DNA of 35,640 nt from a virus: positions 1 through 35,640 of IMG/VR virus record IMGVR_UViG_3300033144_003964; one strand, 5' to 3'. Under the pieces are notes generated by a model, which saw only the letters and a list, made by a program, of their open reading frames with translations, was not told where the DNA came from and ran no database searches. Of the stretch, positions 1 through 35,640 are shown piece after piece. The translations under genes and the position numbers were made by a program. Every line of letters begins with the position of its first letter. Position 1 is the stretch's first letter.

Positions 1-7
1 AATAAAT

Positions 8-82
8 TGCCCTGTAGCTCAGTCTGGACAGAGCACTCGGCTACGGACCGAGATGTCGGAGGTTCGAATCCTTTGAGGGGTG
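8..82 (+). tRNA. tRNA-Arg (ACG), imperfect acceptor stem
   Basis: The D-arm (gctc/gagc), anticodon arm (ctcgg, loop ctacgga, ccgag; anticodon ACG) and T-arm (ggagg, ttcgaat, ccttt) are all clear. The acceptor strands (8-14 and 75-81) give only four Watson-Crick pairs out of seven, with mismatches at 1:72, 2:71 and 7:66, unless one base is bulged. CCA is not encoded. Ends are approximate because of the poor stem. Confidence 0.8.
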
Positions 83-95
83 CTGTAAGAATAAC

Positions 96-181
96 GGAGG
101 GGTGTCCGAGTGGTTAAAGGAGCCGGACTGTAAATCCGGTGGTGTTTACCTTCGAAGGTTCGAATCCTTCTCCCTCCACCA
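96..181 (+). tRNA. tRNA-Tyr (GTA)
   Basis: A class II tRNA. The acceptor stem pairs fully (ggagggg with tccctcc, one G-T), the anticodon loop is ctgtaaa (GTA), a long variable arm (ggtg/tacc region) is present, and the T-arm is gaagg/ccttc. Discriminator A178 is followed by an encoded CCA (179-181). It lies 13 nt after the Arg tRNA. Confidence 0.95.
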
Positions 182-206
182 TTTCAAATTGTGAAAGGAT
201 ATGTTA

Positions 207-743
207 ATGGAAGAAAAGTTTCAAGTACAAATTAATGGATGGATTGAAGGTTATAGATTAACAAAAGAATTCATGAATTTATTAGAAACATTAAACAAAA
301 AATATTTCGACGAATTTATGAAATTGGTTAAAAGACACACTCTCGATTGTTATCATTTTATCGAATCAAAGTATATAAATGATATGTTATATACGAGAAT
401 GAAATTATACCATAAAGTGTTATGTGAATTGTTAGACCGTTGTGCTCCAAAAGGATATTACTTCGGATTGAGTAATAACAATTTAACGTCATTATATGGT
501 GATATTTATGGATATTGGAAAGAAGAATATCCAGAAGATAATCTGAGAGGATTAATCACAAAAGAAATTCTGAAAATACGAGATGAAACTAATCAATTTT
601 CAGCATCTTCATTTCGTTGGAGAGGTGATTTTTGGAATTTTTTGAGGAATGAAAATCTTGAATTTTACTTAAATACTAAAAGTGATAAAGATTTATTATC
701 CATATATAGTATGGTTATAAGACAAAATAGTAAACAAGGATGA
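207..743 (+). CDS. Hypothetical protein, 178 aa
   Basis: Function not recognised. The protein is rich in charged and aromatic residues, has no signal peptide, membrane segment or cysteine cluster, and looks mostly helical and soluble. ATG at 201 is possible, but the GAAAGGA ribosome site (193-199) fits better with ATG at 207 (start MEEKF). The gene sits between tRNA-Tyr and tRNA-Pro and ends 11 nt before the latter, so it is probably carried on the same transcript as the tRNAs. Confidence 0.65.
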   Translation: MEEKFQVQINGWIEGYRLTKEFMNLLETLNKKYFDEFMKLVKRHTLDCYHFIESKYINDMLYTRMKLYHKVLCELLDRCAPKGYYFGLSNNNLTSLYGDIYGYWKEEYPEDNLRGLITKEILKIRDETNQFSASSFRWRGDFWNFLRNENLEFYLNTKSDKDLLSIYSMVIRQNSKQG

Positions 744-754
744 TTTAGAAATAA

Positions 755-833
755 CGGAGTATAGCTCAGTCTGGGCAGAGTGCTGGTTTTGGGAACCAGA
801 AGTTCGGAGGTTCAAATCCTCTCCCTGGAGCCA
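755..833 (+). tRNA. tRNA-Pro (TGG), badly paired acceptor stem
   Basis: The anticodon arm (ctggt, loop tttggga, accag; TGG) and T-arm (ggagg, ttcaaat, cctct) are canonical, and the D-arm starts gctcag. The sequence ends with GCCA, matching a discriminator plus CCA. The acceptor strands 755-761 (cggagta) and 823-829 (ccctgga) form only about two pairs. It may be non-functional, edited, recombinant or misread. Confidence 0.72.
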
Positions 834-852
834 TTTATATAAAGGAGAATTT

Positions 853-915
853 ATGTGTTCAGGAAAAAGGAAATGTTGTACTTGTCCGAATAGAAAAAGA
901 TGTAAAGGTAAGTAA
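853..915 (+). CDS. Small Cys/Lys-rich peptide, 20 aa
   Basis: A very short reading frame encodes MCSGKRKCCTCPNRKRCKGK, with five cysteines and nine Lys/Arg residues. It has a good AAAGGAG site at 841-847 and starts 20 nt after tRNA-Pro. The cysteine spacing could bind a metal. Its stop is three bases before the ATG of the HNH gene, so it could also act as a leader that couples translation. Too short for a family assignment. Confidence 0.4.
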   Translation: MCSGKRKCCTCPNRKRCKGK

Positions 916-918
916 CAA

Positions 919-1368
919 ATGTGGAAAATTGAAAAGATTATTCATGATACTGTTTATGATTTGGCAGTGGTTAGAAATCATCCATATGCTCATAAACGAG
1001 ATTATGTATATCTTCATCGAATTGTAATGGAAAATCACCTCAATAGAATTTTAGAACCCGATGAAATTATTCATCACAAGGATGAAAATACTCGAAATAA
1101 CGATATTGATAATTTAGAGTTAATGACACGAAAAGAACATGCCCAACTTCATATGAAAAAGAAGGGTTGTAAAATGGTTAAATTGAAGTGTCCCATGTGT
1201 GGAACTATCTTTATTCGGAAAAGAAAACACACACATCTTGTTAAAAAACAAAATGCAACATTTTGTTCAAGATCATGTAATTCTAAATTTTTACATAATA
1301 AAGTTTCAGTTGGTGTAAATGTCATTGAAGAATTTATTGTATATGGTGGACGTGGCCGAGTGGTTTAG
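919..1368 (+). CDS. HNH homing endonuclease with C-terminal zinc-finger-like segment, 149 aa
   Basis: An HNH_3-type nuclease core spans about residues 30-78: HRIVMENHL, then IIHHKDENTRNN, then NLELMTRKEHAQLH, which is the usual histidine/asparagine layout of free-standing phage homing endonucleases. Residues about 90-125 carry CPMCG and FCSRSC, a treble-clef-like zinc site. The ATG lies next to the stop of the 20-aa peptide and lacks its own strong ribosome site. The last 24 bases run into tRNA-His, and the TAG stop (1366-1368) lies in the tRNA D-arm, suggesting the element inserted upstream of, and now shares bases with, the tRNA gene. Confidence 0.85.
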   Translation: MWKIEKIIHDTVYDLAVVRNHPYAHKRDYVYLHRIVMENHLNRILEPDEIIHHKDENTRNNDIDNLELMTRKEHAQLHMKKKGCKMVKLKCPMCGTIFIRKRKHTHLVKKQNATFCSRSCNSKFLHNKVSVGVNVIEEFIVYGGRGRVV

Positions 1369-1420
1369 GCCCAGGATTGTGGCTCCTGTTACGAGGGTTC
1401 GATTCCCTCCATCCACCCCA
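1345..1420 (+). tRNA. tRNA-His (GTG) with encoded G-1 and CCA
   Basis: The anticodon arm is cagga, loop ttgtggc, tcctg (GTG) and the T-arm is gaggg/ccctc. G1345 can serve as the extra G-1 opposite C1417 (position 73), a hallmark of tRNA-His, and CCA is encoded at 1418-1420. There is one C-A mismatch in the acceptor stem. It overlaps the 3' end of the HNH gene by 24 bases. Confidence 0.92.
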
Positions 1421-1460
1421 GTTTTACTATATTAAAAATCTGAAAGGAGAATAAATATTT

Positions 1461-1652
1461 ATGTTTAAATGGTGTTTGTTTGCTACAGTAATTATGTTAA
1501 TTTTAAATTTAGTAGGAGTTATTGGGATTCCTTGGATTGCCGTATTTGCTCCACTATTGGCATGGTTTGCAATCTTTGTTGTAATATTCGGTGGATTCAG
1601 CCTTATTGTTGGTTTCATTGCTATCATAGGAATCATCAAAAGTAAGTTATAA
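1461..1652 (+). CDS. Small membrane protein, 63 aa
   Basis: The protein is almost wholly hydrophobic, with two predicted transmembrane helices (about residues 5-33 and 35-60) split by a short turn, and only a few charged residues at the ends (MFKW and KSKL). AAAGGAG at 1444-1450 supports the ATG. It lies between tRNA-His and tRNA-Gln. No family recognised. Small phage membrane proteins of this kind can act in superinfection exclusion or lysis, but nothing in the sequence shows that here. Confidence 0.65.
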   Translation: MFKWCLFATVIMLILNLVGVIGIPWIAVFAPLLAWFAIFVVIFGGFSLIVGFIAIIGIIKSKL

Positions 1653-1664
1653 TATTTAGGTTAT

Positions 1665-1740
1665 AGGGGTGTGGTGAAGTCTGGCCAAACACGTTGGGCC
1701 TTGGACCCAGCAATCGGAGGTTCGAATCCTTCCACCCCCG
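1665..1740 (+). tRNA. tRNA-Gln (TTG)
   Basis: The acceptor pairs aggggtg with caccccc (only 1:72 unpaired). The anticodon stem ttggg/cccag encloses loop ccttgga (TTG), and the T-arm is ggagg, ttcgaat, ccttc. CCA is not encoded. A weak or open first pair is normal for tRNA-Gln. Confidence 0.9.
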
Positions 1741-1826
1741 TAATTCCACTATAGAAAGGGGGATGAAAAACGGTTTCACTTTTAATTCAACGATTTAAAA
1801 TTTATCTCTAACTAGGAGGAACTAAA

Positions 1827-2585
1827 ATGAAATTTTGGAAAAAAATTTCTGTATTATTTACCGTATTATGTGTTTCTTTATCTATGACTTTATCAATGCC
1901 TAAACAGGTTGGTGCTGAGAATATGATGGATATCACATTGGATATTTCAAATGTTGATCCTACAGCCGACCAACTTAAAGTGTATTATGATACTCAAGCA
2001 ACACCACCGTTAAATGGGAATGGAGCCACAGCAGGTTCGTCTCCGATTATTCTTTCAGACCCCAATATCACAGAATATACAATTACTGTACCACAAGGAA
2101 TCTACTATGTTGCAGTAAGTGCTGTAGATGATGGTGATGAAGGCCCACTGAGTAGTATTAAAAGATATGAAACAATTGAAGGGTTTCAACCTCAAGTATT
2201 AGGTGTAAACGGTTATGGTGAAGGTGAGACCGTAAATGTTTTACTCGACTTCGAAGGAACTGCATATTTAAATAATGGAAAATTAATTGTGACTTTAAAT
2301 AGTGGTGGTTATATTGAAGTTGATACTATTAATTGGGCATCACAATTGACAATTCCATATACAGTTGGTGCCGGTGAAAATGCAGATCCACTTCAAGTTG
2401 CTGATATTTATTTAGATCCAAACGATCCAGGTGGTGACGTGGAGCTTTATAATAGTGCTATGAAAAATATTTGTACTGATATAGTTATTGGTAGTAACTT
2501 GGGAGATGATCCTAATAACTATATTATTATTGACACGGTTGAACCAACTGCACCTAGTCTGAGTGTAGGTTGTTGTACTAATTAA
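1827..2585 (+). CDS. Secreted adhesin-like protein with FN3-like and Ig-like domains, 252 aa
   Basis: A signal peptide (residues 1-31: KK, a hydrophobic core, then VGA before EN) marks it for export. Residues about 35-115 look like a fibronectin III-type fold (ending EGPLSSIKRYETIEG). Residues about 125-245 follow the pattern of repeated Ig-like domains of bacterial surface adhesins: GETVNVLLDF, LIVTLNSGG, LTIPYTVGAGEN, then IIIDTVEPTAP. Only one such unit is present and the protein ends CCTN. AGGAGG at about 1815-1820 fits the ATG. It is probably made in the infected cell and exported rather than packed in the virion. The domain call is by pattern recognition only. Confidence 0.6.
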   Translation: MKFWKKISVLFTVLCVSLSMTLSMPKQVGAENMMDITLDISNVDPTADQLKVYYDTQATPPLNGNGATAGSSPIILSDPNITEYTITVPQGIYYVAVSAVDDGDEGPLSSIKRYETIEGFQPQVLGVNGYGEGETVNVLLDFEGTAYLNNGKLIVTLNSGGYIEVDTINWASQLTIPYTVGAGENADPLQVADIYLDPNDPGGDVELYNSAMKNICTDIVIGSNLGDDPNNYIIIDTVEPTAPSLSVGCCTN

Positions 2586-2614
2586 TTTACCGGAATGAAA
2601 ATAAATAAATAAAT

Positions 2615-3092
2615 TAGACAGAATGATATTGTCTTACATCAATTATTAATAACAGCTTTGCTTGGTGGAGCTTGAAAGTTGTTAATCTATCAATGATTTG
2701 GCAGAGATAGAAATTGATGGTGAAGCTAATTTATTAATTGATACTATTGAACTAGTGTTAAATAGCCTTAAGCACAATCGATATTTTAGATCCTCATTAT
2801 AGATGGAACAATTGGGTAAGTTCCATATGAAAAGGTTGAAAGATTTTTCAGATTAGTACAAAGACCTTAAAGTACCAATGAGTAATATCGATAGAGAGAT
2901 GGTGGCAAGTCTCGTTTAATATAAACTGCTTATTAATTAATAAATTTTAGCAATATCATTCTGTCTATATTCTCACATTATAAAGAGTGATATTTGTCTC
3001 ACATTGATTAAGAATAACTCGTTAGAAAGGGTGGGAGAGTTATCAATATGAGGGATATTAATGTCGGAGCTTGCAAGATCATTCTTTATAAT
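2615..3092 (+). ncRNA. Large structured non-coding RNA candidate (ROOL/GOLLD-like)
   Basis: The 650-base stretch 2586-3235 holds no credible gene but dense secondary structure. Domain 1 is closed by a perfect 17-bp stem (2615-2631 with 2951-2967). Inside are 2645-2653/2678-2686 (one G-U), 2686-2691/2706-2711, a 9-bp stem 2777-2785/2884-2892 and a 7-bp hairpin 2803-2809/2820-2826. Domain 2 is closed by a 15-bp stem (2977-2991/3078-3092, one G-U), with inner stems 2998-3006/3044-3052 (one C-A mismatch) and 3014-3020/3037-3043. Length, multibranch form and position beside phage tRNAs recall ROOL and GOLLD RNAs; identity is unproven. The remainder, 3093-3235, shows only weak hairpins. Strand is taken from the flanking genes. 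Confidence 0.65.
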
Positions 3093-3235
3093 ACTATTGG
3101 AAGATGATGGTAATCCTTTATCCTAATGGTTAAAGAAAAATGGATATGTTTTTAAATCAAAATGTGATTCAGTTGGCATTATTGCAACTTGATCAATTGA
3201 TATAAAATTATAAATATTATTTGGAGGACCATATT

Positions 3236-3751
3236 ATGAAAGAATTAAAAGGTGATTTATTAACATTAAAAAAAGGATATATTTGCCATCAGGTAAACGT
3301 TGATGGTAAAATGGGTGCTGGCCTAGCACTCCAAATAAAAAATAAATGGCCAGAAGTATTTCAAAAATATAAAGCCCGTTGTGAAATATTTAAAAAACAT
3401 CCTGAAGAATTATTAGGTCAAACTCAAACTATTATGGTCGGTTCAATGTTGGGTATTATCAACGTATTTGGTCAATTTTTATATAGAGATATGAGACCAA
3501 CCAGATATGATGCTGTTGTTGATGCCTTTGAAAAAATCAGTCCATTTCAATTTCTTGATAAAGGTCGTAATCTTTACACTCCAAAATATATGGGTTGTGC
3601 TCTCGGTGGAGGAATTTGGGATATATATTTATCAATTGTTAAATTTTATTTACCAGAGGTTAATGTAGTTGAATTTGAACGTGGAGAAGAAATTTACGAT
3701 CCTCTTCACCACATAGAATGGGGAGGACCGATTCCTAAACCTAATAAATGA
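3236..3751 (+). CDS. Macro-domain protein, probable ADP-ribosyl hydrolase, 171 aa
   Basis: The order of motifs is that of macro domains of the DarG/TARG1/Poa1 type: KGDLLTLKKGYICHQVN at the start, DGKMGAGLALQIKNKWP with the glycine-rich ADP-ribose loop, a YKARC helix, INVFGQ, a PTRYDAV helix, and MGCALGGGIWDIY as the second phosphate loop. Such proteins remove ADP-ribose from proteins or nucleic acids. GGAGG at 3223-3227 places the start at ATG 3236, not at the TTG at 3221. The catalytic residues differ between subgroups and I cannot fix the substrate. It is the first gene after the structured RNA and lies ~1 kb before a NADAR gene that also acts on ADP-ribose. Confidence 0.85.
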   Translation: MKELKGDLLTLKKGYICHQVNVDGKMGAGLALQIKNKWPEVFQKYKARCEIFKKHPEELLGQTQTIMVGSMLGIINVFGQFLYRDMRPTRYDAVVDAFEKISPFQFLDKGRNLYTPKYMGCALGGGIWDIYLSIVKFYLPEVNVVEFERGEEIYDPLHHIEWGGPIPKPNK

Positions 3752-3789
3752 TATTACCTAATATAAACACTATTACGATGGAGATTATT

Positions 3790-3978
3790 ATGAAAATTAT
3801 ATTTATTATTAGAATCATAATTGGAATTTTTTGTTATGGCTGGTTTTGGTATAGTGTTTATCATTTTAACGAAAGAACGGATAAAGAAAAAAAGTGTACA
3901 TTGAAAGATTTTACAATTGAGATTCCAGTAATATGGTTCGTTTTCATAATACAACGTGTTATGATCAAAATTAATTAA
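3790..3978 (+). CDS. Small membrane protein, 62 aa
   Basis: Two hydrophobic stretches (about residues 2-21, and 43-57 with IPVIWFVFII) flank a charged middle (NERTDKEKKCTLKD). A longer frame from 3748 overlaps the macro-domain gene, but the GGAG at about 3779-3782 favours ATG 3790. Function not recognised. Probably co-transcribed with its neighbours. Confidence 0.55.
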   Translation: MKIIFIIRIIIGIFCYGWFWYSVYHFNERTDKEKKCTLKDFTIEIPVIWFVFIIQRVMIKIN

Positions 3979-3990
3979 AGGAAGGATATT

Positions 3991-4179
3991 ATGAATGTTA
4001 AATGTTTATATACGAACTGTGGTAACAATAATAACCAAAAATGTATTAAAGATTCAATATTAATTGGATATACAGGTGGGTGTTTGAATTATAAATCGAA
4101 AGGAAAAAAACCTCTTGATGATTCTTCATATACACCCGGCACACGATATGGATTATTATATCGAAAGAATTTAAAGTAA
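3991..4179 (+). CDS. Small Cys-containing protein, 62 aa
   Basis: The first half has four cysteines in a CLYTNCGNNNNQKC ... GGC pattern that could bind a metal or form disulfides; the second half is short, polar and basic. AAAGGAAGG just before the ATG gives a good ribosome site. It begins 12 nt after the previous gene and ends 5 nt before tRNA-Glu. The pattern resembles short phage and Firmicutes Cys-rich proteins of unknown role. Confidence 0.6.
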   Translation: MNVKCLYTNCGNNNNQKCIKDSILIGYTGGCLNYKSKGKKPLDDSSYTPGTRYGLLYRKNLK

Positions 4180-4184
4180 ATTAT

Positions 4185-4257
4185 GGCCCCATCGTCTAAC
4201 GGATAAGACACAGGACTTTCAATCCTGTAAAGGTGAGTTCGACCCTCCCTGGGGCTA
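4185..4257 (+). tRNA. tRNA-Glu (TTC)
   Basis: The acceptor stem pairs fully (ggcccca with tggggct, one G-T). The anticodon arm is cagga, loop ctttcaa, tcctg (TTC). The T-arm gtgag/ctccc has one mismatch. CCA is not encoded. Confidence 0.93.
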
Positions 4258-4281
4258 CTTAAATATTTGTTTTAAAAGGAG

Positions 4282-4506
4282 TTGATAACAATAGATTTAA
4301 TACGAATAGGTTTTATTATTTGGTTAATATTAGGTGGATTAGTTGGAATGATTATTTTTCCCGAATTGGATGAAATATCTATTTGGAAAATGTTTTTATT
4401 AATGCTAATTTTGGGACCAATTGGTTGGTTGTGTAATATTTTCATGATTGCATTTTTAATATTAATAGGAATATGTGTATTAATAAGAATGATATTTAAA
4501 TTTTAG
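4282..4506 (+). CDS. Small membrane protein, 74 aa (start uncertain)
   Basis: A mostly hydrophobic protein with two to three transmembrane segments (about residues 5-26, 34-48, 50-72). The AAAAGGA site (4274-4280) lies only 1 nt before TTG 4282, which is too close. The next in-frame codons are ATA, so the true start may be a rare ATA or ATT a few codons on. The TAG stop ends on the first base of tRNA-Ala, a one-base overlap. Function not recognised. Confidence 0.5.
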   Translation: MITIDLIRIGFIIWLILGGLVGMIIFPELDEISIWKMFLLMLILGPIGWLCNIFMIAFLILIGICVLIRMIFKF

Positions 4507-4581
4507 GGGCCATAGCTCAGTTTGGGTCAGAGCACCTGCCTTGCAAGCAGGGGGTCGAGAGTTCGAATCCCTTCACCTCCG
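4506..4581 (+). tRNA. tRNA-Ala (TGC), imperfect acceptor stem
   Basis: The D-arm and anticodon arm (cctgc, loop cttgcaa, gcagg; TGC) are clean. The T-arm gagag/ccctt has one A-C mismatch. In the acceptor stem (ggggcca with cacctcc) the outer four pairs form, but positions 5, 6 and 7 do not. CCA is not encoded. The 3' acceptor strand would pair better with the 5' strand of tRNA-Gln. Confidence 0.8.
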
Positions 4582-4602
4582 TATTAATTTTAGAGGAGAA
4601 TT

Positions 4603-4806
4603 ATGGAAATTGGAATAATAATAATTGGAATCTTAACATCATCTATATCTATAGGTTGTGTTATATGGTCTATAATCATAAATCGTCGTACCAAAAAAGA
4701 TGTAAAAAGATTGAATATTAATATTGGAACTAAGACAAGAGCTGAGTGGTTAAATGAAATACGAGAAACTAAATTTAGAGCATATTTAAAAGACAAGGTG
4801 GAATAA
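4603..4806 (+). CDS. Small membrane-anchored protein, 67 aa
   Basis: One N-terminal transmembrane helix (residues 2-27, isoleucine-rich) is followed by a basic, helical cytoplasmic tail (NRRTKKDVKRLN ... AEWLNEIRETKFRAYLKDKVE). AGAGGAG just before the ATG supports the start. It follows tRNA-Ala by 21 nt. Phages often encode such single-helix proteins with an AEWLNEIR-like tail; function unknown. Confidence 0.65.
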   Translation: MEIGIIIIGILTSSISIGCVIWSIIINRRTKKDVKRLNINIGTKTRAEWLNEIRETKFRAYLKDKVE

Positions 4807-4848
4807 TTTATGATCAGAAATTTGTGAAGTTTGAATAGGAGAAATGTT

Positions 4849-5412
4849 ATGTTAAAAACTATCGATCATTTTCATGGAGAAACTGCATATTTATCAAATT
4901 TTTTCAAACGTGCTATGCCCTGGAAAGGTCATTGGTTTCCAACGAGTGAACATGTTTATCATAGTGAAAAAGTCAAAGATAGAATATACAGCCTATAAAA
5001 CAGAATTAATGATTCAAAAAGAAATTGATAGTTACAACCAAAAAATTTATGATAATTGTGATGATTATAATCAGGCAGTTAAAGAATTTTTAGGATATGA
5101 ATGTAGTGCTGGTAAAGCAAAAAGAATATGTAATATTAAAGAATTAAAAAAATATCATATGTTAAAGGAAAATTGGTTTGATATTAATATTCCAATTATG
5201 GAAGAAATCAATTATGTTAAATTTACCTATTTCCATGATATCCGTGACAAGCTCATTGCTACCGGTGATGCCATCATCATTGAAGGTAATTATTGGGGGG
5301 GGGTGATGATTTTTGGGGAATGATTAAAGACCCCATTACCGGTGAATGGAAAGGTAGAAACGAATTAGGTAAAATCCATATGAGAAATAGAGAAAAATTG
5401 TTACATTTATAA
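4849..5412 (+). pseudogene. NADAR-domain protein, interrupted by two frameshifts
   Basis: Frame 1 from ATG 4849 (AGGAGAA upstream) reads MLKTIDHFHGETAYLSNFF, then WFPTSEHVYHSEKVKD, the N-terminal signature of NADAR (YbiA-like) proteins, which act on ADP-ribose-linked substrates. It stops near 4997. A second frame continues with AYKTELMIQKE ... FTYFHDIRDKLIATGDA ... EGNYWG to a run of nine G (5295-5303). The third part, DDFWGMIKDPITGEWKGRNELG ending at 5412, needs one more shift. Together the pieces give the expected full length of about 185 aa. It is either a decayed gene, a phase-variable gene or a read error. It may work with the macro-domain gene upstream. Confidence 0.75.
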
Positions 5413-5423
5413 GGAGAATTACT

Positions 5424-5801
5424 ATGTTATCAAAAAATTATATTCAATTTAACTATGATGGAAATCTTCTAAAATTTTATATAGATAGATCTGACTATGA
5501 TGAAATTCAAAATTGTGTTTCTAACGGTGATGATGATGTTGATGTAGAAATATCTGAATTGGTGGGTTGTTTAACCAATAAACATAATATTAATATTTAT
5601 GATATTCATGGTGAAGACTTTGAAAATGTATTATTATTTTTCAATAATCGATTATACAGAGTGGATAATCTATATATCGATTATTCGTCAGAATTGGATA
5701 GAAAACCAAAAGATGTAATTGAGTTGATATTATTCAAAAACGACGTTCAATGTTTAGTAACAATAAATTGTACTTTAAGTCAACCAATTTATCCAATTTA
5801 G
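5424..5801 (+). CDS. Hypothetical acidic protein, 125 aa
   Basis: Not recognised. The protein is acidic (a GDDDVDVEISE stretch near residues 35-45) with alternating hydrophobic residues suggesting beta strands, and has no signal or membrane segment. AAGGAGA (5410-5416) fits the ATG. It is the last gene before the strong terminator at 5813, so it closes the tRNA-region transcript. Confidence 0.65.
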   Translation: MLSKNYIQFNYDGNLLKFYIDRSDYDEIQNCVSNGDDDVDVEISELVGCLTNKHNINIYDIHGEDFENVLLFFNNRLYRVDNLYIDYSSELDRKPKDVIELILFKNDVQCLVTINCTLSQPIYPI

Positions 5802-5812
5802 TAGTGTTTATA

Positions 5813-5850
5813 AATAAGAGAGGTGATAATAAACCTCTCTTATTTTTTTT
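5813..5850 (+). terminator. Rho-independent terminator
   Basis: A 12-bp perfect stem (5813-5824 with 5833-5844) with an 8-base loop is followed by eight T residues. It separates the tRNA/small-gene region from the virion operon. Confidence 0.93.
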
Positions 5851-5874
5851 GTCTTTTTTCTTAATGATTTACAA

Positions 5875-5890
5875 TGGGAACAAAATAATA
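5875..5890 (+). promoter_or_regulatory. Conserved GGGAACAAAATAATA element (copy 1)
   Basis: The 15-mer at 5876-5890 is identical to one upstream of the tail-tube gene on the - strand (26935-26949), and a 13/15 copy lies upstream of the HAD gene (28252-28266). It lies between a terminator and the ribosome site (5892-5898) of the first virion gene and is preceded by TTACAAT. Probably a phage promoter/start region or leader element. Confidence 0.6.
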
Positions 5891-5907
5891 AAAGGAGGTG
5901 TGGTCAA

Positions 5908-7161
5908 TTGGCAGGTACAGCAGAAACAGGTGAAAGACAATTTGCTCAGTCGAGAACTTATGATCTTATTTTAACAGTTAAAGACCAGGATTATTCAAAT
6001 GATTTAATCTCATGTCAAGTAGTTTCATCAGTTAACTCAATTTATAATATTGTGAAATTAGAATTGTTTGTTGACCCAAATGATATTTTAGTAGATATTA
6101 CAGGAGAAGATCCATTAAAATTATCAATTATTCAATTAGGAGAAGCAAATCCTTCTAACTATGACAGGTTGGATTTTGATTTGATGTATATTAAATCTGG
6201 ATTTGAGATGCCAATGAGAGAAAGATCTGATACTATTGCTCAAAAAGATCGAACTTCTTTTACGATTACGTGTGTTGTTAGGGAAGCATATAAAACAATG
6301 ACAACACTTGTTAATAAAATTTATATGGGTAAAACCATGCAAGAAATAATTGAAGATTTGGTTCAGAATAATACCAATGCTACATTAACATTAGACACTG
6401 ATAATATAAATACTGAAATTTTAGATCAAGTATTAATTCCCCCAAGTACATTATCAAATAGTTTAAAATATTTAGATGATACATTTGGAATATATAAAGG
6501 GATTGCAAATTATCAATGTTCAAACGATAATGTAGTTGAAATAAAAAACATATCAAAAAAATTAAACATGAATCAAACCTTTACAATATATCAATTAGCA
6601 ACCGATACTGATAGTTTAAATATTATCGAAGAAGCATCAACAAAAGATAATGTTTTCTATACTTATGATAATTTATTAATTCAATACTCTGCTAATTCAA
6701 AGATGTCAGTCTTATCAAAAAATTTAAAACATATAGTTAAACCTTCAGACACTTTATCATATGAAATTGAACAGGATTTAGAAGAAATTTCTAAAGATTA
6801 TGGATTAATTTACAGTTCAAGAATTCCTGATAAAAAAATACAATTTGATCCTATTATTGAAAATCGAACTAGATATTATACAAATCATACAGGATATGAC
6901 AAAAATTCTGATTTTGCAATATCTAAAATTGCAAGAGCTACAGCAAATATAATGAACATTTCATTTAGAGTTGAAAGAAATATGAATTTATTACCATTAG
7001 TCAAATCTGGTGAATCGGTTAAATTGAATACTGAAATTCAAGAGTATATACGATTAGCTGGTAAATATATTCTTAAATCAACTATATTGGTTTTTGAAAA
7101 GTCAAGGGATTGGGAAGCAGTAGCAATGATTTATTTAATGAGGAGCAACAAGGATAGCTAA
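5908..7161 (+). CDS. Probable baseplate hub / tail structural protein, 417 aa
   Basis: The first gene of the + strand virion operon. Its overall pattern, a beta-rich N-terminal half (TYDLILTVKDQDYSNDLISCQVV), then SFTITCVVREAYKTMTTLVNKIYMGKTMQEIIEDL, and a C-terminal half with SVKLNTEIQEYIRLAGKYIL, resembles T4 gp27-like hub proteins (gpD-type fold), which form the trimeric ring joining tail tube and baseplate. The start is TTG 5908, set by GGAGG at 5894-5898; no ATG fits. The similarity is by pattern, not alignment. Confidence 0.55.
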   Translation: MAGTAETGERQFAQSRTYDLILTVKDQDYSNDLISCQVVSSVNSIYNIVKLELFVDPNDILVDITGEDPLKLSIIQLGEANPSNYDRLDFDLMYIKSGFEMPMRERSDTIAQKDRTSFTITCVVREAYKTMTTLVNKIYMGKTMQEIIEDLVQNNTNATLTLDTDNINTEILDQVLIPPSTLSNSLKYLDDTFGIYKGIANYQCSNDNVVEIKNISKKLNMNQTFTIYQLATDTDSLNIIEEASTKDNVFYTYDNLLIQYSANSKMSVLSKNLKHIVKPSDTLSYEIEQDLEEISKDYGLIYSSRIPDKKIQFDPIIENRTRYYTNHTGYDKNSDFAISKIARATANIMNISFRVERNMNLLPLVKSGESVKLNTEIQEYIRLAGKYILKSTILVFEKSRDWEAVAMIYLMRSNKDS

Positions 7162-7170
7162 GGAGAAAAA

Positions 7171-7617
7171 GTGTTGACAAAACAAAGAGTTAGAGAATTT
7201 TTGAAGTGTTCAAATGATTATAAATATTTCAGAAACAATTATCTAATTCAAGATAATAATTCTGAGGCATTGACTTTTATCTGTTGGATTCTTTTATGTA
7301 AATCGAATAAAACTATAATATATTTAATCAAAGATTTGAAAAATGGAGAACAATTAATTATAACTCTTTATCGATTTTTAGAAAATCTACCAAGGTGGAT
7401 AAAACCAATATTCATTGAAAAAAATAAATCTGGTTTTACACTAGAAAACGGAAATCGATTCTGTGTTGTTTCTAAACGAAACAAATCTAGAGATATAAGA
7501 TTTGATTATGTCGTAGTTAATAGTTTTTCAATTATTGACGAATACAAAGATGATTTAAAACTTTCAATGAAAAAACCTATTAATAATCTCAACAGAAGAA
7601 TAATATATTTAATATAG
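7171..7617 (+). CDS. Truncated, ATP-site-less paralogue of the terminase N-terminal domain, 148 aa
   Basis: The protein lines up with the first ~180 residues of the TerL encoded next. REFLKCSNDYKYFRNNYL matches SEWMKCQNSFDYFIRNYI. LYRFLENLPRWIKPIFIEKNKSGFTLENG matches FIAGFIDKLPKWMNPGFDKRNERSFELLNG. FDYVVVNSFSIIDE sits where TerL has FLILDEAAFT. The Walker A region is lost and the Walker B acidic pair is absent, so it should not hydrolyse ATP. The start is GTG 7171 or TTG 7174 after AAGGAG (7160-7165). It occupies the place where small terminase usually lies. I infer a diverged tandem duplicate, perhaps a regulator of packaging. Confidence 0.6.
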   Translation: MLTKQRVREFLKCSNDYKYFRNNYLIQDNNSEALTFICWILLCKSNKTIIYLIKDLKNGEQLIITLYRFLENLPRWIKPIFIEKNKSGFTLENGNRFCVVSKRNKSRDIRFDYVVVNSFSIIDEYKDDLKLSMKKPINNLNRRIIYLI

Positions 7618-7626
7618 GAAATCGAA

Positions 7627-9291
7627 ATGGCAAGTAAGAAGAAACAGGATTTTAAAAGACTAACTGAAGATCGTTTGAGTGAATGGATGAAGTGTCAAAA
7701 TAGTTTTGATTATTTTATACGAAATTATATTTACTTGAGTCTTCCCGGTGGAGATGTCAAAATTACTCCATATGATAAACAGTTGGAATTACTCCAATTA
7801 GTTGAAGATAATCATTTTGCCATTGTATTAAAAAGTCGTCAAATAGGAATCAGTACAATTACTCAAGCATATGTATGCTGGTTGGTAGTATTTTTTAAAA
7901 ATGCTGTAGTTGGTGTTGTTTCAAAAAATGGAGATGCAGCAACTAAATTTTCCAGGTTTATTGCTGGATTCATTGATAAATTACCTAAATGGATGAATCC
8001 TGGTTTTGATAAAAGAAATGAAAGATCCTTTGAATTATTAAATGGATCTAAGTGTTATAATACACCAGTTGATCCTAAGAATCCTGGTAACTGTCTTCGT
8101 GGTGAAGCTATTACGTTTTTAATTTTGGATGAGGCAGCATTTACTCAAAAATTAGAAGAAGCATGGACTTCAATAGTTCCGGCATTAGCAACAAGTCAAA
8201 AACATGCTAAAGTTGCTGGTGTTCCATATGGAACTATTATATTATCAACTCCAAACAAAACAACTGGAATGGGGAAGTTTTTCTATTCAAGATATTTAAA
8301 AGCAACATCTGGAGAGGGTAGACTTAAACCTTTTATCATACATTGGAAAATGATTAAAGAATTGGCCACTGATCCAGAATGGTATTCAACTCAGTGTGAG
8401 TTATTTGATAATGATCCAAGAAGAATTCAACAAGAGCTTGAGCTTAAATTCTTACCCACTGAGGGGTCATTTTTTGATGATAAAACCAATACTATTTTAC
8501 AGGAGAACCCAGGAGATCCAATAGAAATTCAAAAGATTTTTAACGGTGAAATTCGGGTGTATCAACGTCCTGTTCCTGGTAGACATTATTTAACCGGAGT
8601 TGATACTGCTACTGAGAACGGAGAGGATAAATCAACCATTGTAATTTTTGATTATATAACAATGGAACAGGTTTGGGAGTATCAGGCAAAATGTGCTGTA
8701 ACCGATTTCTGCAAAATTGTTAAAGTTGCATGTGCTACTTATCCAGGTACTATCGTTATTGAAAACAATAGTGTTGGTAATCAAGTAATGGAAACAATGG
8801 ATCGAAGTAGTTATCATACAATGTTATATAAAGAAAAAAGAAAAAACAGAAAAGGTCAAATTACTGGCATCGTACCAGGATTATGTATGGATCGTCAGAG
8901 TAGACCACTTGTTATTGATTCATTATTTTCATATGTTACCAATTATCCAAATATGATTAAATCAAAAAATTTAGCTTTGGAATTGATTGGTTTGGTGACT
9001 AAAAAGAGTGGTAAAGTTGAAGCTGATGAAGGGTGTCATGACGATTTAGCTATGGCAGCTTCAATGTGTTATTATGTCAGAAAGTATGATCCACCGGTTA
9101 TGATTAGTCACACACATTCAGAAGAATATATCGATTTCAAAAATATAATGGGTATGAATGATGTGTATCTTGGAGATATGGATAATGCTTCAATTATAAA
9201 ACATGTAAAAAATAAAATGGCCAATTCTGATATGGCAAAACAAGAAGATTTTTCATTTGTTGATATTATGCAATTTTATGAAGATCATTAA
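7627..9291 (+). CDS. terL: Terminase large subunit, 554 aa
   Basis: The DNA-packaging motor and headful nuclease of T4 gp17 type. The N-terminal ATPase has a Q-motif region (TPYDKQLELL), a variant Walker A (residues 69-77, KSRQIGIST, with the lysine at the front), Walker B with catalytic glutamate (FLILDEAAF, about 164-172) and a coupling motif region (ILSTPNKTTGMGKFF). The C-terminal RNase H-like nuclease has its acidic residues in LTGVDTATENGEDKSTIVIFD (about 320-340), VIENNSVG and CHDDLAMA (about 467-474). Length is typical. It is preceded by a degenerate paralogue and followed by a homing endonuclease. The ribosome site is weak (AGGAAAT). Confidence 0.95.
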   Translation: MASKKKQDFKRLTEDRLSEWMKCQNSFDYFIRNYIYLSLPGGDVKITPYDKQLELLQLVEDNHFAIVLKSRQIGISTITQAYVCWLVVFFKNAVVGVVSKNGDAATKFSRFIAGFIDKLPKWMNPGFDKRNERSFELLNGSKCYNTPVDPKNPGNCLRGEAITFLILDEAAFTQKLEEAWTSIVPALATSQKHAKVAGVPYGTIILSTPNKTTGMGKFFYSRYLKATSGEGRLKPFIIHWKMIKELATDPEWYSTQCELFDNDPRRIQQELELKFLPTEGSFFDDKTNTILQENPGDPIEIQKIFNGEIRVYQRPVPGRHYLTGVDTATENGEDKSTIVIFDYITMEQVWEYQAKCAVTDFCKIVKVACATYPGTIVIENNSVGNQVMETMDRSSYHTMLYKEKRKNRKGQITGIVPGLCMDRQSRPLVIDSLFSYVTNYPNMIKSKNLALELIGLVTKKSGKVEADEGCHDDLAMAASMCYYVRKYDPPVMISHTHSEEYIDFKNIMGMNDVYLGDMDNASIIKHVKNKMANSDMAKQEDFSFVDIMQFYEDH

Positions 9292-9302
9292 AGGAGTAAA
9301 AT

Positions 9303-10931
9303 TTGAATATTTGTGAAATTTGTAAAAAAGAATTTAAGAATTTAATTTGTTTATCATATCATATCAAAGCACATAAAATATCTACAAAAGAATATTATGA
9401 TAAATATTTAAAAAATAATGGTGAAGGTTTATGTTCTATTTGTAAAAATGAAACAAATTTTATTAGTATTAATAGAGGATATAGAAAATTTTGTAGTAGT
9501 GAATGTTTATCAAAATCTGATGATATAAAAAATAAAAGAAAAAATACAATGTTAGAAAGGTACGGAGTTGAAAATGCAGCACAATCAAAATTTCTAATGG
9601 ATAAACAAAGACGAACATGCCTTAAAAACTATGGTTATGAAAATCCGTCTAAAAGTGAAGAAATAAAAAATAAAAAAAGAATAACATGTTTAGAAAATTA
9701 TGGTGTTGAGAATCCACTTCAATCTGATAAAGTTAAAGAAAAAACGAAAAAAACAATGTTAAATAAATATGGGGTTGAAAACCCATTCCAAAGTGAAGAA
9801 ATAAAAAATAAAATTAAAAAAACTAATTTAAAAAAATATAATACTGAAAATTTATTTCAATCAGGGGAAATAAAAGAAAAAATTAAAAAAACAAATTTTA
9901 ATAAAATGTTAGAAAAAATTATTAATTTATTTAATTTTTTAAATTTGGAGTTAATATCAAACTACAAACATAGCAGAGAATCGATAAAATTAAAATGTTT
10001 AAAATGTAATACAATATTTGAAACAAATTATTTTTATATTCAACAAGGATATGGAAAATGTCCGAATTGTTTTCCCAAATATAAATCAATAGAAGAAAAC
10101 AAAATAAATTATTTTGTTAAATCGTTTAATTTTAAAATTATTGAAAATTCTAGAGATATTATATCACCATATGAATTAGATTTGTATATTCCAGATGAAA
10201 AATTAGCAATAGAATTTAATGGTTTATATTGGCACTCTGAACAATTCAAAACTAAAAATTATCATTTAAATAAAACTGAAAGTTGTGAAAAACAAGATAT
10301 AAAATTAATTCACATATTTGAGGATGAATGGATTTTGAAAAAGGAGATTATTAAGTCAAAATTAAAACAACTTTTGAATTTAAATAAAGATATTAAAAGA
10401 ATCCATGCCAGAAAGTGTCGTATAAAAGAAATATCTCCAAAAGTTAAAAATGAATTTCTTAATAGATATCATATTCAAGGAGAAGATAAATCTGTTGTAA
10501 AATTGGGTGCTTTTTATGGTAATGAATTAGTTTCTGTAATGACATTTTCACATGGTAGTATATCTCGAAAAAAATTAAATGAAAACAATTGGGAACTTTC
10601 AAGATTTTGTTCAAATTCAAATTATCATATTCCAGGTATTGCTTCTAAATTGTTGACATATTTTAAACGTAATTATGAATGGAATGAAATATTTAGTTAT
10701 GCTGATAGAAGATGGTCAGAAGGTAATTTATATTATAAAATTGGTTTTGAGTTGGATTCTATAACTAAACCAAATTATTGGTATGTGAAAAATGGTATTA
10801 GAATTCATCGTTTTAATTTGAGAAAAAAATATAATGAACCAAAAGATGTTCCAGAATGGGTGCTAAGAAGTGAAGAAGGATATTGTAGAATATGGGATTG
10901 TGGACATTTTAAATTTATTATGAGGAAATAA
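9303..10931 (+). CDS. Large homing-type endonuclease: zinc fingers, RYGVENP repeats, PD-(D/E)XK core, C-terminal GNAT-like domain, 542 aa
   Basis: The N-terminus has a zinc finger (CEICKKEF ... HIKAH) and further CSIC/FCSSEC cysteines. Residues about 80-200 carry five repeats of a (R/K)YGVENP-QSEEIKNKIKKT type unit, a DNA-binding module common in phage homing nucleases. A second zinc ribbon (CLKC, CPNC) precedes the Vsr/PD-(D/E)XK-like core, with ELDLYIPDEKLAIEFNGLYWHSE and IFEDEW (about 290-350). The C-terminal ~150 residues (VKLGAFYGNELVSVMTF ... GIASKLLTYF ... YYKIGFE) look like an acetyltransferase-type fold. The start is TTG 9303 after AAAGGAG. It is inserted directly behind terL, a typical target of such free-standing elements. 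Confidence 0.85.
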   Translation: MNICEICKKEFKNLICLSYHIKAHKISTKEYYDKYLKNNGEGLCSICKNETNFISINRGYRKFCSSECLSKSDDIKNKRKNTMLERYGVENAAQSKFLMDKQRRTCLKNYGYENPSKSEEIKNKKRITCLENYGVENPLQSDKVKEKTKKTMLNKYGVENPFQSEEIKNKIKKTNLKKYNTENLFQSGEIKEKIKKTNFNKMLEKIINLFNFLNLELISNYKHSRESIKLKCLKCNTIFETNYFYIQQGYGKCPNCFPKYKSIEENKINYFVKSFNFKIIENSRDIISPYELDLYIPDEKLAIEFNGLYWHSEQFKTKNYHLNKTESCEKQDIKLIHIFEDEWILKKEIIKSKLKQLLNLNKDIKRIHARKCRIKEISPKVKNEFLNRYHIQGEDKSVVKLGAFYGNELVSVMTFSHGSISRKKLNENNWELSRFCSNSNYHIPGIASKLLTYFKRNYEWNEIFSYADRRWSEGNLYYKIGFELDSITKPNYWYVKNGIRIHRFNLRKKYNEPKDVPEWVLRSEEGYCRIWDCGHFKFIMRK

Positions 10932-10935
10932 TTAA

Positions 10936-11844
10936 ATGAAAAATATATCAGAACTTTTTGCACCACCCATAAATCTTCATGCTATTCCTGTATTTGGATC
11001 TATGAAATTATATACGTCAGAATCACTGAGGAAAAAATATCTCAAGGCTATGTCCAAAACAGAAAAGTTGAAGTCTGTGATTGGTCACGTATCTAAACTG
11101 GTTAATGATAATATAATAGTTCCAGCTTTTATGACAAAAGGAATAGTTCGTACTCTCTTTTATAGAATGTTTCCGATTGACAGGGCTAGAACAGCAGATC
11201 AATATTTTAAAAAAGAATTTAAAAACGTATATGGATTTTATGATTCAGGCTCTAAAAAAATATATTTATTGATTAGTAATAACATAAATATTTTTGGAGT
11301 ATCAAGTAATAATTTATTGGCTAATTTAACAGTTCATGAAAGTGCTCATATGTATGCAGCCAATAAACCAGGAAAGTTTATATCAAAATTTAGAAGTGAT
11401 TTATTTGATTATTATAATTATTATTTTACTGAGCTTTTAGATTTAAAAGGAAATTATTCTAAAGAGTTATTAACAATTATTGAATTATTATTCGGTAGAT
11501 TTGAAAAAGGTAAAGACATCTCAAATAAAGATTTGGTTCGATATCATACTTTATTAATGAAATTTAAACCTTTCTCACAACTTAAAGATGATGAGTTCGA
11601 CCGTAAAATTCGAGATTATATAGTTGCAGTTAAATTATTTGTTAAAAGCACTTCAGTATTCATTAGAAATATGAATCGATATATGGAAATATTATTACCA
11701 TTGGAACATGCTTATAAGAAAACTTTTGGTGGTACTGATGCTGGAAATTTGGTAATTCAAGAATTATTATTTCCATCAGAGGTTATAGCTGTAGCATCAG
11801 AGATTGGCAATGGATCATCAATTGTTAGAAAAATATTCAGTTAA
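10936..11844 (+). CDS. Putative HExxH zinc metallopeptidase-like protein, 302 aa
   Basis: Residues 134-138 read HESAH within NLTVHESAHMYAA, a zinc-binding HExxH helix as in gluzincin/minigluzincin peptidases; a later glutamate in IQELLFPSE could be the third ligand. The rest is helical, without signal peptide. Position among virion genes, between terL and the tape measure, suggests a structural or maturation role. I cannot tell whether it is an active protease. The ATG follows GAGGAAATA in the end of the endonuclease gene. Confidence 0.6.
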   Translation: MKNISELFAPPINLHAIPVFGSMKLYTSESLRKKYLKAMSKTEKLKSVIGHVSKLVNDNIIVPAFMTKGIVRTLFYRMFPIDRARTADQYFKKEFKNVYGFYDSGSKKIYLLISNNINIFGVSSNNLLANLTVHESAHMYAANKPGKFISKFRSDLFDYYNYYFTELLDLKGNYSKELLTIIELLFGRFEKGKDISNKDLVRYHTLLMKFKPFSQLKDDEFDRKIRDYIVAVKLFVKSTSVFIRNMNRYMEILLPLEHAYKKTFGGTDAGNLVIQELLFPSEVIAVASEIGNGSSIVRKIFS

Positions 11845-11860
11845 TTAAAAGGAGATTAAA

Positions 11861-14800
11861 ATGGCAAATAGAGATATGCCAGAATTCGATGAGCTTGAAA
11901 CTGATATAATGAAGAATGCCCGAAAGATTAATTCGATGTCGGGACAAGTTCAAAAATTAACAGAAAAAGATGTGAGAAGAGTTTCATCAGCTAAAGGTGA
12001 AGTAGAACTTGTTTCAACAACAGCTAAAGTTATGAGAAACTCTTAGATATACAAAAGAAGCCATAGGACAATATAGCAAAGCCATTGGTGAGGATGTTAG
12101 TGTTGATAAAAAGAATATAACAGCATTAGCTTTGGCAAGAGCAACACCTATATTTGGATACTTTGCAGCAAAATTTATGGAGACTGATGTATTTCAAAAG
12201 GCTGCTCAAAATATAAAAGATCAAATGGGAAATGCAGTTTCATTTGTTGGTGCTAAATTAAAAACCGTATTATCTGCACCATTTCGTGGTATATCATCTC
12301 TATTCAAAAAAAGAAATAAATTACCAGCAGAAAGTTTGGGTAAAGATCCAAAAACTGGCCGGAGAGGAACATTCGTAGAACGAGACGGAAAGATTCATTT
12401 TCATCCAATAGGTAGATCGAAAATGACTCCGATGAAAATTCCAAAGATGGCAAGGGGTGGGTATGTTGAAAAAGGTGGTTTAACAAGACTACACCCTGCT
12501 GAAGTTGTAATGCCTATCGATAAATTATTAGATCGTATTGACGAAAAAATTGAAAATGAAGCTGATGTTCGTATGAATAAAATGATGAGAGGTATTACCG
12601 TTCAACAAATGAGAATGATGAAACGATATATGAAAACACAAGCAGAAGTTCAAACAAAATCATTTACTGATAGCTATAAAGAACAATATAAATCATTTGT
12701 CGAACCATTCAATACAAAAATGGTTGATGCTTTTTCAGATTTAAAAACTGCTTTGTTGGGTCAACCTAACAACATTGGTATATCGATGAGATTAATGTGG
12801 CAACGATTTTTAGGTAAACACCCATTTTTTACAAAATTTTTACAATTTTCAGATATGTTTCTTAAAACTTTAACTTGGCCAATTAAATTTTTATTTAAAA
12901 GACGTGGTGGACGACTTTTCAGATGGGTTGCATCAAAATCTAGTAATCCAATTGTGTCTACAGCAGAAACATTGTCAAGATTTACTCCTGCTGCATTAGG
13001 TTACTATGATAATATGTTAACAGTATTAAAAGATAGTTTAATTGTACAAAAAGATTTAGTATCGTTTTTTACTGGTCAAAGATATAGTGCAAGCATTTTA
13101 AGAAGTCCGAAAAGGTGGTCTTTTGCTAGTGTGTTGAAAGACATGGCTATGGGTGATGTTAGACGATTTGGTCGTTGGGGTAGAAAGGTTAAAAATTATT
13201 TATTTGGTGGTGGTGGTGCAGAAGAAATGAGTGAAGAAGCACAACCAATAACAATGACTGATAGAGTTGATACGATGATCGATTTGTTAAGAGATATTGC
13301 AAATAGTTCGTCAAGATCAACAAAAGAAGATACGTTCAAAGGTTATATAAAAACAGATGGTATATGGCAAAAGAAAACAATAGAAGTTGAGAAAAAACAG
13401 CTTCACGAACAAAAAAGAAATCGTGGATTCTTTGGTCGTATGAAAGATAGTTTATCATTCATAGGAACAAAGATTAAAAATTTAGCAATACGTATCGGTC
13501 AAGTTGTAATGAAGGGACTCAAAAAAACAATGAGTTTTTTTAAAGGAACAATTGATACTATATTGGCTTTTATTCCTGGATGGTTAAAAATTGCATTTCT
13601 TGTTGCTATAGCACCCACAATTGCAAATAAACTGGGAGATCTATTTCAAAAGAATGTTCTTCCAATTGTTGAAAAATCTATGGCTTCAATGGCTAAAAAT
13701 ATAGGTGGTGTGGTTAGAGATCTTGTTTTTGGAAGAAAGGGTAAAAAATCTGCTGAAGAATATAAGAAAGAAGAGAGTGTGAAAAAGAAAGCCATTATAG
13801 CAGAAGGTAAAAAAATGAAGAAAGCTGGAACATCAAGTGGTGATGTTTCAAGGTTTGTTGCAGAACAATTAAAAAAAGAACAAATTGGTGCTACATTACC
13901 AGAACGATATGAAACTCTAACTGGAGAAAAATTGGGAATTCTCGAAGCCATTAATCTTGGTAGCAAAAGATCCAGAGCCAAAGTTATAAAACTTATTACT
14001 GGTGGTAGAGTTGATATGGAAACGGATATGAGAAATTTATTAGATGAAGTTGAAAAGGGTAAAATGGACCCTAATAAAGCTGGTATATTATATTTGAAGG
14101 CAATGGAAAAGAAGATGAGTCCAATGGCATTCACAGCTTTAACGAAAGCCGGTCCTACTGCATCTGCTGTTGATAATTTTAGAACAATGATGGTTAATAA
14201 AATGGTTTATAATGATAATGGTACTTGGAGAACACAAGATGAATATTTTAAAAAGAGAGCAGGATTTAGTCAAAAAGTAACTGCTAAAATTGGTAAGATG
14301 ATGGATAGTAAATCATTTGGTATATTGGGATTGGAGGATCAATTTAAAGAAGCAACATCAAGAGCAATAAATGCCAAAGATTTAACAGATGCTCAAGAGA
14401 AAAAATATGCCGAATATGTTGAAGAATCAATGACACCGGAAGCATACCGTGTATTAACAAAAGACGGTTTCAGAGGTGTTGCTAATAAATTATCAACAAT
14501 GATTGCAAACAATCAATTAATTGAACATGAAGGTAAATTAAATACAGCATATCAATTTTTAAAGAAAACAGGTAAATTAACTTGGAAAGATAGATTGAAA
14601 TATAAATTTGGTTATGGTGAGGTTTCTCCTGCCGACATGCTCGGAAAATTAGGTGTTAAATCAATAATGACAATGGAACACGGTAAAGAATATATGAAAC
14701 AATTTATGCCGGTGAATCCATATAGTGTTATTACAGTTGCTGATTTAAAATCTGAAATTAAAAAAGGTGGGACAAATGCTTATGATTATGCTCAGGAATT

Positions 14801-15239
14801 AATGGAACGAATTCCAACAGATCAATATAGTGCATTTATGAAAACTGTAATAGGAACTCCTGCATTTCAAAAATCAATGGAACTTGAAAGAAAGGGGAAA
14901 AAGAAAATAAAGAGTATAACAGATATTGTAAATCCAGCTATTAAAAAATCATATGATGTTTTGAATAAAAGTGTTATTAAAAAGACAGAAATAGCTGCAA
15001 ATGAAGCTAAATCTGCTTTTGCAAAACAAAGAGCAATGTTAGAATCGAATAAAAAAGTTCAAAATATGATGGATGGTACTAAAGAAGCATATAACAATTT
15101 GAGTAATTCTGTTAACCATATGGCAAGCTCAGTCACTAATAATATATCAAATAGTATATCAAATACGGCACCACCAAGAAGAGATTTGGTTGGACCTGAT
15201 TCTGATCTTGTAGATATAAATACAGGAGATTTAAAATAA
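11861..15239 (+). CDS. Tape-measure-type virion protein, split by a +1 frameshift near 12041
   Basis: The first part starts at ATG 11861 (AAAAGGAG upstream) and stops at TAG 12044-12046. The second part reads on in the next frame from about 12036 (RYTKEAIGQYSKAIG ... ALALARATPIFGYFAAKF) to 15239, with no usable start or ribosome site of its own. Joined, the product is about 1,125 aa. It has a GGYVEKGGLTRLHPAEVVMP signature common in tape measure proteins (shortly after the join), long Lys-rich helices and a hydrophobic segment near 13560-13630 (GWLKIAFLVAIAPTIA). Such proteins set tail length and help DNA entry. The break may be recoding or a base error. It overlaps the next gene by one base. 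Confidence 0.75.
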
Positions 15240-16411
15240 TGATTACACTACCAAATGTAATAGGATTACCACCATCAAGCATTGTTGATGATCCGTTGAT
15301 ACTCAATTCAATGCCAACGATGACTATTATTCCTTCTGATCCATTTAGAGATATTGGTCTTAACTTATTTAAATTGAATTCTGCATGGCCTAGATATTCT
15401 GATTTATTAAAAGAATTAGGTTATACAACTTCTTCTGATGGGTCTTTAAGAGTTGCATTTTTAGCAGATAACTTCCCAACAGATTCGTTTTCAAATACTT
15501 ATTCTGAATCTTTTCTGAATAGATTTTCGGATATAATTTCATCTGGAGTGTTTGAAGTTCAACAAGTATTAGGTGGTGGTAGAGATATAGGTAAACTTCC
15601 TGGAGCTGCACTTGATGCTCTTGGAGAGATGGGTGGTCCATTTGCAGCATTTGCTAAAGGTGCTAAAGGTGCTGGTTCAGCCGTTGGTGCTGGAGCTAAA
15701 GAGGCTTATAGCAAATTTGTAAGTGGTAGTGGAGCAATGGGTAAAAATATAGATGCCCGTCTCCAAACATTAAAAGGATTATTAAAAACTGGTAGGATAG
15801 ATTTTCCAATGATTTGGAAAAATAGTGGATTCACACCATCCTATACTATAACAGTAAGATTGTATAATCCAAATCCTTCAAGTATTGAATATAAGAAAAG
15901 ATATATTACTGGTCCATTGGCTGCTTTATTATTATTAGCATTACCTCAAACAGAAGATGGTTCGACTTATAGATGGCCATTTTTCCATCAAATTAAAGCT
16001 GCTGGACTGTTTAATATACCTGCTGCTTATATTGGAAATATAACAGTTGTAAAGGGTGGAGACCAGCAACAAATTGCTTATAGTCAAACTTTAGGTATGG
16101 TTGATGTTAGAATAGAATTTGGAAGTTTATATGATTCGATGATAGTTGGTGATAATTATGATTCAGATCAAAGACCAAATTTGAAACATTATATTGAAAC
16201 ACTTGAAGAGCCTGGAAAAAGTGTTTTAAAAACAGATACTGAATCAATACAATCAGAAAATCCTGATTTGATTAGAATGGCAAGAGCTACCAGTGATAGT
16301 TCAAGACAAGTTCAGGAATATGCTGATATGTTGGCCGAAGCAAAACCAAGGGTTCCAGAGGATGAGATATTAGCAGAATCATTACTAATGGCAACTCAAC
16401 CATTAATTTAA
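15239..16411 (+). CDS. Baseplate / tail-tube cap-like structural protein, 390 aa
   Basis: The last gene of the + strand virion operon, starting within the stop region of the tape measure gene. A Gly/Ala-rich, membrane-like stretch (about residues 125-165) precedes a conserved-looking part: FPMIWKNSGFTPSYTITVRLYNP, LAALLLLALPQ, FFHQIKAAGLFNIPAAYIGNITVVKGG, and MVDVRIEFGSLYDSMI. This layout resembles T4 gp48/gp54-type proteins that cap the tail tube at the baseplate. The similarity is suggestive only. A signal peptide is absent. Confidence 0.55.
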   Translation: MITLPNVIGLPPSSIVDDPLILNSMPTMTIIPSDPFRDIGLNLFKLNSAWPRYSDLLKELGYTTSSDGSLRVAFLADNFPTDSFSNTYSESFLNRFSDIISSGVFEVQQVLGGGRDIGKLPGAALDALGEMGGPFAAFAKGAKGAGSAVGAGAKEAYSKFVSGSGAMGKNIDARLQTLKGLLKTGRIDFPMIWKNSGFTPSYTITVRLYNPNPSSIEYKKRYITGPLAALLLLALPQTEDGSTYRWPFFHQIKAAGLFNIPAAYIGNITVVKGGDQQQIAYSQTLGMVDVRIEFGSLYDSMIVGDNYDSDQRPNLKHYIETLEEPGKSVLKTDTESIQSENPDLIRMARATSDSSRQVQEYADMLAEAKPRVPEDEILAESLLMATQPLI

Positions 16412-16424
16412 AATGACGGAACAT

Positions 16425-16462
16425 ATGCAGGAAAGGTTAAACAATTATAACCTTTCCTGCAT
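16425..16462. terminator. Bidirectional terminator between convergent virion operons
   Basis: A perfect 14-bp stem (16425-16438 with 16449-16462) with a 10-base loop lies in the 62-nt gap between the + strand stop (16411) and the - strand stop (16474). T-rich bases follow on both strands. Confidence 0.9.
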
Positions 16463-16473
16463 TTAATTCGTTA

Positions 16474-17589
16474 CTAACAAATTGTATTTTTCAAAATCAT
16501 TGTTATGTATAATGCAACATATAAATTAATCATAAATCTTGATTGATTACTTAATCGTTCATAACGTTCTTTATAATTAATATCATCAATAATTTTTACA
16601 ACAATAAATTGAATCTGTTGTTTAAAATATAAAGTCGATGTCGTTCTTTTAATCGACATTAAATCCCTCAGAAATGTAAAATATTCTTTTTTACATAACA
16701 TTTTAATATCCGTTAAATTCTTCAGATATAACTTCAAAATAGTTTTAATATCTTCCAAATATTTAACGTCTGTTAGAGCATTAGATAATAGTGTAGCTAA
16801 CGACATATTTATTTTAGTTATCGATTTAGCATCCATTATTGCCTTCTTATCAATGTATTTATATACACATATCTTCTTGGCAATGGTCTCAACGATTCTT
16901 TGATTTTTATCCTGAACCAATTCCTGATATTTTTTACCGGTTGTGTCGTTTTCATTTTCATGAGGATTTCGAACAATAGTATTTGATTCGGCTGCTTTAT
17001 AATAAGCTTCTGCCATACTTTTAATACTTTGTGATACTCTTGTTCTTGCCTCTGTGATCATCTTACCAATTTCTTCAGGATCACCCTCTTTAATTCCTTT
17101 CGTGTGTCTTCTCATAATTTCTTTGGCCATAAAATACATTGCATTTGGTATGGTTTTTTCTCTGGAAAATAAATGAGTTTTGGCTAAATGTTCTAATGCA
17201 TATTTAAAGGCATCAGGATTACAGAATTTAATTTGTTTATGAATCAAGTTAGCATAATTCCTAATGATAAAGTATGCCATTGTTGTTGTATATCCTGCAA
17301 CGTCATTAACTTTGAGAAAATAAAACATTATAAAAATAATTAAATTGGCAATCGGATCTTTTTGAAGGAGAAATTCTGAATATTTGGTTCCTTTATAAAA
17401 TCTCTTTACAAAGGTTTTAACATCTTGTTCTTTCAAACCAGTTAAATGTAATAATTCAAAATAATTTTTCTTCAGTTTTGGATAATAGCAAGGTGATGAA
17501 AGTTCAAGTAATTCATGAGCCGTTACTTTCATTAAAAATCTTTTGAGACTATTATGGTTTATTTTTGTATTTTGAATCAATGTCTCCAT
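16474..17589 (-). CDS. Hypothetical virion-cluster protein, 371 aa
   Basis: Not recognised. A basic, all-helical protein rich in Lys, Ile and Tyr; a hydrophobic stretch around residues 82-92 (ANLIIFIMFYF) may be buried rather than membrane. The start METLIQ at 17589 is set by AGGAGA (17599-17604) rather than an upstream ATG. It is the last gene of the - strand tail operon, directly after an inserted HNH gene whose stop is 3 nt upstream of the start. Confidence 0.65.
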   Translation of the reverse strand: METLIQNTKINHNSLKRFLMKVTAHELLELSSPCYYPKLKKNYFELLHLTGLKEQDVKTFVKRFYKGTKYSEFLLQKDPIANLIIFIMFYFLKVNDVAGYTTTMAYFIIRNYANLIHKQIKFCNPDAFKYALEHLAKTHLFSREKTIPNAMYFMAKEIMRRHTKGIKEGDPEEIGKMITEARTRVSQSIKSMAEAYYKAAESNTIVRNPHENENDTTGKKYQELVQDKNQRIVETIAKKICVYKYIDKKAIMDAKSITKINMSLATLLSNALTDVKYLEDIKTILKLYLKNLTDIKMLCKKEYFTFLRDLMSIKRTTSTLYFKQQIQFIVVKIIDDINYKERYERLSNQSRFMINLYVALYITMILKNTIC

Positions 17590-17591
17590 AA

Positions 17592-18098
17592 TTAATCGTC
17601 TCCTATATGAGTCCAAATTTTTCTTCGTTTTATTAATGAAATAGTATCACCACTAACTCCAAAAATTTTTCCGATTTCTTTGTATGTTAAATTATTATCA
17701 GACAGTAAAATTAGTTTAATATCTTCTTCTTTTAACTTGGATGATGGATTTTTTTCACCTCTCATTTTTTTCAATAATCCATTTTTATATGCATGTTTTA
17801 TATTGTCACTATGAGTCATCCATTCTAAATTATATAATTTATTATTTTCTTTATTACCATCTTTATGATTAACTTCAAGATTTTCCATATTTTCGACCGG
17901 TTTAAAAGTCTCTAAAACCAAACGAGAAATTAATTTTCGTATTTCTTTTCCTTTTATAGAAAAATGAACTTGCATATAACCACTTTTAATTTTTCTCTGA
18001 GATAATATTATATAATTTTTTCTTTTAAATGATTTAACCCTACCATAATCACTAATCATATAACCATCTAAATTTTCTATATTTTTCCATTTTTCCAT
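17592..18098 (-). CDS. HNH homing endonuclease (NUMOD4-HNH-HTH), 168 aa
   Basis: The order is NUMOD4-like WKNIENLDGYMISDYGRVKS, then a beta region, HNH_3 (NHKDGNKENNKLYNLEWMTHSDNIKHAY, about residues 78-105), and a C-terminal helix-turn-helix (LTYKEIGKIFGVSGDTISLIKRR). This is the architecture of SPO1 I-HmuI-type free-standing nucleases. Its ATG overlaps the stop of the gp6-like gene (TAATG), so it is translationally coupled. It is a paralogue of the broken HNH gene at 27001. Confidence 0.93.
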   Translation of the reverse strand: MEKWKNIENLDGYMISDYGRVKSFKRKNYIILSQRKIKSGYMQVHFSIKGKEIRKLISRLVLETFKPVENMENLEVNHKDGNKENNKLYNLEWMTHSDNIKHAYKNGLLKKMRGEKNPSSKLKEEDIKLILLSDNNLTYKEIGKIFGVSGDTISLIKRRKIWTHIGDD

Positions 18099-20608
18099 TA
18101 TGTCGTTAAAATTCTGACAGATATAGATCCTGGTGTGAAAAAAATATAATCTGGACCATATGGTAATAATTGATCCTCTGTTAAATCTTCCAATTCAAAA
18201 TTAAAATAAATACTTGATTGTGGTGTGATTAGAGTACAATAAGAAACACCATCAACATCTTGAACAGTTTTGATTAATTCAGAACGATGAATTTCAGCAT
18301 TTGAACCAAAACGATTACTATATGCAGAAATTAAAGCTGTCCTAACACTATTTGTTAATTCAGGGTCTGATCCTGAATATGTTTCATCTTTAAATACTTC
18401 TAATGATAATTGTAATGGAATATCATAAATTGGTAAAATCCATTCACTACCAGTATATAAATATCTATAACCTTTATTTTCAATCAACACAATGTCGTTC
18501 GACGTTGGGTGTGTAAACGACCATGTTATACTTGCAGTACCATCAACAGCAGTTGCTTGAGCTATTTGATTTTTGTATGTGTCAGCCTGAACACTACACT
18601 CTGCAACAATGTATCTATCACCAACACTAACTCCGGTAGTCGGCAATTCTGATATATCAATAACCGGTAATTTTGTTGTCTCATTCAATAACATATTATT
18701 CATCTTACCAGTCGTATTTGTAAACTTCAGATTAACAAAATCGGTTAACATTCTATAATTAATAAAATTCATATTTGTTAACATTGATTGAAGAACTTGA
18801 GTTTCAAAATCTGCTTGAACGACAGCCGTTGAATCATAATATACTTTTTGAATTATTGGCATATCATAAACTGTAACATTTGTTCCATCTGAATCAATAT
18901 TACTTAACATGAATGAATTAAGTGATCTTCTGAATGTCAATGTATTAGAATATCGAGAAACATTATTTCCTAATGAATCTGATAGTGTGAAATAGAATGT
19001 TTGTTCATCTGCTGGTATATCTGTATAATCAGTAAAAGTATATATAAATTTTTTATTAACTGAATCATTTGTCATTGAATAAGAATTACCAGTTGATAAT
19101 ATACTCATATCACAATCAGCCAAAGCATAATCACTTTCCGTTGAAGAATATGATAATTCAAACACACCAGAAGAACCTGACCTATAAACTCTTAATTGTG
19201 TTGCAATTATATCATATAAATCTTGATTTGCTGGTGGATCATAAGTTCTGACAAGTGATGGAACTTGTGTTAATTCACTTAAAATATAACTATAGTAAGC
19301 TGTTTCGTTTGTTGTTGAATCAATTGTCATATCAAATAAAGTATAATATTCTTCACTGTCAACAGTAACAATTGAATTTCTTGGAACATATGTTGTTGTA
19401 ATTGGATATGTTGATTGGCCATTTCTCATAGGAACAATACCACTATTGTAAAGTAAATTTACATACAGTTGAACTTCATTAACTCTAACATCAGATCGTT
19501 TTAATACTGGTAATGAACTTTCTGTGATTGGTGAATCTGGCATAACAACATTTGCATTTATATAATCGTTTTCACTAACCAATCTACTAAGTGATGTTAA
19601 ATTGTCAATAGCATTTCGTCTAATTTCTTCAATTGATTCTTCATCACTTCCATTAGTAGCAGGAGAAGTATTTACAACTTCATAATTAACAACTTTTGTT
19701 ATATTATTATCAGTTGTGTATAATCGATTACCTCTATTGATTGATCCTGAGATAACGTTTCCATCTATACCCAATGTTTCTTGAACGGTTACACGAACGG
19801 TCGATCCCGGTAATGGTTGTACACCAATAAGACCATTTCCAAAATATAATCTTCGACCAAAATCCGTTCGTCTTGAAACATATCCATAATCATCAGAATC
19901 CATTAAATATGTACTATTAAATTCTGTATATTCTCTCCACGACGATTCATTTGGATCTTTTTTAACTTCCACATCCATTGTTGATACTTTTCCGGTTAAA
20001 GGAACATCAATATTTGTAAACTGATATGGTTGTAAATCACTATCAATTTGAAATTCTTGAATAATATTTTCATATTGTCGAACGGGCAATACAAATCTAA
20101 ATTCCTGATCGGCTGTTGAATCAACTATTACTGGAAGATTATATACACGGTTTTCTTCGGTGACTGTAATTGAAACTTGACTATTATTTGTAACCGTTAT
20201 TACGGTATCATAATAAGTCAAGAACGGAATATCTTGAGCTAAGAATTTAAATCCTTCAGCCATTGTAATTGTAACATCATTACTTGTGAATGTGAGTGGT
20301 ATAGTAACGAGTACATTGGCCGTTGCATATGAAGCCTCCTGAGTATTATATCCTAAGAATGCTGCCAAATTAAAAACTGATTCGTCTAATTTAGCTTTTG
20401 TTAAAAAGAACTCATTATATACAGACGATTCATAAAAAACTAAGTTAGCAGTCAGTGTGGCTAAGGTTTCAACTAAAAATGATAAGAATGAACCTTTAAC
20501 CAGCTCAACATTCTCAAGTTCCAAATACGTTCTCATATATTCAGTGATCTGATTAATAATCTGATCTCTTGAAGAATATATTTGACTACTTAAAGTTGTG
20601 GTTGCCAT
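18098..20608 (-). CDS. Baseplate wedge protein, T4 gp6 / baseplate J-like, 836 aa
   Basis: The N-terminus (RDQIINQITEYMRTYLELENVELVKGSFLSFLVETLATLTANLVFYESSVYNEFFLTKAKLDESVFNLAAFLGY, about 13-90) is the helical start of gp6/J family wedge proteins. It is followed by beta-rich domains, FGRRLYFGNGLIGVQPLPGSTVRV and the SDEESIEEIRRNAIDNLTSLSRLVSENDY segment, which matches the family core. Such proteins form the inner ring of the contractile-tail baseplate. The length is in the range of gp6-like proteins of large phages. The start follows AGAGG in AAAAGAGGTAAAC. It lies downstream of a gp25-like gene, as expected for baseplate clusters. Confidence 0.88.
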   Translation of the reverse strand: MATTTLSSQIYSSRDQIINQITEYMRTYLELENVELVKGSFLSFLVETLATLTANLVFYESSVYNEFFLTKAKLDESVFNLAAFLGYNTQEASYATANVLVTIPLTFTSNDVTITMAEGFKFLAQDIPFLTYYDTVITVTNNSQVSITVTEENRVYNLPVIVDSTADQEFRFVLPVRQYENIIQEFQIDSDLQPYQFTNIDVPLTGKVSTMDVEVKKDPNESSWREYTEFNSTYLMDSDDYGYVSRRTDFGRRLYFGNGLIGVQPLPGSTVRVTVQETLGIDGNVISGSINRGNRLYTTDNNITKVVNYEVVNTSPATNGSDEESIEEIRRNAIDNLTSLSRLVSENDYINANVVMPDSPITESSLPVLKRSDVRVNEVQLYVNLLYNSGIVPMRNGQSTYPITTTYVPRNSIVTVDSEEYYTLFDMTIDSTTNETAYYSYILSELTQVPSLVRTYDPPANQDLYDIIATQLRVYRSGSSGVFELSYSSTESDYALADCDMSILSTGNSYSMTNDSVNKKFIYTFTDYTDIPADEQTFYFTLSDSLGNNVSRYSNTLTFRRSLNSFMLSNIDSDGTNVTVYDMPIIQKVYYDSTAVVQADFETQVLQSMLTNMNFINYRMLTDFVNLKFTNTTGKMNNMLLNETTKLPVIDISELPTTGVSVGDRYIVAECSVQADTYKNQIAQATAVDGTASITWSFTHPTSNDIVLIENKGYRYLYTGSEWILPIYDIPLQLSLEVFKDETYSGSDPELTNSVRTALISAYSNRFGSNAEIHRSELIKTVQDVDGVSYCTLITPQSSIYFNFELEDLTEDQLLPYGPDYIFFTPGSISVRILTT

Positions 20609-20619
20609 GTTTACCTCTT

Positions 20620-21276
20620 TTATATTGTAAAATAAAAGCCAGTGTTTGGATCATAAAGATCATCTAATCTATCTTTAATAGCAGAGTTTTTAACCATCAT
20701 TCTTGTTAAAAAAGATGCTTGAGGAACTGTATAAATTTTTTTGGTATATTCAAAATATGTATAAGTATTGTTAACTTGTTCCTCTAACTCTGTTGTGGTT
20801 CTTGATTGAACTGTTTCAATTTTTAATTTCCAATATCTTCTATCAGCATTAGCAGATATCTCAATTCCCGAAACAATAAACATTGGATAGACATCATTTG
20901 TTGGTCTTAGAAATTCTTGTTCTAATTTAATGATATCGTTCGGGTATGGGGTTATTCCATACGAACTTGGAATTATAATATGGGTTTCATTCATCTTAGT
21001 ATAACCACTCTCCTGACCGTCAAAAACAGTCGAAATTTCGTCCACAAAATAGACCGGTACTAAGAGATACTTATTCCATTGAATGCCTGATAAATCCCCT
21101 ATTTTTTCGTAAGCACCACCATATATTTTTGTATCTTCCCATATAGTTGATGTCGTATCAAGATTATAATATGTTGTGAGATATCTTATGTGGTGTTGTG
21201 AATACTTATCATATACAAGATCCTGGTATTCGTGAACATATTGATATAATCTCTCGTAAAATTGAAAATTTGACAT
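20620..21276 (-). CDS. Virion structural protein, 218 aa
   Basis: Not firmly recognised. Aromatic-rich and beta-rich, with IHIIIPSSYGITPYPNDIIKLEQEF-like and YPMFIVSGIEISANADRRYWKLKIE-like stretches (a pattern seen in neck/tail connector proteins such as T4 gp14) and an ending DLYDPNTGFYFTI. It lies 11 nt upstream of the gp6-like gene and after a small Cys-containing gene, so a baseplate or neck role is likely. No signal peptide. Confidence 0.55.
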   Translation of the reverse strand: MSNFQFYERLYQYVHEYQDLVYDKYSQHHIRYLTTYYNLDTTSTIWEDTKIYGGAYEKIGDLSGIQWNKYLLVPVYFVDEISTVFDGQESGYTKMNETHIIIPSSYGITPYPNDIIKLEQEFLRPTNDVYPMFIVSGIEISANADRRYWKLKIETVQSRTTTELEEQVNNTYTYFEYTKKIYTVPQASFLTRMMVKNSAIKDRLDDLYDPNTGFYFTI

Positions 21277-21279
21277 TTT

Positions 21280-21783
21280 TTATCCTTGAATAAATTGTAG
21301 TCCTGCAATTAAGATCTGTTTATGGCTTTTAATCAAATCAGATTTATTACAAACTTCTGATATCATATTTATAACTTCTGATTTTGATGCTTCGTTCATA
21401 ATATAATCGATTGCATCTTGGTTATCCTCAAGTTTTTTCATTTCTTGACATATTAATTTACGACCAGTCTCTAAAAAAGATTCTTCTAACTTCTCTAATT
21501 GTTCAACATGACCTTCATGAGTTTCTTGTTTTTGAATAAAATAATTAATCAATGATTGAATTTTCTGAATACATTTTGTAGTATTCTTTTCCTTTCGACA
21601 TGCAGGATCAACCTGACCTCGAATTTTAATAGCCATATTTCTAGCATTGGTTGCCATAGCTTGATGATAACATTTCTGAAAATCGAGAGTGTTTTCATTG
21701 GCAGCTTTACAATTTTTCTTTGAGGTTATATTCAATTTGTTATATATTTTATTCATTGTTGCTTTAGTATATATATCTGCCAT
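21280..21783 (-). CDS. Helical cysteine-pair protein, 167 aa (family member 3)
   Basis: An all-helical protein with cysteines at 25, 38, 62 and 71. The second pair is CX8C (CRKEKNTTKC) and the 23-residue spacer nearly equals that of the two larger relatives encoded upstream. A C-terminal YIMNEASKSEVINMI stretch matches their N-terminal EA-x-D-x-Q module (FIFDEATDHQIMSML and FVLNEATDYQVMSML). It looks like a shorter, rearranged paralogue. It lies in the baseplate gene cluster; function unknown. Confidence 0.6.
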   Translation of the reverse strand: MADIYTKATMNKIYNKLNITSKKNCKAANENTLDFQKCYHQAMATNARNMAIKIRGQVDPACRKEKNTTKCIQKIQSLINYFIQKQETHEGHVEQLEKLEESFLETGRKLICQEMKKLEDNQDAIDYIMNEASKSEVINMISEVCNKSDLIKSHKQILIAGLQFIQG

Positions 21784-21789
21784 TTAATT

Positions 21790-22809
21790 CTATCCTTTTA
21801 TTTGATTCTCCATTTGTCGGATTTTATTTTTTAATATATCAATTTTTGATTTAATTGCAAATTTACATTTTGCAGGTTCTTTTGATTTATTACAAGAACC
21901 AGATGCACGTTGTAAATCTGATATCTGAGCTTTTATAGCATTTTGTTTATATCGAATCATGCAAATATTTTTATTTGGATTTCCAGCACAGGATTTAGCA
22001 GCTTTTGAAAAATAATTTTTATATACTTTATAAGCAGCATATATTAAAACTGTAGCAAGAGCTAATCCACCTAAATATTTTATGAATTTACTACCAACTG
22101 AAGCTACAGCTCCGGCACTATTTGACTGTTTTAATTTACCAGTTATTTGTTTATCACTTGGTTTTTTAATTGTTATTGGTTTTGATTTATCAAGTCTTCT
22201 ATCTGGTGCTCCAAAATCTTTTTCTTTGCTAAATACATCATTCGGTTTTTCTTTTGATTTCTTTTTTATATCTTTTTGTCGATATTGTTTAAATTGTTTG
22301 TAAGCATTTTTTAGGATTAGATATCCTTTTTTTGCTTCTGGTGACAAATTATTATAATTATCTTTTCCTTGTTTTAATTCTCTTTGAAATCCTTGGTCGT
22401 ATTGTTCGGCTTGAGGGCTTTCGGCATATTTTTTAAGTTCACTATCAGGAAACATTTCAAGTTTAGAATGAAAAGCTTCAATACCTTTATCAAATGTTTT
22501 TTTAATCTTTGATAAAAATCCAGCCTCGTTTAAATTTTCAATATTATCAAATAAATTATCAATTTTTTCAAATTCTGTCAAATTATGAACTGCTGTATAT
22601 TCCTCATTTATAATATATTTATCAGACAATTTTCCTTCAAATAACATTGACATTATTTGATGGTCTGTGGCTTCATCAAAAATAAATTCTTTTATAACAT
22701 TTAATTGTCTATTATTATATTCAGATATTTTACTATATTCATAAATAACATTTTTGGCTATATTTATAAATTCATTAAAATCTTCTAATTTTTGATTGAT
22801 ATCTGCCAT
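21790..22809 (-). CDS. Helical protein with EA-x-D-x-Q module, hydrophobic helix and twin CX8C tail, 339 aa (family member 2)
   Basis: The N-terminal part holds FIFDEATDHQIMSMLFEGKL (about 42-61). A long Lys-rich linker follows (about 100-235), then a hydrophobic helix (about 245-260, YLGGLALATVLIYAAY), then KAAKSC. The C-terminal domain has C274-x8-C283 and C306-x8-C315 with a 22-residue spacer, an arrangement like the disulfide-linked helical hairpins of CHCH proteins. The protein encoded at 24817-26130 has the same order and spacing. Possible roles are a virion internal or tail-associated protein. No known family recognised. Confidence 0.6.
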   Translation of the reverse strand: MADINQKLEDFNEFINIAKNVIYEYSKISEYNNRQLNVIKEFIFDEATDHQIMSMLFEGKLSDKYIINEEYTAVHNLTEFEKIDNLFDNIENLNEAGFLSKIKKTFDKGIEAFHSKLEMFPDSELKKYAESPQAEQYDQGFQRELKQGKDNYNNLSPEAKKGYLILKNAYKQFKQYRQKDIKKKSKEKPNDVFSKEKDFGAPDRRLDKSKPITIKKPSDKQITGKLKQSNSAGAVASVGSKFIKYLGGLALATVLIYAAYKVYKNYFSKAAKSCAGNPNKNICMIRYKQNAIKAQISDLQRASGSCNKSKEPAKCKFAIKSKIDILKNKIRQMENQIKG

Positions 22810-22811
22810 TA

Positions 22812-23315
22812 TTATTTTCCTTTTAATCGACCTTTAAACAATGATAATTTCTTTGTTGCCATCATTCCAATATGTTTTGGATGAATATCATTAACTTCCA
22901 AATTAATATTACCACGTAGAACATAAATACGTCTCTTATCTGTACTGTATTCTGGTTCATACGTTAAACTCAACGGTGATTTTAAATAATAACCAGGAGT
23001 TACAAATTTATAAATATATTTACCCTGACCAATATCTTTTCCAACACATTTTAATTCTTCTAATGTGAAAAAACGTTTACCGAATGTTTTCTTTTCATTT
23101 TCAATAACACTATTTATAATGTCTGGAGTTCCTCTCATGATAAGAGCACAAGCATAAGCATCTGGTTCTTTAATTATTTCACCGACAATTACTAGATACA
23201 TCGATTCATGTTCACTTGTTGGGACAACGATATTATGGACATTTCCAGAATGTTTTTTCCGAAAAATTCCAGAATACATTTTTAGAATGTTATATTTAAA
23301 ATATTCAGTGAACAT
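22812..23315 (-). CDS. Hypothetical virion-cluster protein, 167 aa
   Basis: Not recognised. A mixed alpha/beta soluble protein with HNIVVPTSEHESMYLVIVGEI and GKYIYKFVTPGYYLKSPL stretches and a very basic C-terminus (KLSLFKGRLKGK). The start is set by AGGAGTAAATAAATG. It lies between the gp25-like pieces and the twin-cysteine protein, inside the baseplate operon. Confidence 0.6.
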   Translation of the reverse strand: MFTEYFKYNILKMYSGIFRKKHSGNVHNIVVPTSEHESMYLVIVGEIIKEPDAYACALIMRGTPDIINSVIENEKKTFGKRFFTLEELKCVGKDIGQGKYIYKFVTPGYYLKSPLSLTYEPEYSTDKRRIYVLRGNINLEVNDIHPKHIGMMATKKLSLFKGRLKGK

Positions 23316-23325
23316 TTATTTACTC

Positions 23326-23478
23326 CTAAGATTGACGAAGGAAATTGAAGTATACTGATTCATCGATTAATGCAGATAAATTACCTTTTAAACCTTTATA
23401 TTCGACATCGACTATAACATTAAATCCTTTTTTATTTGATAAAAAATTAATGGTAATATTTGTAACTTTAGCTATCAT
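23326..23478 (-). CDS. C-terminal fragment of gp25-like wedge protein, 50 aa
   Basis: The short frame from ATG 23478 reads MIAKVTNITINFLSNKKGF then VIVDVEYKG, the kind of paired beta strands that end gp25-family proteins. It overlaps the end of the N-terminal piece (stop at 23468) by 11 bases in another frame. The central part of the family, including the usual EPR motif, is missing from both pieces. Best read as the downstream half of a broken or internally deleted gene. Confidence 0.5.
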   Translation of the reverse strand: MIAKVTNITINFLSNKKGFNVIVDVEYKGLKGNLSALIDESVYFNFLRQS

Positions 23479-23698
23479 CAGCAGGTTCAAAAATAAAATT
23501 TAATAATTTTGATCCATAATTTTTATCGAACGGGCCAGTTTTTTCTGGGTTTATAAGTATATTATTCCAGGATGCTAAAATGACCTCAATATCTTTAATT
23601 TTGGCAAAGTCTCCACTAGGAGAAATCTTTGCAGTAAAATCAAATATTTTACTCTTTGATCCTAATATTTGTTTATTAAATCTATCCAATAAATTCAT
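23468..23698 (-). CDS. N-terminal fragment of gp25-like baseplate wedge protein, 76 aa
   Basis: FDFTAKISPSGDFAKIKDIEVILASWNNILINPEKTGPFDKNYGSKLLNFIFEPADD follows the gp25 (T6SS TssE-like) pattern: the DF-x-I start, a helix, L-x-P-x-G-x-x-PFD-x-x-YGS, then FEPADD. gp25 proteins are normally 120-130 aa, but this frame stops right after FEPADDS. The rest continues in the overlapping frame at 23478-23326, with about 20-25 central residues absent. Its place upstream of the gp6-like gene agrees with T4-type baseplate order. Confidence 0.65.
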   Translation of the reverse strand: MNLLDRFNKQILGSKSKIFDFTAKISPSGDFAKIKDIEVILASWNNILINPEKTGPFDKNYGSKLLNFIFEPADDS

Positions 23699-23707
23699 TT
23701 TGCACCC

Positions 23708-23884
23708 TTAAATATCCTTTGAAATTTCATTTAACTTTTTATTCTTTTCTTCTTCAACATCAATATTCCATTGAATACAATCAGTAAATCTTTTGATTGG
23801 CATTATGAGAATATCGATATATGGAAGTTTAGTTAACCTTTGACATGTAAATAAATTTGATTGGAATGTTTTTTTATATTCCAT
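23708..23884 (-). CDS. Small hypothetical protein, 58 aa
   Basis: The frame starts at ATG 23884, 7 nt after the stop of the 261-aa gene, and ends 9 nt before the gp25-like start. The product begins MEYKKTFQSNLFTCQRLTKL, has IDILIMPIKRFTDCIQWNID in the middle and a charged, helical tail. Tight packing between two genes on the same strand supports it. The ribosome site is weak, so coupling is likely. Function unknown. Confidence 0.55.
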   Translation of the reverse strand: MEYKKTFQSNLFTCQRLTKLPYIDILIMPIKRFTDCIQWNIDVEEEKNKKLNEISKDI

Positions 23885-23891
23885 TATTTTA

Positions 23892-24677
23892 TCATACTGA
23901 GAGCACCATCCGAAAAAATTGTTCCACCAAATCTATATCAACAATGTCGTCATGTCCACAACTTGGGCAATAAGCTTTGCATTTTAATTCGATAGAATAT
24001 TTTCCAAACATGTCATAATATTTTTTGTAAATTTCCCTTTTGTCAAGAGGTGGTAATGATAAATAAGCATCTAATACATCACCACGTTCTTCATAAACGA
24101 CACCTTCACCTCCTTCGGTTTTTTCTTGTACGAATTTTTCAATCGGTAACGTAACCGAAATTAATTCGATTTTTGCTGATAAATTTTCTAAAGCATGTAC
24201 TTCATCAGCAAGAGTCGGCTGTCTTAAAATTGCCGACACACCGGGAGTTTTTGGTAGTGGAACTGGCACTCTTTTTCCAACTATTTTATCTTCTTTGTTT
24301 GGATAAGGGTTGAAATTAAAGGTTGAACTAGCTTTAACTGTAATTGGGAATTCTTTTTGACATGCAACACAACTCACCATATAATTTCGAATATCTTCAT
24401 AACTTACATGATAAAGACCATATAATAAAGCATCACGATCTTTTAATGTGACACATTGAAGAAAATCTTGGTATGTTTTAATGTGTTCCGGTTTCTTTAC
24501 TAAACATTCCCATATGATTTTATTTAAATGATTTGTGATTTGAATGGGTGTAACTAATGATCCACGTAATCTTTCTTCTTTCATAACAGTCAATGTTTTG
24601 ATTGTAAAACTGTCATGAGATTGGGGTGTTACAACCTCATATTCCGGGTAATCAATCCCTTGAAAACCTCTAAACAT
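23892..24677 (-). CDS. Zinc-binding tail/baseplate assembly-like protein, 261 aa
   Basis: Two CxxC pairs (C103/C106 in SCVACQKE and C237/C240 in YCPSCGH) can form one zinc site joining the middle and the C-terminus. The rest (PIQITNHLNKIIWECL, DFLQCVTLKDRDALLYGLYHVSYEDIRNY) resembles T4 gp26/gp51-type baseplate hub assembly proteins, which have a similar zinc-linked layout in large phages. This is a weak, pattern-based call. It lies in the tail operon two genes downstream of the tail tube gene. An AAAGGAG ribosome site fits the ATG. Confidence 0.45.
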   Translation of the reverse strand: MFRGFQGIDYPEYEVVTPQSHDSFTIKTLTVMKEERLRGSLVTPIQITNHLNKIIWECLVKKPEHIKTYQDFLQCVTLKDRDALLYGLYHVSYEDIRNYMVSCVACQKEFPITVKASSTFNFNPYPNKEDKIVGKRVPVPLPKTPGVSAILRQPTLADEVHALENLSAKIELISVTLPIEKFVQEKTEGGEGVVYEERGDVLDAYLSLPPLDKREIYKKYYDMFGKYSIELKCKAYCPSCGHDDIVDIDLVEQFFRMVLSV

Positions 24678-24704
24678 TTTTATATACTCCTTTTTTCAAA
24701 CTGA

Positions 24705-24735
24705 AATTTTTCTCGTTTCAAAACTTTTCTCGTTA
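24705..24735 (-). repeat. Tandem 17-nt-spaced repeat upstream of the zinc-protein gene
   Basis: On the - strand the core AACGAGAAAA occurs twice, 17 bases apart, within the 139-nt gap 24678-24816. The even spacing could be an operator or part of a promoter, but the AT-rich background lowers its weight. Confidence 0.35.
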
Positions 24736-24768
24736 CTTTCTATAAAATTTAATTTCCTTAAAATAAAA

Positions 24769-24795
24769 GGTGGGTGATTTTTAATTTCACCCACC
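24769..24795 (-). terminator. Rho-independent terminator after the twin-cysteine gene
   Basis: A 9-bp stem (ggtgggtga with tcacccacc) with a 9-base loop lies 22 nt downstream of the stop at 24817 and is followed on the - strand by TTTTATTTT. It would cut the tail operon between the tail-tube/Ala-rich pair and the baseplate genes. Confidence 0.88.
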
Positions 24796-24816
24796 CATAA
24801 TTTTTCTATAAATAAA

Positions 24817-26130
24817 TTAAGCCATTTTAGCTTTTAGTTTGTTGATTTTAGCAGCAATTGAAGCTTTGCATTTATCAGGATTCTTGGATTTAGCACAAGC
24901 AGAAGCAGCTTTACTTAAATCAGCAATTTGAGCTTTAATAGCAGTAGCTTTATATTTAGCCATACAACCAGCTTTATCACCTTGACCAGCACAGGCTTTT
25001 GCAGCTTTTGAAAAATAACTCTTATATATCTTTGAAGCACCATAAGCTAACAGAGCAGCCAATGCAGTTCCACCCAATGCCATTCCAGCACCAGATGTTG
25101 CAAATGCTTTGGCTTTAGCAGCAATTGAAGCAGCACTTGGTAATTTTGCAGCCAACTGAGACAGTTTACCTTTTGCAGCAATAGCTTTTTGTTTTAACAT
25201 TGCAGCACCTTTACCAGCAGCAGCTTTACCTTTCATAGCAAGTGGGGCAGCAGCAGCAGCACCTTTACCAGCTATTTCTTTACCTTTTTGATATCCCTTA
25301 ACAGCAGCAGCTTTACCTTTTTTAATAGCACTTCTTGCTAACTCACCAGCAGTAACAGTTTTAACAGCACTAGCTTGTTTCTTTTTAACAGCAGCAGACA
25401 TTCCAGCAGCACCAGCACCAGCACCAGCAGCATGGGCAACTTTAGCTCGTTCTTTATCAATTTCACTTTTTAAGGTATTTAAAGTTGATTTAATTTGAGC
25501 TTTACGAGCATCAGCTTTTGGACCTTTTGTTTTTGCCCATTTTCGAAACATAGCCATATTTTTATCAACTTGACCTTTTAAAGCTTTCATTCTAGGAGTT
25601 TCTTTAGCAGAAGCCTCGGTCAATAAATCCAACTGAGAACTTGAAACTTCAAATTCTGTTAATGGCACAAAATTAGTACCAGCAGCTTGATTGAAAGTCT
25701 CATATAAATTATATTCTTCTTCCAAATTTTGATCTTCTTCAGGAAGTCCTTTATCCATCAACATTGACATAACTTGATAATCAGTAGCTTCATTTAAAAC
25801 AAAATTTGTCATCTCTTCTAAAGCTTCTTCAGGATGACCCAAAGTTTCAAGATATTCACATAAAGTTTCACGAGCAATACCCATGAAAGTTAAAGTGTCT
25901 TCTAATATTTCAATCATTCCATTTTCAACTAAATTTTCAAATCTTTCATTAACGATTTGTTTTGCATCCTCGGCAATCTTAACCATTTTACCATCGATTA
26001 TTAATGATTTAATTTGAATCTCACTAGCTTCTTCTGCAATAAAATTAAACAATTGTTTCTTAGCCGATTCAGAATAATCAGATTCCAGAACCATTCCACC
26101 GGCCAGTAATTTTAAATCTTTTGATGTCAT
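24817..26130 (-). CDS. Ala/Lys-rich protein with EA-x-D-x-Q modules and twin CX8C tail, 437 aa (family member 1)
   Basis: The N-terminal half has repeated helical modules: FIAEEASEIQIKSLI (about 29-43) and FVLNEATDYQVMSML. The middle (about 240-345) is an Ala/Gly/Lys repeat like histone-H1 or pilin-linker sequences (KGKAAAGKGAAM). A hydrophobic helix (GMALGGTALAALLAYGA) leads into a C-terminal domain with C380-x8-C389 and C412-x8-C421, 22 residues apart. GCA codons dominate the repeat, unlike its AT-rich neighbours. LNE and LTE sequences resemble T4 prohead protease sites. It directly follows the tail tube gene and ends at a terminator, so it should be highly made. Function unknown. Confidence 0.7.
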   Translation of the reverse strand: MTSKDLKLLAGGMVLESDYSESAKKQLFNFIAEEASEIQIKSLIIDGKMVKIAEDAKQIVNERFENLVENGMIEILEDTLTFMGIARETLCEYLETLGHPEEALEEMTNFVLNEATDYQVMSMLMDKGLPEEDQNLEEEYNLYETFNQAAGTNFVPLTEFEVSSSQLDLLTEASAKETPRMKALKGQVDKNMAMFRKWAKTKGPKADARKAQIKSTLNTLKSEIDKERAKVAHAAGAGAGAAGMSAAVKKKQASAVKTVTAGELARSAIKKGKAAAVKGYQKGKEIAGKGAAAAAPLAMKGKAAAGKGAAMLKQKAIAAKGKLSQLAAKLPSAASIAAKAKAFATSGAGMALGGTALAALLAYGASKIYKSYFSKAAKACAGQGDKAGCMAKYKATAIKAQIADLSKAASACAKSKNPDKCKASIAAKINKLKAKMA

Positions 26131-26165
26131 TTGTTTTCCTCCAAATTAAATATAATTATGGGCTA

Positions 26166-26885
26166 TTAAATAGATAATCCGTAATTTTCAACAACAGATC
26201 TTGAAGATGCAACAATACCGTCAGATAATGCTTGACATTTATCATACACCCATGATTCATGATAAGGATAATCAATATTAAATTCAATTTCAACATCTAA
26301 TCTTGCTACGTTTTCAACATCACCAGCATAGAGATCTTGAGGATCTTTTGTTGGGAATACACCATCATAAGCAGCATAATATTCAACTGAATTTCCATCA
26401 GGAGCAGTTGTCCAGTAATACATCAAACCAGCATATGTGTTCTTTGTTAATCCAGAACCGTCTTCACCATCGATTAAATTTGAAGCACCAGTTCTATAAT
26501 CTCTAATCATTTTAGTCCAACCGTGCATAATATCGAGAATAGGTGTTTTGTTAAATTCTATAAATTTTAAAGTTATAGAATTACCATAATCAATATTGCC
26601 TGGAACGGCCCATTTGACTCCACCAAGTCCTGTAAATTCAATTTTGTTTAAAGTTCCACCTGGAGGAGTAACACCAGTACAAGAAGCAGCTAAAATATTT
26701 TTAATCTCTGAGTTGCTTGCAATACCAGCCTTTCCAGGAGTTACATATGAAGCTAATTGAGTCGGCAACTTATCAAACCAAATGAAAAAATAACCTGAAA
26801 CGTATGGATCAGCAACACCAATTGTAGTTCCCCCGAATTTACGTGAGAACAGGTTCTGACCTAATTCTGCAAACGAGTACTTCAT
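26166..26885 (-). CDS. Tail tube protein, T4 gp19-like, 239 aa
   Basis: Typical tube protein features: a beta-rich core with YFFIWFDKLP, a TGLGGVKWAVPGNIDYGNSITLKFIE strand pair, a helix in LDIMHGWTKMIRDYRTG, and a C-terminal AAYDGVFPTKDPQDLYAGDVENVARLDVEIEFNIDYPYHE, which matches the conserved end of gp19-like proteins (P-x-x-DPQ-x-L, then a final strand). Hexameric rings stack to form the inner tube of the contractile tail. A GGAGG ribosome site fits the ATG. The conserved 15-base element lies 50 bases upstream, and the sheath gene is outside this window. Confidence 0.9.
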   Translation of the reverse strand: MKYSFAELGQNLFSRKFGGTTIGVADPYVSGYFFIWFDKLPTQLASYVTPGKAGIASNSEIKNILAASCTGVTPPGGTLNKIEFTGLGGVKWAVPGNIDYGNSITLKFIEFNKTPILDIMHGWTKMIRDYRTGASNLIDGEDGSGLTKNTYAGLMYYWTTAPDGNSVEYYAAYDGVFPTKDPQDLYAGDVENVARLDVEIEFNIDYPYHESWVYDKCQALSDGIVASSRSVVENYGLSI

Positions 26886-26934
26886 AATAATTATACCTCC
26901 ACATTAATATTTATCTTATTAAATAAAACTCTAC

Positions 26935-26949
26935 TATTATTTTGTTCCC
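26935..26949 (-). promoter_or_regulatory. Conserved GGGAACAAAATAATA element (copy 2)
   Basis: Identical over 15 bases to copy 1 (5876-5890), on the - strand, 50-64 bases upstream of the tail-tube start. Preceded by TTAATTGAACC. See copy 1 for the reasoning. Confidence 0.6.
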
Positions 26950-27000
26950 GGTTCAATTAAATACAAATTATAACACAACAAATTTAAAAAGGAGATTTGT

Positions 27001-27595
27001 ATGCAAGAAATATGGAATTTAATTAAGGATTTTGAAAATTATGAAATTAGTAATTTTGGCAGAGTTAGAAGTTTTAAAAGATATAAAAATGGAAAAATAT
27101 TAAATTATTACATTAATTCTAATGGTTATCATTTTCTAAAATTATATCTAAACGGAACACCAAATAATAAAAGAATCCATCGATTAGTATTAGAGACATT
27201 TAATCCAATTGATAATATGAATAATTTTGATGTTAATCATAAGGATGGAAACAAAGAAAATAATTATATTGAGAATTTAGAAATGGGTAACACGATCAGA
27301 AAATACCCATCATGCCTTTACTATTGGATTACAAAATAATAAAGGTGAAAATAATCCAAATTATGGAAAACATCATTCAGAAGAAACTAGAAAATTAATA
27401 TCAAAAAAAGCTAAAGGTAAATATAAAGGAGAAAATAATCCAAGTTCAATATTAACAGAACAAGATGTTATTGAAATTAGAATTGATTTAAAAGATGGAA
27501 AATTAACTCAAAAAGAAATAGGTGAAAAATTTGGAGTTTCACATATAACAATTTCAGATATTAAAAGAAAAAAAACATGGAGTCATATTAAATAA
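27001..27595 (+). pseudogene. HNH homing endonuclease, one frameshift at 27281-27283
   Basis: The intact part (WNLIKDFENYEISNFGRVRSF, then NHKDGNKENNYIENLE) is NUMOD4 plus HNH_3. After NLE the frame is lost: removing one A from the AAA at 27281-27283 restores EWVTRSENTHHAF, a NUMOD3 segment (NNPNYGKHHSEETRKLISKKAKG), NPSSILTEQD and a helix-turn-helix ending KTWSHIK at 27595. It is a paralogue of the HNH at 17592-18098. AAAGGAG precedes the ATG. It lies on the + strand between two - strand phage genes, so it is clearly an inserted element. Confidence 0.85.
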
Positions 27596-27612
27596 TTGGC
27601 TCCATTTATTTT
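27577..27612. terminator. Bidirectional terminator between HNH and HAD genes
   Basis: A 9-bp stem (27577-27585 with 27597-27605, one G-T) with an 11-base loop, followed by T-rich sequence on the + strand and A-rich sequence upstream for the - strand. It overlaps the end of the HNH coding sequence (last codons and stop). Confidence 0.7.
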
Positions 27613-28226
27613 CTATTTTTTCGTTCCATGATCCTTTCACCAATGATTTTTTTAATCTGTGGTAAATCTCCCTTCCAATCTCCACTAAAACGAAATCCAT
27701 TATCATCAATATATATTAAAGCAGATAATTTATCACCTGTAATATCATCATAATAAATATCATGCTTATTGAAAAACTCTTTCAGTTTTTTAATTTGATC
27801 ATTGTAATCAATGTCTTCCGATTTACAAGCTCTAGTTGTAAATATTACTATATCAACATTATTATAAGTATTACGAATGTCATCAATAGATTCTTTAACT
27901 TTTTCAATTACGTCACCATCCATTGCACCATTATTCCAGTGACCACCATATTTATGAATAACTCCATCAAAATCTATTAAAACCCGATGACGAAACGGTT
28001 CGGTTTGTTCATCAAGTAAAAGTTTTCTTTTTTTATTTCTTTTCTTTTTATCATCTGGAAGAACTGCAACAAATGATTTCTTTTTTGGATAAGTAGTTTT
28101 CTTAACCATACCTTGAGGTTGATCAATTTTAAATCCCATTCCGGCAGCACTAGAAGTAGTGGGTCCACCCCCACATCCACATTCATTTTTTTGAATTGAT
28201 TCTAAATATTTTCCAAGTTTTTTCAT
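27606..28226 (-). CDS. HAD-superfamily phosphatase with N-terminal extension, 206 aa
   Basis: Residues 80-200 form a HAD core: VLIDFDGVIH (nucleophile D85 and D87), VDIVIFTTRA (motif II threonine), a lysine region (DKLSAL) and IYIDDNGFRF (motif IV acidic pair). Similar small HAD proteins in phages act as nucleotide or polynucleotide phosphatases. The N-terminal ~78 residues are unlike HAD caps: a short helix, then ECGCGGGPT, then a long Lys-rich linker, which may anchor it in the virion or bind nucleic acid. It carries the conserved 15-base element 26-40 bases upstream and ends at a bidirectional terminator. Confidence 0.8.
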   Translation of the reverse strand: MKKLGKYLESIQKNECGCGGGPTTSSAAGMGFKIDQPQGMVKKTTYPKKKSFVAVLPDDKKKRNKKRKLLLDEQTEPFRHRVLIDFDGVIHKYGGHWNNGAMDGDVIEKVKESIDDIRNTYNNVDIVIFTTRACKSEDIDYNDQIKKLKEFFNKHDIYYDDITGDKLSALIYIDDNGFRFSGDWKGDLPQIKKIIGERIMERKNRK

Positions 28227-28251
28227 TTCATGACTCTCCTAGTTTATTATT

Positions 28252-28266
28252 TAGTAATTTGTTCCC
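28252..28266 (-). promoter_or_regulatory. Conserved GGGAACAAA element (copy 3, 13/15)
   Basis: GGGAACAAATTACTA on the - strand, 26-40 bases upstream of the HAD gene start, matching copies 1 and 2 at 13 of 15 bases. TTAAT lies 10 bases before the GGG, as in copy 1. Confidence 0.5.
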
Positions 28267-28294
28267 AGTTTGGTTGATTAATTTGGATAGTATT

Positions 28295-28317
28295 ATATAT
28301 ATTAATATATGATAATT
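28295..28317 (+). promoter_or_regulatory. AT-rich upstream element, copy 1
   Basis: A 23-base stretch (ATATATATTAATAT, then ATGATAATT) matches 33346-33368 at 21 of 23 positions. Both copies lie 60-85 bases before the first gene of a + strand operon. Probably a promoter for non-virion genes; AT-rich background limits confidence. Confidence 0.45.
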
Positions 28318-28378
28318 AAAACCAATATTAACACTTTATTTTTATGGAGGATATAAATGATATCGACTCTTAAGTTGG

Positions 28379-28540
28379 ATGAAGCTACCTATAAAGAAAG
28401 CAATTAAAGAATATGTTTTATTGAAGAAAAAGAAACAAATTAAAAATATTAGATTGTCCTACAGTGGTAGTTATCCCGGAGAGCCAGAATCTTATTCTTA
28501 TTATTCAGCAGAGGTTGATATTGTTAAAGAAGATATTTAA
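28379..28540 (+). CDS. Small basic protein, 53 aa (start uncertain)
   Basis: The frame encodes MKLPIKKAIKEYVLLKKKKQ followed by IKNIRLSYSGSYPGEPESYSYYSAEVDIVKEDI. It has no ribosome site of its own: the strong GGAGG at 28346-28350 serves an ATG at 28357 in another frame that stops after 16 codons. Either that mini-frame is a leader or a frameshift separates start and body. Function unknown. It ends 25 nt before the transglutaminase-like gene. Confidence 0.45.
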   Translation: MKLPIKKAIKEYVLLKKKKQIKNIRLSYSGSYPGEPESYSYYSAEVDIVKEDI

Positions 28541-28565
28541 TAACACTAATATTATGGAGGATAGA

Positions 28566-29291
28566 ATGTCAATCAGATCAATTAATCCATATATTATGAA
28601 TTTATTTCCAAAGACAAATTCAGGTGGTCATTGGATGACAAATAGAGAATCCAATGTAAGTATTATCAGAAATACTCTTAACTTTATTAATAAGATGAAG
28701 AGTATTGCTTCTGGTGTTGATGTTCAAGAAAGTGGGTTGGATCATCATAAGTATATTACACCAAATCATCCAGTAATTAAGAATCTTGCCAGAGAGATAA
28801 TCAAGAGTTCGGATTACTCTGATGATGGTAAAATGTATGCCATCGAGCAATGGGTAAATAAAAACATCAAGTACATCACCGATATTAAAAACTACGGTAT
28901 GATGGAACGGTGGGCTTACCCATTTGAAACCATTAAAAGAGGATCTGGAGATTGTGAAGATCAAGCATATCTGGTCCACAGTCTAGCATTAGCTTCTGGT
29001 ATTAACCCTGATAGAATTAGGACATACGGTGGATTGGTTTTTGATCCTCGTAGTGTTTCTCCAGGGGGTCATGCATGGAGTGTGTACAAGAGGGAATATG
29101 ATAATAAATGGATTGCTGTTGACACAACCTATTATGCTGTCAACATTCCTTTTAATGATCGTATTCCTATATCCAAGGATCTTCGATATATCGATGATTT
29201 TTGGTATATTGAGAAGTTTAAAACTACAGAAACTCCATATGCAAATCCGATCAGATATTCAAAAGGAATTCTTTTAGATATAGAATTTTAG
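28566..29291 (+). CDS. Transglutaminase-like cysteine protease-fold protein, 241 aa
   Basis: The catalytic triad of the transglutaminase-like fold is plain: C120 in GSGDCEDQAYLVHSLALASGI, H159 in GGHAWSVYKRE and D176 in WIAVDTTY. The helix before it (YAIEQWVNKNIKYITD) is also typical. Such proteins cut or crosslink peptides. Phage and bacterial versions often act as peptidases or amidases. The start is ATG 28566 with GGAGG at 28556-28560, not the longer frame from 28464. No signal peptide, so it acts in the host cytoplasm or in the virion. Confidence 0.85.
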   Translation: MSIRSINPYIMNLFPKTNSGGHWMTNRESNVSIIRNTLNFINKMKSIASGVDVQESGLDHHKYITPNHPVIKNLAREIIKSSDYSDDGKMYAIEQWVNKNIKYITDIKNYGMMERWAYPFETIKRGSGDCEDQAYLVHSLALASGINPDRIRTYGGLVFDPRSVSPGGHAWSVYKREYDNKWIAVDTTYYAVNIPFNDRIPISKDLRYIDDFWYIEKFKTTETPYANPIRYSKGILLDIEF

Positions 29292-29331
29292 TAAAACTGA
29301 AAATAAACCGTCACGTTATTAGGAGTCAAAA

Positions 29332-29628
29332 ATGGACTTTATATTAATAGCATTTGGACAATATGCTTTTAAAAGAAATGTAAAATTAATAACAGTGTTG
29401 CAAATATTACTTAGTGGTGTTCATCCACTTTGGGATCAACGTAGTAATTCATTAGAAGGATTATGGGAAAAAGAAGGTCAAAGAGATTATATATTAATGA
29501 AACACGACGATCCTTCTTTCGTTGTCATCAAATCAGGATCTAACACATTTCAAATAACGACCAAAATTCTTCGAGAGCAACTTGAAAAAACACTTGCCAG
29601 TAGAATCATAAAAGAACATCTACTATAA
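29332..29628 (+). CDS. Hypothetical protein, 98 aa
   Basis: Not recognised. The N-terminus is mildly hydrophobic (MDFILIAFGQYAF ... LITVLQILLSGV), followed by WDQRSNSLEGLWEKEG, a beta-rich centre and a helical tail. The ATG is preceded by TAGGAG. It begins 40 nt after the transglutaminase-like gene and ends 12 nt before the next small frame, in a run of tightly packed + strand genes. Confidence 0.6.
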   Translation: MDFILIAFGQYAFKRNVKLITVLQILLSGVHPLWDQRSNSLEGLWEKEGQRDYILMKHDDPSFVVIKSGSNTFQITTKILREQLEKTLASRIIKEHLL

Positions 29629-29640
29629 GGAGACTTCTCA

Positions 29641-29766
29641 ATGACTTTTCCAATGAGTACATGTGCTGGAAAAAAGAAACGATATTTATATGAAACTCTA
29701 ATTGAAGGAGGAACATTTATTCTTGAGCAAGAAAAAGAAAAAACCATTAAAAATAAACCCGATTGA
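29641..29766 (+). CDS. Small protein, 41 aa
   Basis: Begins MTFPMSTCAGKKKRYLYETL after AAGGAGA and ends in a Lys/Glu-rich tail. It overlaps the next frame (29723) by 44 bases in a different phase. The good ribosome site and position in the operon support it. Function unknown. Confidence 0.5.
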   Translation: MTFPMSTCAGKKKRYLYETLIEGGTFILEQEKEKTIKNKPD

Positions 29767-29896
29767 TATTATCATGGGTATAAGAAAGCTATGGAAGATT
29801 AATCCTGTTACGAGAGTAATTCCTGATAAAAAGAAATACAATCGTAAACGGGATAAAGCAATTAAGAAGGACGAGTTTAAAAATGGAAGAATTTGA
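29723..29896 (+). CDS. Small very basic protein, 57 aa
   Basis: The start is TTG 29723, placed 11 bases after AAGGAGG (29705-29711), giving SKKKKKPLKINPIDIIMG followed by NPVTRVIPDKKKYNRKRDKAIKK. About 40 percent of residues are Lys or Arg, as expected for a nucleic-acid- or ribosome-associated peptide. Phages often encode short proteins with this NPVTR-x-IP-x-KKKY motif; no function is known to me. It overlaps both neighbours. Confidence 0.55.
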   Translation: MSKKKKKPLKINPIDIIMGIRKLWKINPVTRVIPDKKKYNRKRDKAIKKDEFKNGRI

Positions 29897-30212
29897 CGAC
29901 TTTGAATCATCATTTGATTATGAGTATATGTACCCTTACGAAATAAGTCCTGTTAGTATGGAATACGGTAATGATTTTGGATATAAAAACTTTTATACGA
30001 ATACTAGTAAAAAAAATGTTCCAATGTTCAAAGCATCAGCTAAATTTGCCGGAATAAAAATTATAGTTCGTGAAAAAGCTTATAGTATGTCCGGTGTATT
30101 AATTTCTGAGTATTCAGCAATAATTTGGGGAACAGTTAAAAGATCAAAAAAACAAAATAGATTATTTAAATTATATTTTGATGGTCTTAGGGATTTATTT
30201 GGTTACTCGTAA
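29883..30212 (+). CDS. Hypothetical protein, 109 aa
   Basis: The N-terminus is acidic and aromatic (MEEFDDFESSFDYEYMYPYE), the C-terminal half basic (TVKRSKKQNRLFKLY). Such a two-part charge layout suits a protein-protein or nucleic-acid contact. Starts within the previous gene (14-base overlap). No family recognised. Confidence 0.6.
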   Translation: MEEFDDFESSFDYEYMYPYEISPVSMEYGNDFGYKNFYTNTSKKNVPMFKASAKFAGIKIIVREKAYSMSGVLISEYSAIIWGTVKRSKKQNRLFKLYFDGLRDLFGYS

Positions 30213-30227
30213 TATAAGGAGATTAAA

Positions 30228-30755
30228 ATGAGTTATGAAGTGTTTGCTGAATTTCCCGTTGAACAGATCAAACCGTTAATTTCTGCTGATGAAAATCAAC
30301 GAATTAAAATCGAAGGATTTTCAGTGAGAGTTGGCAGCACAAGACTACAAACTATGGGTAGATCTCAAAAATGTGTTTCTTGTGAACGTGAAGGTGTCGT
30401 GTTTAGACTAGAACGGACCCGACGAGCAAAAGGAAAAGGGAGAGAGAGACATCCAGAGTACCGTCAGAACCCACATTTTAACTTATATGCCATTGAATAT
30501 ATACCTGTGAAAAAAGGTTCGAATAGGAGACAACGTAGGTATATTTTGATGACCAGAGATCATATATACCCAAGATCAAAAGGAGGACCAGATTCTGTTG
30601 ATAATAGCCAAACTATGTGTGAGAGATGTAATAGGTTAAAATCTGATAGAGTGGAGGCCAAACAAATTACTCAAGAACCGGTACAGGAGGTATTGAAATC
30701 AATACCGATTATGTTTCCATTGGCAATAACACACGAACATTGTGTAAACTTTTAA
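30228..30755 (+). CDS. HNH endonuclease-like protein with CxxC zinc site, 175 aa
   Basis: The C-terminal half has the classic HNH core TRDHIYPRSKGGPDSVDNSQTMCERCNRLKSDR, with a partner CVSC (about residues 48-51) completing a four-cysteine zinc site. Unlike the NUMOD-type genes in this window it has no DNA-recognition modules and is tightly placed in the operon with AAGGAG ribosome sites on both sides. It is more likely a resident phage nuclease than a homing element. The basic middle (RRAKGKGRERHPEYRQ) would contact DNA. Confidence 0.8.
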   Translation: MSYEVFAEFPVEQIKPLISADENQRIKIEGFSVRVGSTRLQTMGRSQKCVSCEREGVVFRLERTRRAKGKGRERHPEYRQNPHFNLYAIEYIPVKKGSNRRQRRYILMTRDHIYPRSKGGPDSVDNSQTMCERCNRLKSDRVEAKQITQEPVQEVLKSIPIMFPLAITHEHCVNF

Positions 30756-30765
30756 GGAGATTAAA

Positions 30766-31062
30766 ATGTTTTTATTAATAGTTACCCCAAACGTTGATCT
30801 GATTCAAGATAATAATTCACCACCCATTTTAATTGAATGGATTAAAAGAATATCCGAAGAATACAAACACAAAGAAACTATTGATGTTGAATGGTTACAT
30901 CGAGAAGGTTTCGAGGATATTAACAAATCAGAATTCATCATGGAAGATCATCTTTGTTATGAAGTGGCCGATGGAAAAATGTTATTGATATCAGAAGAAG
31001 GTCGTACCATGACAATTGAAGATTTTCTTAAACGAGCCGAAGAACTATTACCGGGAGGATAA
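30766..31062 (+). CDS. Hypothetical acidic protein, 98 aa
   Basis: Not recognised. The N-terminus MFLLIVTPNVDLIQDN is a beta strand rather than a signal peptide. The remainder is acidic and helical (TMTIEDFLKRAEELL). AAGGAG precedes the ATG by 7 bases. It lies 10 nt after the HNH gene and 3 nt before the next. Confidence 0.6.
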   Translation: MFLLIVTPNVDLIQDNNSPPILIEWIKRISEEYKHKETIDVEWLHREGFEDINKSEFIMEDHLCYEVADGKMLLISEEGRTMTIEDFLKRAEELLPGG

Positions 31063-31065
31063 AAA

Positions 31066-31425
31066 ATGATATATCTTGTTGACAATTATCATCCTAAGAT
31101 GTGTGAAAGAAATCTCAGGGCATCAATAACTGAATACCCTTCATTTCTTCATTTTGCCAAAATGTTTTCAAAGGTTTTAAATCAGGGACTGGAATTCCAA
31201 ATAAAAGTTCAAAAAGACAATTTGGATAAATTTTGTAAAATGATGAAATTAAATTCAACTTTGTTAAAACCAGGACCACAACTCGAAGTAGAAGATCTTG
31301 AGGTTAATGATGTGGTGTTTTGTATTTGTCCTACACCTACACATAGTACCATATTTAGGTGCTTTCTTATAACAATTCATACAAAGGAAACAACTCATGC
31401 TAAGAAATTCCAAAAACCAGAATAA
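31066..31425 (+). CDS. Hypothetical protein, 119 aa
   Basis: Begins MIYLVDNYHPKMCERN, a short beta strand followed by a helix; the centre is Lys-rich and helical, and LEVEDLEVNDVVFCICPTP forms strands near the end. No family recognised with confidence. It begins three nt after the previous stop (GGGAGG overlaps the end of that gene) and overlaps the next by 29 bases. Confidence 0.6.
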   Translation: MIYLVDNYHPKMCERNLRASITEYPSFLHFAKMFSKVLNQGLEFQIKVQKDNLDKFCKMMKLNSTLLKPGPQLEVEDLEVNDVVFCICPTPTHSTIFRCFLITIHTKETTHAKKFQKPE

Positions 31426-31579
31426 TGCCATTCAACCGTTTGTCGATTTCTTTAATAATACCAATGATGATGAAATTGATTATCTTGAAGGAGAATTGTC
31501 GGTTCCTAATCTTGCCAAACTTGACGGGCAAGAAAAATTTCAAAAAATCAAACCTAAACGTAGATTACAAGAATGGTAA
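31397..31579 (+). CDS. Small hypothetical protein, 60 aa
   Basis: Starts inside the preceding gene, with AAAGGAA about 10 bases before the ATG. The N-terminal half is polar (MLRNSKNQNNAIQPFVDFF), the middle acidic (NTNDDEIDYLEGE) and the C-terminus basic (KIKPKRRLQEW). Function unknown. Ends 13 nt before the exported protein gene. Confidence 0.5.
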   Translation: MLRNSKNQNNAIQPFVDFFNNTNDDEIDYLEGELSVPNLAKLDGQEKFQKIKPKRRLQEW

Positions 31580-31592
31580 GGAGACCATCAAA

Positions 31593-32015
31593 ATGAAAAA
31601 AATAATAACTTTCATGATTTGTTTATTTATATTGACCACAATTTCTATTCCAACGATTTCACATGCTAAGTGGAAAGACCAGGAAAATGTCCAATTCATC
31701 GGCCAAATGGCTAGGGTTGATGTTGAACTGTCTTCATATAGTATTGACCTCAGTGAAGATCCCCTCGAACCTGGATGGATTGATACTGTGACATTTGATG
31801 TTACTAATTTAGGAACTATTGCTGTTACTTTAACTGGTATTCTTTCTGACGTTCCTTCATTTTTAACTGTTGTTCTTGATATTCCGGGTGGTGTGGTGCT
31901 TCCAGGTGAAGTTGTTATAGTCACCCTCAATCTATCCATACCAGAGGATATTGATCAGAGCTATGAAGAAGCCGATTCAGGATTCTCGTTAAGGATCACA
32001 GGAATCCAGTTATAA
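31593..32015 (+). CDS. Exported TasA/camelysin-like protein, 140 aa
   Basis: A signal peptide (MKKIITFMICLFILTTISIP, cleavage after SHA) is followed by a single beta-sandwich. The layout matches TasA/CalY-type proteins of Firmicutes: a strand with VDVELSSYSIDLSEDPLEPG, then VTFDVTNLGTIAVTLTG, a LPGEVVIVTLNLSIPEDID segment and the ending DSGFSLRITGIQL. In that family PGE-x-x-x-V-x-x, then LPED, then a final strand ending in IQ are usual. The start is ATG 31593 with AAGGAGA; the longer frame from 31425 overlaps another gene. Role inferred only: coating the cell surface. Confidence 0.55.
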   Translation: MKKIITFMICLFILTTISIPTISHAKWKDQENVQFIGQMARVDVELSSYSIDLSEDPLEPGWIDTVTFDVTNLGTIAVTLTGILSDVPSFLTVVLDIPGGVVLPGEVVIVTLNLSIPEDIDQSYEEADSGFSLRITGIQL

Positions 32016-32033
32016 CAGAGAAAGGGAACGGCA

Positions 32034-32570
32034 ATGAAATATTTGCTAATTCTATTACTGTTATTACCATCTTCAACATATGCCATCAATGTTAAAAGAA
32101 TTGATCCATATGCCAATATCAAATTTGAAGCAATCGAAAATTTATATTCTTCCAAATCGGATATAACTATTCGATTTGATGGGAGAGGTAACTATCGAAG
32201 AATAAGTTTAAAATTGTTATCTCTTGATGTTAATGGAATGGTTAAAGTAGAGTTTCCACGAAATATCATAACAAACGAATATGTTAAATTATTAAAAGGT
32301 GTCGATTCTCAATTATCAATGAAAGTTATTTCATTTGATGGAGAAATTGATGTTATAATTCGAGATATTCATAGCAATAAATCCCTCTTAGTAGTTAAAC
32401 TGAGAGGGATTATACACTCCGATTTACATCAAAGAACCACTATATATAATGATGCTGGAGGTGTTAGAATTTATCACAATCTCCAATATAGAGATTGGTC
32501 TTTTAATGTTGGAGTTCGGGAGAGTGATGAATCAATACAACCCAATTTTAGTATTTCTAAAAAATGGTAA
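32034..32570 (+). CDS. Exported hypothetical protein, 178 aa
   Basis: A signal peptide (MKYLLILLLLLPSSTYA) precedes a beta-rich protein with alternating charged and hydrophobic residues. No cysteines, no anchor, so it should be released or wall-bound. It follows the TasA-like gene by 18 nt, suggesting joint production of two exported proteins. Function unknown. Its coding sequence contains a perfect 9-bp hairpin (32380-32388 with 32403-32411) that is probably incidental. Confidence 0.65.
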   Translation: MKYLLILLLLLPSSTYAINVKRIDPYANIKFEAIENLYSSKSDITIRFDGRGNYRRISLKLLSLDVNGMVKVEFPRNIITNEYVKLLKGVDSQLSMKVISFDGEIDVIIRDIHSNKSLLVVKLRGIIHSDLHQRTTIYNDAGGVRIYHNLQYRDWSFNVGVRESDESIQPNFSISKKW

Positions 32571-32587
32571 CCTAAAGGAGAATCAAA

Positions 32588-32854
32588 TTGTATAAACTAA
32601 TTGGTGGAACTAAAAAAGACAACGATGATTCCTTTCCGTGTGATAAAAGTCAGTTTACAGAACTTATGAACACACAGGTAGGATGTGATGAACAATGTGC
32701 TTTTAAATTGGCAGATGGAATACTGGCCGAATTAATTAAAGAGAAAATTGAAGCCGGTCAAAGATATCCACCCGATGCCAATCCGATTGTAATATTACTC
32801 GATAAAAATGATCAATTCATAGCCACCATTCAACCCAAAGATGACAACAAATAA
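32588..32854 (+). CDS. Hypothetical protein with CxxxC, 88 aa
   Basis: The start is TTG 32588 after AAAGGAGAA. The protein is acidic, with cysteines in FPCDKS and GCDEQCAFKLADGIL, a helical centre and an IVILLDKNDQFIATIQPK strand pair at the end. No signal peptide. Not recognised. Confidence 0.55.
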   Translation: MYKLIGGTKKDNDDSFPCDKSQFTELMNTQVGCDEQCAFKLADGILAELIKEKIEAGQRYPPDANPIVILLDKNDQFIATIQPKDDNK

Positions 32855-32866
32855 GGAGAACTAATT

Positions 32867-33280
32867 ATGTTACAATTCAAAAATATGACCGGACTTTTAC
32901 CTGTTAATTTGGGATATTGGGTAATTGAATTAAGTGAAAATTCTTTCGTTGCCAACATCAATATCCGATATACGGTTGTGATATATATTCGGGCTGATGA
33001 AAAAGGATGCCTTGATCGTAGGGTTAGTTGTCGTCTTCCCCTATTCGAAGACGATCCAGAAACAGAATTGAGTAAAACAGTATCCGATACTGAGCTGGAA
33101 CTCATTGATGGTATTTATTACAGAGCATTTTATAAATATCCATCCGGTGATACCTTGGAGAAAGCATTTGCCTGTGCTGAGAAAATTGTTAAGGATACCA
33201 TCACCAAACTTCAATCCATCGTCAACGAAAATGGTATGGTAAAGTCGGGTAATCAAAACCTCGACATCAGTTTGTATTAA
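32867..33280 (+). CDS. Hypothetical protein, 137 aa
   Basis: Beta strands in the first half (YWVIELSENSFVANINIRYTVVIYIR) and a long helix near the end (DTLEKAFACAEKIVKDTITKLQSIVNE). A compact alpha/beta soluble protein. AAGGAGAA supports the ATG. It is the last gene before the terminator at 33316. Not recognised. Confidence 0.6.
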   Translation: MLQFKNMTGLLPVNLGYWVIELSENSFVANINIRYTVVIYIRADEKGCLDRRVSCRLPLFEDDPETELSKTVSDTELELIDGIYYRAFYKYPSGDTLEKAFACAEKIVKDTITKLQSIVNENGMVKSGNQNLDISLY

Positions 33281-33315
33281 CTGATTGGTTGGATATAAAT
33301 TAATAAATATGGAAT

Positions 33316-33345
33316 GGAGCCTGATATTTATATCAGGCTCCTTCT
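33316..33345 (+). terminator. Rho-independent terminator-like hairpin
   Basis: A perfect 10-bp stem (ggagcctgat with atcaggctcc), extendable by one A-T pair, with a short loop. The following T-tract is weak (CTTCTATATA). It closes the operon that begins near 28,300 and is directly followed by the second AT-rich element. Confidence 0.75.
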
Positions 33346-33368
33346 ATATATATTAATATGTGATAGTT
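33346..33368 (+). promoter_or_regulatory. AT-rich upstream element, copy 2
   Basis: Matches 28295-28317 at 21 of 23 positions and lies between a terminator and the first gene (33408) of the thyX operon, the expected place for a promoter. Confidence 0.45.
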
Positions 33369-33407
33369 GTAAACGATCAATTTTTTTTAATTAGAAGGAG
33401 AGTTTAT

Positions 33408-33722
33408 ATGATTGAAAAAGTAGATAAAAGATTGGAATATTCAAATGAACATTTTAAAAAGAGTTTTCCACAAGAACCTGAAAAACTTCCCACTAAGAGA
33501 TTAATATCAGTTCTTCACAAAGCACGAGCACATCGAAGTTCTATTGCCAATTATCATGGTCCCAGATGTTGTGAATTTTGTCATGAGTATATTGGTGATG
33601 ATTGGGAAAATGATGTTGGTAAGTTTTTAGTTATTTATGATAGTTATATTGAAAAGTTAAAAACGATTTTGGCAACACGGCCTCATATTGAAAGGGAAAA
33701 TAAATATGGCATTCAGACATAA
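33408..33722 (+). CDS. Hypothetical protein with Cys pair, 104 aa
   Basis: GAAGGAG at 33393-33399 supports ATG 33408. The product is helical and charged, with GPRCCEFCHEYIGDDWEND in the centre, a possible partial zinc site (CCxxCH). The first 47 nt of the longer frame from 33360 lie in the promoter-like region. It overlaps the next gene by 17 bases. Function unknown. Confidence 0.6.
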   Translation: MIEKVDKRLEYSNEHFKKSFPQEPEKLPTKRLISVLHKARAHRSSIANYHGPRCCEFCHEYIGDDWENDVGKFLVIYDSYIEKLKTILATRPHIERENKYGIQT

Positions 33723-33933
33723 ACGTTCGTATATGGTTTCGGTTGGTAATTACGTTGATAATGGAATATATGTTTTGATAGAGTTGTTAAATAAATTATC
33801 TGTTAGAACTGTATTTTCATGTGAAAATTTAACCAACAAAGGTAAAATTCAAATCATGGTTAAGAATGGATGTTTTCAAAAATTTGAAGAAATCATGGAA
33901 GGTATAGGATTTATATATCACAATTTATTATGA
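33706..33933 (+). CDS. Small hypothetical protein, 75 aa
   Basis: Starts inside the preceding gene with GAAAGGGAA upstream of the ATG. The N-terminus is basic, followed by VSVGNYVDNGIYVLIELLNKLSVRTVFSC and a C-terminal helix. The pattern VxTxFSCEN resembles the phage fold in which a short alpha/beta domain reads out numbers of the small-protein type; I cannot assign it. Precedes thyX by 64 nt. Confidence 0.55.
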   Translation: MAFRHKRSYMVSVGNYVDNGIYVLIELLNKLSVRTVFSCENLTNKGKIQIMVKNGCFQKFEEIMEGIGFIYHNLL

Positions 33934-33997
33934 ATCGGGTGAGAGTAAACATCACGAAGTTAAAATTGAAAGGATGAAATAGGAGGAAATAAATAAA

Positions 33998-35635
33998 TTG
34001 TCTGAAGTATTTTTATATGAACACACACCTAATCCAGAGAAGGTGATAGCACGAGCAGCCCGTTTGTGTTATTCATCTGCTACTCTGGAGGAATTAACAA
34101 AAGAAATTGATGAAAAAGATGTAACAAAATTTGTCCAAAAATTATTTCAATTGGGACACCTTTCACCATTTGAACATGCCAGTGCTACATTTGGAATTAG
34201 ATGTTCAAGAGCATGTTCACATCAACTAGTCCGAAGTAGGATAGCTTCCCACTGTTTATCAGGTGATACAATAGTAAAATCATATTCAGCAAAAAAAAGA
34301 TTTCCAACAAAACAACATACTTTAAAACAATTATATGATTGGTCATTTGATTATAAAAGAAAAGGTAGATTAAAATTAATAAATTTAAGAAGCATCGATG
34401 AAAAATATAAAATTTTAATTCCAGGAAAAATAAAAAATATAATATATACTGGAAAGCAGGAGTTATATGAAGTTAAAACAAGATGTGGAAGAACTATCAA
34501 ATCATCATTAAATGAATTATTTTTTACCGAAGATGGATGGAAGACATTATCAGAATTGTCTGTTAGTGATTATATATATGCTAATGGTATTTCATCAGAT
34601 ATTAATAAAGAATGGTTAAAAGAAATGTATTTAAAGAAAAACATTCCTAGAAAAAAATTAGCTAAAATTATGAAAATTGGTGATAGTACATTAGGAAAAA
34701 TAATAAGAAAATTTAATTTACAAAAACCAAAATCTCAATACCCAAATAGACATAGTAATGGTGGTGGTAAAAATGGAATGTTCACAAAAGAAGGACTGGA
34801 ACGATTAAAACCATCAAAAATTGGAGATAAAAATCCATCGTGGAAAGGTGAAAAAGCATCAAAAAATGCAGGAAATCTTAGGGCATGGAGAAAATATAAA
34901 GTTAATATATGTGATACGTGTGGATCTAAAGAAAATTTAGAAAGACATCATATTGATAAAAATACATTAAATAATGATAAAGATAATATATTGATATTAT
35001 GTGAAACATGTCATAGAGGTCATCATGTTGGTCAAGGTATTAAAACCGTTTTTAGAACACCAATAACATCTATTAAATATATTGGTGTCGATGATACATA
35101 TGATATTGAAATGGAGGGTCCGAATTTTAATTTTTCAGCTAATGGATTGATAGTTCACAATTCACAAAAATCTCAGAGATATGTATCTGAGAATAATTTC
35201 AAATTTTTTATTCCAAAAACAATAAAAGAATCAGATCTTAAAATGAAGTATTATATTATCATGGATCAAATCGAATTGTTATATAATGAAATGAAAAAAG
35301 ATGGAATTCCAAATGAAGATTGTCGATATATTTTACCAAATGCATGTGAAACACAAATAATTACAACCATGAATTTTAGAGAATTGTTGCATTTCTTTAA
35401 TGTTCGATGCTGTCATAGGTCTCAATGGGAAATTAGATATATTGCCATGAAGATGTTGTGGTTTGCTCGAATTATTGCTCCAAATATATTCATGAAAGCC
35501 GGTCCAAGTTGTTATACAAATGGATCATGTCCCGAAGGTAAAATGTCATGTGGTAAAAGTAAATGGGTAAAAGATATTTTTTCAAGTAATATGAAATTGA
35601 TTAAAGAATCAAAAGTGAGTGATAATGAAATATGA
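33998..35635 (+). CDS. thyX: Flavin-dependent thymidylate synthase ThyX, interrupted by an intein, 545 aa precursor
   Basis: ThyX makes dTMP from dUMP using methylene-tetrahydrofolate and FAD. The host extein is residues 1-85 and 389-545, giving a normal ~242-aa ThyX after splicing. The family motif R-x-R-x-x-S...S-x-R-Y is split: RSRIASH at 79-85 and SQKSQRY at 389-395. FEHASATFGIRCSRACSHQL and ELLHFFNVRCCHRSQWEIR are family segments. The start is TTG 33998, 11 bases after AGGAGG. The intein sits in the active-site motif, where ThyX and other phage enzymes are often invaded. The window ends just after this gene. Confidence 0.95.
   Translation: MSEVFLYEHTPNPEKVIARAARLCYSSATLEELTKEIDEKDVTKFVQKLFQLGHLSPFEHASATFGIRCSRACSHQLVRSRIASHCLSGDTIVKSYSAKKRFPTKQHTLKQLYDWSFDYKRKGRLKLINLRSIDEKYKILIPGKIKNIIYTGKQELYEVKTRCGRTIKSSLNELFFTEDGWKTLSELSVSDYIYANGISSDINKEWLKEMYLKKNIPRKKLAKIMKIGDSTLGKIIRKFNLQKPKSQYPNRHSNGGGKNGMFTKEGLERLKPSKIGDKNPSWKGEKASKNAGNLRAWRKYKVNICDTCGSKENLERHHIDKNTLNNDKDNILILCETCHRGHHVGQGIKTVFRTPITSIKYIGVDDTYDIEMEGPNFNFSANGLIVHNSQKSQRYVSENNFKFFIPKTIKESDLKMKYYIIMDQIELLYNEMKKDGIPNEDCRYILPNACETQIITTMNFRELLHFFNVRCCHRSQWEIRYIAMKMLWFARIIAPNIFMKAGPSCYTNGSCPEGKMSCGKSKWVKDIFSSNMKLIKESKVSDNEI
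34253..35161 (+). mobile_element. Intein with HNH homing endonuclease inside thyX (303 aa)
   Basis: Block A is CLSGDTIV (C1), the penultimate residues are GLIVHN, and the +1 residue is Ser. Blocks F/G (DDTYDIEMEGPNFNFSANGLIVHN) are normal. In the centre is a helix-turn-helix (KLAKIMKIGDSTLGKIIRKF), a NUMOD3-like GDKNPSWKG and an HNH zinc-type nuclease (NICDTCGSKENLERHHIDKN, then NILILCETCHRGHH). Block B reads SSLNELFF, with Glu173 of the precursor where a His is usual (TxxH). Confidence 0.93.
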
Positions 35636-35640
35636 TAAAA

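Follow-up and report, generated by a model that had tools for sequence, protein, structure and literature searches.

Orphan RNAs recur in the tRNA islands of phages, the described cases being ROOL, GOLLD, T4 RNAC and RNAD, and the lncRNAs of phage K. Many GOLLD members are longer than 800 nt. ROOL (RF03087) and GOLLD are large structured RNAs located by phage tRNA islands and forming RNA-only cages, and the level of GOLLD is raised during lysis (PMC12286853). The T4 RNAC and RNAD, also known as species 1 and species 2, lie adjacent to each other in the T4 tRNA cluster and are 139 and 119 nt long, respectively. Both are late RNAs that have been validated by Northern blot (PMC9697503) and both are without a known role (PMC9697503, PMC3014915). 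In Staphylococcus phage K, two long lncRNAs by the tRNA genes are abundantly transcribed, their role not being known either (PMC9241854). Together with T4 RNAC and RNAD, they provide a precedent for orphan RNAs that stand in tandem within the tRNA cluster of a phage.

The candidate RNA described here consists of two tandem modules, D1 and D2, lying among the clustered tRNA genes of a phage with a T4-type terminase. T4 RNAC and RNAD are its closest known analogues, these too being neighbouring RNAs inside a tRNA cluster. In contrast to D1 and D2, RNAC and RNAD show no evident paralogy to each other, the end of RNAC resembles a tRNA T arm, and both are considerably shorter than D1 (353 nt). The covariance model R1, which was built here from the candidate and recovers D1 and D2, gave no significant match in the T4 locus with the filters off. 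The phage K lncRNAs resemble the candidate in being two RNAs by tRNA genes; at the sequence level the comparison consisted of a blastn of the candidate in the phage collection, which gave no match.

Genomic setting

The window, i.e. the whole stretch of DNA analysed, is the 35,640-bp IMG/VR virus record IMGVR_UViG_3300033144_003964. It carries a large terminase of T4 type along with baseplate and tail genes, and its source is an uncultured T4-like phage of bacteria. A large uncultured group has terminases sharing 51-93% identity with that of the window; all matches to GenBank phages were below 60% identity (about 28% among the matches listed). Six tRNA genes and a degenerate seventh are situated at the left end, all six within the first 4.6 kb, and the left-end genes and the RNA candidate are alike on the + strand. 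The features surrounding the candidate are the following:

1664-1741, + strand: tRNA-Gln, the closest tRNA upstream of the gene-free interval
2586-3220, + strand: gene-free interval of 635 nt within the tRNA cluster, flanked by a secreted-protein gene (1827-2585) and the macrodomain gene (3221-3751)
4185-4258, + strand: tRNA-Glu, the closest tRNA downstream of the gene-free interval

A degenerate tRNA-Pro(TGG)-like sequence at 754-833 was detected by Rfam and missed by ARAGORN; mismatched acceptor stems were also observed in tRNA-Arg (9-83) and tRNA-Ala (4506-4580). The NADAR-domain gene at 4849-5400 is split over different frames, the frame changing near 4990-5000 and again at a poly-G close to 5300, and is a pseudogene or an assembly error. 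With the macrodomain gene it makes two ADP-ribose-related genes inside the tRNA cluster, a pair that could fit the expectation of counter-defence. Further along the window, a small ORF ahead of the terminase (7171-7617) is similar to the terminase N-terminus in the manner of a diverged copy, with the same layout present in two relatives (L004 and L011); a hairpin at 16416-16471 separates convergent genes and is probably a bidirectional terminator; and at 33998-35635 a thymidylate synthase contains an HNH-like stretch inside one open frame, either intein-like or a fused intron endonuclease.

The earlier note on this DNA had described the interval as gene-free, and the coding analysis agrees. 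No ORF of at least 60 aa was found between 2585 and 3221, stops occur in all six frames, and none of the frames holds the typical in-frame codon bias for long, so that no sustained coding frame crosses the region. A coding region was rejected due to the stops and the weak coding bias. A TAG-recoded gene was rejected as well, because TAG serves this phage as an ordinary stop codon (in 7 of 29 genes).

The interval could instead be a decayed gene or a spacer, its structure being the result of chance and of palindrome-forming mutation by template switching between arms. The frameshifted NADAR gene and the degenerate tRNAs in the neighbourhood indicate that the region may be decaying, and one frame is protein-like in pieces. 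However, the translations of these pieces had no relative among the fetched loci.

Structure of the candidate RNA

The elements of the predicted fold are listed below.

2615-2967, + strand: module D1, 353 nt; closing stem P1 2615-2631/2951-2967, a perfect 17 bp (18 with one G-U)
2977-3092, + strand: module D2, 116 nt, the paralogue of D1 without P5; P1 2977-2996/3074-3092 with one A.G mismatch
2633-2635 (CUU) with 2723-2725 (AAG) in D1 and 2998-3000 (CUC) with 3067-3069 (GAG) in D2, + strand: P1b, with a compensatory change
2637-2644/2712-2719 in D1, enclosing P3 and P4, and 3002-3009/3056-3063 in D2, + strand: P2, in which a C-G pair of D1 is U-A in D2
about 2648-2684, + strand: P3 hairpin of D1, stem 2650-2659/2675-2684, GGUGG at 2664-2668
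3013-3018/3039-3044, + strand: P3 hairpin of D2, GGUGG at 3030-3034
2686-2691/2706-2711, + strand: P4 hairpin of D1, 6 bp; reduced or absent in D2
2727-2949, + strand: P5 domain, inserted in D1 (220 nt) with GAAGC before it and GCAA after it; outer stem of 16 bp, 2728-2743/2931-2946
3095-3220, + strand: 3' tail, in which the hairpins are weaker (z -2.2); TATAAATA at 3209-3216, immediately before the macrodomain gene

The stems reported in the earlier note were all recovered. The perfect 17-bp closing stem over 353 bases, P1 of D1, stands alone in the window: no other exact inverted repeat of 16 bp or longer occurs there within 420 nt, whereas shuffled windows are expected to hold 0.017. The second closed domain forms a perfect 15-bp helix when folded (2977-2991/3078-3092, one pair being G-U), and the inner stems correspond to P2, P3, P4, the outer stem of P5 and several further stems inside P5, most inner stems having a pairing probability of 0.7-0.97. 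The site corresponding to P5 in D2 is only two bases, UU.

Compared with dinucleotide shuffles, the folding energies resulted in z values of -5.4 to -6 for D1 and -3.7 to -4.3 for D2. Part of this is contributed by the closing stem alone, the values inside P1 being -2.7 and -1.1, respectively. The removal of P5 improved the z of D1 to -6.9, which is consistent with P5 being an insert into the core. In the fold homologous to that of D1, D2 lies just 1.6 kcal/mol above its minimum. Several other 358-nt stretches of the AT-rich window reach z of about -5, a point in favour of a decayed spacer; folding energy alone is thus no proof of an RNA. Stretches of this kind are 33201-33608 and 32251-32608.

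It is uncertain whether the 3' tail is part of the RNA. In a further explanation, the interval is a cis-acting leader, as an attenuator or a regulatory RNA, which serves the macrodomain gene (from 3221) or genes beyond it. The interval lies directly upstream of that gene, is co-directional with it and holds no gene of its own. On the other hand, 635 nt would be very long for a leader, the interval has no terminator-like hairpin, and no T-box or other riboswitch family of Rfam was matched. Moreover, the RNA is separated from the macrodomain gene by TATAAATA, the T4 late promoter motif, which is just mildly enriched. A leader is, for these reasons, distinctly improbable. As a point against the candidate RNA itself, neither a promoter nor a terminator is prominent.

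Antisense pairing of the candidate to the remaining window was not above chance. Short complementarities were detected between GGUGG and the 3' end of tRNA-Tyr and between GCUUGCAAG and the anticodon loop of tRNA-Ala, which at such length are expected by chance.

Comparison of the two modules

The earlier note was right in its observation and slightly understated it; the paralogy of D1 and D2 was overlooked. A 42-nt block at the 5' end is common to both modules, with a local alignment score of 45 compared with 24 ± 3.6 for shuffles, none of 1000 shuffles scoring as high. MAFFT, used without structural input on D2 and on D1 minus its inner domain, aligned the 5' block, the return strand of P2, GRAGC and GCAANATCATTCT. 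The 3' block and the P1-P1b-P2-P3 core are shared as well. Judged from these alignments, D1 and D2 are tandem paralogues of one folded core, with P5 inserted into D1 at one point. The single multibranch RNA of the earlier note is accordingly better described as two tandem modules, one with a 220-nt insert. The comparison of the paralogues backs the view of the note that a structured RNA lies next to the tRNA genes.

The comparison covered 34 shared pairs (P1 17, P1b 3, P2 8, P3 6), in which 14 substitutions amount to four double compensatory changes, three single changes of G-U type and three broken pairs. The double changes are G-C/U-A and C-G/A-U in P1, U-A/C-G in P1b and C-G/U-A in P2. The single changes are A-U/G-U in P1 and P2 and U-G/U-A in P3, all three involving G-U on the + strand. 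When 14 substitutions were placed at random, equal double changes and equally few broken pairs were obtained in about 1e-4 of the trials; the P1b pairs had been added after viewing the alignment, and the value without them was 5e-4. These probabilities are optimistic, because the structure was partly chosen on the same two sequences. Read as the - strand, the changes resulted in four double, one single and five broken pairs, compared with three broken on the + strand. The pairing kept through these changes and the G-U bias to the + strand form the best evidence for a selected + strand RNA. With two paralogues from one genome to compare, the argument from structure is good yet falls short of being conclusive.

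Paired changes can also be mimicked by template switching from arm to arm, as supposed for a decaying spacer. Here, the compensatory changes are spread over three distinct helices, whose arms lie as far as 350 nt from each other, and all three single changes preserve the pairing of the + strand. The decay of a gene or spacer is therefore quite unlikely.

The two modules might also be remnants of a small mobile element, with the closing stems as terminal inverted repeats and D2 as an internally deleted copy. TA at both ends is a trait of MITEs of the IS630/mariner type, and a perfect 17-bp inverted repeat with TA flanks, present in two copies of which one lacks the middle, corresponds to such elements. 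However, the TA at both ends is already implied by the pairing, and the terminal repeats of D1 and D2 differ by paired changes that recognition by a transposase would not favour. Furthermore, the similarity extends to the inner P1b, P2 and P3, with compensation and with G-U pairs on one strand only, and D1 and D2, which are adjacent, are the only copies, no further one having been detected in the window or elsewhere. We regard an origin from a mobile element as unlikely, and a structured + strand RNA as well supported but not proven.

Search for related RNAs

In a cmscan of the whole window with all of Rfam 15 (4227 families), only tRNAs were detected. The region 2500-3300, scanned with E up to 10, gave just weak matches under the gathering score, most of which concern snoRNA and miRNA families. 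Of ROOL, GOLLD and OLE, whose models the earlier note had proposed for a search, none matched. The ROOL model alone found nothing at E<=10 in the window, whereas in the positive control the same search recovered ROOL in the L. salivarius megaplasmid pMP118 (130 bits, 1e-29). For GOLLD and OLE the negative result comes from the all-family cmscan (E<=10), the positive control covering ROOL. As far as covariance models can, the named RNA classes are excluded. The likeness to ROOL and GOLLD lies in the similar size and the location by phage tRNA genes (PMC12286853), which would suit a highly diverged ROOL, GOLLD or other described large RNA beneath the sensitivity of the models. Given that neither the all-family scan at E up to 10 nor the ROOL model gave a match, the latter next to its strong control, such a diverged member is very improbable. 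The candidate, matching no Rfam family, is probably a new non-coding RNA.

With R1, nothing convincing was found in 84 loci around related terminases, in 50 whole records of terminase relatives, or in about 600 genomes of two phyla; the phyla had been picked without a known host and the last result carries little weight. Blastn against GenBank phages and plasmids and the searches via the flanking proteins gave no homologue of the candidate. The pattern scans of IMG/VR and GTDB yielded chance matches that failed R1; the first IMG/VR pattern was too short, and nearly all matches of the last scan lay inside open frames. Even among relatives with a 51-93% identical terminase no homologue was detected, the closest of them being short contigs that end before this region; very near records may escape these searches. 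In a 312-kb relative (L005), which also carries clustered tRNA genes and a homologue of the macrodomain gene, the gene-free gaps are without a comparable fold. At 2457-2582 of L005, within the tRNA cluster, there is a tRNA-like sequence with a hairpin of roughly 40 nt inserted near the D arm.

Discussion

We consider it probable, with moderate confidence, that the candidate is a non-coding RNA of the + strand, composed of two paralogous modules in tandem, and a stable product of the tRNA-cluster transcript. The RNA would be about 480 nt long (2613-3095), possibly extending to about 3200. The modules would have arisen via duplication of one P1-P1b-P2-P3 core, P5 having been either gained by D1 or lost by D2. 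Being co-directional with the neighbouring tRNA genes, the RNA would be made within the tRNA-cluster transcript. The long closing stems at the base of the two modules would protect it against exonucleases and allow host RNases to release it from the transcript as one or more stable RNAs, as with T4 RNAC and RNAD. An orphan of this sort is a candidate of a known kind, a tRNA-island phage RNA, and the tandem, insert-bearing architecture is unusual.

As to function, a speculative and rather doubtful suggestion is that the linked modules pack together and serve on their own as an RNA scaffold or decoy, in which the GGUGG of both P3 hairpins would be a contact site. With two copies of the core on a single chain, an intramolecular pseudo-dimer may be inferred. 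It is conceivable, if rather doubtful, that the candidate founds a new class of phage RNA, the duplicated core forming a covalently linked pseudo-dimer of which one half bears a 220-nt accessory domain.

If true, the pseudo-dimer would parallel, within one chain, the homo-oligomers that OLE, ROOL and GOLLD build from RNA alone. The duplicated core separates the common part, P1-P1b-P2-P3, from the optional P5. As another unrelated candidate with internal duplication, the RNA would suggest that structured RNAs have been recruited independently to the tRNA islands of phages.
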